Source: Candidatus Poribacteria bacterium
GTDB lineage: Bacteria > Poribacteria > WGA-4E > WGA-3G
DNA: 52,716 bases
Assembly (NCBI GenBank): GCA_012270795.1
Contig: JAAXHO010000151.1
Coordinates: 1-52,716, forward strand
Direction of reading: 5' to 3'
The stretch's first letter is position 1; each line of letters starts with the position of its first letter. Below, piece after piece: positions 1 through 52,716 of this stretch. Below the pieces are notes generated by a model that worked only from the letters and a program-made list of their open reading frames with translations, did not search any database and had not been told where the DNA came from. The translations under genes were made by a program, and so were the position numbers.

Positions 1-190
1 CTGTAAGACCGAGAATTCCACTAATGCAAATATATCCACTAATACAAAAATAACAGAATCCTTTTATCAGAATTTCTAAATCTACCATAGATCTATTCCT
101 TTCAATAATTTTAGTAATTTAGCGCAACTTGAAAATATTATAACATTTTTTTGCTATACAGAACAGACAAATATTTTGTCTGTGAAAGTT

Positions 191-346
191 ATACCATTTC
201 TAAAATATAATTTCTCATTAGCTGCGGAGATCTGGTAGGAGCGACCTCCCGGTCGCGACCGGGAGGTCGCTCCTACCGAAGAGAGACCTCCAATCAGCGA
301 TAAAAGTGAAATACCTTAATGGGACAATATTAATTAGAATTGGTAT
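191..346. mobile_element. Miniature inverted-repeat element, copy 1 (REP-like hairpin core)
   Basis: A 156-bp element begins ATACCATTTCTAAAA and ends with the complement of ATACCAATTCTAATTA, so the ends are imperfect terminal inverted repeats. The flanks extend the symmetry to TATACCA/TGGTATA, which fits TA-targeting IS630/mariner-type insertion. The core at 234-277 is a perfect 44-bp palindrome with 22-bp arms beginning GGTAGGAGCGACCTCC. Related copies lie at 29587-29743 and 32841-32969. Elements with the same ends but other cores lie at 25587-25702 and 50344-50493. No ORF is present, so the element must be mobilised in trans. Confidence 0.8.
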
Positions 347-350
347 AAGG

Positions 351-398
351 CTCTTAAGTTTACACTTATAGGTGTCGCTTCGCTCTACCCGACCTACA
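351..398. repeat. Single arm of dispersed hairpin repeat
   Basis: This stretch starts GGCTCTTAAGTTTACACTTA and continues through GTCGCTTCGCTCTACCCGACC. It matches the right arm of the nested palindrome at 30049-30086, and its second half matches the hairpin core at 50374-50461. Here only one arm is present, directly after the element at 191-346. The rest of the 1-1008 interval is AT-rich and holds a possible 32-codon ORF (695-793) and a terminator-like hairpin (893-912); nothing else was recognised in it. Confidence 0.6.
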
Positions 399-694
399 GA
401 TGGTTATTAGGTGTCGCAACAAGTCACTTTTTATTTTATTTTTATAGAAAATTACAACAATTTCACCAAAAAAACGCTTAAATTACAAAAAATATGCATA
501 TTTTTTGTAATTTTTTGTTGACTTATAACGTAAATACTATTATAATTATATAAGTCTGATTGCATGCGTAATCATACAATATGTGATTATAAATAAAAAG
601 TTACTTGAATAAAATTTGAAAATTTGTTAAATTAACTTGACATTATACAATTCTTTAATGTATAATTAAAAAACATTGGCAGACGCAGGTGATC

Positions 695-793
695 ATGATT
701 ACTGCATGGCAATGTGAAATTTGGATTAAAGAAAGCGAAGTTAAAGTTTGGTTAGTTCAAGGTAAATGCTTCGTTGATTATTCTAAATTTTAA
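695..793 (+). CDS. Possible 32-residue Trp-rich small protein
   Basis: An ATG at 695 is preceded by AGGTG, a plausible ribosome-binding site five bases upstream, and opens 32 codons ending at TAA 791-793. The peptide starts MITAWQCEIWIKESEV and has three Trp, two Cys and no obvious membrane segment. A terminator-like hairpin follows at 893-912, so this could be an independent short transcription unit upstream of the lamin-tail gene. No family is recognised. It may equally be chance in AT-rich sequence. Confidence 0.25.
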   Translation: MITAWQCEIWIKESEVKVWLVQGKCFVDYSKF

Positions 794-892
794 TTTAATC
801 GGTAACAGCAACGAATATTACGGACATTTTCCACGAATTATACGTTTTACCCTTTTTGTCCAATTCAGATTGCAATACCGGTTAGGATAGGT

Positions 893-912
893 AAACAGGT
901 TTCCCTGTTTTT
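893..912 (+). terminator. Possible rho-independent terminator
   Basis: A 7-bp stem AAACAGG/CCTGTTT with a short loop runs directly into a T-rich tail (TGTTTTTTAC). It sits between the small ORF at 695-793 and the gene at 1009 and could end a short upstream transcript. Confidence 0.4.
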
Positions 913-1008
913 TACATAAATATATTAGTTTTGATATTGAAAATAGATTAACAGGAATAAATCCCTGAATCTTAACTTGAGTTTAAAATTTTATAAGGAG
1001 AATAAATA

Positions 1009-4000
1009 ATGAACCTGTCACATAGATTGACATTTTCTTTAGTTTTTTCTATATTGTTCGTTGCCGGGTTTGCTCTTGTGCCGACCGTGATGGCAGCAGA
1101 AGGTGGTCCCGCAATAGTATCCATTGTGTTGGACGACTCAATGACTTTGGGACACACAGGTAATGCCACCTCGGATCCAGTGATTGAAGCAGTCTCTGCA
1201 ACAGCGACTGTGAGCAATGGCAATGCACTACTCACGGCACCAGATCCTGGAGCTACTACAGCTGTTGCAGGTAATCGTGTAATCCTTCTTGATGTAGGGG
1301 CTGCGATGGATACAACTAGTGGTGTCGGTTTTTTCCGTTTACTTGTTACGTTTGGTGAAGATGTATACAACGCTGATACTGCCAAGCCTGATGCTCCCCA
1401 TGATCCTGACACGAGTTTGCACGATCAAAGTGCTACCCGCACAGGTCTTGTAGAGGCCGATGATCTCAAATCTAGCGATTTTAGGATACTTTCTGCCATA
1501 GGTCTCATTGATGGACAAAATGTAACTGGGTTAACTGTTTCTAATGTTACGCGTGTTCAGACCGCTGGTGCGAATACAGATGCTGCTGACGATGATAAGT
1601 ATAGTCTGCGTCAGTTTTATGTAGAGATTACAGTGCCGAATGCTGCTCTTGAGAGTCTGCCGATGAACGTTGCCATAGTAGTAAATGCGGATGCAGGAAT
1701 CTTTGGTATCGGTACGAATCGGCAAATTTCGCCTTTTGTGGCAGCTCAAAATGGTCTCAGCAACGAAGGGTATGTTGCAGATGTCAAGCCCGGGGCTCCT
1801 CAGCAGCCATATACTCAATATGATTTCCAAGTTATACCAAGAGCCATTTCTGCAGTAACAATAACAGGTAGACCTTCCGGCGCAATCAGAAGTCATCAAC
1901 GGATTATCCTAACCTTAACTTTTGATCCTGCACTTAATGTTTCTGACGTTCCTACTCGTACTAATATTTTAGTTACGAATGGGGAAATTCTGGATGATGA
2001 TACAAGCACTGCGGATGTGGATGAAGGTATCAACGATATATCTCCGACCAATGTCCCCCATACAAGATATGTGTTAACTATTCTTCCACAGGGCGGAGGG
2101 GGAGATACTTATACAATAACGGTGAGAAATGCAGTAGGTACGGCTTTCGTATTGAATGAAGCGTACCAGGTAAATAACTTACCGGAAGCACAACGCGTGA
2201 CGATTACGGGTCCGCAAACAGTGCCAGCAGATGGTATACCTTTTGTCGTTAACATCGTGTATAGTGTTGCACCTGCGACCCCACTTACAGATGCTGGTGT
2301 CACCGTTGAAAATGGAACTAAAGTTGCTGGATCTTTTAGTGGGCCAGGTGGTGTGTCAAGAAGAAATTACAGCGTTCGAATTGATCCTAACAATCCGACA
2401 TCAAATAACCCTGTAACAGTAACAGTGCGAGTAGGTCAAGATTTCGCCACATTCACTACAAGTGTAGCGGGAACAACACCAACACCAACACCAACACCGG
2501 ATGATCCGCATGCTCCAATTGAAATAACACTTGCTGCGGGGTTGGAAGCGGGTAAATATTTGGTTGTTACACCTGCTACGATTACTCGCACGGTAGGTTC
2601 AGAGATGAATGCTGATGTACTACCGGCTGTTGGTGTTACATATGAAACCCAAGCAACAATGCCTGATTTAGAGAATCTACTCTTTGGCGGCGGTACTATT
2701 GATGTATATGTAGATGCTGGTACTGGTAACACAGCTGCTGACATCAACATAAACGAAATTATGTGGGCACTTGATGAGGGAGAAGTTGGCACGGTTGGTC
2801 ATACGGCTCACCAATGGATTGAACTTCACAATAACTCCACTGAAAATGCTGCAGCAGGCACAATCACACTCTGGTTTAAGCCTCGCACGCTTACCAGTGC
2901 ACCTACAGATGAAGGTACACGCACGGATCGCTTGAGTAACAACCAGAAGTATGATCTCCTTCAGACAGGATGGAGAATTGCAGGTAAAGGTCAAAATGGT
3001 AATTCCCAATCGGATCCCAAAATAGACTTTATCTCTATGGTGAGAACTGGTGCCAACGGTATTCACCCGAATAGTTGGGCTAAGTCCACACGGTCTACTT
3101 ATGTGAACCATATAGCCACACCAGGTGAAGCAAATACACGTACAGGGGTTAACCCGACAGTTGATTTCCGTCCAGGTCTTAATGCTAATGGTAGCCTGAA
3201 CAGAGGTGTCATAGATGGCAAGATTAGGTACCATCCGCCTAAGAACTCGGTTATTATCAACGAAGTTCACAACAATAGTGATGACGACTTGGATTGGCTT
3301 GAACTCCGTTTCTTAAAAAGAACAAATATTCAGAGATGGACGTTGAGTTGGGCCGCGAGGGATTTCCAAGAAAGAAAAATTATAAAGTTCCCAAATAGGG
3401 CACTTTGGTTTGATGCAGAAACAATTTTGTTGATCGTCAACAAAGATCCAAAGGAGACACCGCTTGCCGCTGGACAGAACGTTAAAGTGGGGGGGGTAGA
3501 CAACCAAGCACGTGGGGCAGGTCCTCATAAGTATTGGGTTTTACCCAGTGAAGGTGGTCATGCAGACTATTATCTGGACATTCCAAACAGTGGTAATAAT
3601 TATAATGATGGTGATTTCTTACTAATTTTGCGCACCGCAGATGGTGATCATCGTTTCGGTTCACGCGACAGAATGCATGATGTTATCGGTACTGGCACTT
3701 TCGAAAAGAAAACGCTGCGGGTGGCGAATCGATCAGACATTCAACGCGAACCGCATACAAGGTTTGCCAGTAGTGCTGGTGGAGATAATCAAGGATATAT
3801 CTGGTTTACTCGTACGTGGCCCATAAACGGACACGACAATATCGCCAATTACCATCCCGCGAATGCTGGTAGTCTTCTACAAAATGATAGAAAGCTCGCG
3901 GTTGGTAGTGTCTTGGCACGTAACGGTACAACACACGGTTGGAAAAAGGATGGTATCTACTTCCCCGGCCGAAAAGGTGAGCTCGGTTATGATCGTGGTG

Positions 4001-5289
4001 TCGTGGGGTATGGTACTCCCGGATATAAGAACGATGTTGTGAAAGCCAAACATACCGATCTTGCAAATGGTAAAGTTGTTGTGAGTGAATTGATGCTCAC
4101 CACTGATAGTGGCCGTTATCCGCAATGGATTGAACTCCATAATACTTCCAAGGACAATACCGTTGACCTTCATGCAGATACTGACGGTGGTGGTGCACGT
4201 CAAGGATGGAGTATTAGAGTGGAAAACAACCGTTCCGATTCTTGGGACACCAGAAGAAAGGATAGACTCCATGTTGAAGTCAAGTTCAGAAATCTCGGTG
4301 TCCGTTTTATTCCACCGAATCAAACGATACTTATCGTTGGTGATAAAGTTCTCAATTCAGGAACGGATAGATCCGTGCACTTCCCAGATCACCGTGTCGG
4401 TAGTATATGGACAGCAAGCGGGAATCCGTTTAAGATGGAAACTCGTAGGGATATTTTCTTGAACCCGAAGGGATTTCGCCTTGAAATCGTTGATGGCAGT
4501 GGTCAAGTATCCGATGTAGTTGGCAACATGGACGGTAGACGTCCGGATGTTTTCAACCCTCGCCTTGATGAAAATGATGATGTCATAAATTTTGATAGCC
4601 CATTAGATAATGGCAGTTGGAACTGGCCAACAGAAGAGTCCATGGTAATTAATAACAGACGGACTTCGTTGATTCGTTTACGCGATGACGGTGTTGTACG
4701 TGCTGGTGTTCCAACTAGTACAACAGATATGACAGGTGCTGTCCTACCGTTAGGTACAAAATGGCGTGGTGCTGGCAAAACAGGTGAAGAAGGTGAAGCC
4801 AAACACTTTGCTAAGTATGCCAAACATACTTGGGTTCACGCCGTTGATACCAAGTTGGCAAGAAGACAGATCACATGGTATGGAAGTAGCCTGGACATAG
4901 GTACGCCGGGACACACAACAAGTACTCCGCTACCCGTTCAGTTGTCCTCCTTCCGTCCTGCATTGGAAGATGGCGAAATTGTCATCCGTTGGACAACCGA
5001 ATCCGAACTTGACAACGCTGGATTTAATATCTATCGGAGTGAAACTCGGAACGGTGAATATAAGCAGGTGAACGCTGAGCTTATCGCTGGAAACGGTACA
5101 ACGGGTGAACGTAACACCTATAAATGGGTAGATACTACAGCCAAACCTGGTGCAGTATACTACTATCAAATTGAAGACGTATCCTTCGCCGGTGAGCGTC
5201 AAGCGCTTGCCATAACCAAGTTGAGAGGTTTGATTTCTGCGGAGAACAAACTGACAACACGATGGGGCGAAATAAAAGAGGTACAATAG
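1009..5289 (+). CDS. Secreted multi-domain lamin-tail (LTD) surface protein
   Basis: This 1426-residue protein starts with a signal peptide (hydrophobic core about residues 9-28, Ala-rich cleavage region near MAAEGG). Beta-sandwich, cadherin/Ig-like sequence follows to about 490, then a short Pro-Thr linker (490-503). Three lamin-tail-like modules follow, recognised by N/S-E-[ILV]-M/H starts and W[IL]EL[HR] cores: near residues 577 (INEIMW...QWIELHN), 746 (INEVHN...DWLELRF) and 1022 (VSELML...QWIELHN). From about 1310 a fibronectin-III-like domain begins PVQLSSFRPALEDGEI. The last 15 residues (NKLTTRWGEIKEVQ) resemble the ends of the secreted proteins at 6876-7601 and 7690-8409. The start is set by an AAGGAG ribosome-binding site 8-9 bases upstream. 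The role is probably extracellular or cell-surface; no enzymatic motif was seen. A terminator follows at 5469-5512. Confidence 0.85.
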   Translation: MNLSHRLTFSLVFSILFVAGFALVPTVMAAEGGPAIVSIVLDDSMTLGHTGNATSDPVIEAVSATATVSNGNALLTAPDPGATTAVAGNRVILLDVGAAMDTTSGVGFFRLLVTFGEDVYNADTAKPDAPHDPDTSLHDQSATRTGLVEADDLKSSDFRILSAIGLIDGQNVTGLTVSNVTRVQTAGANTDAADDDKYSLRQFYVEITVPNAALESLPMNVAIVVNADAGIFGIGTNRQISPFVAAQNGLSNEGYVADVKPGAPQQPYTQYDFQVIPRAISAVTITGRPSGAIRSHQRIILTLTFDPALNVSDVPTRTNILVTNGEILDDDTSTADVDEGINDISPTNVPHTRYVLTILPQGGGGDTYTITVRNAVGTAFVLNEAYQVNNLPEAQRVTITGPQTVPADGIPFVVNIVYSVAPATPLTDAGVTVENGTKVAGSFSGPGGVSRRNYSVRIDPNNPTSNNPVTVTVRVGQDFATFTTSVAGTTPTPTPTPDDPHAPIEITLAAGLEAGKYLVVTPATITRTVGSEMNADVLPAVGVTYETQATMPDLENLLFGGGTIDVYVDAGTGNTAADININEIMWALDEGEVGTVGHTAHQWIELHNNSTENAAAGTITLWFKPRTLTSAPTDEGTRTDRLSNNQKYDLLQTGWRIAGKGQNGNSQSDPKIDFISMVRTGANGIHPNSWAKSTRSTYVNHIATPGEANTRTGVNPTVDFRPGLNANGSLNRGVIDGKIRYHPPKNSVIINEVHNNSDDDLDWLELRFLKRTNIQRWTLSWAARDFQERKIIKFPNRALWFDAETILLIVNKDPKETPLAAGQNVKVGGVDNQARGAGPHKYWVLPSEGGHADYYLDIPNSGNNYNDGDFLLILRTADGDHRFGSRDRMHDVIGTGTFEKKTLRVANRSDIQREPHTRFASSAGGDNQGYIWFTRTWPINGHDNIANYHPANAGSLLQNDRKLAVGSVLARNGTTHGWKKDGIYFPGRKGELGYDRGVVGYGTPGYKNDVVKAKHTDLANGKVVVSELMLTTDSGRYPQWIELHNTSKDNTVDLHADTDGGGARQGWSIRVENNRSDSWDTRRKDRLHVEVKFRNLGVRFIPPNQTILIVGDKVLNSGTDRSVHFPDHRVGSIWTASGNPFKMETRRDIFLNPKGFRLEIVDGSGQVSDVVGNMDGRRPDVFNPRLDENDDVINFDSPLDNGSWNWPTEESMVINNRRTSLIRLRDDGVVRAGVPTSTTDMTGAVLPLGTKWRGAGKTGEEGEAKHFAKYAKHTWVHAVDTKLARRQITWYGSSLDIGTPGHTTSTPLPVQLSSFRPALEDGEIVIRWTTESELDNAGFNIYRSETRNGEYKQVNAELIAGNGTTGERNTYKWVDTTAKPGAVYYYQIEDVSFAGERQALAITKLRGLISAENKLTTRWGEIKEVQ

Positions 5290-5468
5290 GGTTAAATTCA
5301 GGGATATTTAACCAAGTTCTCCTATATATAAGGACCCTGCAGAATCCTTATTGGAGGAAATCTCAACTAAAAAATAATTCGCCTTTTGGGAGCTTATGCA
5401 AATTGCCGTTGTTATGATGGTTTCCTCAAGGCGGAATTACTAACCTTACCTATCTAACTAACCTAATA

Positions 5469-5512
5469 AAGTAGAGAGTTTGTGCCAGCAATCTCTCTAC
5501 TTTTTCTTTTTT
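5469..5512 (+). terminator. Rho-independent terminator of the lamin-tail gene
   Basis: A perfect 10-bp stem (AAGTAGAGAG / CTCTCTACTT) with a 14-base loop is followed by a T-rich tract TTTTTCTTTTTTG. It lies about 180 bases after the lamin-tail stop codon. The 5290-5468 interval shows no gene. Confidence 0.75.
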
Positions 5513-5541
5513 GTTGCCCTCATGTTGTGTTTCCCCTTGTT

Positions 5542-5620
5542 GGTAGGAGCGACCTCTGGTCGCGTGTTTTCCATCTTGGTAGGAGCGACCTCTGGTCGCG
5601 ACTGTGAAGTCGCTCCTACC
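5542..5620. repeat. REP-like GGTAGGAGCGACC repeats on one side of the RAYT gene
   Basis: A half copy (5542-5564) is followed by a copy with both arms (5578-5620), GGTAGGAGCGACC...GGTCGC...GTCGCTCCTACC. They lie downstream of the RAYT-like gene, and a four-unit cluster lies on its other side (6156-6319). This is the arrangement expected of REP/RAYT systems. The same palindrome forms the core of the miniature elements at 191, 29587 and 32841. Confidence 0.8.
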
Positions 5621-5668
5621 AGAATATCACGGGTGGGATGTAACCGTAAAAAAAGCAATTGCAAAGAA

Positions 5669-6141
5669 TTATTCCATACTGTATTTGCACCGCCAAAACG
5701 GATAATCTCTTGCCTCTGACACTAACCCACGCCGAACGGGATTTTCATAATAATAGCGAATATGGTCTTTAAAGACACGTCCTTCCGAATAACGTGGTCA
5801 TGAAATGAGGATTGCCAAAATGTTCCGCTCCGACCAAGAGATTTGTTTATCTGTCTCGCTGTAAAAGTCTTTAGAGATTTTATTACATTTGATAAAGAAT
5901 GTGTATATCCTAATTGAAAAATGGTATGGATATGATCGGGAATCACTATTATACATGTCCATTTGATTCTGTCTTGTGTTTCTAACCAGTCAAATGTCTC
6001 AAAAATGGTATTTGCTATTTGGGCATTCGCAAGTATTGGGTTTCGCTTGTGTGTTGATATGGTTATAGAATAGTATGCACCAGGAATTGATCGTCTACCT
6101 TTTCGTAATTGATTGTGTCTTGGTTGTGATCTTTTTTGCAT
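5669..6141 (-). pseudogene. REP-associated tyrosine transposase (RAYT, Y1_Tnp/IS200-like), frameshifted
   Basis: The N-terminal 110 codons encode a Y1_Tnp/RAYT protein: a GAYYSITISTHKRNP beta strand, the metal-binding HUH motif VIPDHIH near residues 67-73, and the GTFWQSSFHDHVIR block. The open frame then runs into a spurious tail and stops at 5722-5724. The neighbouring frame continues with the family's conserved end (KDHIRYYYENPVRRGLVSEA) to TAA at 5669-5671. One missing base near 5768-5773 (CTTTAAAG) explains the break. Restored length is about 157 residues, normal for RAYTs. REP-like palindromes flank the gene, which suggests it once processed them. The position where a catalytic Tyr is often found (SLKTFTARQIN) holds Phe, so activity is uncertain even if the frame is restored. 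Confidence 0.8.
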
Positions 6142-6155
6142 TTTTCTCTCCTATT

Positions 6156-6319
6156 GGTAGGAGCGACCTCCTGGTCGCGACTGTGAAGTTGCTCCTACCG
6201 ATATGTGGTTGAAAGGTCGCGACTGTGAGGTCGCTCCTGCCGAAGTCCCTGGGTCGCGACTGTGAGGTCGCTCCTACCATTATTGGGGAGATCGGTCGCG
6301 ACTGTGAAGTCGCTCCTAC
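6156..6319. repeat. Cluster of four REP-like palindromic units
   Basis: One copy with both arms (6156-6199) is followed by three partial units (about 6214-6241, 6251-6278, 6293-6319). Each contains GGTCGCGACTGTGA(A/G)GT and GCTCCTAC. They lie between the RAYT gene and queF. The last unit reaches into the queF stop codon: TAG at 6316-6318 is part of the repeat's CTCCTAC segment. Confidence 0.8.
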
Positions 6320-6711
6320 GATGCCACATACCTTGCTCGGACGATGGTTTTCATACCGCCGCGGATGTTGAAATCACCGACAACTTCTGCTGATCTGGGT
6401 TGACACGCTGCGACAAAGTCTTCCAGTACTTTGTTGACGACGTGTTCATGAAAGATGCCTATATCCCGATAGAAGACAAAGTATTCTTTCAACGCCTTGA
6501 GTTCAACGCAATGTTTGTCTGGCATGTATGTGATACAGATTGTTGCGTAGTCGGGTAGTCCGGTTTTTGGACAGACAGCAGTGAATTCAAGGTTGGTAAT
6601 TTCAATTGTATAGTCCTTGTCGCTGTATTTGTTCTCCCATGTCTCTATGGGTGGTGTTTTTAGATTGCGTATGTGTGTCTGTAAGTCTTCGTAGTTTGAG
6701 TGGTTTTCCAT
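6316..6711 (-). CDS. queF: NADPH-dependent 7-cyano-7-deazaguanine reductase (preQ0 reductase)
   Basis: QueF reduces preQ0 to preQ1, the last free-base step before tRNA-guanine transglycosylase in queuosine synthesis. The 131-residue protein has the short, type I QueF layout. The nucleophile Cys sits in EFTAVCPKTGLPDYA, and the diagnostic block is ELKALKEYFVFYRDIGIFHE, which carries the substrate-binding Glu and His. The ATG at 6711 (MENHSN) is chosen over one eight codons upstream because AGGTG precedes it at good distance. The stop codon lies in a REP-like unit, so the extreme C-terminus may have been altered by insertion. queC is 38 kb away at 44336; no queD or queE was found in the window. 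Confidence 0.93.
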   Translation of the reverse strand: MENHSNYEDLQTHIRNLKTPPIETWENKYSDKDYTIEITNLEFTAVCPKTGLPDYATICITYMPDKHCVELKALKEYFVFYRDIGIFHEHVVNKVLEDFVAACQPRSAEVVGDFNIRGGMKTIVRARYVAS

Positions 6712-6808
6712 TTTTGCACCTGTTTTTTGTAGCATTGAGTTAGGTTAGATTACAAAAAAGAGGTAGTGCCATTGGTGATGACGCTACCTTGCTTTTGATT
6801 TGGATATG

Positions 6809-6867
6809 TAGCACAACCTGTTAGGTTGTGTTCTGTTGGTTTCTGCACAATCTAACAGGTTGTGCTA
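6809..6867. repeat. Inverted repeat (possible bidirectional terminator)
   Basis: Perfect 15-bp arms TAGCACAACCTGTTA and TAACAGGTTGTGCTA flank a 29-base centre. The left arm is itself followed by a smaller self-complementary GGTTGTG. It lies between the stop of the LamG-like gene (minus strand) and the start of queF. A similar AGCACAAAC hairpin occurs at 50551-50611. No T tract is present, so it may be only a dispersed repeat. Confidence 0.5.
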
Positions 6868-6875
6868 AACTAATG

Positions 6876-7601
6876 TTATCTTCCAGCTTTGATGAGTCCC
6901 CAACTTGTTGCGATTTTTCCTTTTGGGTCAACGGGTGTGGGGCCATCGGGTCCGTAGACGAGTACATCATCATAGTTTGCCATGGTGCCCCATGTTCCCA
7001 GACCGACACGTCCTGCACCATCCCGAGCGGTGTCGTTAATCTCTGCTACTAATTCATCATTGTAATAGAGTGAGTAGCTGGTAGGTGTATTGACAACTTT
7101 TATATTGTACCAGTCGCCTGTAACGACGATGTCTGCGCTATCAGCTGCCTGATGATATGCCCCATCATTCCATGCTTCTATTCGGGAGAGGGAGTTCCCC
7201 CAACCGCCGATATTCCACCAGTATTGTAGTCGGGGTTGGTCTATCATGCGGGGTGGATGGGGTGTGAGTGCTTGGCCTCTGTCTTGCATGAGTCCCAAAC
7301 ATTTGAACAGTATGAGGAATCCTTCAGCCCCGCCGACTTTACTGCCTCGGACTTCATAAGTGTAATTGTTCCAACTTTCGTCTCAGTATTCGTCGGAGAT
7401 GAGACTTATACAGTTGACACTGTTTGCGGCTTGTTTATATACGCCATCTGCGACTTGCCAGTTTCCAAAGAGTGCCACCCATTTCATTTCAGATTCACTG
7501 GGTTGCTCGAAATCATCTTGAAAGTAGACTTGTGATATTGCGGTTGTTACAAGTCCGAAAGTTAAACAACATAAGAGAATAAATGTACTCAATCTTTTCA
7601 T
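6876..7601 (-). pseudogene. Secreted LamG/DUF1080-like protein with internal TGA
   Basis: A single frame runs from ATG 7601 (GGAG ribosome-binding site) to the stop at 6876, broken only by TGA at 7383-7385 (codon 73). The paralogue at 7690-8409 has TGG there: DDYWDEEWNEYTYEVRG against DEY*DESWNNYTYEVRG, so a single G-to-A change is the likely cause. The protein would have a signal peptide (FILLCCLTFGLVTTAISQ), a concanavalin-type beta sandwich (EDNF-like start, EVRGSKVGGAEGFLI, WWNIGGWGN) and the C-terminal motif GKIATSWGLIKAGR. The fold is shared by LamG and 3-keto-disaccharide hydrolase-like (DUF1080) families, which usually bind or act on carbohydrates. Whether the stop is read through cannot be told from sequence. 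Confidence 0.75.
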
Positions 7602-7659
7602 ATTGTGTGCTCCTTTTTGTGGTAAAGATTACTATTAGTGTTGATGTGGTGGTTTTCAA

Positions 7660-7685
7660 ATCGGGGTTAGAAACCCCTCCAACAA
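7660..7685. repeat. Dispersed repeat arm (26 bp)
   Basis: ATCGGGGTTAGAAACCCCTC plus CAACAA is identical to the inner palindrome arm at 30012-30037. It is itself partly palindromic (GGGGTTAGAAACCCC). It lies in the short gap between the two LamG-like paralogues. Confidence 0.6.
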
Positions 7686-7689
7686 TGGA

Positions 7690-8409
7690 CTATCTTCCAG
7701 CTTTGATGAGTCCCCAGCTTGTTGCGATTTTGCCGTTGGGGTCGACAGGTAAGGCTCCTTTGGGTCCATAGACGAGGACATCATCGTATCTTGCGATGGT
7801 ATGCCATGTTGCGACACCGATCCTGCCTACACCATTTCTTGTGGAATCGTTAATAGTGTTCCCTACTTTTTCATCGTTAAGGTAAAGCGTGTAACCGGTA
7901 GGAGTATTAACAATTTTGATGTTATACCATTCGTTTGTATTGATAGTGTGGTTAGTGTTCGGGCTTGCTACACCACCCCACGACTCTACTTTTGAAGTTG
8001 TATTAGTCCAACCACCGAGGTTCCACCAGTATTCTAACCTTTGCTGTTCTTGCATGCGCGGGGGGTGATCTTTAAGGTTCCTTCCCCGAGGTTCCATCGT
8101 GCCTTGGCACCGGAACATAATCAGAAATCCTTCAGCACCACTTATTTTATTACCACGTACCTCATAGGTGTACTCATTCCATTCCTCATCCCAATAGTCA
8201 TCAGCAACGACACTCATGCAATTTGCATCATTTAGTTTTTGATGGTATTCCTTATCTTTGAATTCCCAGGTGCCGTATAGTGCCACCCACTTTTCTTGAG
8301 ATTCATTGACGTTGTCAAAGTCATCTTCAAAGTAGATTTGAGATGTGGCAATCGTTGTAAAGCTAAAGGTGAAACAACATAAGAGGATTAATATACTAAA
8401 CTTTTTCAT
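7690..8409 (-). CDS. Secreted LamG/DUF1080-like protein (intact paralogue)
   Basis: This 239-residue protein has a GGAG site before ATG 8409 and a signal peptide (LILLCCFTFSFTTIATSQ). A beta-sandwich domain follows, starting IYFEDDFDNVNESQEKWVALYGTWE, with EVRGNKISGAEGFLIMF and YWWNLGGWTNTTSKVESW blocks. It is collinear along its full length with the gene at 6876-7601, so the pair arose by tandem duplication. The last residues, GKIATSWGLIKAGR, are identical to those of its neighbour and resemble the end of the 1426-residue protein; this may be a sorting or anchoring signal. The fold is that of carbohydrate-binding LamG/DUF1080 proteins. No catalytic residues can be assigned. Confidence 0.75.
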   Translation of the reverse strand: MKKFSILILLCCFTFSFTTIATSQIYFEDDFDNVNESQEKWVALYGTWEFKDKEYHQKLNDANCMSVVADDYWDEEWNEYTYEVRGNKISGAEGFLIMFRCQGTMEPRGRNLKDHPPRMQEQQRLEYWWNLGGWTNTTSKVESWGGVASPNTNHTINTNEWYNIKIVNTPTGYTLYLNDEKVGNTINDSTRNGVGRIGVATWHTIARYDDVLVYGPKGALPVDPNGKIATSWGLIKAGR

Positions 8410-8435
8410 TTGACGATGCTCCTATATATAGGAAG

Positions 8436-8459
8436 GTGGTTCGTCGATTGACGAACCAC
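8436..8459. terminator. Hairpin between convergent-spaced minus-strand genes
   Basis: Perfect 10-bp arms GTGGTTCGTC/GACGAACCAC flank a 4-base loop. It lies just past the stop of the DUF1549/DUF1553 gene on the minus strand. There is no clear T tract, so it may be a weak terminator or a transcript-stabilising stem. Confidence 0.35.
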
Positions 8460-8467
8460 TTGTTATT

Positions 8468-10132
8468 CTAATGGTTTAGTGAGAACTCAGCTGAGTTCAG
8501 AAGAACCCAATAGAGGTCTTCGTAAGCCAATTGTTTGTCTCTGTATAGACTACGATCTAAGTAGCGTTGGAAAAAGGTTTGTTCTTTAGATGTTGGTTTC
8601 CGTGATAGTACGGTGAGGTAAATAAATTCAACTCTTTCGGGTGTTTCTCGCCAGTTATCAAGGACATAGTTTATGAAACTCCCGTGTTTTTTGTAATTGG
8701 AACTTTCAGTCACCATATCGCCATTTATCATCATAAGGGCTTGGGGTACGGTTCCGTTGAATGCTTCGATTTCTTCCATCTCTCCGTTGTCAAGTAGGAA
8801 TAGGAATTTTTTGAGATGTTCGCGTTTTTCCCGTTCAAAGCCTCGTAGTTTACTTTTACGTTCATCTCCACTTTCGCTGCCTAATCCACCTGCAACTATT
8901 TTTTGGTGTCTATCAAAATCTGTTGCTTGCATCAAAGAGTAGAAGAACTGTTCCGCGCTTAGGGGTTTCATATAAGCGTGTGAGTAGTAGATTTCATCAT
9001 CTTCGTTGCTCTTATTAATTTCAGAACTTCGTTGGTAGGCTTTAGAATTGAGGATAATCCGCATAAGGTGTTGCAAATCATGTCCGTGAATAACAAAATC
9101 TTCTGCTAACCATGCGAGGAGTTCAGGATTAGTTGCGGGATATTCTTCTCCGAAGCCGTCAACAGGTTCAACGAAACCGCGTCCCATAAAGTGTTTCCAG
9201 ATTCGGTTTACGATTGCTTTGCTGAAGTATGGGTTTGTATCTGCTGTCATCCAGTCTGCGAGAGCTTCTCTTTTTTTGTTGAGTTCCCCATTGTAATCGG
9301 TACCATCAAGGAATCTTGGTGAGACAGATTCTTTCATACTTTCAACATAGATGTCCCTATTCTGTTTTGGGTTATAGGAGATGTAGTAATTCTCCATTGT
9401 TTTCATATCGCCGATCATATCTACGGTTTCAATGTTTCCTCTTTCCTCACTTTGAATGCCTGTGAAGAAAGCGGCGACACCGTAGAAATCTTCTTGTAGC
9501 CATGCTTCTGTCTTGTGGTCGTGGCATTCAGCACACTGCATTGGGAGACCGAGGAAGAGTCGGGATGTGTGAGAAGTCAAGAAGACCGGTGAGCGTTCAT
9601 AACGAAGGACGTAGTTTCCTGCGGGGTTGTCCTTTATCTCTCCATCAGCTGCCACAAGTTCATGGACAAATTCGTTGTAAGGTCTGTTGGTTTCAATAGT
9701 TTCTTTTACCCATCCATATAGACCGACGCGTCTGTCATCACCGTCGTCGCGTCTACCGATGAGCCAGTTCACCCATTTGTTTGTCCAAAACTCAACAGAT
9801 TCTTCACTACCGATTAGTTCATCAATGAGTTTTGAACGTTTGTTTTGGGAACCGTCGTCAACAAAATCTAACACCTGTTCAGGTGTCGGTATTTTTCCTG
9901 TCATGTCTAAATAGATGCGGCGTAAGAACTCTGTATCAGTTGTTTGTCTTGAAGGTTGTAACCCTTCCCGTTTTAGGACAGTATCAATGTGTCTGTCCAG
10001 GTGTTTGGTGCTTGAGGGGACGTGTGTATCGGTTGTTGTCATTGTTGTGACAGTGGCACAACTCGCTATGAAGAAAGTGAGGAGCAGTAGGATTGCCCCG
10101 TACCGATATGTTGTCCAAAATGGTGTTTTCAT
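8468..10132 (-). CDS. DUF1549/DUF1553 domain lipoprotein
   Basis: The 554-residue protein starts with a lipoprotein signal (ILLLLTFFIASC, lipid-anchored Cys25). DUF1549 follows (FLRRIYLDMTGKIPTPEQV ... WVNWLIGR), with a CAECH sequence at residues 200-204, a CxxCH heme-c-type motif usual in this family. DUF1553 fills the second half (ALADWMTADTNPYFSKAIVNRIWKHFMGRGFVEP ... LSAEQFFYSLMQATD). Such proteins are abundant in Planctomycetes and Poribacteria, where they accompany sulfatases and glycan-degrading enzymes; the molecular function is not established. The ATG at 10132 is preferred over one eight codons upstream because AGGAG precedes it by seven bases. It is the promoter-distal gene next to the catabolic block at 10231-15236, which is on the same strand. 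Confidence 0.88.
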   Translation of the reverse strand: MKTPFWTTYRYGAILLLLTFFIASCATVTTMTTTDTHVPSSTKHLDRHIDTVLKREGLQPSRQTTDTEFLRRIYLDMTGKIPTPEQVLDFVDDGSQNKRSKLIDELIGSEESVEFWTNKWVNWLIGRRDDGDDRRVGLYGWVKETIETNRPYNEFVHELVAADGEIKDNPAGNYVLRYERSPVFLTSHTSRLFLGLPMQCAECHDHKTEAWLQEDFYGVAAFFTGIQSEERGNIETVDMIGDMKTMENYYISYNPKQNRDIYVESMKESVSPRFLDGTDYNGELNKKREALADWMTADTNPYFSKAIVNRIWKHFMGRGFVEPVDGFGEEYPATNPELLAWLAEDFVIHGHDLQHLMRIILNSKAYQRSSEINKSNEDDEIYYSHAYMKPLSAEQFFYSLMQATDFDRHQKIVAGGLGSESGDERKSKLRGFEREKREHLKKFLFLLDNGEMEEIEAFNGTVPQALMMINGDMVTESSNYKKHGSFINYVLDNWRETPERVEFIYLTVLSRKPTSKEQTFFQRYLDRSLYRDKQLAYEDLYWVLLNSAEFSLNH

Positions 10133-10230
10133 TGCAAATCTCCTATACATGTTCAATGCTTATGGTCGAAGTCCGGTGTATATTCTTAAGTTTAACGCAT
10201 TTTTTTCTATTTTTCAAGGAAAAATTAACG

Positions 10231-11283
10231 CTAATCCCATCGGATGCCTGTTGGAATGATGCCGACATCTTTCCCGCGTTGCATGGCTTCTGCTGCATCA
10301 ATGATACTTGGCATATCGTGCTGCGGTTCAAAGTCAAGCAATGTTTTGATTTTTGTTAGGTCAAATTCAAAGTAGTTTGGGTTTGTGAGTTTTATGTCGG
10401 CGAAATCCATTTTGTAGCGTTCACACAGATAAGGGATAACCTCTTCGTGTTTGAAAAGACCTTTGCCGCCGAGTGTGAACTCTTGACCGACAGCGGCATC
10501 CTTTTCTATCCCTAATACCAATCCTTGCACAATATCGCGGATGTCGGTTAAATGTTCCTTGTAAGGTCTATCATCAGGATTGCGTTTGAGTATGAATTTT
10601 TCTTCCCCGTTCCATGCTTTTTTTACTGCTTCAGCAGTCTCTAATTCTGCGGGGTCGTTGCCTTTGTAGTTTTTGTATCGGTTGTATATCTGACTAAAAA
10701 CGAAATTTTTTGGGACTCCGTCTTGATTGAGGAATTCACTGGGTTCAATGACAGTGGTGAACCGAAACACAGTGGATGGGACCTTAAACTGATAGTGATA
10801 CGACATGCAGAGTTCTTCGCCGATCCATTTTGTGAGGAAGTAGGGCATGTGGTGATATTTTGCGACCATATCCTCAGTGATGGGTTCGTTGAAGAGTCTG
10901 CCTTTTTCTGTCATTCGCCAGTAGATCGCTTCGGTGCATGCATAGACGAGGCGATGTATGTTCGGGTTGAATTCGCGGACACATTCTAATATATTGAGCG
11001 TTCCCATTCCGTTGATAGCCAAATAGTCACGGTGATTAAACGGGCCTCCAAAAGCTGCTGCGATATGATAGATAGCATCAACGCCTTCAACGGCATTTTT
11101 GACATCTGCGTATTCGCGGAGATCACCGAGGACGGTTTCAACGCCTTCAGTACCTTTCCATCGGTCAACACGGTTTGCATCACCGGGATATGTAAAACAA
11201 CGGATTTCGTGTCCTTTCTCTAAAAGTTTTTTTGTGAGGTTTGATCCGATACGTCCTGTGCCGCCTGTGACTAAGATTTTCAT
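10231..11283 (-). CDS. NAD-dependent epimerase/dehydratase (extended SDR)
   Basis: This 350-residue extended short-chain dehydrogenase has the nucleotide-binding GGTGRIG (residues 7-13) and the catalytic YFLTK (Tyr148, Lys152). It probably oxidises, epimerises or dehydrates a sugar nucleotide or related sugar in the cytoplasm. The substrate cannot be read from sequence. The region around residues 117-130 (CTEAIYWRMTEKG) replaces the usual Ser/Thr active-site strand, with Thr117 the likely proton-relay residue. A GGAG site precedes ATG 11283. It lies 21 bases downstream of the gamma-glutamyltransferase-like gene, so the two are probably co-transcribed with the oxidoreductase and DUF6807 genes. 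Confidence 0.88.
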   Translation of the reverse strand: MKILVTGGTGRIGSNLTKKLLEKGHEIRCFTYPGDANRVDRWKGTEGVETVLGDLREYADVKNAVEGVDAIYHIAAAFGGPFNHRDYLAINGMGTLNILECVREFNPNIHRLVYACTEAIYWRMTEKGRLFNEPITEDMVAKYHHMPYFLTKWIGEELCMSYHYQFKVPSTVFRFTTVIEPSEFLNQDGVPKNFVFSQIYNRYKNYKGNDPAELETAEAVKKAWNGEEKFILKRNPDDRPYKEHLTDIRDIVQGLVLGIEKDAAVGQEFTLGGKGLFKHEEVIPYLCERYKMDFADIKLTNPNYFEFDLTKIKTLLDFEPQHDMPSIIDAAEAMQRGKDVGIIPTGIRWD

Positions 11284-11304
11284 TTACATCTCCATATAAG
11301 ACTA

Positions 11305-12933
11305 CTAAAAAGTAACTGCGTACCCGTCAGTTCTTGGATCGGAGCCGCCGATGAGTGCCCCTGATTCGGCATGAACTTGTATCATCTGTGCGCTGCCCGG
11401 ACCACCCCAATCTCCGACAAGTTGGAGTTCATGTCCTTTCTGTGCTAAACCTTCTTGAGTATCTGAGGAAAACCGCGTTTCTAACTGTAGGTGATTGGAG
11501 CAGGTGTGTGGAATAGTGGATTCCATTGGGTTTTGAAGACTTCGCCAACGCGGTGCAGAGACCGCTTCTTGTGGTGTCATGCCAAAGTCAAGGACATGTG
11601 TAACTAACTGTAAGTTGGTTTGGACTTGCGTATCTGCTCCCGGTGTTCCACACGCTAACACAGGTTTACCGTTTTTTGTGACGATGACAGGGTTCATTGT
11701 GTGGCGGACCCTTTTACCCGGCATCAAGCAATTTGGGTGGTTTTCCTCCAGATGCCAATAGGTCATTCGGTTGTTCAGTAGAATGCCTGTGTCACCTGCG
11801 ATTAGACCAGAACCGAAACCCGATTGGATACTCTGTAGCACACAAACGAGGTTTCCTGCACGGTCAGCAGTGCAGAAGCAGGTGGTATCTTGGTGTACTT
11901 CGGGTCCACCTGCGGGGACATCAACGGCAGCCTTCTCCAAGTCAATGCGTTTTGCTTGTTCTGCGGCATAAGATTTAGACAGCAGCCCTTTTATTGGGAC
12001 ATCCACCCAATTGGGGTCTGCCATATATTTTTCTCTGTCAGCGAAGGCGAGTTTTTTTGCTTCGACCATCAGATGGACACTTTCGGTAGTGTTGCATCCT
12101 AATGTTCGCAGATCGAACAATTCTACAACGTTCAATTCTTGCAATAAGATATGTCCGCTTGAGTTTGGAGGCATCTCATACACTTCATAACCACGATAGT
12201 TGACGTGTATAGGTTCATCCCAGTGTGCATGGTAGTTTGCAAGGTCTTCTGCTGTTAGTAGTCCGTCATAAGCATGGCTGAATTTATCTATGGCTTTGGC
12301 AATTTCGCCTTTGTAGAACACATCTCTACCCTCATTAGCGATTTTGCGGAGGGTGGTGCCGAGATTGGGATTGGCAAGACGTTCACCTGCGGGGATCGGT
12401 TCACCATCGTTTGTGAAAATAGCACGTGTATGTGGGTCAGTAGAGAAACTCGTGTTTTGTCCTCTCAAACTACCTGCAAGCCTGTGGCTAACGGGGAATC
12501 CTTCTTCACAGAGAGCAATTGCGGGCGCGAAAACTTCTTCTAATTTGAGTGTTCCGTACCGTTCATGTGCAAGCAGCCATCCGTCGACAAGTCCTGGTAC
12601 CGAAACACTTTGCATGCCTTTCATGGGGATGCCGCCGTTTTTGAGATATGTTTCGCGTGTTGCAGCGCGAGGTGCAGGTCCAGTGGCGTTTACTGCTGCG
12701 ACTTGTCCTGTTTCTGCCCAATAGATGAGGATAAATCCATCACCGCCGATACCGGACCCGGCAGGTTCCACGACACCGAGTGCGGCAGCAGTTGCGATTG
12801 CAGCGTCAACCGCGTTGCCACCTGCCATCATCGTTTGGATACCTGCTTGTGATGCAAGGACGTGTCCGGATGTCACCATGCCGTTGCTGCCCATTATAGA
12901 TGGACGGAATGCGGATCCGTGTGGGGATTGCAT
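11305..12933 (-). CDS. Gamma-glutamyltransferase-family N-terminal nucleophile hydrolase
   Basis: The 542-residue protein covers both halves of a gamma-glutamyltransferase precursor. The large-subunit start has GNAVDAAIATAAALGVVEPAGSGIGGDGF. The autoprocessing site lies before Thr350 in HQDTTCFCTADRAGNLV, the usual first residue of the small subunit. SGLIAGDTGILLNNRM and the late GTPGADTQVQTNLQ segment are also family features. Such enzymes cleave gamma-glutamyl bonds (glutathione) or, in some branches, acylated antibiotics. No signal peptide is evident, so a cytoplasmic location is likely, unlike periplasmic E. coli Ggt. GGAGG precedes ATG 12933. Only 14 bases separate it from the oxidoreductase upstream in the same operon. 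Confidence 0.88.
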   Translation of the reverse strand: MQSPHGSAFRPSIMGSNGMVTSGHVLASQAGIQTMMAGGNAVDAAIATAAALGVVEPAGSGIGGDGFILIYWAETGQVAAVNATGPAPRAATRETYLKNGGIPMKGMQSVSVPGLVDGWLLAHERYGTLKLEEVFAPAIALCEEGFPVSHRLAGSLRGQNTSFSTDPHTRAIFTNDGEPIPAGERLANPNLGTTLRKIANEGRDVFYKGEIAKAIDKFSHAYDGLLTAEDLANYHAHWDEPIHVNYRGYEVYEMPPNSSGHILLQELNVVELFDLRTLGCNTTESVHLMVEAKKLAFADREKYMADPNWVDVPIKGLLSKSYAAEQAKRIDLEKAAVDVPAGGPEVHQDTTCFCTADRAGNLVCVLQSIQSGFGSGLIAGDTGILLNNRMTYWHLEENHPNCLMPGKRVRHTMNPVIVTKNGKPVLACGTPGADTQVQTNLQLVTHVLDFGMTPQEAVSAPRWRSLQNPMESTIPHTCSNHLQLETRFSSDTQEGLAQKGHELQLVGDWGGPGSAQMIQVHAESGALIGGSDPRTDGYAVTF

Positions 12934-12947
12934 TTGAAGCCTCCGTA

Positions 12948-14018
12948 CTAAGCCAACATCTTCTCTGCAAATGCTTCAACATCAACGCGTGCATGTGTGC
13001 GTGCAGATTCGTTGCATGCTTCCATCAGTATCCATGTGCCGAGTGTGCTATCTTGGATCCAGTCACGGTCTTTGCCTGTTGTGATAGCTTCGGCGAAGGC
13101 ATCAAATTGGAGTCTGTCGTCTTCAATCAATCCTCCGTGGAGGTCTTGGAGGGTAAGATTTTCAATTTCTTGGCCTGTTCTGAAAAGTTGGAGGTGTCCG
13201 CCGTCACGACGTAGGTCTCCCTCTTCACCGTGAAATGTCCAACTTCCGCTCCAACCGTAAGCTCCCATGTGTCCTGCGCGTGTGCCAGCGTAGGTAAAAG
13301 GTGCGCCGTTTGCATATTCCATCAAAGCGTTTCCACCTGCGGTACCCCATGCGTCTATCTGTCCTAAAGCTGGGTCGCGACGGTTGTGAACCTGTGCGGT
13401 AACGTATTTTGGGAGTCCTTTTGCTCCAACGAGTTGGTCAATTTGGTGGCTGCAACCGGCGTGGAAATAGAGTCCATCAACGTAAGCATCGGGTTGGCGT
13501 GAATCGGGGCCTGTGAATAGGTTTTGGCGTATCCAGAATCGGCATTCGCCGCCTAACATTTCACCGATACCGCCATCTTCTCGGAGCCATTCCCGCATTT
13601 TTGCTGCTGCTGGATTCCACCGCTTGTTTTGCCCTTGCACCAAAATTGTTCCGGGGTTTGCCTTGTGTGCTTTGATAATGTTGTGGAATTCTGCTTGTGT
13701 TGTTGCAATTGGCTTCACACAAAGTGTGTGCATACCGAGATTTAGACTTTCAACGATTAGTTTTTCATGCACGGTTGTTGAAGCATAGATAAGACATGCT
13801 TGAGCTTCAGCATGTTTCTCTTTTGCTTCGGTGATTGTTGTGTAGATGCGTTCTGACAAACCTTCTGGTGCACCGTTTATTGATTCTACGCCTCTTTTCG
13901 CGCCTTCAAAGTTGATGTCAACACACGCCACAGGTTCCAGTCCGTGTGTGTTGACTTGTGCTTGTAAACGTCCGTGTGCAAAATGTGTGCAGCCAACGTG
14001 TATTGTAGGTATTGGCAT
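12948..14018 (-). CDS. Gfo/Idh/MocA-family oxidoreductase
   Basis: This 356-residue protein has an N-terminal Rossmann domain and the typical C-terminal alpha/beta domain (DGLYFHAGCSHQIDQLVGAKGLPKYVTAQVHNR; HAGCSHQID supplies the family's His/Asp active-site segment). The usual EKP motif reads CVKPIATT: Lys is kept, but the preceding Glu is Val. The N-terminal glycine pattern is also loose (HVGCTHFAHGRL). Members oxidise sugars, inositols or their derivatives with NAD(P). It lies in a minus-strand operon between the DUF6807 protein (60-base gap) and the gamma-glutamyltransferase-like gene. A GGAG site precedes ATG 14018. Confidence 0.85.
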   Translation of the reverse strand: MPIPTIHVGCTHFAHGRLQAQVNTHGLEPVACVDINFEGAKRGVESINGAPEGLSERIYTTITEAKEKHAEAQACLIYASTTVHEKLIVESLNLGMHTLCVKPIATTQAEFHNIIKAHKANPGTILVQGQNKRWNPAAAKMREWLREDGGIGEMLGGECRFWIRQNLFTGPDSRQPDAYVDGLYFHAGCSHQIDQLVGAKGLPKYVTAQVHNRRDPALGQIDAWGTAGGNALMEYANGAPFTYAGTRAGHMGAYGWSGSWTFHGEEGDLRRDGGHLQLFRTGQEIENLTLQDLHGGLIEDDRLQFDAFAEAITTGKDRDWIQDSTLGTWILMEACNESARTHARVDVEAFAEKMLA

Positions 14019-14078
14019 AAATCTGTCTCCTATGTAAAGAAGTTCCTGTTTTGCTATAAAAGTGTAATTGAATTTGTT

Positions 14079-15236
14079 TTATGATATATCAACAGTCGGT
14101 GGGTTAATGAAATCGTGATATTTCTGTGCGACCTTGCCGACAGTGGCATCTCCTGCATGAATAAGCACGCGAAATCGGAAGTGCATCTCCTCACCCTCTT
14201 TGAGTGTGTAGGATCCATCTTTAGATTTGTCACGTTCAAAGGTGCCACTGCCAAAGATGTTGCTTCCCATTAGACCGTAGTTGCGGACGTGCCAGTAGGT
14301 TGGGTATCGCGGATTACCGATATGATCATAGACAACGATTCCGACGTGTGTGCCGTTGACGACACCGGAATAATCGCACCAGTGTGCACGTTTTCCCCAT
14401 GTTTCACCTTCGTTGATACCGCCGAAAGCGTTCTCAATTTTTCCACCCTCGGAAGCGTTCATTGAGGGATTCACACGAATGCACATAATGCCACCCTCTT
14501 TTGTGTCACCGAAGTGGACATCCCCAGCAGATGCAATGAAACTCAAATCAAGGTCAACAATTGCCCCATCCTCAGGTAGGTTGTAGATGCGGAATTTTTG
14601 CCAGTCTGTCATCAGCACTTCCCCATCTTTCGTTTCCCAATTGTTCTCAAGATAGATTCTGCTGAGGACAGCACCGCCGTGTTTTTGCGTGAAACCTTGA
14701 ACGACAACTCGTCCACAATTGCTGCCTTCACCCCACAAGTCAACATCATTGACTTCGCCATAAGCGACGTAAAGTGATCGGTGATGTACGTGGTCTTTTG
14801 AGATGTCACTGGTTTCACCGCGCGTGACTTCACAACCGTTTGGTCCCAACACTGGAAAGAAATAGGGGCGTTGCTGGGTTTTCCCATAACGAAATGTGGT
14901 AAAAGGTCTTCCGTTGAGGGTAACATCAATGGTTTCCGTACCATATTCTAATTCAACGCCTGCCTCTTTATTGATATTTCCCTCCGAAAGTGTATAAGTG
15001 CGTGTGGTACCAGCGGCGAGTCCATCAAGTATCCATGCTAAGGTTGTAGACTTTTTATCGTCACTTTTGTAGCATTGTGCTGGGATTGTCTTTCCGGTGT
15101 CTGAGTCCGTTAGTATGACATTTTTCCCAGAAAACTCGTGTATGCCTGGGTGGTCAACATTAACGAGAACGGGACATCCATCTCTGTCGTGGAATCCGGC
15201 GTTGACAGTGAGTTTTATGTCATTCTGATTTGTCAT
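14079..15236 (-). CDS. DUF6807 (PmoA-like) family protein
   Basis: The 385-residue protein is collinear with the family annotated as methane oxygenase PmoA (now DUF6807). Recognisable blocks are FTTFRYGKTQQRPYFFPVLGPNG, the HVHHRSLYVAYGEVND region, and YPTYWHVRNYGLMGSNIFG near the end. Despite the name these proteins are soluble, beta-rich and not methane monooxygenases; they usually sit beside Gfo/Idh/MocA oxidoreductases in Planctomycetes-type catabolic loci, as here. The HVHHRS segment suggests a metal or substrate site. The start at 15236 follows GAGGAG by four bases; an ATG four codons upstream overlaps that site and was rejected. It appears to be the first gene of the operon running down to 10231. 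Confidence 0.85.
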   Translation of the reverse strand: MTNQNDIKLTVNAGFHDRDGCPVLVNVDHPGIHEFSGKNVILTDSDTGKTIPAQCYKSDDKKSTTLAWILDGLAAGTTRTYTLSEGNINKEAGVELEYGTETIDVTLNGRPFTTFRYGKTQQRPYFFPVLGPNGCEVTRGETSDISKDHVHHRSLYVAYGEVNDVDLWGEGSNCGRVVVQGFTQKHGGAVLSRIYLENNWETKDGEVLMTDWQKFRIYNLPEDGAIVDLDLSFIASAGDVHFGDTKEGGIMCIRVNPSMNASEGGKIENAFGGINEGETWGKRAHWCDYSGVVNGTHVGIVVYDHIGNPRYPTYWHVRNYGLMGSNIFGSGTFERDKSKDGSYTLKEGEEMHFRFRVLIHAGDATVGKVAQKYHDFINPPTVDIS

Positions 15237-15337
15237 GTATCTCCTCAATCTTCTTCAATTCATATAAATTTGGATGTGTACAAATTAAGCCACTCAGCCT
15301 TGATTTTGCTTATAGGTAGCGTATCAATACTGTGTTA

Positions 15338-15688
15338 CTACTTATCCGCGGTCAACGCAAGGATAGCTTCCTCTTCGGTGTCGTAACTTTCAAAAACGGA
15401 TGCTAATCGTCCCAAAACGAGTAAGTTTCTGATATGTGCGCCTGCTTTGACGAGTGCTGTGCGTCCTCCCTTCCGTGTGATAGTGACGTGCACAGAAACG
15501 AGTGTGCCTAAGCCACTACTATCCATACGTGTGACCTCCTCAAGGTTAAAGATGACCTTGGGTGAATCGAAGTATTCCTCAAGTTCTTCATGGATTTGTT
15601 GTCTAAGTTCAACGTTTGCTGCGCCGATCATACGGCCGGTAGGACGGATAACAATGGCACCTTCTCTGTTGCGTATTTCTGCTAACAT
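15338..15688 (-). CDS. STAS-domain anti-sigma factor antagonist
   Basis: This single-domain STAS protein of 116 residues resembles SpoIIAA/RsbV. The phosphorylation loop MDSSGLGTLVSVHV (Ser57/Ser58) is intact, and the N-terminal strand reads GAIVIRPTGRMIG. Such proteins bind an anti-sigma kinase when unphosphorylated and so release a sigma factor in a partner-switching pathway. No kinase or phosphatase partner lies nearby, so the target is unknown. The ATG at 15688 is chosen because GAGG precedes it by seven bases; the longer frame (15715) would include this site in the coding region. Confidence 0.88.
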   Translation of the reverse strand: MLAEIRNREGAIVIRPTGRMIGAANVELRQQIHEELEEYFDSPKVIFNLEEVTRMDSSGLGTLVSVHVTITRKGGRTALVKAGAHIRNLLVLGRLASVFESYDTEEEAILALTADK

Positions 15689-15790
15689 ATTTTTTTCCTC
15701 ATGGTTGTTTCGCATTTCTGTGCGGAGTTATTTTATTATATTAAGTGTAACGAATTCTTTTGATTTTGTCAAGGATGTATGAAACGAATC

Positions 15791-17548
15791 TTATACTGTC
15801 TTATCTGATTTACTGTAAGGACAATATTCTAACAGAATTGTTTTGTCTATAATCTCAATGATACGCACAAACAATTCTTTTCCATTGGTATCTGTTAGGT
15901 GTAAATCTTCACCTAATGAGAAATGAACCGGCTGCGGTTTTCCTTCATTAATTGTTATGTTTGTCGCATAAAGGTAGGTGCGGTTGTGGGTATCACGTCC
16001 GGGGTTCAACCGGCCCGATAAACCCGGAATGCTACCAATTGTCTTGCTAAAGATTACTGATCCGCCATTTTGAAGACTTTTCATTTCAAATGAAAGTTCT
16101 CCTTTCGCGGGAACCCAATTGCGTTCAAGATGGGCAGCAAGCCCGGGGGAGGCTGCAAACACTGTCATAGGAAGATGTGTCGTGTGTAGGTCAATTTGTG
16201 CGTTACCATTTTCATCGGTGAGTGAGTGCATGGACGTTTTATTTGGGAACATAACTAATAGTTCAATATTAGGTAGAGGTGCGCCATTGTGGTGAACAAA
16301 GATATCAACGGTTGCGGGGGTAAATTGAGTATCTGCAGCTGGGATAGTAAGAATAAGTTCCGAATTATCAATGAGTTGATAATCGGGAAGTTTTCCGCTT
16401 AAAGCTTCTGTTTCTCGTAAAATGATTGGAACTCCGTCTCCACGACGTTCCATGAAAAATTGTCGGTCCCCCGAACCGTGTATATTCCCAACAGACATTC
16501 TTCCAAGCATTGAGGTGAGTGCTTCGTTTCGTGTTGATTGGCGAACATTCATGCTATCAATCGTTAGGTTATTTGGCAAACCTCCGGGAGAGATTATTTC
16601 AATGCGATCTGTGAACATTGAGAGTCTAATCTTACTACCCCGAATTGCGTAGTCGCGATGTGCAACCGCGTTGACGATAGCTTCAAACAGAGCTTTTTCG
16701 CTGTATTGTGGTAAGTCAGTACGAGCGGGGTTTTTGTATGCACCGACGCGCATGTTGCGTACTGCAAAGGCAACCGCTTCTGCAATTTGTCGGTTAAGGG
16801 GACCTGAAATGATTTGAGCATCTATCTGTCCAGAGGCACGGTCTTTACCTCGGTAACAGGTTGCTGAGATACAGGCGTTGGGAAGCCATTCATCTGGAGA
16901 ACGGGTGCATAAAAGAACACCTGTTACTGTTGCCCGCGTTACCCCATTTTCATCGCTGGTTAGGAGTCCCATTTTCTCCAGTGCTAATTCAGGATTGGCT
17001 GCGCCTTCGGCACTCAACAGTGGTTTCCAAAGAGATTCATCTAATGAACCAGAACCTGTGCCAGGGACCGGCTGTTTGTCGTACCAGAGGAAACGTGCCT
17101 GTCCACGTTGCTGTGCAAGACGTAAGCGTTCATCGCTTGTCATTTTACGTTTTGAGCTGCCGACTCGGTGGAAGCTGCCTCCAGGGCTATCGTGTAATGC
17201 ATATCCTTGTGGTACTTCAACGAGAAGAAACGGTTTGTTTTCTTCAATTTCTCTACGGAAAATAGCAGGACGAATCGGGGGCTTAATCGTGTCGGTGCAG
17301 ATTTGTACCAAGAACATCTCCAATTCGTCCATCTGCTCGCGTGCCATGCCTTGAACATCACCGCTATCAGTCACACCACATAAAAGCACACCACCATCTG
17401 TATTCGCGAATGCAGCAAGTTCGTCTGCCAGATCATCCCGCCTAGGACTTTTAGGTTTATTTCTTGTGAACACAATTTCCTTGAATTCCCAGTGGCTGTC
17501 TTCACCTAGACGTATGTGGCGTTTGATTTCTTCGTCACTGAAATTCAT
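15791..17548 (-). CDS. AlbA_2 (Schlafen-like) / HATPase_c_4 protein with C-terminal Ig-like region
   Basis: The 585-residue protein begins with an AlbA_2 domain (residues 1-130: SHWEFKEIVFTRNK, DELAAFANTDGGVLLCGV). A helical middle follows, then a GHKL-type ATPase region (about 270-400: ALFEAIVNAVAHRDYAIRG, with IEIISPGGLP as the nucleotide-lid-like motif). These are annotated as RecG-like or transcriptional regulator proteins and are common in defence islands. The last 170 residues (VDIFVHHNGAPLPNIELLVM, LTDENGNAQIDLHT) look like a carboxypeptidase-regulatory or Ig-like beta domain, unusual here. The ATG at 17548 has GGAG seven bases upstream and a promoter-like sequence further up (17599-17628). 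It directly follows the SEFIR cassette on the same strand. Function is unproven; a role in nucleic-acid binding or regulation is inferred. Confidence 0.8.
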   Translation of the reverse strand: MNFSDEEIKRHIRLGEDSHWEFKEIVFTRNKPKSPRRDDLADELAAFANTDGGVLLCGVTDSGDVQGMAREQMDELEMFLVQICTDTIKPPIRPAIFRREIEENKPFLLVEVPQGYALHDSPGGSFHRVGSSKRKMTSDERLRLAQQRGQARFLWYDKQPVPGTGSGSLDESLWKPLLSAEGAANPELALEKMGLLTSDENGVTRATVTGVLLCTRSPDEWLPNACISATCYRGKDRASGQIDAQIISGPLNRQIAEAVAFAVRNMRVGAYKNPARTDLPQYSEKALFEAIVNAVAHRDYAIRGSKIRLSMFTDRIEIISPGGLPNNLTIDSMNVRQSTRNEALTSMLGRMSVGNIHGSGDRQFFMERRGDGVPIILRETEALSGKLPDYQLIDNSELILTIPAADTQFTPATVDIFVHHNGAPLPNIELLVMFPNKTSMHSLTDENGNAQIDLHTTHLPMTVFAASPGLAAHLERNWVPAKGELSFEMKSLQNGGSVIFSKTIGSIPGLSGRLNPGRDTHNRTYLYATNITINEGKPQPVHFSLGEDLHLTDTNGKELFVRIIEIIDKTILLEYCPYSKSDKTV

Positions 17549-17598
17549 TTCTGATCTCCACAGCCAAGTGTTGCCTCGTTTAATTAACTTTTGTACAA

Positions 17599-17628
17599 AG
17601 AATACCATATTATAGTAAGAACATTCAA
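17599..17628 (-). promoter_or_regulatory. Promoter-like sequence of the AlbA_2 gene, inside the flanking repeat
   Basis: On the minus strand TTGAAT, an 18-base spacer and TATTCT resemble a sigma-70-type promoter. Transcription would start about 45-50 bases before the ATG at 17548. The whole box lies in the direct repeat shared with 21581-21621, where the same -35 is followed by a 17-base spacer and TATTAT. Confidence 0.5.
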
Positions 17629-17642
17629 CGTCCGGTAAATGG
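17601..17642. repeat. Direct repeat at the distal end of the SEFIR cassette
   Basis: This 42-bp stretch aligns with 21581-21621 in the same orientation. The core ATTCAACGTCCGGTA is identical, it continues as (A/G)ATGG, and AATACCA(T/C)ATT is shared at the other end. The two copies bracket the DUF4276, SEFIR-AAA and SEFIR genes. In the other copy the core contains the sulfatase stop codon. The repeat could be an insertion footprint or a duplicated promoter. Confidence 0.65.
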
Positions 17643-17710
17643 GGTGAATATAGGTTTGTAAAGAAAGGTTTCGGTATAATTAAAATAGGACTGATTTAAC
17701 TCGTGTTGCA

Positions 17711-18328
17711 TTAGCAAATTTCCCCAATGCATGCCTTAAGTCCTTCAACAAAAACCTGAAAACTTTTTGATCTGTTCCGACTCGGTTCCATGTGTCGTGC
17801 AATGTTTTGTGCTACCGTGGGTTTGGGAATCCGTCCTTTAAAATATTTTTTTTGAATGAGCAAACGTTCTAATGCTTCATACGTACCACCCCGGATTGCG
17901 TCTGGATTTCGGAATCTTGCCTTAGATTGGAGGTTTTTTGGGATTTTTGGGTATGCTGCGCGCAAAGCCTCAATATCTCCAAAAAACCATGCCTCTAATT
18001 CTTCAATTGCTATTCGATTGACGACTTGAAAATCTTTGTCTGGTACCGCGCTGGATTTTGTCACGAAACCCGCATCGTGTGCTGCTTTTTCCAAATATGC
18101 TTTCAGTTCGTGGCAATCCTTTCGGTCCTCATCAATAAGCACAATAATTCTCCAGTCGTTAGGTATCCATTGATGTCCTTTCATAAGTTTTGGCAATTCT
18201 TCAAGCATATCATCTTTTCCTTCAAACACATGAAAGATACAAATGATGTCTGGTGAAAGAATCTTGGGCAAGATGTGCCTTAATGTTACCTCAGCAGATG
18301 GCTCCTCTAAGAAGAATTTAATGCGCAT
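17711..18328 (-). CDS. DUF4276 (TOPRIM-like) partner protein of the SEFIR-AAA ATPase
   Basis: This 205-residue DUF4276 protein begins MRIKFFLEEPSAEVTL (Glu8/Glu9, Ser11, Glu13). It carries IIVLIDEDRKD with Asp66 and Asp68, the acidic pattern of a TOPRIM-like metal site, and ends with the family's helical part (FRNPDAIRGGTYEALERLL, GRIPKPTVAQNIARHM). DUF4276 genes habitually follow AAA_21 ATPases, and analogous ATPase/TOPRIM pairs (OLD, PARIS) are anti-phage systems. The ATG at 18328 makes an 11-base overlap with the end of the ATPase gene, implying translational coupling; the longer frame to 18355 would overlap more and starts within conserved ATPase sequence. Predicted role: metal-dependent nuclease or effector triggered by the ATPase (inference). 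Confidence 0.85.
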   Translation of the reverse strand: MRIKFFLEEPSAEVTLRHILPKILSPDIICIFHVFEGKDDMLEELPKLMKGHQWIPNDWRIIVLIDEDRKDCHELKAYLEKAAHDAGFVTKSSAVPDKDFQVVNRIAIEELEAWFFGDIEALRAAYPKIPKNLQSKARFRNPDAIRGGTYEALERLLIQKKYFKGRIPKPTVAQNIARHMEPSRNRSKSFQVFVEGLKACIGEIC

Positions 18329-19988
18329 GTAGATTTCGCTTTGGGCCTCCTGCATTGGTCAACGGGTCACCGAATTCAAAGTAACCCTCCATCCAAAGTT
18401 TCCCCAACTTCGCTCCGGCATCCAATAGCTGTTCTATTCCCAGCATCTCCGATGCGCGTTTACACACTGTGAAACCTTGTTCATCCCGGTAGAGTACCCA
18501 CACTTCATCAGCACTTAATTCGTTGACAAAACGAGGTGAATGTGTGGTAATGAAAAGTTGAGACGACATTGACACCTCAAGGCACTCCCCCACTAAACTG
18601 GTTAGAAGTCGTGGGTGTAAGTAGTTCTCAGGCTCCTCAATACCGATTAATTGCGGAGGTTGTCTATCATGAAACAGGATTAGGTAAAATAACAGTTTTA
18701 ACGTGCCGTCGGAGGAGAACTTCGCCGAGATGGTTTGCTCAAACGGGGCATCTTTAATTTTTAGCAAGCGGCGACCGTCCATCATTAATTCCGTGTCAAC
18801 CTTCTGTAAGCGGGGTACCCGATTTGACAGAATAGAGATAATTTTTTCCAAACGTTCTGGGTATCTCTCCTGTAGATACTGGATAACGTTGGGCAAATTG
18901 TCCCCTGTTTTGGACAATCTTTTTTGCGGTCCATCGTCAGTAGTCTGGCGTGTGGCATCGGTGGAAAGATAAGAGAGGTGCCAATCTGTAATAAAACGGC
19001 GAAGTGCCCTCACGCGAGGATGTTGTGCGGATTGACCAAAAATGTTGACAGCAAGTGTAGATGGATCATCAAGTTGTTCATGAATTAAATTATCTGTTTT
19101 ATTCGGTTTTTCACCAGGGATAACATTCCCTGTTCCATCCTGAAAATTAAGAAAACGCACATGTTTTCCTCCTCTACCCACTCTCCATTGCAGCCACTCA
19201 GTTTCAACAAAAGGCCCCTCCGTGTTTTCATCAATAGACAGATGGTACGTGATAATTGGTGATTTTGGTTTCTCACAATATTTCAACTCAAATTCAATTG
19301 GGCCATCACAGCCTCGACTCCTCAGTTCTTTAAGTCCCCCTCTTTTGTTCCAAGCTTGGTGTAAACCGACTGTGAAACATTCAGAGAGAAATGTGAACAT
19401 GTCAAAGAAGGTTGATTTCCCACTACCGTTTGCGCCTAAAAAAACAGTTAGCGGTTTAAGTTGTTTCAATTCTATATCCCGTAGCGCGCGGTAGTTTTTT
19501 ATACGCAATGACTCAATGTGTAGGACATCAGGTCTTTGTAAAGGTGGGACTAAGAGACGTTCATGGAGCAGCTCCTCAAATTTCTCCTCAAATTGTTTGT
19601 CATCGGTAAAGTCTATAGCAACCCGGTCTTTTAAGAATTCTGGTGTTTTATCTTCTGTTAACGTCTGACGAATTATGGGAATAAATTTGAGATTGCCCTG
19701 TTTCTCAATATTTTTCTTTGTTATAATCATTCGTTCATAACCCACACCTCCTTCACCTGCGTTCGCTTTGCTGACGTAATTATCTGTGCAAACAACCAAG
19801 ATTCTATCAGCATCTAAGATACCCCGTTCCATGAATCGTGTAATATCATCGCCGGGTTGAAGGTTCCATTGATCAAGTGTAGTATCAATACCATTATGAC
19901 GAAGTTTTACTGCAAGTTCGGATACCCACCGTTTGTGTTCTGGTGAATCGTGAGAATATGAGATGAACACTACGAAATTATTGGCCAT
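18318..19988 (-). CDS. SEFIR domain - AAA_21 ATPase fusion protein
   Basis: The N-terminal 1-140 residues form a SEFIR/TIR-like domain: FISYSHDSPEHKRWV box, LDQW, DADRILVVCTD, and a conserved Glu85 in GGVGYERMI, a candidate catalytic residue of NAD-consuming domains. Residues 158-556 are an OLD/AAA_21-type ATPase: LRIKNYRALRDI, Walker A GANGSGKST (185-193), signature-like SSDGTLKLL (425-433), Walker B LIGIEEPENYLHPR (447-460) and an H-loop THSPR. It ends in LGKLWMEGYFEFGDP, typical of ATPases paired with DUF4276. Separate SEFIR proteins and separate ATPase/TOPRIM pairs are known in immunity; this fusion puts both outputs on one sensor. It lies 56 bases below the second SEFIR gene and overlaps the DUF4276 gene by 11 bases. 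Confidence 0.88.
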   Translation of the reverse strand: MANNFVVFISYSHDSPEHKRWVSELAVKLRHNGIDTTLDQWNLQPGDDITRFMERGILDADRILVVCTDNYVSKANAGEGGVGYERMIITKKNIEKQGNLKFIPIIRQTLTEDKTPEFLKDRVAIDFTDDKQFEEKFEELLHERLLVPPLQRPDVLHIESLRIKNYRALRDIELKQLKPLTVFLGANGSGKSTFFDMFTFLSECFTVGLHQAWNKRGGLKELRSRGCDGPIEFELKYCEKPKSPIITYHLSIDENTEGPFVETEWLQWRVGRGGKHVRFLNFQDGTGNVIPGEKPNKTDNLIHEQLDDPSTLAVNIFGQSAQHPRVRALRRFITDWHLSYLSTDATRQTTDDGPQKRLSKTGDNLPNVIQYLQERYPERLEKIISILSNRVPRLQKVDTELMMDGRRLLKIKDAPFEQTISAKFSSDGTLKLLFYLILFHDRQPPQLIGIEEPENYLHPRLLTSLVGECLEVSMSSQLFITTHSPRFVNELSADEVWVLYRDEQGFTVCKRASEMLGIEQLLDAGAKLGKLWMEGYFEFGDPLTNAGGPKRNLHAH

Positions 19989-20044
19989 CTATGTTTTTCC
20001 AATTATGATGATCCTAATAGGTTTTCAAACTATTTCTGTAAAAC

Positions 20045-21559
20045 TTACATACCCTCAAAGAGATGTCTATAAATATCAGAAAGATTCAAAAGAGCCTCTG
20101 GATTATATGGTTTGTTAAACACTAATTTAGATAATTCTTTCTCAACCAAGTTTGTCCAATCATCCCAGGAGTTCTCTATCTGCTCACGCGTAACATCTAA
20201 ACATGTCCATAATTCCATGAAAACTTCAGGATTACGACGCAATAGAGAAGTGGCGCGTTTCGTTATATCGTAATCCTGAAAGAGAAAAGTCAATGGAATT
20301 ATGAACCAATATTCAGAACTTGTCTTCAAAGTGTCGGCTCTGCCTGCATTGATTACCTTTGCTAATTCATGGATATTGAGTGCCATGTAATACGCTACCA
20401 ATGAGGTTTGGTACTCTGATTCAGTCTCAAATATGGAAGGTAACCAATTCCATCTATTATAAGTATTAACCAAATAGTTCCAACTTTCAAGACTATTTCC
20501 GCCACGACTACCACTAATTGATAGGGCGTAACCTCTAAATTCACTCATTTCCCATAGGGGAAAGAATTTTGTCCCGAGAGTTTGTACTGCAACAGAAATT
20601 TTAATCTGTGCAAGACCCAGGGCAAGATCTATTTGTGATGTGCTCATACAGACGCATCCGTGAAGACTGTGATACACGTACCCTAAGGCATTCGGAAGTT
20701 GTATCCAAACTTCGTACCCTGCAGGATTCCATCCTACAATGTTCTGCAAGTCATCAATCAAGGATTTCTGATTCCGAAATTCTTCTCTGCTGGATTGGAC
20801 TCCCACTAATGCAACAGCCATTAAGGGGGATATAATCTCGACCGCTTTATCCACAACTTGAACAAATTGTTCTTTGCTTTTAGGTTCTTTTCCATCTAAT
20901 TCATCTTCCCGCCATTGCACCAAATTTTTGAATACTCTTGGTCTAATATCTTTGACAAGTTCTCTCCATCCGAGTACATCGCCTGCACGTGCGAGCTTAG
21001 TCGCTATCTCGTATGCCTCAGATGCAGATTCAACATGTTTTGGAATATCAACCAGTTGTGTGTCTAATCCAACAGAAGGGAACGGGCTTTTTCCTAAAAG
21101 GGGTTTTTGTACAATTGGCATTTTGTGTAGTTCATGAATTAATTTTTCGCATTCTGCATCAAATTGGCTATCATCTGTAAAGGCAGCATAAACTCTTGTG
21201 CCTAAAAATACGGGTGTTTTTTCTTTTCCTGATGCGTAACGGATGATAGGTATAAATTTGTCTGTTCCTAAATTTTGGACAAGTTCAGCGTTTACAATCA
21301 TCCGCTCATAGCCAACACCACCTTCATTTGCGTTTGCCTTACTCACGTATTTGTCTGTGCATATAACCAGCACCCTATCAGCGTCTACAATGCCACGTTC
21401 CATAAATCGTGTTATATCATCTCCGAGTCCAAGGTCCCACTGGTCAAGTATTGCATCAATTCCATTGTGGCGAAGTCGTGCTGCAAGTTCGGATACCCAC
21501 CGCTTATGCTCTGGAGAATCATGGGAATATGAAATAAATACTTTAGGGGGATTTGTCAT
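20045..21559 (-). CDS. SEFIR-domain protein with unknown helical C-terminal region
   Basis: This 504-residue protein opens with a SEFIR domain nearly identical to that of the next gene (FISYSHDSPEHKRWVSELA, DDITRFMERGI, YVSKANANEGGVGYE with Glu85). Residues about 150-504 show no family I recognise. The region looks mostly alpha-helical, contains no membrane segment and includes a cluster GCVCMSTSQ. In standalone bacterial SEFIR defence proteins such a region would be the sensor. It is the first gene of the cassette, with a good promoter (21579-21607). The close similarity of the two SEFIR domains but not of the rest points to domain duplication or exchange. It may respond to infection by consuming NAD; this is inference. 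Confidence 0.82.
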   Translation of the reverse strand: MTNPPKVFISYSHDSPEHKRWVSELAARLRHNGIDAILDQWDLGLGDDITRFMERGIVDADRVLVICTDKYVSKANANEGGVGYERMIVNAELVQNLGTDKFIPIIRYASGKEKTPVFLGTRVYAAFTDDSQFDAECEKLIHELHKMPIVQKPLLGKSPFPSVGLDTQLVDIPKHVESASEAYEIATKLARAGDVLGWRELVKDIRPRVFKNLVQWREDELDGKEPKSKEQFVQVVDKAVEIISPLMAVALVGVQSSREEFRNQKSLIDDLQNIVGWNPAGYEVWIQLPNALGYVYHSLHGCVCMSTSQIDLALGLAQIKISVAVQTLGTKFFPLWEMSEFRGYALSISGSRGGNSLESWNYLVNTYNRWNWLPSIFETESEYQTSLVAYYMALNIHELAKVINAGRADTLKTSSEYWFIIPLTFLFQDYDITKRATSLLRRNPEVFMELWTCLDVTREQIENSWDDWTNLVEKELSKLVFNKPYNPEALLNLSDIYRHLFEGM

Positions 21560-21578
21560 TTTTCATCTCTGTGTTAAA

Positions 21579-21607
21579 ATAATACCACATTTGGTTGGGA
21601 TATTCAA
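21579..21607 (-). promoter_or_regulatory. Promoter of the SEFIR cassette, overlapping the sulfatase stop
   Basis: On the minus strand TTGAAT, a 17-base spacer and TATTAT match sigma-70 consensus well. The predicted start is about 12-15 bases before the ATG at 21559, so the leader is very short. The -35 box includes the TGA stop of the upstream sulfatase (21604-21606). Confidence 0.6.
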
Positions 21608-21621
21608 CGTCCGGTAGATGG
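21581..21621. repeat. Direct repeat at the proximal end of the SEFIR cassette
   Basis: This 41-bp stretch is the partner of 17601-17642. It covers the last five codons and stop of the sulfatase gene (ACCGGACGTTGA on the minus strand) and the promoter of the SEFIR operon. The two copies are 3.9 kb apart and enclose exactly three genes. Confidence 0.65.
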
Positions 21622-23061
21622 ATTCTGTGGCCAGTGGAGTCCGCGCTGCCCAGATAAACTACGGTTTGCAGAGGGACGATACGGTTTGTCTGGTAGTCCA
21701 ACAAGTTCTCCGTTTTGTACCCACTTTTCATCGCCGCCATAGAGTTCTGCGATGAGTAGGTTGGTCAATCGCTTGAGGATTTCAGTATGCGCGGGTGAGT
21801 TGGATAGGTCATTCAACTCTCTGGGGTCCTCCTCCAAATCAAAGAGTTGTCGGTAGTTTCCCATAGCGTAGTAGATAAGTTTATAACGACCTTCATGGAT
21901 CATACGGGTGGCACTGCTACCACTACCGACTTCACCGTATAACCATTCACGTTTTTTGTCGCCTACCATGGGCGTGCCGTCAACTGTATCGGGTATATCA
22001 ATGCCAGTGAGATGGAGGAGTGTCGGCATGACATCTTGCCATCCGACGAGACGGTTGTCAACTCTGTTGTGTCCGACTCTTTCATCGCCTGCGGTGCCTA
22101 CGAGGAGCATTGGCACGTTAGTGGAGTCTTCATAGTAGAGTCGTTTTGCCCAAAGTTTATGGTTCCCGAGCATGTCGCCATGGTCGGATGTGAACAGTAT
22201 GATCGTATTGTTCAACAATCCTTCTTCGCGGAGTGTACCGACAACGACACGCAATTGATGGTCAATGTGCGTACAGAGTGCATAGAATGCTTGGCGTGCT
22301 GAACGGATTAGGTTTTCGCTGTATTGTGCACTCTGCATCTGTTTGGATTTGAGGGGTAAAGGTAGTTTACCAGAGTCTTTAGACCAATTTCCGTGATATG
22401 GCATTTCTATGTCAATATTGCGATACATGTCCATGTAGCATTGAAGGGGTGCTAAGGGTGGATGTGGATGGCAATAGGAGAGGAACCAGAAACCGGGGCG
22501 GGTTGGGTCGCGGCGTTTTATCTGACGCACCATCTGTTGTGTGCTCCAGTTGGTGACGTGGCAGTCTTCGGGGAGGTGCCAAGGACGGTTGAGATAATCG
22601 TTGTTGCACATACCGTGTGCAAACTGTTGCCCGGCGTAGCCTCTGTCGCCGAGGAAGAGTTCATAGTCGTCAATTACGCCATATTGTAATCTGCCTTCCT
22701 CACCTAATATCACATCGTCAAATCCGATTCGGTCGCGCTGCGGATAGACGTGCAGCTTGCCGACAGCGTGAGCCTGATATCCTGCATCGCGAAACGTCTG
22801 TGCAATGGTCGGCAGTCCATCTATTCCTTTTTTGTCGTTGAAAGTTCTGTCTTTGTGGGTGCGTGTTGTTGTGCCTGTCATCAATGTTTTTCGGGCAGGG
22901 ACACAAACAGGACATTCACTGTATCCGTTGGTAAATCGAGTGCCTGCGCGGGCGAGTGTGTCAAGGGTTGGGGTTTGGATGTCTGGATGTCCACTGACTC
23001 CGAGCAGTGAGTTGGGCCAGTGGTCTGTGCTAATTAGTAAGACATGCGGTTTGTCTGCCAT
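21604..23061 (-). CDS. Type I sulfatase (formylglycine-dependent)
   Basis: The 485-residue arylsulfatase-type enzyme hydrolyses a sulfate ester, probably on a glycan. The signature CVPARKTLMTG carries Cys53, which must be converted to formylglycine, in C-x-P-x-R form. N-terminal metal ligands lie in LLISTDHWP, and a second metal site lies in ILFTSDHGDMLGNHKLWAK. No signal peptide is seen, so a cytoplasmic role or an unusual export route is possible. The last codons lie in the repeat that borders the SEFIR cassette. It belongs to the same broad family as the sulfatase at 30327 but is not a close paralogue. A maturase was not found in the window. Confidence 0.93.
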   Translation of the reverse strand: MADKPHVLLISTDHWPNSLLGVSGHPDIQTPTLDTLARAGTRFTNGYSECPVCVPARKTLMTGTTTRTHKDRTFNDKKGIDGLPTIAQTFRDAGYQAHAVGKLHVYPQRDRIGFDDVILGEEGRLQYGVIDDYELFLGDRGYAGQQFAHGMCNNDYLNRPWHLPEDCHVTNWSTQQMVRQIKRRDPTRPGFWFLSYCHPHPPLAPLQCYMDMYRNIDIEMPYHGNWSKDSGKLPLPLKSKQMQSAQYSENLIRSARQAFYALCTHIDHQLRVVVGTLREEGLLNNTIILFTSDHGDMLGNHKLWAKRLYYEDSTNVPMLLVGTAGDERVGHNRVDNRLVGWQDVMPTLLHLTGIDIPDTVDGTPMVGDKKREWLYGEVGSGSSATRMIHEGRYKLIYYAMGNYRQLFDLEEDPRELNDLSNSPAHTEILKRLTNLLIAELYGGDEKWVQNGELVGLPDKPYRPSANRSLSGQRGLHWPQNPSTGR

Positions 23062-23177
23062 TGGGATGTTTTCCTTCCTATCACAGCAATGTGTTTTTAT
23101 TCATCTTATCAAATGCTGTTGCAATTGGCAAGGAAAAAAGGGTGTGCATACATTTTCGCAAATATGTTTTAAACTTG

Positions 23178-25762
23178 TTATTCTGTTGCAAGGTATTTTG
23201 GGTGGGGAGTGATATTCTCTGGATAGTTGACTTTCCATATCTGTATAGTTGGGTGTGTGCCTTTTTCATAAGTTGGAACAGTGAGGACGTTTTCAAAGAC
23301 ATTAGAATGCTCTCCACGCATAAAGAGTTTTACAGCGAGACTATTCCATCCGATCTCTGGGGTGTAAAAGCTGCTACGGAGTACCTTGTCCTTGTCAAAA
23401 AGGAAAATGAGTCCTCCCCTCCCTGTATCTATCCTTTGATTGGATAAGATTCGTTTGTCTCCATAAAACGCCACGTAAGGGAGTTGGATGGGTTCTTCCT
23501 CTTTTTCAAACCTTGCATTGATAGAAAGGTTTTCAAGGTCTGTGCCGATAACATCAATTCTGCTTAAAGTAGTTGTATGTGTAAACGGTGGAGTTTGCTT
23601 TATTTCAGGTTCAAGTGAGTATTGTGTTTCTGGGGAAGTCGGTTGCGGGAGTAAGTGAAAGAGTGAAAAGTACCTGTCCAGGTATGCATCGCTGCCGACA
23701 TAGGAGTTATCAATGGCGTTGGGGACGAGCTCTACACTGGTTATCATCAGATACGTTGCCCCGTGTGTTTTTAAAAAAATAGTGCCTCTGTCTCGGATTG
23801 CGCACAAAACACATGTCGAAAGTAGAGATGTACCCAGTGGGGTAGGTAATGATCTGAGTCTGTGATGGTTTTCACGTTTGCAAGAACGTTGATTTTTATA
23901 CCATAAGTCCAGTGTGCGGCCATAACAGTCGTATCGTGTGGTAGTTCGTTTTTTATCCATTGGTATGCTTGTATTTGTTTTCCTGGTCCAGGTATCGCGT
24001 CACGTTTTGCAGCAGCTTGGAGTGTCCCAGTTGCGTAACCTCCCGCGGGGCCCCAATACAGAATCAGTAATAGTATTCCCGCAGTGAGCCCGACGGTGAT
24101 GTATTTTTGATGAAGCGTTCTCCCCAGAAGTTGGATAGGTATCTGTTTCGTGGTTCGGAACGTGGTGATATGCTTCAGGAGGACAGCAGCACCAATTGCC
24201 AACGGTAATCCGACAAAGAATACGTATCTTATACCAGTGCGTGTGAAACTACCCCAAAGAAAACACCAAACGAGAAGTATTATCAAATCCAGTTCATATT
24301 GTTGCTTTTGTTGTTGACGTATGAGTGCTATTCCGAAACCGATGACAGTGAGTGCAAACGCAGCGATAAAGATATAGTGTTCTCCGATTGAACCTATCCA
24401 GTTATTTAGAGGTTCCCGGAGAAAAGTCGTTGTGCAGAATAGGACAAGTCCAATTGCAAGAGGCAGCGCGTGCCATTTCCAACGGTAGGCTGCAGCAGCG
24501 ATGAGACCGATACTGCCTAAAATGAATAGACTACCGTATCTGTCTACCCAATCTATGAGCCCGGGGTTTTCAAGTTCACTTACCGTTTTCATCAAGCGAC
24601 TTTCCATGAAAGGGAAGGCAGTTGCGGCGAAGGTATTATATTGTCCAATCACATAGATTCCTCCTAATGTTATGCCGAACAGAGTAAGTCCCCGGGCAAG
24701 TTGACGTGCATAGGGTCGGAGTTGTTTAACGAAACGGAGGAGCAGATATCTTATGCTTTTGAGCATGAAAAGCACGAGAGGCGGTGCCAGCATGAGCGGT
24801 CCAACGTGTGTTGAAAAGCCGTATCCGCTGCGGTACGCAGGACTCAAAAGATATAGCCACGGAACAAACATAAACAACCAGAGTCCGTATTCCTTTATAT
24901 CTTGCTCAGTATCGGTGGTGCAGAACTTCCATATCTCTGCACTAAGGATAATCAGAACAGATATTCCAAATGCTTCCCAACTCAGTCCGCCGAGGAAAAC
25001 GACAAAACCGCAGAGGGCAGTTGCAAGGTATTTGGTTCGTCCGGATTCCATTCGTTCTTTGTGTAGATATATGACGATGGCGAAGATAGCGAGCATCCAG
25101 CACCATGCATCTCTGTCACTAAAGCCAGCAGTACTACGAGCAATCACTCCAGGGAAGGTTGCAAGTAGTACACCAACGACCGTAGCAAATAGGTGCCCAT
25201 AGGACTTGATGAGAAAAAGCAACAAAGCGGTGAGGCCAAGCATAAAACAGATCACAGGTGCATACAGTTGCACATGATAAAGCGTCACCTGATGATAGAA
25301 AAGTGTTATCGCTTTGTGTGTATAAGCGAGGGCGTAAGCATAGAAAGAAAGGAACTGCTGATTATCTCTGCCGTTTGGCAGCCATCGGTGCATGTCACGA
25401 TCGGGAAGGTGTCCTTGCTTGCTGATGGTTTGTGCCTGTGAGTAAAAGACGTAGGCATCGTTTGAAGAAAACTGCCCTTCGGGTATGTCTTCTACGCCTT
25501 GAATACGTATCAAGAATGTGAGAGACAAAATACTGAGTAAAAGGACACCCGTGCTGAGTTGACGTAATACAGTAGGATTGCTGGTTATACCAATTCTATT
25601 TGAGAACCCCCCTTTATCCCCCCGCAAGCGAGGGGAGATGGAGTTCTTCTGATAAGGAGTTCTTCCAATTAGCAATGAGATATTATCATTTAGAAATGGT
25701 ATTATCTTTTTCCAAAGACGTTGCCAAAAGATGTGATGTGTAGATTGTTTATCAGTATCCAT
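23178..25762 (-). pseudogene. STT3-like oligosaccharyltransferase, interrupted at a T7 tract
   Basis: This large polytopic protein resembles STT3/AglB/PglB. Asp102 in SSNDAYVFYSQA matches the first catalytic Asp loop, FSDRDAWCWML gives the second acidic motif, and AHWTYGIKINVLANVKTITDSDH is a WWDYG-type region. About a dozen membrane segments lie between residues 70 and 590. The frame stops at 23771-23773 right after a T7 run (23773-23779). The -1 frame continues smoothly (FLKTHGATYLMITSVE ...) as a soluble domain to 23178. One missing T restores about 861 residues. The site TTTTTTTA is also a potential slippery heptamer. Residues 21-59 derive from a miniature element at 25587-25702. ATG 25762 follows the GspC-like gene by 17 bases. 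Likely role: transfer of a lipid-linked glycan to Asn of exported proteins. Confidence 0.8.
25587..25702. mobile_element. Miniature inverted-repeat element inserted in frame in the STT3-like gene
   Basis: A 116-bp element starts ATACCAATTCTATTT and ends with the complement of ATACCATTTCTAAATGATAA, matching the ends of the elements at 191 and 29587. Its core, GAACCCCCCTTTATCCCC...GGGG, is different. It is open in the host gene's frame and encodes ISPRLRGDKGGFSNRIGI among 39 extra residues. The coding gain is a multiple of three (117 bases), so the insertion kept the frame. Confidence 0.75.
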
Positions 25763-25779
25763 ACAGTGTCTACTTTCCA

Positions 25780-26463
25780 CTAACGATTTTGGTGCTGCTG
25801 TAGATATTCCATCATACGTTTTCGTTCTGCGCATATCTTGGAAGCTTTTTCTTCAAGTTGTTTTCGCCATTCACTTGCAGCACTTATCTTTTGTGATGGT
25901 GTAGTGGGCTTGTCTGTTGTTCCGCTTTTTGCAGGTGACGCATTTGTGGTACGTGGTGTGGTGTAATCTTGTCGCGGTGGCATGCTCTGATTACTTCGAT
26001 AATTAAGAAAATTACTATTGCTCATAGCAAGCGTCAACGACTTACCGTTTTGTGTGAGCGTCACCCGCTTAGGCGTAATGGTTTTGACGGTCATCTCGCC
26101 AACTTGCTGTCCGACAGAAACAGCATAAAAACGGTTTGATTCGCGCTCTTGAATATATGCTGTAGCGGTACTGCCATCCGCAGCTATCGCGGTGCCGAGT
26201 AGTGTATAAGCAGATTCGCGCTGTGGTGGTTTCCAGTTGAGCAGTCTGAAGATGTTATTGTCAATAATCGTTTGATAGAACGCATCAGGATCAACTTGTT
26301 GTGTATTGGTCTGTTTTGAAAGACGCGCTCGTTTTTCATCCCGCTTTACAGGTGCAGCCTCAGCAGGCACATTGGGAGATGCATCAGGTTTCCAGAATAA
26401 CCGTACCCCTCCGTAAATACACACTATGGAAACAATAAAGGTGAATATCAGGATGGACCTCAT
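25780..26463 (-). CDS. GspC/PilP-like inner-membrane protein
   Basis: The 227-residue protein has one N-terminal membrane anchor (ILIFTFIVSIVCIYGGVRLF). A disordered stretch follows, then a GspC homology-region-like beta domain (about 62-150: FYQTIIDNNIFRLLNWKPP ... YTLLGTAIA ... GQQVGEMTVKTITPKRVTL). The tail is polar with many Gln and Lys. In type II secretion GspC links the inner-membrane platform to the secretin. Here no other Gsp genes are adjacent, and a paralogue occurs at 52139. The gene begins with ATG overlapping the expected end of the upstream proline-rich gene as ATGA, once a one-base lesion there is corrected. It is 17 bases upstream of the STT3-like gene, so the three form an operon. 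Confidence 0.7.
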   Translation of the reverse strand: MRSILIFTFIVSIVCIYGGVRLFWKPDASPNVPAEAAPVKRDEKRARLSKQTNTQQVDPDAFYQTIIDNNIFRLLNWKPPQRESAYTLLGTAIAADGSTATAYIQERESNRFYAVSVGQQVGEMTVKTITPKRVTLTQNGKSLTLAMSNSNFLNYRSNQSMPPRQDYTTPRTTNASPAKSGTTDKPTTPSQKISAASEWRKQLEEKASKICAERKRMMEYLQQHQNR

Positions 26464-27829
26464 TGCTCCGATGGTGTATTATTCGGGGGGCAGGACGTTC
26501 TAGTGGACGTGGTGGTGCCATTTCTTTACCTATTTTGCGGATCGCTTCCAGTTCTTTGATCACCTCTTGTAATGCCTTAAGGTCTTTCGGCAAATCTCCA
26601 CCGTGTAGGAGTATCAATTCCTCAAACCATTCTTGGACCTGTTCTGGACTGGGCGGTTTTGGTGGTAGTGGCGGCTGCCTGTTTTTCCCAACCTGCGGCG
26701 GTAATTTCCGCTGTACATCTGGTTGCTGCGCCTTGTCGGGAGGGGACTCAACTTCGTGTGGATGCGGGCGGTCGTGTTGTGTGTCCACTACGATGGGTTT
26801 TGTTTCCTGCTGGGTCTCGTTTTCTGGTTGGTTAAAAAGTGCGTCATGATCAGCTATCATTTTTTCAATATGTTTTTCTGCCCTATCAAGACCTTCCATC
26901 GCGCGCTCGTAGAAACGAGGTTTATGATCTGCAGTTAATGGCATCCCATTTTTATCGGTATAGATAACTTTCATTCCCCGAGGAGGAATACCGAACACTG
27001 TTAATGCGGTTTCTTCCTCAGCTGTGAGTTTTGCACCCGTAATCTGTGAAAACGGTTTATCATCGGACACGTGTACGTACACAGTATTTTCCTTAAACGG
27101 TGTCAAAACACCTTGTCCGACATCGCTTATATTAAAGACCCCACCAGCAAATGACTCTGGATCCGCTTGGTATTCACGTTCAAAAGCGAGTTCGGCAATT
27201 ACCCTATGTTTCATATAAAGGTCTTCACCCTCTTCCCATGTTGCTTCTGGCGGAAGGCCGACTCTATCATGAAGTGATGCCGTGGGGTTCTCAGAATCAT
27301 GAGAAATTTTCAAGCCTCTACGAGTTGATAGCGCATTCTGATAGTGACCGACGCGCAAGAAAGGATACCCTAAATCCATGAGACGTTGCAACCATTTGTC
27401 ACGATTGCGAAAATTATCTAATTCTTTCGTTGCTTCGGGACGCGGAACGAACCAGTGATTTTTCCATTTCTCATGCATTTCCTCAAGTGTGTAAGGTTGA
27501 AATTCCTCTCTTATCGCTTCAAGATCCAGGTTTGACCAGATGCGTTGAATAGCATTCTCTTTCATATAGTCTTTCGTATCGGTATTTTTCGCCACATTGC
27601 TACTTGTTGTTTTCTCAGTGGATACTTCTGACTCCGGTGTATCATAGGTATGGATATGCTCAACAATTTCACCGGAAGGGGCCACATGTTGATGTGGTTT
27701 AGATTCGGGTATGCGGGTAAGACGTTCAAGATATGCAAGATAACTACGTTTTTGATGTGAAACAATCACAAAGGTAACACCTACAGCCACAACAACTGTC
27801 AACGCAACAACAATCAATCGTTTTTTCAT
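26384..27829 (-). CDS. Membrane-anchored proline-rich protein of unknown function, frameshifted end
   Basis: The protein has an N-terminal membrane segment (LIVVALTVVVAVGVTFVIV). A soluble domain of about 250 residues follows, with no family I recognise (WSNLDLEAIREEFQPYTLEEMH, LMDLGYPFLRVGHYQNAL), then a Pro/Gln-rich linker (about 345-410) and a short helical part. As read, the end overlaps the GspC-like gene by 80 bases with an implausible tail (IIHHRSNEVHPDI). Adding one C to the C6 run at 26485-26490 gives PNNTPSEQ and a stop at 26460-26462, leaving a normal ATGA overlap, so a one-base loss is likely. GGAG precedes ATG 27829. Context with GspC-like and STT3-like genes suggests an envelope role. 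Confidence 0.65.
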   Translation of the reverse strand: MKKRLIVVALTVVVAVGVTFVIVSHQKRSYLAYLERLTRIPESKPHQHVAPSGEIVEHIHTYDTPESEVSTEKTTSSNVAKNTDTKDYMKENAIQRIWSNLDLEAIREEFQPYTLEEMHEKWKNHWFVPRPEATKELDNFRNRDKWLQRLMDLGYPFLRVGHYQNALSTRRGLKISHDSENPTASLHDRVGLPPEATWEEGEDLYMKHRVIAELAFEREYQADPESFAGGVFNISDVGQGVLTPFKENTVYVHVSDDKPFSQITGAKLTAEEETALTVFGIPPRGMKVIYTDKNGMPLTADHKPRFYERAMEGLDRAEKHIEKMIADHDALFNQPENETQQETKPIVVDTQHDRPHPHEVESPPDKAQQPDVQRKLPPQVGKNRQPPLPPKPPSPEQVQEWFEELILLHGGDLPKDLKALQEVIKELEAIRKIGKEMAPPRPLERPAPRIIHHRSNEVHPDIHLYCFHSVYLRRGTVILET

Positions 27830-27883
27830 CTGTTATGCTCCTTATGAAATGATAAAGTCTATTTGATCATATTATTACTTTGA

Positions 27884-28013
27884 CAGGACTTACGCATTTT
27901 TCTTAAAGTCCCTCTGATAAGGGAAAAGGTTCCTAAAGCGATAGCGTCCGAGGGTTAAATCTCTGAAATAACGACTTTTTAACCCCCTTACCAAGAGGGA
28001 GTGGGTAAGTCCT
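27884..28013. mobile_element. Miniature inverted-repeat element, CAGGACTTAC family
   Basis: A 130-bp element is bounded by CAGGACTTAC and its complement GTAAGTCCTG. Inside, AAAGTCCCTCTGATAAGGG and CCCCCTTACCAAGAGGGA provide further complementarity. It lies between the minus-strand genes at 26384-27829 and 28089-29120. A longer, decayed relative is at 29217-29565. It carries no ORF. Confidence 0.6.
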
Positions 28014-28088
28014 GACTTTAAAATAACAAAATTAATAAATGCTGTCTTGAGAATCAGACCTGGAAAAAAACGGAGACACTCGGGACAA

Positions 28089-29120
28089 CTAAAAGTTCGT
28101 AACACCTGCCACCCGAAGATGTAGATGTTTTCCTGAATACCTGGATCCAGCCGGACACAAAGTTTTCTTATACCAGTAAGAGGCTGTGATTTCGCTATGT
28201 CTGGCATCATCTACATTTCCATAAACTTTAGCTGTTTTGGTTTGTAATTTAATTTCAGGACTACTATTAGCTGTCCACCAACCACCAATTGATGCCTTTA
28301 TTCCGAAGCCGCGTCCTTTCGTATTCCAAAAAGATCTTCCCCACTCCCATTTCCAGTCATGGGTGAAACTGGCTTCAGCACCTTTAGCAGAACCTCCTAC
28401 GCCAACACCAATAGAACCTGTTCTCTTTTCTGTTACATTTACTCTATGAACAAGTATCTTAATTTCCGACTCTTGCGCTGGTTTCCAATAGTATTCGTCG
28501 GTTTTCCGATTTATACAGGGAGAATCATAATAGAAAAAAACCATGATTGCATGGTAGGAAAGCGCAGGACTATCCAATGTTATTTTTCCTTGTCCTTGAA
28601 AAGGTAAAGGGTCATCTGAACTCTCAATTGATAATGACTCCGGTTCTTCTATTTTGGGATCTAAGCGTGCAGATGCACCTGAAGCCGATGCGGAAGCAGA
28701 CGTTTCAAGTACAATCGTGTAAATTTGTTGTTTATAAGTGGATGTGTGGTTACGACTGTTAGGATTCTCTTTGTGTCCTTTAGGATTGGAGACTTTTCCA
28801 CCTCTATAGCACCATGCACGATGATTGAAGTATTCTGCCCCGTTCGTGCCACAAATAAATTTTGTAAAATTTTTATCCCGCGGATCTCGATCCGTCCCAA
28901 TTAATGAATTAAGATATCGTGAACGTTCTGGTTCTCTAATAGGCACATTGGGCGGGGTTTCAAGTTCGCCATATAGATCGGACGTACGATCTGGATTAAT
29001 CCATATAGAAGGTTGATGGGTTGAAGGTTCGCCTCCAAATCCAATTGGTGTCTGCGCCATAAAAACAACAGACATCACAAAAGCCAATAAAATTACCAAT
29101 TGTATCAACTTGAATTTCAT
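28089..29120 (-). CDS. Secreted protein of unknown function
   Basis: The 343-residue protein has a GGAG site and a signal peptide (LIQLVILLAFVMSVVFMAQ). I do not recognise its family. Visible features are an N-terminal stretch with paired Cys (FICGTNGAEYFNHRAWCYRGG), a low-complexity SASASASGASA segment (about 143-153), a Gly-rich amphipathic block (GSIGVGVGGSAKGAEASF) and a Trp-rich block (HDWKWEWGRSFWN). Alternating Gly/aromatic residues suggest beta structure, perhaps a membrane-inserting or adhesive strand region. It stands alone between miniature elements. A pore-forming or surface role is only a guess. Confidence 0.55.
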   Translation of the reverse strand: MKFKLIQLVILLAFVMSVVFMAQTPIGFGGEPSTHQPSIWINPDRTSDLYGELETPPNVPIREPERSRYLNSLIGTDRDPRDKNFTKFICGTNGAEYFNHRAWCYRGGKVSNPKGHKENPNSRNHTSTYKQQIYTIVLETSASASASGASARLDPKIEEPESLSIESSDDPLPFQGQGKITLDSPALSYHAIMVFFYYDSPCINRKTDEYYWKPAQESEIKILVHRVNVTEKRTGSIGVGVGGSAKGAEASFTHDWKWEWGRSFWNTKGRGFGIKASIGGWWTANSSPEIKLQTKTAKVYGNVDDARHSEITASYWYKKTLCPAGSRYSGKHLHLRVAGVTNF

Positions 29121-29216
29121 TTTTTTTCTCCTTGTGCCACTCAGTTGTGGCGTTCAGATGTAGTTTACACATACATCCTATTATCAATTATATTTCAAAA
29201 CCATCAAATTTTTCAA

Positions 29217-29565
29217 GACAGATGCATTTTCTCTTTAAGTCCCTTGATAAAAGGGGTAAAAAGACTAAAAAACACTGAAATATCGCACTATTTAATCTCC
29301 TCAAGGGAGAATGCGCCCATTCTGAATGATAAAGGTTATGTTAACATTCCGGGGTTGATGTGCGTTTTACTACACGTTCACACCCATAGCAACTTAATGA
29401 AAAATGTGGAACAGATTCAGGGTTCGGTAGGAATCTGTTCAACTAATATATATAAAAGTGTCGGTTCCTTGCATTTTGCCGATGCTCAGATCCGTCGCAT
29501 TTGGGATAATAACTAAAATAACAACTTTTTAACCCCCCTTAACCAAAGGGGAATGCGTAAGTCCT
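29217..29565. mobile_element. Decayed, longer relative of the CAGGACTTAC element
   Basis: The left part (GCATTTTCTCTTTAAGTCCC) and right part (CTTTTTAACCCCCC ... GCGTAAGTCCT) match the element at 27884-28013, but about 200 extra bases separate them. The interior includes a 52-codon open stretch ending LHFADAQIRRIWDNN at 29514. I recognise no family in it; it could be captured gene debris. Confidence 0.4.
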
Positions 29566-29586
29566 ATTTTAAGCGATTTTAACCTA

Positions 29587-29743
29587 ATACCAATTCAAAT
29601 TAATATTGTGTCATTTAGGAATTCATAAGTTCTTTGCAGATGAAAGACCTTTCTTTTGTGGGAGCAACTTCACGGTCGCGACCAGGAGGTCGCTCCTACC
29701 AGAACATTTTGACAAATGGCATCTTATTTTTTAGAAATGGTAT
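29587..29743. mobile_element. Miniature inverted-repeat element, copy 2 (REP-like hairpin core)
   Basis: A 157-bp element starts ATACCAATTCAAATTA and ends with the complement of ATACCATTTCTAAAA. The core (about 29658-29702) is an imperfect GTGGGAGCAACTTC...GAGGTCGCTCCTACC palindrome. It is collinear with the copy at 191-346 in reverse orientation, sharing AATATTG(T)GTCATT next to the end. Confidence 0.75.
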
Positions 29744-29914
29744 AAATTGCACTAAGTGTCAAATTAATTTTTAAGAAAAATCACAAATTTTGCATAATTT
29801 CCACAATTTTTTCTTAAAATTATACGCAACGTTCAATTTTTGTTAATTTTTTCAGGATTATTTTAGGTTTTGCTGTTGTATTCTTTACATTTCAAAATAA
29901 ATCATCTGTAGGTC

Positions 29915-30086
29915 GGTAGAGCGTTAGCGAAACCTATAAGTGTAAACTTAAGATAATGAAACTCTTGTTGGAGGGGTTTCTAACCCCGATTTTATGCCGT
30001 TCCCCTCTGCTATCGGGGTTAGAAACCCCTCCAACAATATATAAGGCTCTTAAGTTTACACTTATAGGTTTCGCTAACGCTCTACC
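29915..30086. repeat. Nested perfect palindromes
   Basis: The outer arms (29915-29952 and 30049-30086) are 38-bp perfect inverted repeats beginning GGTAGAGCGTTAGCGAAACC. They enclose a second perfect pair with 26-bp arms (29965-29990 and 30012-30037) beginning TTGTTGGAGGGGTTTC. Single arms of both occur elsewhere (351-398 and 7660-7685). The structure looks like one hairpin repeat inserted in another. No gene is present from 29121 to 30326. Confidence 0.75.
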
Positions 30087-30090
30087 CAAA

Positions 30091-30130
30091 ATCAACGGTA
30101 TGAATGCCATTAGGCATTCCCCGCCTACGA
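30091..30130. repeat. Dispersed 40-bp repeat
   Basis: The stretch starts ATCAACGGTATGAATGC and ends CCCCGCCTACGA. A near-identical copy lies at 39572-39612, where it adjoins a GGTAT element end. AATGCCATTAGGCATT inside is palindromic. Confidence 0.6.
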
Positions 30131-30326
30131 TATAAACTATTAGTAATACAAATAAACGGAAAACTCTTAAAACTAAATAACAACCAAAATCTCTTTTTGT
30201 AAATTATACACAAAAATTCGAGTTTTGTTAATTTTTTGTCAGGGGTGTGCAAATCTCCCTTGACACACATAAGAAAATACAATAAAATGTGAAGTAGGAA
30301 TTACAAAATGAGAGGAAAACAGGAAT

Positions 30327-31688
30327 ATGCCCCAAACTGACGCAAAGCAACCGAATGTCATTGTCTTTTTCACAGACCAACAACGGTGGGACACTTCAGG
30401 ACTGCACGGGAATCCATTGGACTTAACACCCAATTTCGACCGGATGGCACAACAAGGCACGCATGTTCGTAGATCTTTTACCTGTCAACCTGTATGCGGT
30501 CCGGCGCGTTCATGCCTTCAAACAGGACTATACGCTACAACAACAGGATGTTATCGTAACGGAATACCATTATCACCTGACCTAAAAACACTTGCACATC
30601 ATTTCGGTGATGCCGGCTATAAGACCGGTTATATCGGTAAATGGCACCTTCATAGTGGTAGCACAGGACCTGTTCCAGAGGAGCATCGCGGCGGCTATGA
30701 TTATTGGTTAGCCTCTAATGTGCTGGAAATGACTTCTGATGCTTACCAAACAAGGTTATTCAATAACGACAATCAACCTGTTGACCTACCTGGCTATCGT
30801 GTTGATGCCGTAACAGATGCGGTTATACGTTATGTAGACCAACAGAAAAACGATCCTTTCTATCTCTTTACATCATATATTGAACCCCACCATCAGAACC
30901 ATTTAGATGACTATCCGCCACCTGATGGATATAGGGAAAGGTATACGGGTAAATGGATACCACCTGATCTCGCCGCGCTGGGAGGCTCAACACACCAGCA
31001 CTTAGGCGGCTACTACGGTATGGTGAAGAGACTTGACGAAGCACTTGGTAGATTGTTAGATGCACTCAGAAGCCTGAGTCTACTTGAAAATACCATTATC
31101 CTATTTACTTCTGACCACGGTTGTCATTTCAAAACGCGCAACAGTGAATACAAACGCTCATGCCACGAAAGCTCAATACGCGTACCTACTGCCCTATACG
31201 GGGGCGATTTCATCGGAGGCGGACAGATACAGCAACTTGTGAGTCTTGTTGATCTACCACCCACACTACTGGATGCTGCGGGTATTGCAGTGCCTGATGA
31301 AATGCAAGGTCGGTCAATTCTGCCGCTTATACAAGGAGGTACAGATGATTGGGAGGAAGAGGTATTTGTCCAAATTAGTGAAGCACAAGTTGGGCGAGCT
31401 GTACGCACACAGCGATGGAAATACTGTGTTGATGCCCCAAAAAATAGCGGTAGAAGTGGTGCTGGGTCTGATGTCTACGAGGAACAATACCTTTATGACC
31501 TACAAGCAGACCCTTATGAGTTGCGGAATCTCATAGGAAACAAATCCCATGAAAATGTCGCACAGACGATGCGGGAACGACTCATACGACGAATGGTAGA
31601 TGCAGGAGAAGATGCCCCCACTATAGAACCCGCACCACAAAAAGGCAGTGGACAACGCCGCGTAACAGATGAGGAAGCAAAAAGTTAA
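30327..31688 (+). CDS. Type I sulfatase (formylglycine-dependent)
   Basis: This 453-residue sulfatase has the maturation motif CGPARSCLQTG with Cys57 (C-x-P-x-R form), N-terminal metal ligands in VIVFFTDQQRW, and a second metal site in IILFTSDHGCHFKTRNSEYKR. There is no signal peptide. It is followed after two bases by an enolase-superfamily dehydratase gene, so desulfation and sugar-acid dehydration are probably coupled in one catabolic operon. The start is supported by AGGA close upstream. The substrate is unknown; sulfated glycans or sugar acids are likely. Confidence 0.93.
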   Translation: MPQTDAKQPNVIVFFTDQQRWDTSGLHGNPLDLTPNFDRMAQQGTHVRRSFTCQPVCGPARSCLQTGLYATTTGCYRNGIPLSPDLKTLAHHFGDAGYKTGYIGKWHLHSGSTGPVPEEHRGGYDYWLASNVLEMTSDAYQTRLFNNDNQPVDLPGYRVDAVTDAVIRYVDQQKNDPFYLFTSYIEPHHQNHLDDYPPPDGYRERYTGKWIPPDLAALGGSTHQHLGGYYGMVKRLDEALGRLLDALRSLSLLENTIILFTSDHGCHFKTRNSEYKRSCHESSIRVPTALYGGDFIGGGQIQQLVSLVDLPPTLLDAAGIAVPDEMQGRSILPLIQGGTDDWEEEVFVQISEAQVGRAVRTQRWKYCVDAPKNSGRSGAGSDVYEEQYLYDLQADPYELRNLIGNKSHENVAQTMRERLIRRMVDAGEDAPTIEPAPQKGSGQRRVTDEEAKS

Positions 31689-31690
31689 AC

Positions 31691-32836
31691 ATGAAAATCA
31701 CAGATGTCATTACCCTTGTTATGGGAACAAGTTGGCGGAATTTAACCTTTGTAAAAGTTGAAACAGATGAAGGTGTTACAGGTATCAGTGAAGTTCGTAT
31801 GAACAACCGTACCGACGCACTTGTTTCTTATATTGACGGCGCAAAACGTAGACACGTTATTGGAAGCGATCCTTTCAACACAGAAGACCTATACCAACGT
31901 TTGTTTCGTGATGATTACGGACGCGCTGGGGAAATTGTCGCCACGGGTATAAGCGTGATAGAAATCGCTTGCTGGGATATAATTGGTAAGGTCTTGAATC
32001 AGCCTGTGTATCGTCTACTTGGCGGTGCTTGTCGTGACAAAATTAAAGCTTATGCAAATGGTTGGTATCGCGTCGAACGGACCCCCGAAGAATTTCACGA
32101 TGCTGCCAAAAAAGTGCTGGAAAAGGGGTATAAAGCACTTAAGTTTGACCCCTTTGGTGCAGGTTATTATGAACTCTCATACCAAGAAAAACTAAAATCT
32201 GTTTCACTTGTAGAGGCAGTCCGCGATGCTGTGGGACCTGATGTGGAAATCTTGGTCGAAATGCACGGGCGATTTAGCCCCTACACTGCGATTGAGATAG
32301 CCGCAGAATTGGAACAATTCCAACCGAGCTGGGTTGAAGAACCGGTCCCTCCCGATAACATCGCTGCCCTTGCAAAGGCTGCTGACAAAATCAAGCTGCC
32401 AGTCGCAACAGGTGAACGTTTACACAACAAGTACGAATATCGCGAACTGATCAACTTACAGGCAGCAGACATACTACAACCCGATATTACACAGACAGGC
32501 GGATTTTTGGAAACAAAGAAAATCGCTGCGATGGGGGATATGTGTTATATGACAGTCGCACCCCATAACGTCGGCGGACCGGTTTCTACTGCAACCGCAC
32601 TGCACTTTGCCGCATGCACAACAAATTTCAAAATTCAGGAGCATTTCAACGATTTTTCTGAAGCGTGGGTTAAAGAAGCTGCTACAGGTTGTCCAGAGGT
32701 AATTGACGGATATTTCAGTTTACCCAACGGCCCTGGGATCGGTATGGAACTCAATGAAGATCTCATTGCACAACACCCATACCGTGAAGGTTCATTCAAC
32801 CTCTGGGAAGACGATTGGCATAAACGAGAGTATTAG
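31691..32836 (+). CDS. Mandelate racemase/muconate lactonizing family dehydratase (enolase superfamily)
   Basis: The 381-residue protein has all enolase-superfamily landmarks. A KFDPFG base segment (Lys151, Asp153) is present, metal ligands lie at Glu190 (LVEMHGRFSP), Glu216/Glu217 (VEEPVPPDN) and Glu242 (TGERLHNKYEY), and a His292 base sits in VAPHNVGGP with Asp265 behind it. The pattern is that of sugar-acid dehydratases such as galactonate or gluconate dehydratases. It lies two bases after the sulfatase stop, without its own clear ribosome-binding site, so translation is probably coupled. A miniature element abuts the stop codon. Confidence 0.9.
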   Translation: MKITDVITLVMGTSWRNLTFVKVETDEGVTGISEVRMNNRTDALVSYIDGAKRRHVIGSDPFNTEDLYQRLFRDDYGRAGEIVATGISVIEIACWDIIGKVLNQPVYRLLGGACRDKIKAYANGWYRVERTPEEFHDAAKKVLEKGYKALKFDPFGAGYYELSYQEKLKSVSLVEAVRDAVGPDVEILVEMHGRFSPYTAIEIAAELEQFQPSWVEEPVPPDNIAALAKAADKIKLPVATGERLHNKYEYRELINLQAADILQPDITQTGGFLETKKIAAMGDMCYMTVAPHNVGGPVSTATALHFAACTTNFKIQEHFNDFSEAWVKEAATGCPEVIDGYFSLPNGPGIGMELNEDLIAQHPYREGSFNLWEDDWHKREY

Positions 32837-32840
32837 TTTA

Positions 32841-32969
32841 TAAGGAAGTCCACTTTTATTGCTGATTGGAGGTCCTCTCTTCGGTAGGAGCGACCTCCTG
32901 GTCACGACCGGGAGGTCGCTCCTACCGGAACCCCGCTTCTAATGAGACATAATATATTAGAAATGGTAT
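32841..32969. mobile_element. Miniature inverted-repeat element, copy 3 (left end lost)
   Basis: The right end is the complement of ATACCATTTCTAATAT. The core at 32883-32926 is the GGTAGGAGCGACC palindrome. The flank TTTATTGCTGATTGGAGG matches the copy at 191-346. The left terminal repeat is absent; the element begins five bases after the dehydratase stop codon. Confidence 0.7.
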
Positions 32970-32984
32970 TACAACCTTACATGA

Positions 32985-34250
<1,266 letters not shown>

Positions 34251-34295
34251 ATTCTGCTGGGCATCGGTAAGAATTTTGCCTTCTCGATCTGATTC

Positions 34296-34476
34296 TTATG
34301 AAATGTGTCCTGTCCATTCCAAGCATTTACAAGGATAACAAGCATGTATTAGCGAATCATAATAGTCACGTATACGTTCTTCAACAACTTCCTCAGTCGG
34401 ACGCTGATCCAATTCCTGGATTTTATTGTCCTTCTTAAGAATCTCGTTGACGAATTCTTCCCGTTTTCTATCTTAG
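34296..34476 (-). pseudogene. Coding fragment of unknown gene
   Basis: On the minus strand about 58 codons read coherently (RKREEFVNEILKKDNKIQEL ... DYYDSLIHACYPCKCLEWTG) to TAA at 34296-34298. A stop lies just upstream and there is no start codon, so it is a remnant. A CYPCKC cluster is the only motif. No family is recognised. Confidence 0.35.
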
Positions 34477-34812
34477 GTGACTCCGTATACTGACTTGTTT
34501 AGGCGAGATGGTATGTATACATAATATAGATAATAATTCTTCCAGTGATAATTTATACCTTAAACTTATTAGACACAGTTCACATGAGTATTCCGATTCA
34601 CCTTTGTTGTGGGGTCGGATTAGAAACGGACAAATCCACTTTCGTGTGTAAATGAAAGGTTGTGTAGTTACCGATAAAAGAACCCTCTCCGATCATTATG
34701 CCTGTTTGTGTTTCGCAGGTTTCATAAAATCCGTACCGGTTTATGAGGTTTTGCCGTTTGCTGTATTGAAACCAATATCGGAATCTGTTAAACATAGAAA
34801 ATCTACTCCTTG

Positions 34813-35091
34813 TTATTTTGTCTGCATCTCTTCAATCGTTTCGTATACTTGGCAAAACAACTTTGCCTTAAGATTTTGCCATAATCTTTCAATCGGGTTC
34901 AACTCTGGACTATATGGAGGTAGATATAACAAGATGACATTTTCGGGTATCTCTACTTCCTTTGCATGATGAAAACGACCATTATCAAGCACAACGACAT
35001 TTAGACTATCTGAAAATGCTTCTGAAAACTGATTTATGAAGATTTGAAAACAAGCTGCGTTCAGTTTCTTTGTAGACACTCTCTGAATCAT
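34813..35091 (-). pseudogene. IS630-family transposase fragment (DDE C-terminal part)
   Basis: The 92 residues cover only the end of an IS630/Tc1-type DDE transposase: VVVLDNGRFHHA (second catalytic Asp) and LLYLPPYSPELNPIERLWQNLK (the PPYSPxLNPIE motif with the last catalytic Glu). The N-terminal two thirds, including the first Asp, are missing, so it is inactive. It matters because the miniature elements in this window have IS630-like TA-flanked ends. The 34477-34812 stretch shows no other gene. Confidence 0.88.
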
Positions 35092-35226
35092 CGTAACATT
35101 ATGTGAATATCTTCCTATTCAACTGATAATAAAGTATACCATATATCTTGAGAAAAATCAAGTTTTCCCGTTAACATTGATAACTTTAGATTTGCAAAAA
35201 TATAAGTTAATGCGTTACAATAGGAT

Positions 35227-35589
35227 ATGGAACAAGAGATAACAACCCCCGGAAACGTTCAGTGGGTTGGTGATTCAAAAGAAAGGTTACAGGCTTTCCC
35301 AGAGCTAGTGCGTAAGGATATTGGACATGCCTTGTATCGTGTGCAGATTGGCGAGACCCCGCCGTCGGCAAAACCGATGAGAGGTATAGAATCCGGAGTG
35401 TTTGAACTTGTGGATACCTACGCTACAGATACTTACCGAGCCGTTTATACGGTTAAGATTGGCCGAAGTTTGTATGTACTGCATTGTTTTCAAAAGAAAT
35501 CAAAACGTGGAATTAGGACCCCAAAGAGGGATATTGACTTGATTAAACGAAGATTAAGACGTGCTAAGGAAATGGAGAAAGAATTATGA
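35227..35589 (+). CDS. HigB-type (RelE superfamily, phage Gp49-like) toxin
   Basis: This 120-residue member of the Gp49/HigB branch of the RelE mRNA-interferase superfamily has VFELVDTYATDTYRAVYTVKIG, YVLHCFQKKSKRGIRTPKRDIDLIKRRL and many basic residues. It would cleave mRNA on the ribosome when not bound by antitoxin. The stop overlaps the antitoxin start (ATGA at 35586), the toxin-first order usual for HigBA systems. The ORF is complete. A poor, very close AGGAT site precedes the ATG. Confidence 0.9.
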   Translation: MEQEITTPGNVQWVGDSKERLQAFPELVRKDIGHALYRVQIGETPPSAKPMRGIESGVFELVDTYATDTYRAVYTVKIGRSLYVLHCFQKKSKRGIRTPKRDIDLIKRRLRRAKEMEKEL

Positions 35590-35915
35590 GCAGTAACATT
35601 AAGGTTGAAGAAGGCAGCGGGAATATCTTTAAGGATTTGGGTTTTTCTGATGAAGTTTCGGAGAAAGAACTCCTAAAAGCGCAGTTGGGAGCTGAGATTT
35701 TCCGCATTCTGAAAGAACGTAAACTCACTCAGGTTGAGGCGGCGAAACTACTTGGCGTAAAACACACCGAAGTTTCTCGTCTTAAAGCCGCTAAACTTTC
35801 TGACTATAGCGTTGAGCAATTGATGAGATTTCTTAATCAATTAAATCGTGATATTGAGATTCGGATTATTCCTTCAGAGGATAGAGAAGGACAGCAGCGG
35901 GTGGTTGCTATTTAG
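35586..35915 (+). CDS. HigA-type XRE-family antitoxin
   Basis: The 109-residue protein has a helix-turn-helix of the XRE type (AEIFRILKERKLTQVEAAKLLGVKHTEVSRLKAAKLSDYSVEQL). It neutralises the HigB-type toxin encoded just upstream and probably represses the shared promoter. Translation is coupled by the 4-base ATGA overlap. The N-terminal extension (GSGNIFKDLGFSD) is common in this antitoxin branch. Confidence 0.9.
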   Translation: MSSNIKVEEGSGNIFKDLGFSDEVSEKELLKAQLGAEIFRILKERKLTQVEAAKLLGVKHTEVSRLKAAKLSDYSVEQLMRFLNQLNRDIEIRIIPSEDREGQQRVVAI

Positions 35916-36022
35916 TTCAAGGTATGCTTCAATCATAGGCACACGGTCCTGCTTCCCGTCTCCAACCGGTTGTTAGGGCAGACTGCGTTTAGGAAACCGC
36001 ATCTACCGTGGTGATGCCCGCT

Positions 36023-36921
36023 TTAACGCCTTATATTTACAAGATAAATACCTGTTGCTACCAATGCAGTCCCTGCTAATATACTCAACGACAGTTCATC
36101 ATCTAAAAACAAGTTGCTAAACAATACACCGGACACAGGCATGAAAAAATACAAGACTACCAATTTGCTCGCCTTGTATTTTCTTAGTACTGATGTCAAC
36201 ACCAAAAAGCAGAAACCGGTCAGTATCCAACCTTGATAGAGCATTCCTGCTCCATTTGCCAATGTCAATTCAATCGGTTTTCCACGTTCAAATAAATAAC
36301 TAAAAACCAGAAAACACGGAATGTTTAAACCTAATAACCAAATGAGGAGTCGATGAGGGTAAATGTCTTGAACAAACACCTTCGTGAGTGTAATGCGGAG
36401 CCAAAAAAACATGCGGCCAACATCACAATCAGGTCTCCGATGAGATATTCCAAGGTGCCATTGCCTTGTAGGTTCGGCGCGACAGCTGCAATAACACCAC
36501 AAAAGGCAGCAAGAATCCCCCATATCTTCCTAACAGAGAGTTGATCGTCTGTAAGCCAAAAGTGCCCGAATATGACAGTAAAAATTGGGTAAAGTGCAAA
36601 GAAAATAGTTGAGCGAGAAGCGATGGTGAACTCAGTGCCGATGTTCAACAGAACGGTATGCAATGCATGCAGTACCGCAATTAGGATCAACCGGCGCAAT
36701 TCCCCAAAACGCAACCGCATCGACATTCCCTGGAAAAAACCTATACCGCCAACAGCCAGAATCCCTAATATATAACGAAGAAATGCCATTTTCAACGGCG
36801 GAATGCCTTGCAGACTGATCTTAACAGCAAGCGAATTCCCACCCAAGAGAGAAACGGTAGACAATACAAGAGCAATAATCTTACCGGGCGGATCTTCATT
36901 TCTAAATTCTTTTTTTATCAT
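36023..36921 (-). pseudogene. EamA-family (DMT) transporter, frameshifted at a T7 tract
   Basis: Two overlapping minus-strand frames together make one EamA transporter of about 300 residues. The first half (36921 down) runs to LIVMLAACFFG with five membrane segments. The second begins FWLRITLTKVFVQDIYPHRLL and ends GTALVATGIYLVNIRR. The switch is at a T7 run (36403-36409), and adding one T joins the halves (CFFWLR). EamA proteins export or import amino acids, sugars or other small metabolites. The substrate is not predictable. Loss of one homopolymer base is the same lesion as in four other genes here. Confidence 0.82.
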
Positions 36922-36991
36922 AATTCTAAGGTGAGGTACGAGACCTCACCTAACACGATTTGTCGGATGAAGGGACGGTTTCTGAGAACAA

Positions 36992-37360
36992 TTATATCTC
37001 AATGAGTTCGATCTGAACATTGTCAGGTCCCTTGAAAAACGCTCTCTTGATCTCAGGTCTCAGATAGTCGAGTTCTGCACCTTTCGACTAGAGTTCTTCA
37101 ACGGTCGCGTCAAGGTCTTCTACAGTGAATGCAAGTTGGTAGAGCCCCCAGCGTGGGTCGTCGCTGGTATCTTCTGCTTTCGTATCTCCTAATTTAGAGG
37201 ACAAGAATATCCGTCCTCCACCGATTTCCATACGGACGACTTTTAACCCGCCGACATCGGCTATTTCTAAGACTTTTCCGTCAAATATATTTTCGTAATA
37301 ACTGACTGCCCCGTCCAAATCCTCACACCGAAGATGGACGTGGTGAAACATAACTGCCAT
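36992..37360 (-). pseudogene. Glyoxalase/VOC superfamily protein with internal TAG
   Basis: This vicinal-oxygen-chelate domain starts HHVHLRCEDLDGAVSYYENIF and continues through RWGLYQLAFTVEDLD. The frame meets TAG at 37088-37090 after VEEL, but the same frame resumes with a proper domain end (SKGAELDYLRPEIKRAFFKG, then DNVQIELIEI) to TAA at 36992-36994. The complete protein would have 122 residues, normal for one VOC module. The last strand supplies a metal ligand, so truncation would abolish activity. GGAG precedes ATG 37360. It sits 26 bases downstream of the ThDP enzyme gene and may be co-transcribed with it. Confidence 0.8.
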
Positions 37361-37386
37361 AATTAGAATCTCCTTTTCAAGGTATC

Positions 37387-39021
37387 TTAAAACTTTGAAA
37401 TTTGTATTTCCTTTGCTGTAATAAATTCAAGTAATGCAGGAGTTCCTTCCTGCGTTTTTTGTATTCCCCTTTGAATAGCAGGAATAATTTGGTCAGGTGT
37501 TTCAACACGTTCACCGTATCCACCGAATGCTTTTGCCATATCTGCATAATGCCCAGATATATCAGTGCTACGGTATTTCTCAGTTGACACCTGCATGATT
37601 GGTATCTCAATTGCCATAGAAAAGTTGTTGAATAGAACAGATAGTATCGGAATTCTTTCTCGGACTGCTGTCTCAAAGTCCATTCCCGTGAATCCAATGG
37701 CTGCGTCTCCCCAAACATTCACACAGAGTGCATCTGGTTTTGCAAGCTTAGCACCCATTGCCAAGCCAAGTCCATAACCGAGTTGGGTTGTCTTACCCCA
37801 ACCGATGTATGAAAGTGGTGTTTCACATTGCCAAAATGGGGACAGTTGATCACGGGGACTCCCCGCATCATGCGTGATGATGGTGTTTTTCACATCTACT
37901 GTATGCATCAGATCCCAAATTACGCGATAAGGTGTCATCGGCACTTCGTCTGATGTGAGTTTTGGCATCCAATCCTCAAGCCATTCTGCTTTCACACTGC
38001 TAATTTCATCTGTGACTTCCGCTGTCTTACTTTCGGATGCACCATTGGAACGGTCCTTAACAGCCTCAACCAATCCATCTAAAATCAATCCTGCATCACC
38101 AACAAGAGCAGATTCTACTGGTACATCTTTGTTTATGTCCAATGGATCTAATGTTGCATGGACAACACGTTTTCCTTCTGGAATTGAAACTCCGAAATGT
38201 GTTCTGCTGAAACTGCAACCAATTCCAAATAACAGATCGGTCTTTTGTAGGAAATGATGAACAGGTTTTGGTATAGAACGTCCTCCAGAACCCAATGCCA
38301 ACGGATGATTTTCAGGAAATGCACTTTTTCCACCCAAACTGGTTGTCACAGGGGCAGCAAGAAGTTCAGCAAGTTCTCTTAACTTGTCCCATGCCTGTGC
38401 ATAGTGGACACCTTGTCCTGCATAGATTACTGGACACTCAGCATTTAATAAAACCTCAGCGACAGCTTCAATTTCTGCACTACTTGGTCCATAACGTACT
38501 GTTGGAACAGGTTTCGGGTCAAAAGGTTCAGGTATTTCCTGCATCATGAGATCAGACGGGATTTCAACCAATGCTGGTCTCGGTCTACCGTTTCGCACTT
38601 GCGTAAATGCACGCCGCATCACTTCTGGTAAGGCTTCTGGTATGGTGAGTTGTTCACATGACTTTGTAACATGTTTATAATTCAATGCTGAACTGAAATT
38701 GGGTTGAATTTGGGATAGAGTTCTGGGATACCCCATTGGTAAAACTACAATAGGAGCAGAATCCCCGTAAGCTTGTGCTACACCACCGAACGCGTTTTCT
38801 GAACCTGGACCGTTCTGCATACAGAATACACCTATCTTTTCTCCTGATGTCATCCGACTCAATGCGTCCGCCATGTGTAATCCGATACGCTCTTGACGAA
38901 CTATTATAGGTCGGATATCAAGTTTTGCTGCGGCTTCAATGATATAGTTTACTGGATATGCAAATAGATATTCTACACCTTCAGTCTTTAGGACTTTGGC
39001 TATCGCATCAACAACTTTCAT
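37387..39021 (-). CDS. Thiamine diphosphate-dependent enzyme (acetolactate synthase-like)
   Basis: The 544-residue three-domain ThDP enzyme has the catalytic Glu44 in RQERIGLHMADA, a GPGSENAFGG loop, a central nucleotide-fold domain (IYAGQGVHYAQAWDKL) and a C-terminal ThDP/Mg motif starting GDAAIGFTGMDFETAVRE. The layout fits acetolactate synthase, benzoylformate decarboxylase or glyoxylate carboligase. Specificity cannot be set from sequence. GGAG precedes ATG 39021. No small regulatory subunit gene is next to it, arguing against biosynthetic IlvB. A VOC gene follows. Confidence 0.88.
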   Translation of the reverse strand: MKVVDAIAKVLKTEGVEYLFAYPVNYIIEAAAKLDIRPIIVRQERIGLHMADALSRMTSGEKIGVFCMQNGPGSENAFGGVAQAYGDSAPIVVLPMGYPRTLSQIQPNFSSALNYKHVTKSCEQLTIPEALPEVMRRAFTQVRNGRPRPALVEIPSDLMMQEIPEPFDPKPVPTVRYGPSSAEIEAVAEVLLNAECPVIYAGQGVHYAQAWDKLRELAELLAAPVTTSLGGKSAFPENHPLALGSGGRSIPKPVHHFLQKTDLLFGIGCSFSRTHFGVSIPEGKRVVHATLDPLDINKDVPVESALVGDAGLILDGLVEAVKDRSNGASESKTAEVTDEISSVKAEWLEDWMPKLTSDEVPMTPYRVIWDLMHTVDVKNTIITHDAGSPRDQLSPFWQCETPLSYIGWGKTTQLGYGLGLAMGAKLAKPDALCVNVWGDAAIGFTGMDFETAVRERIPILSVLFNNFSMAIEIPIMQVSTEKYRSTDISGHYADMAKAFGGYGERVETPDQIIPAIQRGIQKTQEGTPALLEFITAKEIQISKF

Positions 39022-39099
39022 TTAATTCTCCAAACGTGTACTTTATAATTCCCCTAACGTGTACTTATTATGAAATATTCAAATACCAAAAGTTTACAC

Positions 39100-39329
39100 C
39101 AGGGTTATTCAGTTTTATAAATTGCAAGTCAATGAGTTTTACTAATAGTTAGTTATGATTGCATCAATGCAAAGTAGTAAGCACACGCTGTGGGTTCTCC
39201 GTAATCCACTCTAAAGACGGCACGCGGAGCGTGCCTACTACCATGTCGGATTATGTTTATTATCTAACCTACAATACATTAACTTATGTGATAAAATGGT
39301 TCAGAAATACCGAAAACTGAATAACCCTG
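39100..39329. mobile_element. Miniature inverted-repeat element with CAGGGTTATTCAG ends
   Basis: The terminal inverted repeats CAGGGTTATTCAGTTTT (39100-39116) and its exact complement (39313-39329) enclose 196 bases. An inner hairpin reads GTAGTAAGCACACGCTG...GGCACGCGGAGCGTGCCTAC. No ORF is present. It lies upstream of the ThDP enzyme gene. Confidence 0.65.
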
Positions 39330-39571
39330 AGTTTACACTACAAAATATTGACTAATTATTTAGCATTTCCATCAAAGACGGTATTTCCAAGTCTAAAAAT
39401 TCATAGGTAGCAACCTTGGTTATATTTAGTATTATATTATGATTATATATAATAGATTATATTAAATCAAGTTAAATTGTAAGTCGATAAAATATTAAAA
39501 GTCTAAACATTATTTAACGTGAGTTTGATAAATCAAATTTTTGAATTCGGCAGAAAACGCCAAATCAAGAA

Positions 39572-39622
39572 ATCAACGGTATGAATGCTATTTAGGCATT
39601 CCCCGCCTACGAAGAATGGTAT
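39572..39622. mobile_element. Half element: dispersed 40-bp repeat joined to a GGTAT end
   Basis: ATCAACGGTATGAATGC...CCTACGA (shared with 30091-30130) is followed directly by AGAATGGTAT, the same type of end as in the element at 50344-50493. The last base overlaps the stop codon of the hydrolase gene (TAA at 39622-39624 on the minus strand). No left end was found. Confidence 0.45.
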
Positions 39623-40682
39623 TATAACCGCTCTTCCAAAAACACAATCCCAGGATCCAAATTAATCTCATGTTCCCCTTGAAAATGATCCAAGACCAAT
39701 TGATCTCGTTCTCCGCAAGCAGTATATATCTTTTCAAGATGCTCGAACGCCTCCAACGCATCAGACTCAATAAAGCATCGGTCATCAGAACCGATTTGCA
39801 CCATACACGAACGCGGCGCGATTAGTCCTGCAACATCAGCAATGTCTCCCGCTGCACGTAACCCAAACATGAACTGTGACCCACACGTATTAGCCCGCCC
39901 ACGGTCACCTAACGCATCTGTCAAGGTGCTGAGATAACAGACAATGACTGCAGCCTTTACACGTCTGTCGAATGCTGATATATAGGTTGTCATCGTACCA
40001 CCAAACGAGCATCCCATACATCCTAAACGACTGCTATCCACTTCAGGGCGCGACTGAAGATAGTCCAAACACCGCTGTCCATCTGAAATGTTGAGTTGTA
40101 GCAATTGATAGCCAAAATACCCAAGTGCAAAATACGCAGCATCACAACCATCTCTACCTGGTCGGCGAGCCCACTCATCTCTGTCAAGTCGTTCACCGAA
40201 ACATCGCCAATCCGGTGCCATCGTTATAAACTCGCGTTTTGCCAATTCCACAGCTCCGGTGCCATCGTTATAAACTCGCGTTTTGCCAATTCCACAGCAT
40301 ATTGTTTCTGATAGTCCTCTACAATACCGACTGCACCGTCTTTACCGACACCATGACCATGTGCACATAGTACCGCAGGTGCCGGGTTCTCCGCACTTGC
40401 ACTATCTGGTATTAAAACATAAGCTGGAATTGAGGAAAAAGCATCAGGATTGAAAATAATCTTTTCTCTTGTGTATCCAACTTGTTGTGTCCTTTCTAAG
40501 GTTTCTACTTCCAACGGAAGGGGGACAGGTCTTGGTCCAAGCTGGTGCCGCATGTGCGGTCTGAATTGCTTACGTCACTCTCGCCATTCCCTTTTCGTTG
40601 TACCGTTGAAATGTTGTGGCGGTGTCGTTTTCAGAAGTTGTTGTACACTCTGTTCCGCTGTCAAAAATCTCTCTATTGCCAT
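39622..40682 (-). pseudogene. Alpha/beta hydrolase (dienelactone hydrolase/acetyl xylan esterase type), doubly disrupted
   Basis: The restored gene starts at ATG 40680-40682 (MAIERFLTAEQSVQQLL), continues to an in-frame TGA at 40575-40577 (EWRE*RKQFRPHM, where Trp would fit), and then gives the hydrolase core: AYVLIPD, VLCAHGHGVGKDG, and the nucleophile elbow GCMGCSFGGTMT. Near the middle a perfect 44-base tandem duplication (40212-40297) repeats VELAKREFITMAP and shifts the frame. The end (QLVLDHFQGEHEIN) carries the catalytic His. Such enzymes cleave esters, often acetyl groups on glycans. With two lesions it is the clearest pseudogene here, unless both are assembly errors. Confidence 0.8.
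40212..40297. repeat. 44-bp tandem duplication within the hydrolase gene
   Basis: Bases 40212-40255 are repeated from 40256, with at least 40 bases identical (CCGGTGCCATCGTTATAAAC and onward). Because 44 is not a multiple of three, the duplication shifts the reading frame of the hydrolase. Confidence 0.9.
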
Positions 40683-40870
40683 TATCTGTGTCTCCAGTTG
40701 TGTTGTCTATAGATGTGAGTTGCAGTATAACACAATTTGTAGATTCGTGGTTTATTTTTACACACCCTCAAAAAACGTTGACCTGATGACGATAATTTGA
40801 TACCCTAATCTGCAGGTTAATGTTACAAGGTCGCCTTGATTGTAATCAAAAAGCCACCAGGGAGAGATAG

Positions 40871-42499
40871 ATGCAAACGAATGAAGAACTAATTGCACAA
40901 TGGCGCGACGAACCTGCACCGCTCCTGGGCATACTCCATGCTTTCCATGATCGAGACAGATATATTTCTGAAGATGCCCTGCGCGATATAGCAGTCGGCC
41001 TTCGTATGCCACTTGCTGAACTCTTTGGCACCGTAACTTTCTATCATCATTTTGCACGTAAACCACAAGGACAAGAAGTACCACGCGTCTGTACCGGCCC
41101 GGTATGTCGTTTACAAGGAGGGTTAGAAATACTGGATACACTCAAATCAGAAGGGGCAACGGCAATGGCATGTGCCGGTAGGTGTGATGATTGTGTTCCA
41201 GTTCTTAAAGGGCATCACGTCTTAACCGGAAAACATGCAGACATGCTTTCAGCAAATCCAACGTCTTTACCCCCTCCTTATCCTGGAGAAAAAGAAGAAT
41301 GTATCTTCGCTGAAATAAGGGCACCAAAACGTAATACACTTGAAGGATATCAACAGACTGGCGGTTATGAAGGTTTGACGCATGCAATATCAAATCTAAC
41401 TCCACAGGAAGTGATTGAAACACTCAAAGAGAGTCAACTTGCAGGCAGAGGTGGTGCAGGATTTCCAACAGGCACAAAGTGGGAATCTGTACTGAATGCC
41501 CCCGGTCAACCAAAGACGATTGTTTGTAATGCAGATGAAGGAGAACCTGGGTGTTTCAAAGATCGCGTTATTCTTGATTATGACCCCCATGCAATTATTG
41601 AGGGAATGACTCTTGCAGCTTATGCAACGGGGGCAACTCGAGGATTTATATATCTCAGATATGAATATCCAGAGACCCTAAAAACACTTGAACGCGCACT
41701 ATCCGAAGCCGAAACAAAAGGATTTATTGGAGACTCAATACTTGGAAAACATTTTGATTTTCACATCTTCATTCGACGGGGGGCTGGTGCGTATGTCTGT
41801 GGGGAGGAAGGTTCGTTGTTGAACAGTCTGGAAGGAAAACACCCTTTCCCAAGAAACCGTCCCCCCTATCCCGTAACACACGGATTTGAGAACTTACCAA
41901 CCGTCGTCAACAACGTAGAGACATTGGCAGCAGCAGCACAGATACTAAAGCATGGGGCAGCATGGTATAAAAACCTTAGCTATGGCAATAACCAGACAGG
42001 AACAAAAATCATCAGTCTATCTGGAGATATACAAAGACCCGGAAATTATGAAGTGCCATTCGGATTGCCATTGGAAAAACTCCTTTATGAATGGGCAGGA
42101 GGTCCAAACGAAGATCGTTCTATTCAGGCGATTACGTCAGCAGGTTTGTCAGGGGGATTTATCGGAGAAAAGGAATTAGATATCACTATTGATGAACCGA
42201 GTTTTCAAAAGGTTGGAGCAATGCTCGGTGCTGGCGGCATCATGGTGTTTGACGATACACGAGATATGCATGATGTCGCACACAATGCAATGGAATTCTT
42301 CGCAGAAGAATCATGCGGGAAATGTTTCCCGTGTAGAATCGGCACGCATAGACTCACCGAACTATTATCCGAACCTTTACATGCGGAGTCAAAGAAAATC
42401 ATATCTGAAATTGGAACAGTCATGAAACAGACAAGTGCCTGTGGACTTGGAACCGCAGCACCTAATATCACAGAAAGTCTGATGCGATTGACAACGTAA
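40871..42499 (+). CDS. NuoE-NuoF fusion (NADH-binding diaphorase-type subunit)
   Basis: This 542-residue fusion has an N-terminal thioredoxin-like [2Fe-2S] NuoE domain (Cys74, Cys79, Cys101, Cys105) and a NuoF domain. NuoF features are the FMN/NADH motifs GRGGAGFPTGTKW, CNADEGEPGCFKDR and GAYVCGEEGSLLNSLEGK, and the 4Fe-4S cluster ESCGKCFPCRIGT near the end. It would oxidise NADH and pass electrons onward, as in HoxF, HydB/HndC or formate dehydrogenase beta subunits. No hydrogenase, formate dehydrogenase or other Nuo gene is adjacent, so the partner is unknown. GAGAG precedes ATG 40871. Confidence 0.9.
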   Translation: MQTNEELIAQWRDEPAPLLGILHAFHDRDRYISEDALRDIAVGLRMPLAELFGTVTFYHHFARKPQGQEVPRVCTGPVCRLQGGLEILDTLKSEGATAMACAGRCDDCVPVLKGHHVLTGKHADMLSANPTSLPPPYPGEKEECIFAEIRAPKRNTLEGYQQTGGYEGLTHAISNLTPQEVIETLKESQLAGRGGAGFPTGTKWESVLNAPGQPKTIVCNADEGEPGCFKDRVILDYDPHAIIEGMTLAAYATGATRGFIYLRYEYPETLKTLERALSEAETKGFIGDSILGKHFDFHIFIRRGAGAYVCGEEGSLLNSLEGKHPFPRNRPPYPVTHGFENLPTVVNNVETLAAAAQILKHGAAWYKNLSYGNNQTGTKIISLSGDIQRPGNYEVPFGLPLEKLLYEWAGGPNEDRSIQAITSAGLSGGFIGEKELDITIDEPSFQKVGAMLGAGGIMVFDDTRDMHDVAHNAMEFFAEESCGKCFPCRIGTHRLTELLSEPLHAESKKIISEIGTVMKQTSACGLGTAAPNITESLMRLTT

Positions 42500-42561
42500 A
42501 ATACCGGACATTAAAGTAGGATAGATATATACATTATGACCATACATTGTAATACATTCTG

Positions 42562-43758
42562 ATGTGGACACGAGGATTTACCACTCTATGTCTCGTCGTG
42601 TTTGTTGTCGGTTTAATAACAGGACCCGTGCACTTATTCTTGCCGGTATATGTTGAAACAGTCTTGGGAAAAAACGTCCTAATTGCTTCGTTGTTGAGAG
42701 CAATACCCATCGGTCTCGGAGGTATAACTGCACTCATCGGCGGCACATTTAGTGACCGATTCGGACGAAAACCAACGCTGCTGATCGGGATGACAGGAGC
42801 AATTGTAATCGGTAGCCTGTTTACGACTCAATTACCGTTGTTTCTATGGGGTATCCTCTGTTATGAGGGCATCGCATCCGGTTTTAAAACTGCCGGCGGA
42901 CAGTCGTATCTAATCAGTGCGGTACCCCCAAATAGTTTAGGAAGTGCATCAGCACTCTATTTTGTCAGTAGCACCGTTGGAAGTGCATTAGGCAGTGCTA
43001 TTGCTGGAGAGACGATCTTCCGGATAAACTACACAGTTTTTGGTATTAGCGCGGTTATATTTTCAAGTGTTCTCTTTATCGTCGCATGGGTATTATTACC
43101 GCGCATTAGACGGCATATAGAGAATACAACAACTCAGCGGGAGAGTATTTGGAAGTCCACACTAAACGTCGGAAAATACTTAAACCTATGTCGTAGAACA
43201 GACATTAGAATGCTAATAGGTTTGCGCGTTTTTCCAACATATTATTGGGGTTCAGTGAACTTATTGCTACCACACTTGATTTCTGACATCGTAGGTGAAA
43301 AGGCTACAGGATATTACGGGGCAGCCAGTTTACTGTTCGCATTTACATGCCAACTAATTTCTGGAAAAATTTGTGATGTCTTTGGGCATCGCATCACAGC
43401 ATTAGTGACCAATGTCTTTGTAACAGTTCTGGCTTTTGGGTTAGTGTTTTTTCACAATTCTATATTGACACTACAGTTATTTGGTATACTTGGAGCAGGG
43501 GCAGCATGGGCTCTTTCAATCACTATACCAAGGTTTATCAACGAATTTACCGAACCGCATGAGAAAGGACACGGTGTCGGTATAACACATTTGGCATGGA
43601 GCACCGGATTTCTTCTGGGATATGTCGCAAGTGGATTCTTAATTAACATTTCTACACAACTACCGTTTATTGTCGCAGGATTTTTCCTGATATGTTCAAC
43701 AAGTATAGCCTATAAACTTTGGCACACAAATACTAAACTTAGAGAGGAACATTTATGA
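42562..43758 (+). CDS. Major facilitator superfamily transporter
   Basis: The 398-residue protein has about 12 membrane segments and the MFS motif GGTFSDRFGRKPTLLIG between segments 2 and 3. The first segment starts almost at the N-terminus (GFTTLCLVVFVVGLITGPVHLF). No good ribosome-binding site precedes ATG 42562, so the true start could be elsewhere. The stop overlaps the next start as ATGA, which couples it to the beta-sandwich protein. The substrate is unknown; the next gene hints at a sugar. Confidence 0.85.
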   Translation: MWTRGFTTLCLVVFVVGLITGPVHLFLPVYVETVLGKNVLIASLLRAIPIGLGGITALIGGTFSDRFGRKPTLLIGMTGAIVIGSLFTTQLPLFLWGILCYEGIASGFKTAGGQSYLISAVPPNSLGSASALYFVSSTVGSALGSAIAGETIFRINYTVFGISAVIFSSVLFIVAWVLLPRIRRHIENTTTQRESIWKSTLNVGKYLNLCRRTDIRMLIGLRVFPTYYWGSVNLLLPHLISDIVGEKATGYYGAASLLFAFTCQLISGKICDVFGHRITALVTNVFVTVLAFGLVFFHNSILTLQLFGILGAGAAWALSITIPRFINEFTEPHEKGHGVGITHLAWSTGFLLGYVASGFLINISTQLPFIVAGFFLICSTSIAYKLWHTNTKLREEHL

Positions 43759-44282
43759 TTATAGCAGAACTTGATTTAGAGAATGCTGAACACCTTGAAC
43801 TCACTAATGCTCAATGGCGTTATGCAGATGGTCTTGTCCCCGGTGAACCGAACGGCGGTTTGGTGGATCGGCTACCTGAAACGCCAGCACGTCTTGCAGA
43901 TTACGACGATTCAGATTGGGATGTGTGTGAAAACATACAAGCAATCGTTTTGTCAGGTCTATGTTTCGGTTGGTATCGCATCACAGTTACGCTTCCCGAA
44001 GAAGTAGATGGAAAATCCATCGCAGGTTCAAAAGTGTGGTTTCACACATGCATTGACGACTACGGTGAAGTTTGGATTGATGGTAATATTGACTTGGCTT
44101 TTGGTGAGTCTGGACGTGGTGCTGCTTCCGGTTTCAACGCGCCGCAACGCGTGGTCGTCTCCGAGAGTGCCGAACCGGGAGCAAAACATGTCATCTCATG
44201 CTTAGCCGTCAATGGACCTTTCGGTAAACCGGGAGGCGGCATCTTTCTCCGTTTCGCAAAACTTGAATTTGAAAAGGAATAA
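43755..44282 (+). CDS. Galactose-binding-like beta-sandwich protein
   Basis: The 175-residue protein looks like a glycoside-hydrolase family 2-type sugar-binding jelly roll: [54 protein letters not shown] and a final FLRFAKLEF strand. No signal peptide or catalytic domain is present. It is coupled to the MFS gene by a 4-base overlap. It probably binds a carbohydrate; it might be a truncated relative of a larger hydrolase. Confidence 0.6.
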
Positions 44283-44297
44283 CCTTTTACATTTCCA

Positions 44298-44318
44298 GGG
44301 GCAGCAACAAACTGCCCC
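44298..44318. terminator. GC-rich hairpin upstream of queC
   Basis: Perfect 7-bp arms GGGGCAG and CTGCCCC flank a 7-base loop, 16 bases after the preceding stop. There is no T tract, so it may be a weak terminator or a stem in the queC leader. It does not resemble a preQ1 riboswitch. Confidence 0.35.
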
Positions 44319-44335
44319 TATTCTACCACAAGAAA

Positions 44336-45049
44336 TTGACTACGAAAAAAACCGCTATCAAAAACTCTAAGAAAGCAGTCGTACTACTCAGCGGCGGCTT
44401 AGATTCATCAACGACCTTAGCAATTGCACGCGTAGAGGGTTTTGATGTTTATGCCATGAGTTTTCGGTATGGACAACGAAACAGAATGGAACTCATAAGT
44501 GCCGAAAACATCGCAAAGTCACTTGGTGCAAAACAGCACAACATTATTGATATTGATCTACGCCTCTTCGGTGCATCAGCATTGACCGCGGACATTGATG
44601 TCCCTAAAGATAGAACTGAAAACGAAATGTCGGAAAACATTCCGATTACTTATGTACCAGCACGGAATACCATCTTTCTATCTTACGCACTTGCATGGGC
44701 TGAAGTGCTGGAAGCAGATACCATATTTATTGGTGTAAATGCTATTGATTACAGCGGTTATCCCGATTGTCGTCCGGAATATATCGTTGCCTATCAACAG
44801 ATGGCAAACCTCGCAACGCAGGCTGCAGTGGAAGGGAAAACAAAACTTACTATCAGAACACCGCTTATCAATAAAACAAAAGCAGAAATAATCAAAATTG
44901 GCACAGCACTTGGAGTGGACTACAGTCTCACACTCAGTTGTTATGATCCAGACACAGAGGGGAGGGCTTGCAGTAGTTGTGATAGCTGCCAACTTCGTAA
45001 AAAAGGCTTTGAAGACGCTGACGTTCCAGACCCAACCCGTTATCAATAG
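44336..45049 (+). CDS. queC: 7-cyano-7-deazaguanine synthase
   Basis: QueC converts 7-carboxy-7-deazaguanine to preQ0 with ATP and ammonia. The 237-residue protein has the PP-loop [57 protein letters not shown], and the zinc-binding cysteines of [25 protein letters not shown]. The start is taken as TTG 44336; no ATG in frame precedes the PP-loop. The ribosome-binding site is weak. Together with QueF (6316) it provides the end of the queuosine precursor pathway, but the genes are not linked. Confidence 0.93.
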
Positions 45050-45140
45050 ATGTTGTGCCAGAATTCCTTTGTAGATGCAATTGATGTTGATAATTTCTTT
45101 ATCCTTGCTATCTGCTGCCAACGTATTGTATAATATATGC

Positions 45141-46036
45141 ATGGCACAACAATACGATACCATAGGCAAAGATATCCTGAACGAACGTATCAACGAGATC
45201 GCACAGTTTGTTTTGAACGTGCCTGATGTTGAAGTGATTGCGGACCTTGATACCGAACAACAAATAGTCCGCGCGTTTCGTACAGACATCACAAAACACA
45301 TCCGCTGCGACACTCATGAAGCTGTCTTACACATTGAACTTCAACTCCGTGACAGCACGGAAAAACCGATGTGGGCCCGGAACGCGCACTACCACGGATA
45401 TCTCGTTGGTGAACATCAGATACCTGTCTATTCCAATGTGATCTACTTTCATCCAGACGCAGGCAAAAATGATCCGGGGTACTATGCGTATAGTTGGAAC
45501 GGTTACGATTACCGACTCAACTATAAGGTGATACGACTCATTAATATAGAGGGGAAGCAATTTTAGAGGCGCAAGTCCCAGACCTGTTGCCGTTCACACC
45601 TCTCATGAAACCCCCTAACGATATGACACCTGAGCAGTGGATAGGACAATGTATAGAAGCAACGATGGCTACATCTGTTGATCCACCGACGAAAGGAAGT
45701 TTACTTTACGGGCTCTCAGTCTTCGGGAGTCTCGTACATGACACAAGTTTATTTGAACAAATACCGGAGGCACTTATGCAAGAATCTCCTTTTGAACAAC
45801 GCAGACGCGAAAAGTTTATGGCAGAAGGTATTACACAAGGTATTTCACAAGGAGCACAAGAGGCTACTCTCAAAAACCTTCTGACAGTACTCAACGCGAA
45901 ATTCCACGTAGAGGCGGTGCGAGCCATAGACTCAGCACTGCAAGATATAGATGATTTGGAACGGCTTGAACAGCTGCATCTCGCTGCCGTTAAGGCGGAA
46001 AACCTTGAAGCCTTTACTGCAATACTCTTTGAATAG
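45141..46036 (+). pseudogene. Rpn-like PD-(D/E)XK nuclease, frameshifted at a G4 run
   Basis: The first frame (45141-45566) begins MAQQYDTIGKDILNERINEI and carries TDITKHIR and HIELQLRD, the D...ExQ core of a restriction-like nuclease, with 'YHGYLVGEHQIPVYSNVIYF'. It stops after NIEGKQF. The frame entered by adding one G to the GGGG run (45551-45554) continues GEAILEAQVPDLLPFTPLM into the second ORF (to 46036), which ends with coiled helices (GITQGISQGAQEAT). The full protein would have 298 residues, typical for the Rpn/transposase-nuclease families (recombination-promoting nucleases). ATG 45141 is the start best matching the family. Confidence 0.75.
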
Positions 46037-46070
46037 AGGTATCTAAAAACGCAAGGCGTTCACGAAAAAT

Positions 46071-46772
46071 ATGATAAAAGCTGTATTCTTTGATTTCTAT
46101 TATACGCTATGTGTTTGGGGATTGCCACTTGACGAAAGTCTACAAACAATTGCAGATCGATACCAATTTGAAATTGACTGGAAACGTTATGCTGCGGCAG
46201 TAGAGGATCTGTTTGCAGATGCGTCAGGCACAGATCCTTCTAAACACTCCATCCTTGGAACAATGCAAATAATCGTAGATAGTTATTGTGATTTTATCCG
46301 ACAACTCGGTGTTCAGGAACATGCAGAACAGATGGCATGGGAGTTGCTGCAAGCTGGACACTCACTGTTTGCTGCGAATGTTGCCACGCTCTATGATGAC
46401 GTTGTACCAACACTCCAACAACTAAAGGATGATGGATACAAGTTAGCGATTGTCTCAAATTGGGATACACCGTTGGACCCGCTTGCAGAACGGCTCGGTA
46501 TTGCACACTATTTTGACATAATTGTCACCTCACATGACGAACGCGTTCGGTCAGCAAAACCAGACGCACATATATTTGAGTATACACTAAAAGCAGTTGG
46601 AGTATCTGCGGAAGAAACTGTGCATGTAGGCGATACTTACGAAGCTGACATCATAGGCGCACAAGGGGTAGGCATTCGTCCGATACTGATTGATCGGGAC
46701 GAGCCGTACGTTGATAGGTGGGATGAAACGATTCGAAGTCTTGCGGAGTTGCCTGATTTGATTAAGACCTAA
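46071..46772 (+). CDS. HAD-superfamily hydrolase
   Basis: The 233-residue HAD protein has motif I FFDFYYTLCV with nucleophile Asp8. The +2 acid/base Asp of phosphatases is Tyr10, as in 2-haloacid dehalogenases and some relatives. Motif II is LAIVSNWDTPL, motif III a Lys in RSAKPDAHIFE, and motif IV HVGDTYEADIIGAQ. The overall layout, with a helical cap after motif I, is that of HAD subfamily IA. The substrate is not predictable. The start lies 35 bases after the Rpn-like gene. Confidence 0.87.
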   Translation: MIKAVFFDFYYTLCVWGLPLDESLQTIADRYQFEIDWKRYAAAVEDLFADASGTDPSKHSILGTMQIIVDSYCDFIRQLGVQEHAEQMAWELLQAGHSLFAANVATLYDDVVPTLQQLKDDGYKLAIVSNWDTPLDPLAERLGIAHYFDIIVTSHDERVRSAKPDAHIFEYTLKAVGVSAEETVHVGDTYEADIIGAQGVGIRPILIDRDEPYVDRWDETIRSLAELPDLIKT

Positions 46773-46888
46773 AATTACCAGACGCATACACATCCGAGTC
46801 AACCTTGTAATACTCAGGAAGTATTAGAATCGTATTTACCATTACATCAATCAATAAATAACCAAGATAATGAATGATAAAAAGACCT

Positions 46889-47761
46889 TTACTGAATCAA
46901 GTTATTCGCTGCACGAACAGGTCTATAAAGTGTCTGTCGTTTCGGTGGCATCTCCTCAAGCAACTTCGGATGCGGATTCCATTCATGCCATTTACTATTC
47001 ACAGTGTTATAACAGCTAAAAATTGCCATCCGGTTGTTTTCCGTATTCGTCCATTTGTGTGTACTATGTGTCAACGCTTCTGTGAAGAATAGCAACGAAC
47101 CTGCTGGACACTCATAGGTATCCCAAATCGGTGAATCAGGAGTACGGATACTCTCTGGTGCAGTATACACCGCCTTATGACTTCCTGTGATAAACAGTGT
47201 TCCGCCTTGTCTATATTTAACCGGATTGAGTTCCCAAACAATACGAGTCAAACCACTATAACCTCTACCCGGTATACAACGATAGAGGTGCGAATCACCG
47301 GGAAATCGTAGCAGTCCGTTCCCGTTGTGCGGACCAAAATTACCATCTCCTACAGTACGGTAGAACATGTGGCACGATTCCATCCTGAAACCATAGCATT
47401 CTGGACTTGATAACGCAGGATGAGCAAGGAACTCGTTCAGAAACCCAACAACATTCGGGTGATCAGCCAACTTTTGCGGCGGTCCCCCAAGCGGTGAACG
47501 CTCATGCTCTGGAATAGATGTCGGATCGTGGCGGAGACGATGACAGAAGTCCTGCATTTCTTCAAGCTCATCACCAGACAGCACACCAGGAACTAACAAC
47601 CATCCGCGCATGTCAAATAGATATTTCTGTTCCTGGGTAGGTGGTACAACGGGTGTCCCATCAGAAGTCGTTTGTGGGAGTGAGGTATTATCAATATCAA
47701 GTGCCGCACCTAAGTTCTTATCAACAATAAAGGGTTTTGTATAATTTGTGGATTGTTCCAT
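46889..47761 (-). CDS. Phytanoyl-CoA dioxygenase (PhyH) family protein, atypical metal site
   Basis: The 290-residue protein belongs to the PhyH group of Fe(II)/2-oxoglutarate oxygenases: LVPGVLSGDELEEM, GFRMESCHMFYR, GTLFITGSHK, and the distal THSTHKWTNTENNRMAIF segment with Arg for 2-oxoglutarate. The canonical H-x-D is not evident; the corresponding FGPHNGNGLLRF has H-x-G. The enzyme may use a two-His site, as in halogenase-like relatives, or the family branch may differ. The gene shares a strand with the aminotransferase upstream (24-base gap). The substrate is unknown. Confidence 0.8.
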   Translation of the reverse strand: MEQSTNYTKPFIVDKNLGAALDIDNTSLPQTTSDGTPVVPPTQEQKYLFDMRGWLLVPGVLSGDELEEMQDFCHRLRHDPTSIPEHERSPLGGPPQKLADHPNVVGFLNEFLAHPALSSPECYGFRMESCHMFYRTVGDGNFGPHNGNGLLRFPGDSHLYRCIPGRGYSGLTRIVWELNPVKYRQGGTLFITGSHKAVYTAPESIRTPDSPIWDTYECPAGSLLFFTEALTHSTHKWTNTENNRMAIFSCYNTVNSKWHEWNPHPKLLEEMPPKRQTLYRPVRAANNLIQ

Positions 47762-47785
47762 ATTAGTATTTCCTTATTCTCTTGT

Positions 47786-49002
47786 TTATGTCTTCGCTTT
47801 CGCGTGTTTGAGTGCATCTTCTGTTACGCTCAGTGTCTTTGCAATGTCTTCATCCGTGTGAGAAAGAGACATGAACCAAATATGCCCTTCAGGTAGATAT
47901 AATCCTCCATCTAATGTTTCTTCATAAAAGATTCTGCGGAACCGACCTTGCTGATCGTTGTTTGCATTCAGACCGAAGAAAGGCATCGGACCGATCCCAC
48001 CAAACCGTGCCTGATCAATACCCAATCTGTTCGTCATTTCCATAAAACCATCTAACAATTTCTGCCCCTGCTTCCACATAAAAGTGACACCGTCTTTCGC
48101 TTCCAATTCTGCAATCGTTGCAATAGCGGTAGCGACAAGCGAAACCTCTCCGTGAAAGGTAGCAGCAACCCATACGTCAGCGACTTCGTCCATAATTTCC
48201 TTCCTGCCGACAACAACAGCGGTAGCAAATCCATTCGCCAACGCCTTACCAAAGACCGATATATCGGGTGTCACACCGAAATACTCCTGTGCACCACCTA
48301 AAGCATATCTGAATCCGGTTTTAACTTCATCAAAAATTAAAAGTGCGTCATTAGCATTTACAATGGATTTCACATTTTCCAAATATCCGTCTGTGGGTAA
48401 GTCGTGACCAGAAGGTTCCATTATCATACACGCTATTTCTCCAGGATGTTCCTTAAAGATGTCCGCCAGAGCCTCTATTTCGTTAAAAGGTACGCTGAGC
48501 GAAAAGGTACGCTGAGCGTTGCTGCAGCACTACTCGATAAGTGTCCACGAGTGTTATGACACCAATCGTGCCAACCGTGGTATCCGCAACGGATCACCTT
48601 CTCCTTTTCGGTATAGGCGCGAGCGAATTTGAGCGCGCCAGTTGTCGCATCGGAGCCACCGACAAAGTAAGCAACCCTATCCGCAGACGGAATTATCTCA
48701 ACAAGTTTCTCCGCAAGTTCTATTTCAAGCGTGTGACCAACGTTATAGACATTACCGTGTTCCAATGCTTTTGACACCGCTTCTATCACGGCAGGATAAG
48801 CATGTCCGAGAATCATCGGTCCGTATCCCATCAAGTAGTCAATATAGTCGTTTCCATCGGCATCCCAAAAATGTGAACCTTTCCCGCCAGCAACCATAAT
48901 CGGTTGCGGCGGATTGCTCTGTTTATGCGGTTGTCCGCCACCGACTAACGCAGCTTTTGCGCGCTCGCGCCACGCCAACGATTTCTCAAATGACCTTCCC
49001 AT
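47786..49002 (-). pseudogene. Class III aminotransferase (glutamate-1-semialdehyde aminomutase-like), split by a 17-bp duplication
   Basis: The first half (from ATG 49002, AGAGG eight bases upstream) encodes GSHFWDADGNDYIDYLMGYGPMILGHAYP and RCGYHGWHDWCHNTRG. The second half (to 47786) begins CMIMEPSGHDLPTDGYLENV and includes the PLP Asp of LLIFDEVKTGFR; the Lys-bearing region follows (VFGKALANGF). Between them a perfect 17-base tandem duplication (48485-48501 and 48502-48518) shifts the frame. Removing one copy gives SVPFNEIEALADIF and a normal enzyme of about 399 residues. It would move or transfer an amino group with PLP. A role in haem synthesis is not implied; many homologues are broad aminotransferases. 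Confidence 0.82.
48485..48518. repeat. 17-bp tandem duplication within the aminotransferase gene
   Basis: AAAAGGTACGCTGAGCG occurs twice head-to-tail. The extra 17 bases shift the frame. Confidence 0.9.
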
Positions 49003-49183
49003 ATAAGACACCTCTAAGTAATTTGGGAATTAGTATACCATAATTTACACATGGAAGTACATTTTTTATTTTCATCAATTTTTGTTGAAGACTCTAAACA
49101 ATTATGGTAATCTTTAAACAGAACTTATGTAATTCTAATGACCACTCAAACCACATTATAGTTTAAGGATCGAGCGTTCTAAC

Positions 49184-50236
49184 ATGAAAACCACTCACAA
49201 GATCTTATTTCAAAATTCTCGGAACTTGAAAAACATCCCATCAGAAAGTGTCGATCTGATAGTCACTTCACCCCCTTATCCTATGATTGAAATGTGGGAT
49301 GATGCGTTTGGTAATCAGAATCCGGACATTCAGAATGCGTTAATGTGCGGCGATGGAAAACGGGCTTTTGAGATGATGCATGAAATCCTCGATTCTGTTT
49401 GGAATGAAGTTTTTAGAGTATTAAAGAATGGAAGATTTGCATGTATCAATATCGGTGATGCAACAAGGAAAGTAAATGATAACTTCTGTTTATACCCAAA
49501 CCATGCAAGAATCCTAAACCGTCTTTCAGATATTGGATTTTCAGTACTCCCTGATATCCTTTGGCGAAAACAAGCAAATACCCCTAATAAATTTATGGGA
49601 TCGGGCATGCTACCCGCCGGGGCTTATGTAACACTGAAACACGAATACATTCTGATACTCAGGAAAGGTCCAAAAAGAGAATTTAGAACAGAGATGGAAA
49701 AAGCAAATAGACGCGAAAGTGCTTTGTTCTGGGAAGAAAGGAATATCTGGTATTCAGATGTTTGGACAGACATTAAAGGAAAAGAACAGAAACTTTCTAA
49801 TAATATGTCAAGGTTGAGAAGTGGGGCGTTTCCTTATGAGTTGGCATATAGACTTATTAACATGTATTCTGTTAAAGGCGATGTAATACTTGATCCGTTT
49901 TTAGGTACTGGAACTACGGTTTCTGCTGCCATGACATCTGCACGCAATAGTGTCGGGGTTGAAATAGACAGTAGTTTTCAAGAGAACATTTCAACTATTG
50001 CACATCAAATTGTTGGACTTTCAAACAATTATATATACAATAGATTATTAAGACATTTTGAATTTGTCAAGAACAGAATTCATGACTCTAAACCATTGAA
50101 ATATAAGAACAAACATTATGGGTTTCCGGTCGTAACGAGTCAGGAGCAATATATTTTAATAAATACGCTAAAGAACGTGAAGTCACTTGAAGACAATATC
50201 TTTGAAGTCGTGTATTCACAGAATCTATTGAGGTAA
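49184..50236 (+). CDS. Site-specific DNA methyltransferase (amino-methyltransferase, TSPPY type)
   Basis: The 350-residue beta-class enzyme (catalytic motif first) has motif IV VTSPPYPMIEMWD (residues 27-39) and the AdoMet-binding motif I ILDPFLGTGTT (about 234-245). The TSPPY form fits N4-cytosine or N6-adenine methylation. PNKFMGSGMLPAGAYVTLKHEYILIL lies between. No intact restriction enzyme is adjacent; an 18-codon ORF directly after it may be debris. The gene is probably solitary or the remnant of a restriction-modification unit. There is no strong ribosome-binding site. Confidence 0.9.
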   Translation: MKTTHKILFQNSRNLKNIPSESVDLIVTSPPYPMIEMWDDAFGNQNPDIQNALMCGDGKRAFEMMHEILDSVWNEVFRVLKNGRFACINIGDATRKVNDNFCLYPNHARILNRLSDIGFSVLPDILWRKQANTPNKFMGSGMLPAGAYVTLKHEYILILRKGPKREFRTEMEKANRRESALFWEERNIWYSDVWTDIKGKEQKLSNNMSRLRSGAFPYELAYRLINMYSVKGDVILDPFLGTGTTVSAAMTSARNSVGVEIDSSFQENISTIAHQIVGLSNNYIYNRLLRHFEFVKNRIHDSKPLKYKNKHYGFPVVTSQEQYILINTLKNVKSLEDNIFEVVYSQNLLR

Positions 50237-50238
50237 AG

Positions 50239-50295
50239 ATGATTATTTACGAAAAGAAAAGCGACGGTATCGTGTTTGAAATACCAGAGGACTAA
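50239..50295 (+). CDS. 18-codon ORF after the methyltransferase
   Basis: ATG 50239 lies two bases past the methyltransferase stop and opens MIIYEKKSDGIVFEIPED before TAA. It may be the truncated start of a lost restriction endonuclease gene, or chance. No family can be assigned at this length. Confidence 0.2.
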   Translation: MIIYEKKSDGIVFEIPED

Positions 50296-50343
50296 AGAAA
50301 GAAAATTCGGGAATAAATTAACGTGATCTGGATGTCCGAAATA

Positions 50344-50493
50344 ATACCATTTTTACTTTATAATATATCATTTCCGTAGGTCGGGTAGAGCGAAGCGAAA
50401 CCCGACAGGTGTTGATTGTGGTTATCCTGTCGGGTTTCGCTTCGCTCTACCCGACCTACGGAAGAATGGAATAAAAATAATTAAAATTGGTAT
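50344..50493. mobile_element. Miniature inverted-repeat element with a different hairpin core
   Basis: The 150-bp element starts ATACCATTTTTACTT and ends with the complement of ATACCAATTTTAATTA, the same ends as the copies at 191 and 29587. The core is a perfect palindrome with 36-bp arms (50374-50409, 50426-50461) beginning CCGTAGGTCGGGTAGAGCG. Its sequence differs from the GGTAGGAGCGACC core. Confidence 0.8.
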
Positions 50494-50550
50494 AACTTGA
50501 ATTTGGGCATAGATAGGTAGATGTTTTTCCTATTTTGCCATCTAAAACCC

Positions 50551-50611
50551 TTGTAGCACAAACTTTTAGTTTGTGCATCTATAGAACGCAAACTAAAAGT
50601 TTGCTCTACAA
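50551..50611. repeat. Imperfect inverted repeat upstream of the PhyH-HEAT gene
   Basis: TTGTAGCACAAACTTTTAG is opposed by CTAAAAGTTTGCTCTACAA, with self-complementary inner parts. It resembles the inverted repeat at 6809-6867. It lies 60 bases before the gene and could also act in transcript structure. Confidence 0.5.
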
Positions 50612-50670
50612 AGACTTTTACCGAAATTAAGTTATATGTTACGTATCCAAAACCTATGGAGGATATGAAA

Positions 50671-52041
50671 ATGTCAGAAAATCTATTATCAGATGAGCAG
50701 ATGCGGCAATTTATCGTAAACGGTTTTGTCACCGTTACAACCGCTTTACCCCTTGCGTTTCACGATGAAATCTTTAATAAAACCGTTAGTGTGTTTGAAA
50801 AAGAGGGTAACCCAGGCAATAACCTGTTACCACGAATTCCAGAGATTCAGCACGTCTTTGACGATGCCAATGTAAAAGGTGCATTGACAAGTTTGTTGGG
50901 ACCGGATTACTATATGCAACCGCACCGTCATCCGCACTACAACCCGCCCGGTAGCAAAGGACAAGGATTACATCAAGACGGTGGGAAACGCTGGTCACAC
51001 CACACACGTAGGATGCTTGCTTTCTATTATCCACAAGATACGCCAGTTGAACGTGGGCCCACAGGTGTCGTCCCAATAAGTCATTACTTCAGTACGCAGG
51101 AAGGCAAAGAAGTAGCTCCCGAATATCCCATATCAGGAGAAGCGGGAACGGTGGCATTTGCAAATTACGACTTATGGCATCGCGCAATGCCAAATCAGAC
51201 AGATCAAAAACGCTATATGATGAAGTTTCTCTATCTGCGTATGACCGAACCACACGAACCGACTTGGAATAACAAAGAGACTGAATGGGCTAACGACACA
51301 GCACTCGGACCAGCAGAACATCAGGAGATGTTCAAACATCTTTGGAACTGGCATCTTGGCGAAAAGAATGGTGATCAATCATCATTAAACGGTGAATCCT
51401 TGTCTGACTTAATTGGCACTATAAATGACACAAATGAGTCGGCAGGATTGCAAGCTGCGTACCATATTTCAAAGTTTGGTGAAGAAGCAGTACGTCCACT
51501 GATGAGATGCCTATATGAAGAATCGGATATGGCTCGTAGAAACGCAAGTTATGCACTGAATGTTGTCGGTATCCCTGCTGTCAATGCATTACGGAACGCA
51601 TTGAAAGACGCTCCTGAAAAGGTACGTGCAAACGCTGCAGAGGCACTTGGCGACCTGGGAACAAAAGCAGTACCCGCCGTCCCCGCTCTGGTGAAAGCGT
51701 TGCAGGATGAATCAGGAAATGTCCGCGCGCGCACCGCTGAAGCGTTAGGCACAACCAGTCAATCAAGCGCAGTGGCAGTACCAGCGTTGATTGAAGCATT
51801 GGAAAGTGGGAATGGCGGTATCATACGGAATGCAGTCATCGCATTGGCACGGATTGGAGAGAACGCTGCTGATGCTGTTGAGGGGTTAGAAAATCTACTT
51901 TTTCATGAAAACCGTTATGTCCGAGGTGATGCAGTGCATGCGTTATACCGTATTGGCACCCCCGAAGCGAAAGACGCATTGATCCGACACCTCCAAACGA
52001 CCCGTTGGTGTCCAATTACCAACCGTGATAGCACGTTTTAA
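50671..52041 (+). CDS. PhyH dioxygenase - HEAT repeat fusion protein
   Basis: The 456-residue protein has an N-terminal PhyH oxygenase (1-225) with the intact H-x-D pair in GLHQDGGKRW, the distal His in YDLWHRAMPN, and a basic 2-oxoglutarate anchor (KRYMMKF). After a linker the rest (about 245-445) holds HEAT/PBS-lyase repeats: AAYHISKFGEEAVRPLM, ASYALNVVGIPAVNALRNAL, AAEALGDLGTKAVPAVPALVKAL and four more. HEAT repeats usually bind proteins or position a substrate. The ATG at 50671 has GGAGG eight bases upstream, preferred over one five codons earlier. The fusion is unusual. Confidence 0.88.
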   Translation: MSENLLSDEQMRQFIVNGFVTVTTALPLAFHDEIFNKTVSVFEKEGNPGNNLLPRIPEIQHVFDDANVKGALTSLLGPDYYMQPHRHPHYNPPGSKGQGLHQDGGKRWSHHTRRMLAFYYPQDTPVERGPTGVVPISHYFSTQEGKEVAPEYPISGEAGTVAFANYDLWHRAMPNQTDQKRYMMKFLYLRMTEPHEPTWNNKETEWANDTALGPAEHQEMFKHLWNWHLGEKNGDQSSLNGESLSDLIGTINDTNESAGLQAAYHISKFGEEAVRPLMRCLYEESDMARRNASYALNVVGIPAVNALRNALKDAPEKVRANAAEALGDLGTKAVPAVPALVKALQDESGNVRARTAEALGTTSQSSAVAVPALIEALESGNGGIIRNAVIALARIGENAADAVEGLENLLFHENRYVRGDAVHALYRIGTPEAKDALIRHLQTTRWCPITNRDSTF

Positions 52042-52138
52042 CGTGAATTTAATATATAGTAAAGTCAACAATAAATTTTTGCGCGAACAGAACATTGTTT
52101 GCAGAGATGAAGTTCTTTCGCTCATCTATCAGTGGAAC

Positions 52139-52656
52139 CTATCTACGTGTTCCAGATGGTTTTAAAAACTGCATTGTAGCAAGCCTGAGAGATATTCGTA
52201 ATTTACCTTTTTTCAGTATCACCTGTTTGGGGTGAATGTCTGCGACAACAGTGTCCTCACCAAGTTTTGTGCCGATGGAGACAATACGTATATTTCCCTC
52301 ACCCGATGTCTCTTGTAGGATAGCTATTGCCTTGATTTCTTGTCCTACTGGAATTTGTGTTCCAATAAGACGATAGGTCGGTGCAGGTTTTTTCGGTTTC
52401 CATTCGAGGGGGGCAAAGATGTTGTTCTCAATGATCGTGCGATAAAAGAGCTCTTCTTGGTCAACCGGTTTCGGCTTCAGATGTGCGTATAGTTTTTCAT
52501 TTCTTTTGACAACTTTTTTGCGTTCAACTTTTGGTGCTACATCAACTTCTTTTGGGGAGTCGGTTTCTGAAAACGTTGTAAAGTTACATGGGCAATTGCA
52601 AAACCACAGAAAAGCACAATACCGAAGATACAGACGTGTTTCAAAATGCGCTTCAT
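52139..52656 (-). pseudogene. GspC/PilP-like inner-membrane protein, frameshifted
   Basis: The C-terminal part is a GspC-type domain (LFYRTIIENNIFAPLEWKPKK, YRLIGTQI, VVADIHPKQVIL), homologous to that of 25780-26463. The proper start, ATG 52656, gives a membrane anchor MKRILKHVCIFGIVLFCGFA, but this frame stops within about 40 codons. Adding one C to the C4 run at 52554-52557 joins it to the downstream frame. The alternative start at 52690 gives a Lys-rich leader without an anchor and is unlikely. The restored protein has about 172 residues. Another homopolymer lesion is thus inferred. The gene ends at 52139, near the end of the window. Confidence 0.72.
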
Positions 52657-52716
52657 TTCTTTTTTTCTTTCTTTTCGGGGGATTTGGCAAGGTATTTGGA
52701 ATTTTCTTTTATATCG

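What the first reader, a model, noticed from the sequence alone, without database searches (positions are those of the whole stretch)
25587..25702. Miniature element domesticated as coding sequence in an oligosaccharyltransferase
The whole element is translated in the STT3-like protein, adding 39 residues (ISPRLRGDKGGFSNRIGI and neighbours) between the cytoplasmic N-terminus and the first membrane helix. The net gain of 117 bases preserves the frame.
Basis: partly seen in the sequence, partly recalled or inferred. Interest (0 to 1): 0.58.

Follow-up and report, generated by a model that had tools for sequence, protein, structure and literature searches.

The report
Mobile element translated inside membrane protein
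A 114-base mobile DNA element has jumped into the start of a membrane-protein gene in a Poribacteria genome without breaking the reading frame, adding 39 amino acids to a tail that seems to tolerate them; a sister copy did the same in a second gene, but nothing shows that the cell makes use of the extra piece.

Summary
At 25588-25701 lies a 114-bp miniature inverted-repeat element (TIR TACCAWTTCTA, 3-bp T-N-A target duplication, here TTA), one of several hundred such ends in this Candidatus Poribacteria genome. It sits in frame in a PF02516 (STT3-like) gene on the minus strand. The orthologous locus in relatives G004 and G016 is empty; element plus duplicated TTA adds exactly 117 bp, 39 residues, between ATG 25762 and the first membrane helix. 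No ATG/GTG/TTG lies between element and helix.

A sibling copy (94% identical) is fused in the same orientation and frame into the signal-peptide n-region of a secreted lamin-tail-domain protein; homologues lack it. These are the only two of 81 sampled copies in long ORFs with a Pfam match.

'Domesticated' is not supported: no relative shares the insertion, 7 of 8 codon differences between the two coding copies are nonsynonymous, and the segment is predicted disordered. Best reading: a recent insertion tolerated because the element offers one stop-free, net-basic frame suited to a variable cytoplasmic tail. A one-base frameshift (T7 run) before the C-terminal domain leaves activity uncertain. 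In-frame MITE insertions are a known kind (Rickettsia RPEs, ERIC, QMITE).

The parts
25588..25701 (-). MITE-like element, 114 bp, read as coding sequence on the minus strand (39 residues with the duplicated target)
25588..25598 (.). terminal inverted repeat TACCAATTCTA
25691..25701 (.). terminal inverted repeat TAGAAATGGTA
25585..25587 (.). target duplication TTA, one copy
   Evidence: empty site in G016 and G004
25702..25704 (.). target duplication TTA, other copy
25607..25635 (.). internal C-rich core shared with three other inverted-repeat element families of the genome
23771..25762 (-). STT3-like gene (PF02516), from the preferred ATG to the premature TAA; 663 codons
25760..25762 (-). preferred start codon ATG; position conserved in G016 and (other frame) in G004
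25773..25778 (-). GGAAAG, Shine-Dalgarno-like, 10 nt before the ATG
   Evidence: read; motif assignment is inference
25499..25558 (-). first hydrophobic (membrane) segment, codons 69-88 from ATG 25762
   Evidence: hydropathy; helix 63-87
23773..23779 (-). T7 run (A7 on +) where the reading frame is one base short relative to homologues
23178..23778 (-). C-terminal domain continuing in the -1 frame, conserved with G004 (72% identity, dN/dS 0.125)
25780..26463 (-). upstream gene (PF11356-like), 66% identical to the gene upstream of the empty site in G004: orthologous locus

Best explanation
A short non-autonomous inverted-repeat element (MITE) transposed into the 5' end of an STT3-like gene, duplicating a TTA. 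Because element plus duplication is 117 bp and the element has one stop-free sense frame in that phase, the gene stays open and would make a protein with 39 extra residues in its cytoplasmic tail. The insertion was tolerated, not recruited: the tail before the first helix is variable and dispensable, and the added peptide is hydrophilic, disordered and net positive, which suits the cytoplasmic side of a first membrane helix. Shown: element, target duplication, empty sites, frame, sibling case. Inferred: translation in the cell, topological neutrality, absence of a function.
For: TIR and TNA duplication in many copies. Empty orthologous sites in G004 and G016 with conserved upstream gene and start. 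Frame and start codons. Tails before the IRxQ motif: median 25, maximum 55 residues over 36 rows from the 52 loci, against 84 here; G004 uses a different start and lacks the first 20 residues in frame. Segment 20-62 has pLDDT below 50 (model mean only 59.5). K+R 6, D+E 2. Sibling copy at C278:18596-18727, in frame after codon 6 of a 793-aa protein with GGAGG before its ATG; the G013 homologue MKNYVFLLVTLLL... has the empty site. Host gene not long dead: dN/dS 0.187 and 0.125 before and after the frameshift, no faster change than G004 with G016 as outgroup (52 vs 49 and 14 vs 20).
Against: No expression or proteomic data. The gene has a premature stop from a one-base frameshift, so it may be inactive and the question of translation moot. 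The window branch is somewhat faster when own paralogue C147 is the outgroup (67 vs 47, chi2 3.51). No cognate transposase was found.
Confidence: 0.78

Rival explanations
1. The gene is a young pseudogene: the frameshift removes the C-terminal domain, and the in-frame element is simply one of several lesions, so nothing is tolerated or translated to effect.
For: One base short in a T7 run relative to homologues, followed by a stop. A second STT3 paralogue of the same genome (C147) has a one-base frameshift about 20 codons earlier. The genome holds many matches to this protein (17), so loss may be cheap.
Against: The 194 codons after the frameshift are as conserved as the rest, with no further stop; no rate acceleration against G016. 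Both indels are in homopolymers, which also fits sequencing or assembly error or slippage.
Confidence: 0.2
2. Domestication: the element-derived peptide has been recruited for a function, for example setting membrane topology or a contact of the cytoplasmic tail.
For: Two sibling copies in the same frame and orientation ahead of a hydrophobic export or membrane segment, both net basic.
Against: Single-genome insertion; 7 of 8 codon differences nonsynonymous; homologues with tails a third as long; predicted disordered.
Confidence: 0.07
3. Translation starts downstream, leaving most of the element as untranslated leader.
For: TTG codons in frame at 25675 and 25627 inside the element; the latter would give a tail of natural length (compare).
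Against: No Shine-Dalgarno-like sequence seen before either TTG; ATG 25762 is conserved in place with GGAAAG upstream. No ATG/GTG/TTG between element and helix, so part would be translated anyway. In the sibling gene a GGAGG before the ATG marks the start clearly.
Confidence: 0.07

Closest known systems
Rickettsia palindromic elements (RPE); review PMC10969869 (passages read)
   Same: Short repeats of about 100-150 bp found in frame inside protein-coding genes, with one frame that is translated.
   Different: RPEs do it often (per the review, nearly half of the RPEs in R. conorii); here 2 of 81 sampled copies. Here TIRs and a TNA duplication mark a transposon-type MITE. Sequence relation to RPEs was not tested.
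ERIC / RU-1, RU-2 elements fused to enterobacterial ORFs; PMC2759123 (abstract, sections 16 and 20 read)
   Same: MITE-like repeat forming the first residues of a predicted exported protein (YPO1552) and parts of membrane proteins; closest precedent for the sibling case.
   Different: In YPO1552 the repeat supplies part of the signal peptide itself; here the native hydrophobic segment is kept and the element is inserted before it, with the empty site seen in relatives.
QMITE1/QMITE2 of Coxiella burnetii; PMC5896051 (passages read)
   Same: MITEs adding residues in frame to genes.
   Different: The examples in the passages read give C-terminal residues (enhC, pntAA) or lie mid-ORF; here an N-terminal tail.
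IS5 family, IS1031-type transposons (recalled)
   Same: TNA 3-bp target duplication.
   Different: No PF01609, PF13340 or PF13359 gene in this genome; no IS with these ends found.

Membership tests
MITE | terminal inverted repeats | tested here: met
   TACCAATTCTA / TACCATTTCTA
MITE | target-site duplication of fixed length | tested here: met
   identical TNA on both sides in 12 of 15 perfect-TIR copies and 69 of 81 in the census, whose rule favours matching duplications for copies with more than one TIR mismatch; empty sites confirm it at two loci
MITE | many copies, no transposase inside | tested here: met
   27 perfect copies, 81 in 83 stretches, lengths 100-295 bp
MITE | cognate autonomous transposon with the same ends | tested here: inconclusive
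   none found with three transposase families; other families not tried
Rickettsia palindromic elements | in-frame insertion within coding genes | tested here: met
   window and C278 copies
Rickettsia palindromic elements | high share of copies inside genes | tested here: not met
   2 of 81
Rickettsia palindromic elements | sequence membership in an RPE family | not tested
   no RPE sequence was compared
IS5/IS1031-derived element | TNA target duplication | tested here: met
   that IS1031 duplicates TNA is recalled
IS5/IS1031-derived element | IS5-type transposase with the same ends | tested here: inconclusive
   absent from G000; 30 loci around transposase hits in relatives show no matching pair of ends with a common duplication
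STT3 oligosaccharyltransferase | Pfam STT3 membrane domain | tested here: met
   37.7 bits, cut-off 24.5
STT3 oligosaccharyltransferase | C-terminal domain in the same frame | tested here: not met
   out of frame after 23773-23779
STT3 oligosaccharyltransferase | glycosyl transfer activity | not testable with these tools
   -

The most novel reading that the evidence does not exclude
One subfamily of this MITE acts as a portable cytoplasmic-tail cassette: its single open sense frame encodes a net-basic disordered peptide that is repeatedly accepted just before signal peptides and first membrane helices, a Poribacteria counterpart of the Rickettsia palindromic elements. 2 of the 8 core-bearing copies but 0 of the 73 others in the census lie in such ORFs; the split was made after seeing the data.
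Probability: 0.15. Interest if true: 0.55.

Novelty: new member of a known kind. Interest (0 to 1): 0.36.

Why it matters
Clean cases of a transposon translated inside a bacterial protein, with the empty site, target duplication and a sibling case all visible, are few outside Rickettsia and enterobacteria as far as I know. The pair suggests a simple rule for which insertions into genes survive: right phase, open frame, and a charge that suits the cytoplasmic side of a membrane segment. It also matters for annotation, since gene callers would list these residues as native protein.

Tried and rejected
Domestication was tested by codon differences, spread among relatives, tail length and predicted disorder, and was not supported. 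Starts downstream of the element were looked for and not found. Parent transposon: PF01609 in G000, PF13340 and PF13359 in 21 genomes, TIR scan of 30 loci and end inspection; one apparent end pair in L265 turned out to lie inside transposase coding sequence. One search fetched further IS copies that I did not analyse. One search fetched two stretches (L247, L248) that I did not use. Open frames among the 81 elements: 27 with at least one, against 17.7 (sd 3.9) in base-composition shuffles: a weak excess that I do not rely on. Three other copies lie in open frames of 118, 154 and 102 codons (C137, C147, C284); I took them for chance frames without a database check. Rfam on 20000-34000: nothing. 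Papers on Poribacteria with 'MITE' (4 papers, listing only, none in point) and on Poribacteria repeats (listing only, none of the 10 listed papers holds the word Poribacteria). One search (MITE + signal peptide + in-frame): listing only.

Full report
Setting. The window is contig C141 of a 5.18-Mb, 298-contig genome; named relatives of the STT3-like protein are all Poribacteria MAGs (52 of 52 loci). The gene lies on the minus strand; Pfam finds STT3 (PF02516) above its cut-off.

The element. 25588-25701 is bounded by TACCAATTCTA and TAGAAATGGTA with TTA on each side. In this genome 27 copies have perfect 12-base ends and are 102-144 bp long. At up to one mismatch the 14-base end pattern occurs 230+236 times against 7+1 for the reversed control; exact TNATACCAWTTCTA occurs 171+179 times against 0+0, and it occurs in all 17 other members of the genus searched. 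Of 15 copies with perfect ends, 12 carry identical TNA duplications. In a census of 83 stretches I accepted 81 elements, 69 with identical duplications (40 TTA, 28 TAA, 1 TCA); copies with more than one end mismatch were accepted only with matching duplications. The stretches were picked around end or core matches and are not the whole genome. It is therefore a MITE by structure; its transposase was not found.

Empty site. The gene upstream is 66% identical to the gene upstream of the homologue in G004, so the loci correspond. The G016 homologue reads ...CTTTGGAAAAAGATAAACAGCAATCCC; the window reads ...CTTTGGAAAAAGATAA-[element]-TAACCAGCAATCCT. Taking away element and one TAA restores the alignment: 117 bp, 39 codons. 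In G004 the same tail is out of frame by one base and a different ATG serves, so the first 20 residues look dispensable.

Is it translated? ATG 25762 is conserved in place, with GGAAAG upstream. In frame after the element there is no ATG, GTG or TTG until TTG 25528 inside the first membrane segment; TTG 25675 and 25627 are inside the element. Any start from those three kinds of codon before the helix thus includes all or part of the element. No expression data exist here.

A second case. The closest copy in the genome, C278:18596-18727 (94% over 112 bp), is fused in the same orientation and frame: MKNRAL-[45 residues]-ILVTLLLISALIPLQRSIA..., in a 793-residue ORF with GGAGG before its ATG and a lamin-tail domain. 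It carries the TTA duplication and an extra 18-bp partial repeat of its left end. The homologue in G013 starts MKNYVFLLVTLLLMCALIPLQRANA with the same spacing and no insert; the full-length homologues at the top of the listing match only from residue 46 on or later. Of the 81 census elements only these two lie in long ORFs (693 and 794 codons open) with a Pfam match; three others lie in open frames of 102-154 codons that I took for chance. A search with the peptide over 59 genomes (own included) matched 9, and no listed match outside this genome lies in an open frame longer than 177 codons.

Recruited or tolerated? Between the two coding copies 8 of 38 codons differ, 7 nonsynonymously. No listed homologue shares the window insertion. 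Over 36 rows the stretch from first ATG to the IRxQ motif has median 25 and maximum 55 residues, against 84 here. AlphaFold puts residues 20-62 below pLDDT 50, with helix from 63 to 87, but the whole model is weak (mean 59.5). The inserted peptides carry 6 and 7 K/R against 2 and 3 D/E, which is compatible with the positive-inside rule (general knowledge). This fits tolerance in a free cytoplasmic tail; nothing calls for a function.

State of the gene. In homologues the sequence after the W-x-Y-G motif continues with EALYFLKTH or the like; here the run is one T short and TAA follows. The following 194 codons, in the other frame, keep 72% identity and dN/dS 0.125; the part before has 0.187. Relative-rate counts with G016 as outgroup are even (52 vs 49; 14 vs 20), with paralogue C147 67 vs 47. 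Paralogue C147 has its own one-base frameshift nearby. Recent loss, slippage, or sequence error all remain possible.

Known kind. Reviews and papers report MITEs and palindromic repeats in frame in genes: RPEs in Rickettsia (PMC10969869, passages; PMC3733652, passages), ERIC/RU elements including one at the start of an exported protein (PMC2759123, abstract and two sections), QMITE in Coxiella (PMC5896051, passages). This is a new, well-documented member of that kind in another phylum. My searches showed no such report for Poribacteria, in an open-access library only.

Noticed in passing
window 23771-23779: T7 run (A7 on +) one base short relative to homologues; STT3-like ORF stops there while the C-terminal domain continues conserved in the -1 frame (ORF 23178-23960).
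   Followed up: yes
L061 (C147:61783-64200): A second STT3 paralogue of the same genome also has a one-base frameshift, about 20 codons earlier, with conserved sequence continuing in another frame.
   Followed up: partly
window 25607-25635; L008-L030: The C-rich core CCCCCCTTTATCCCCCCGCAAGCGAGGGG also sits in the middle of three other inverted-repeat element families with unrelated ends (TATAGTAGAATC..., AACGTGAGTTCGGT, CAGGACTTACGCA); in turn the TACCAWTTCTA family carries several different hairpin cores. Ends and cores look mixed and matched.
   Followed up: partly
L025, L026 (C115:35818 and 36857): Two core copies 1 kb apart share the right flank; the lower one has a left half like the CAGGACTTACGCA family: hybrid by recombination at the core, or misassembly.
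   Followed up: no
window 192-345, 29588-29742, 50345-50492: Further elements with the same ends; the first two are 154-155 bp and carry GGTAGGAGCGACC...GGTCGCGACC hairpins.
   Followed up: no
window 40211-40298: Perfect 44-bp tandem duplication; not a multiple of three.
   Followed up: no
window 27958-27987 and 29508-29537: Another dispersed repeat (ending AACGACTTTTTAACCCCC) beside these genes.
   Followed up: no
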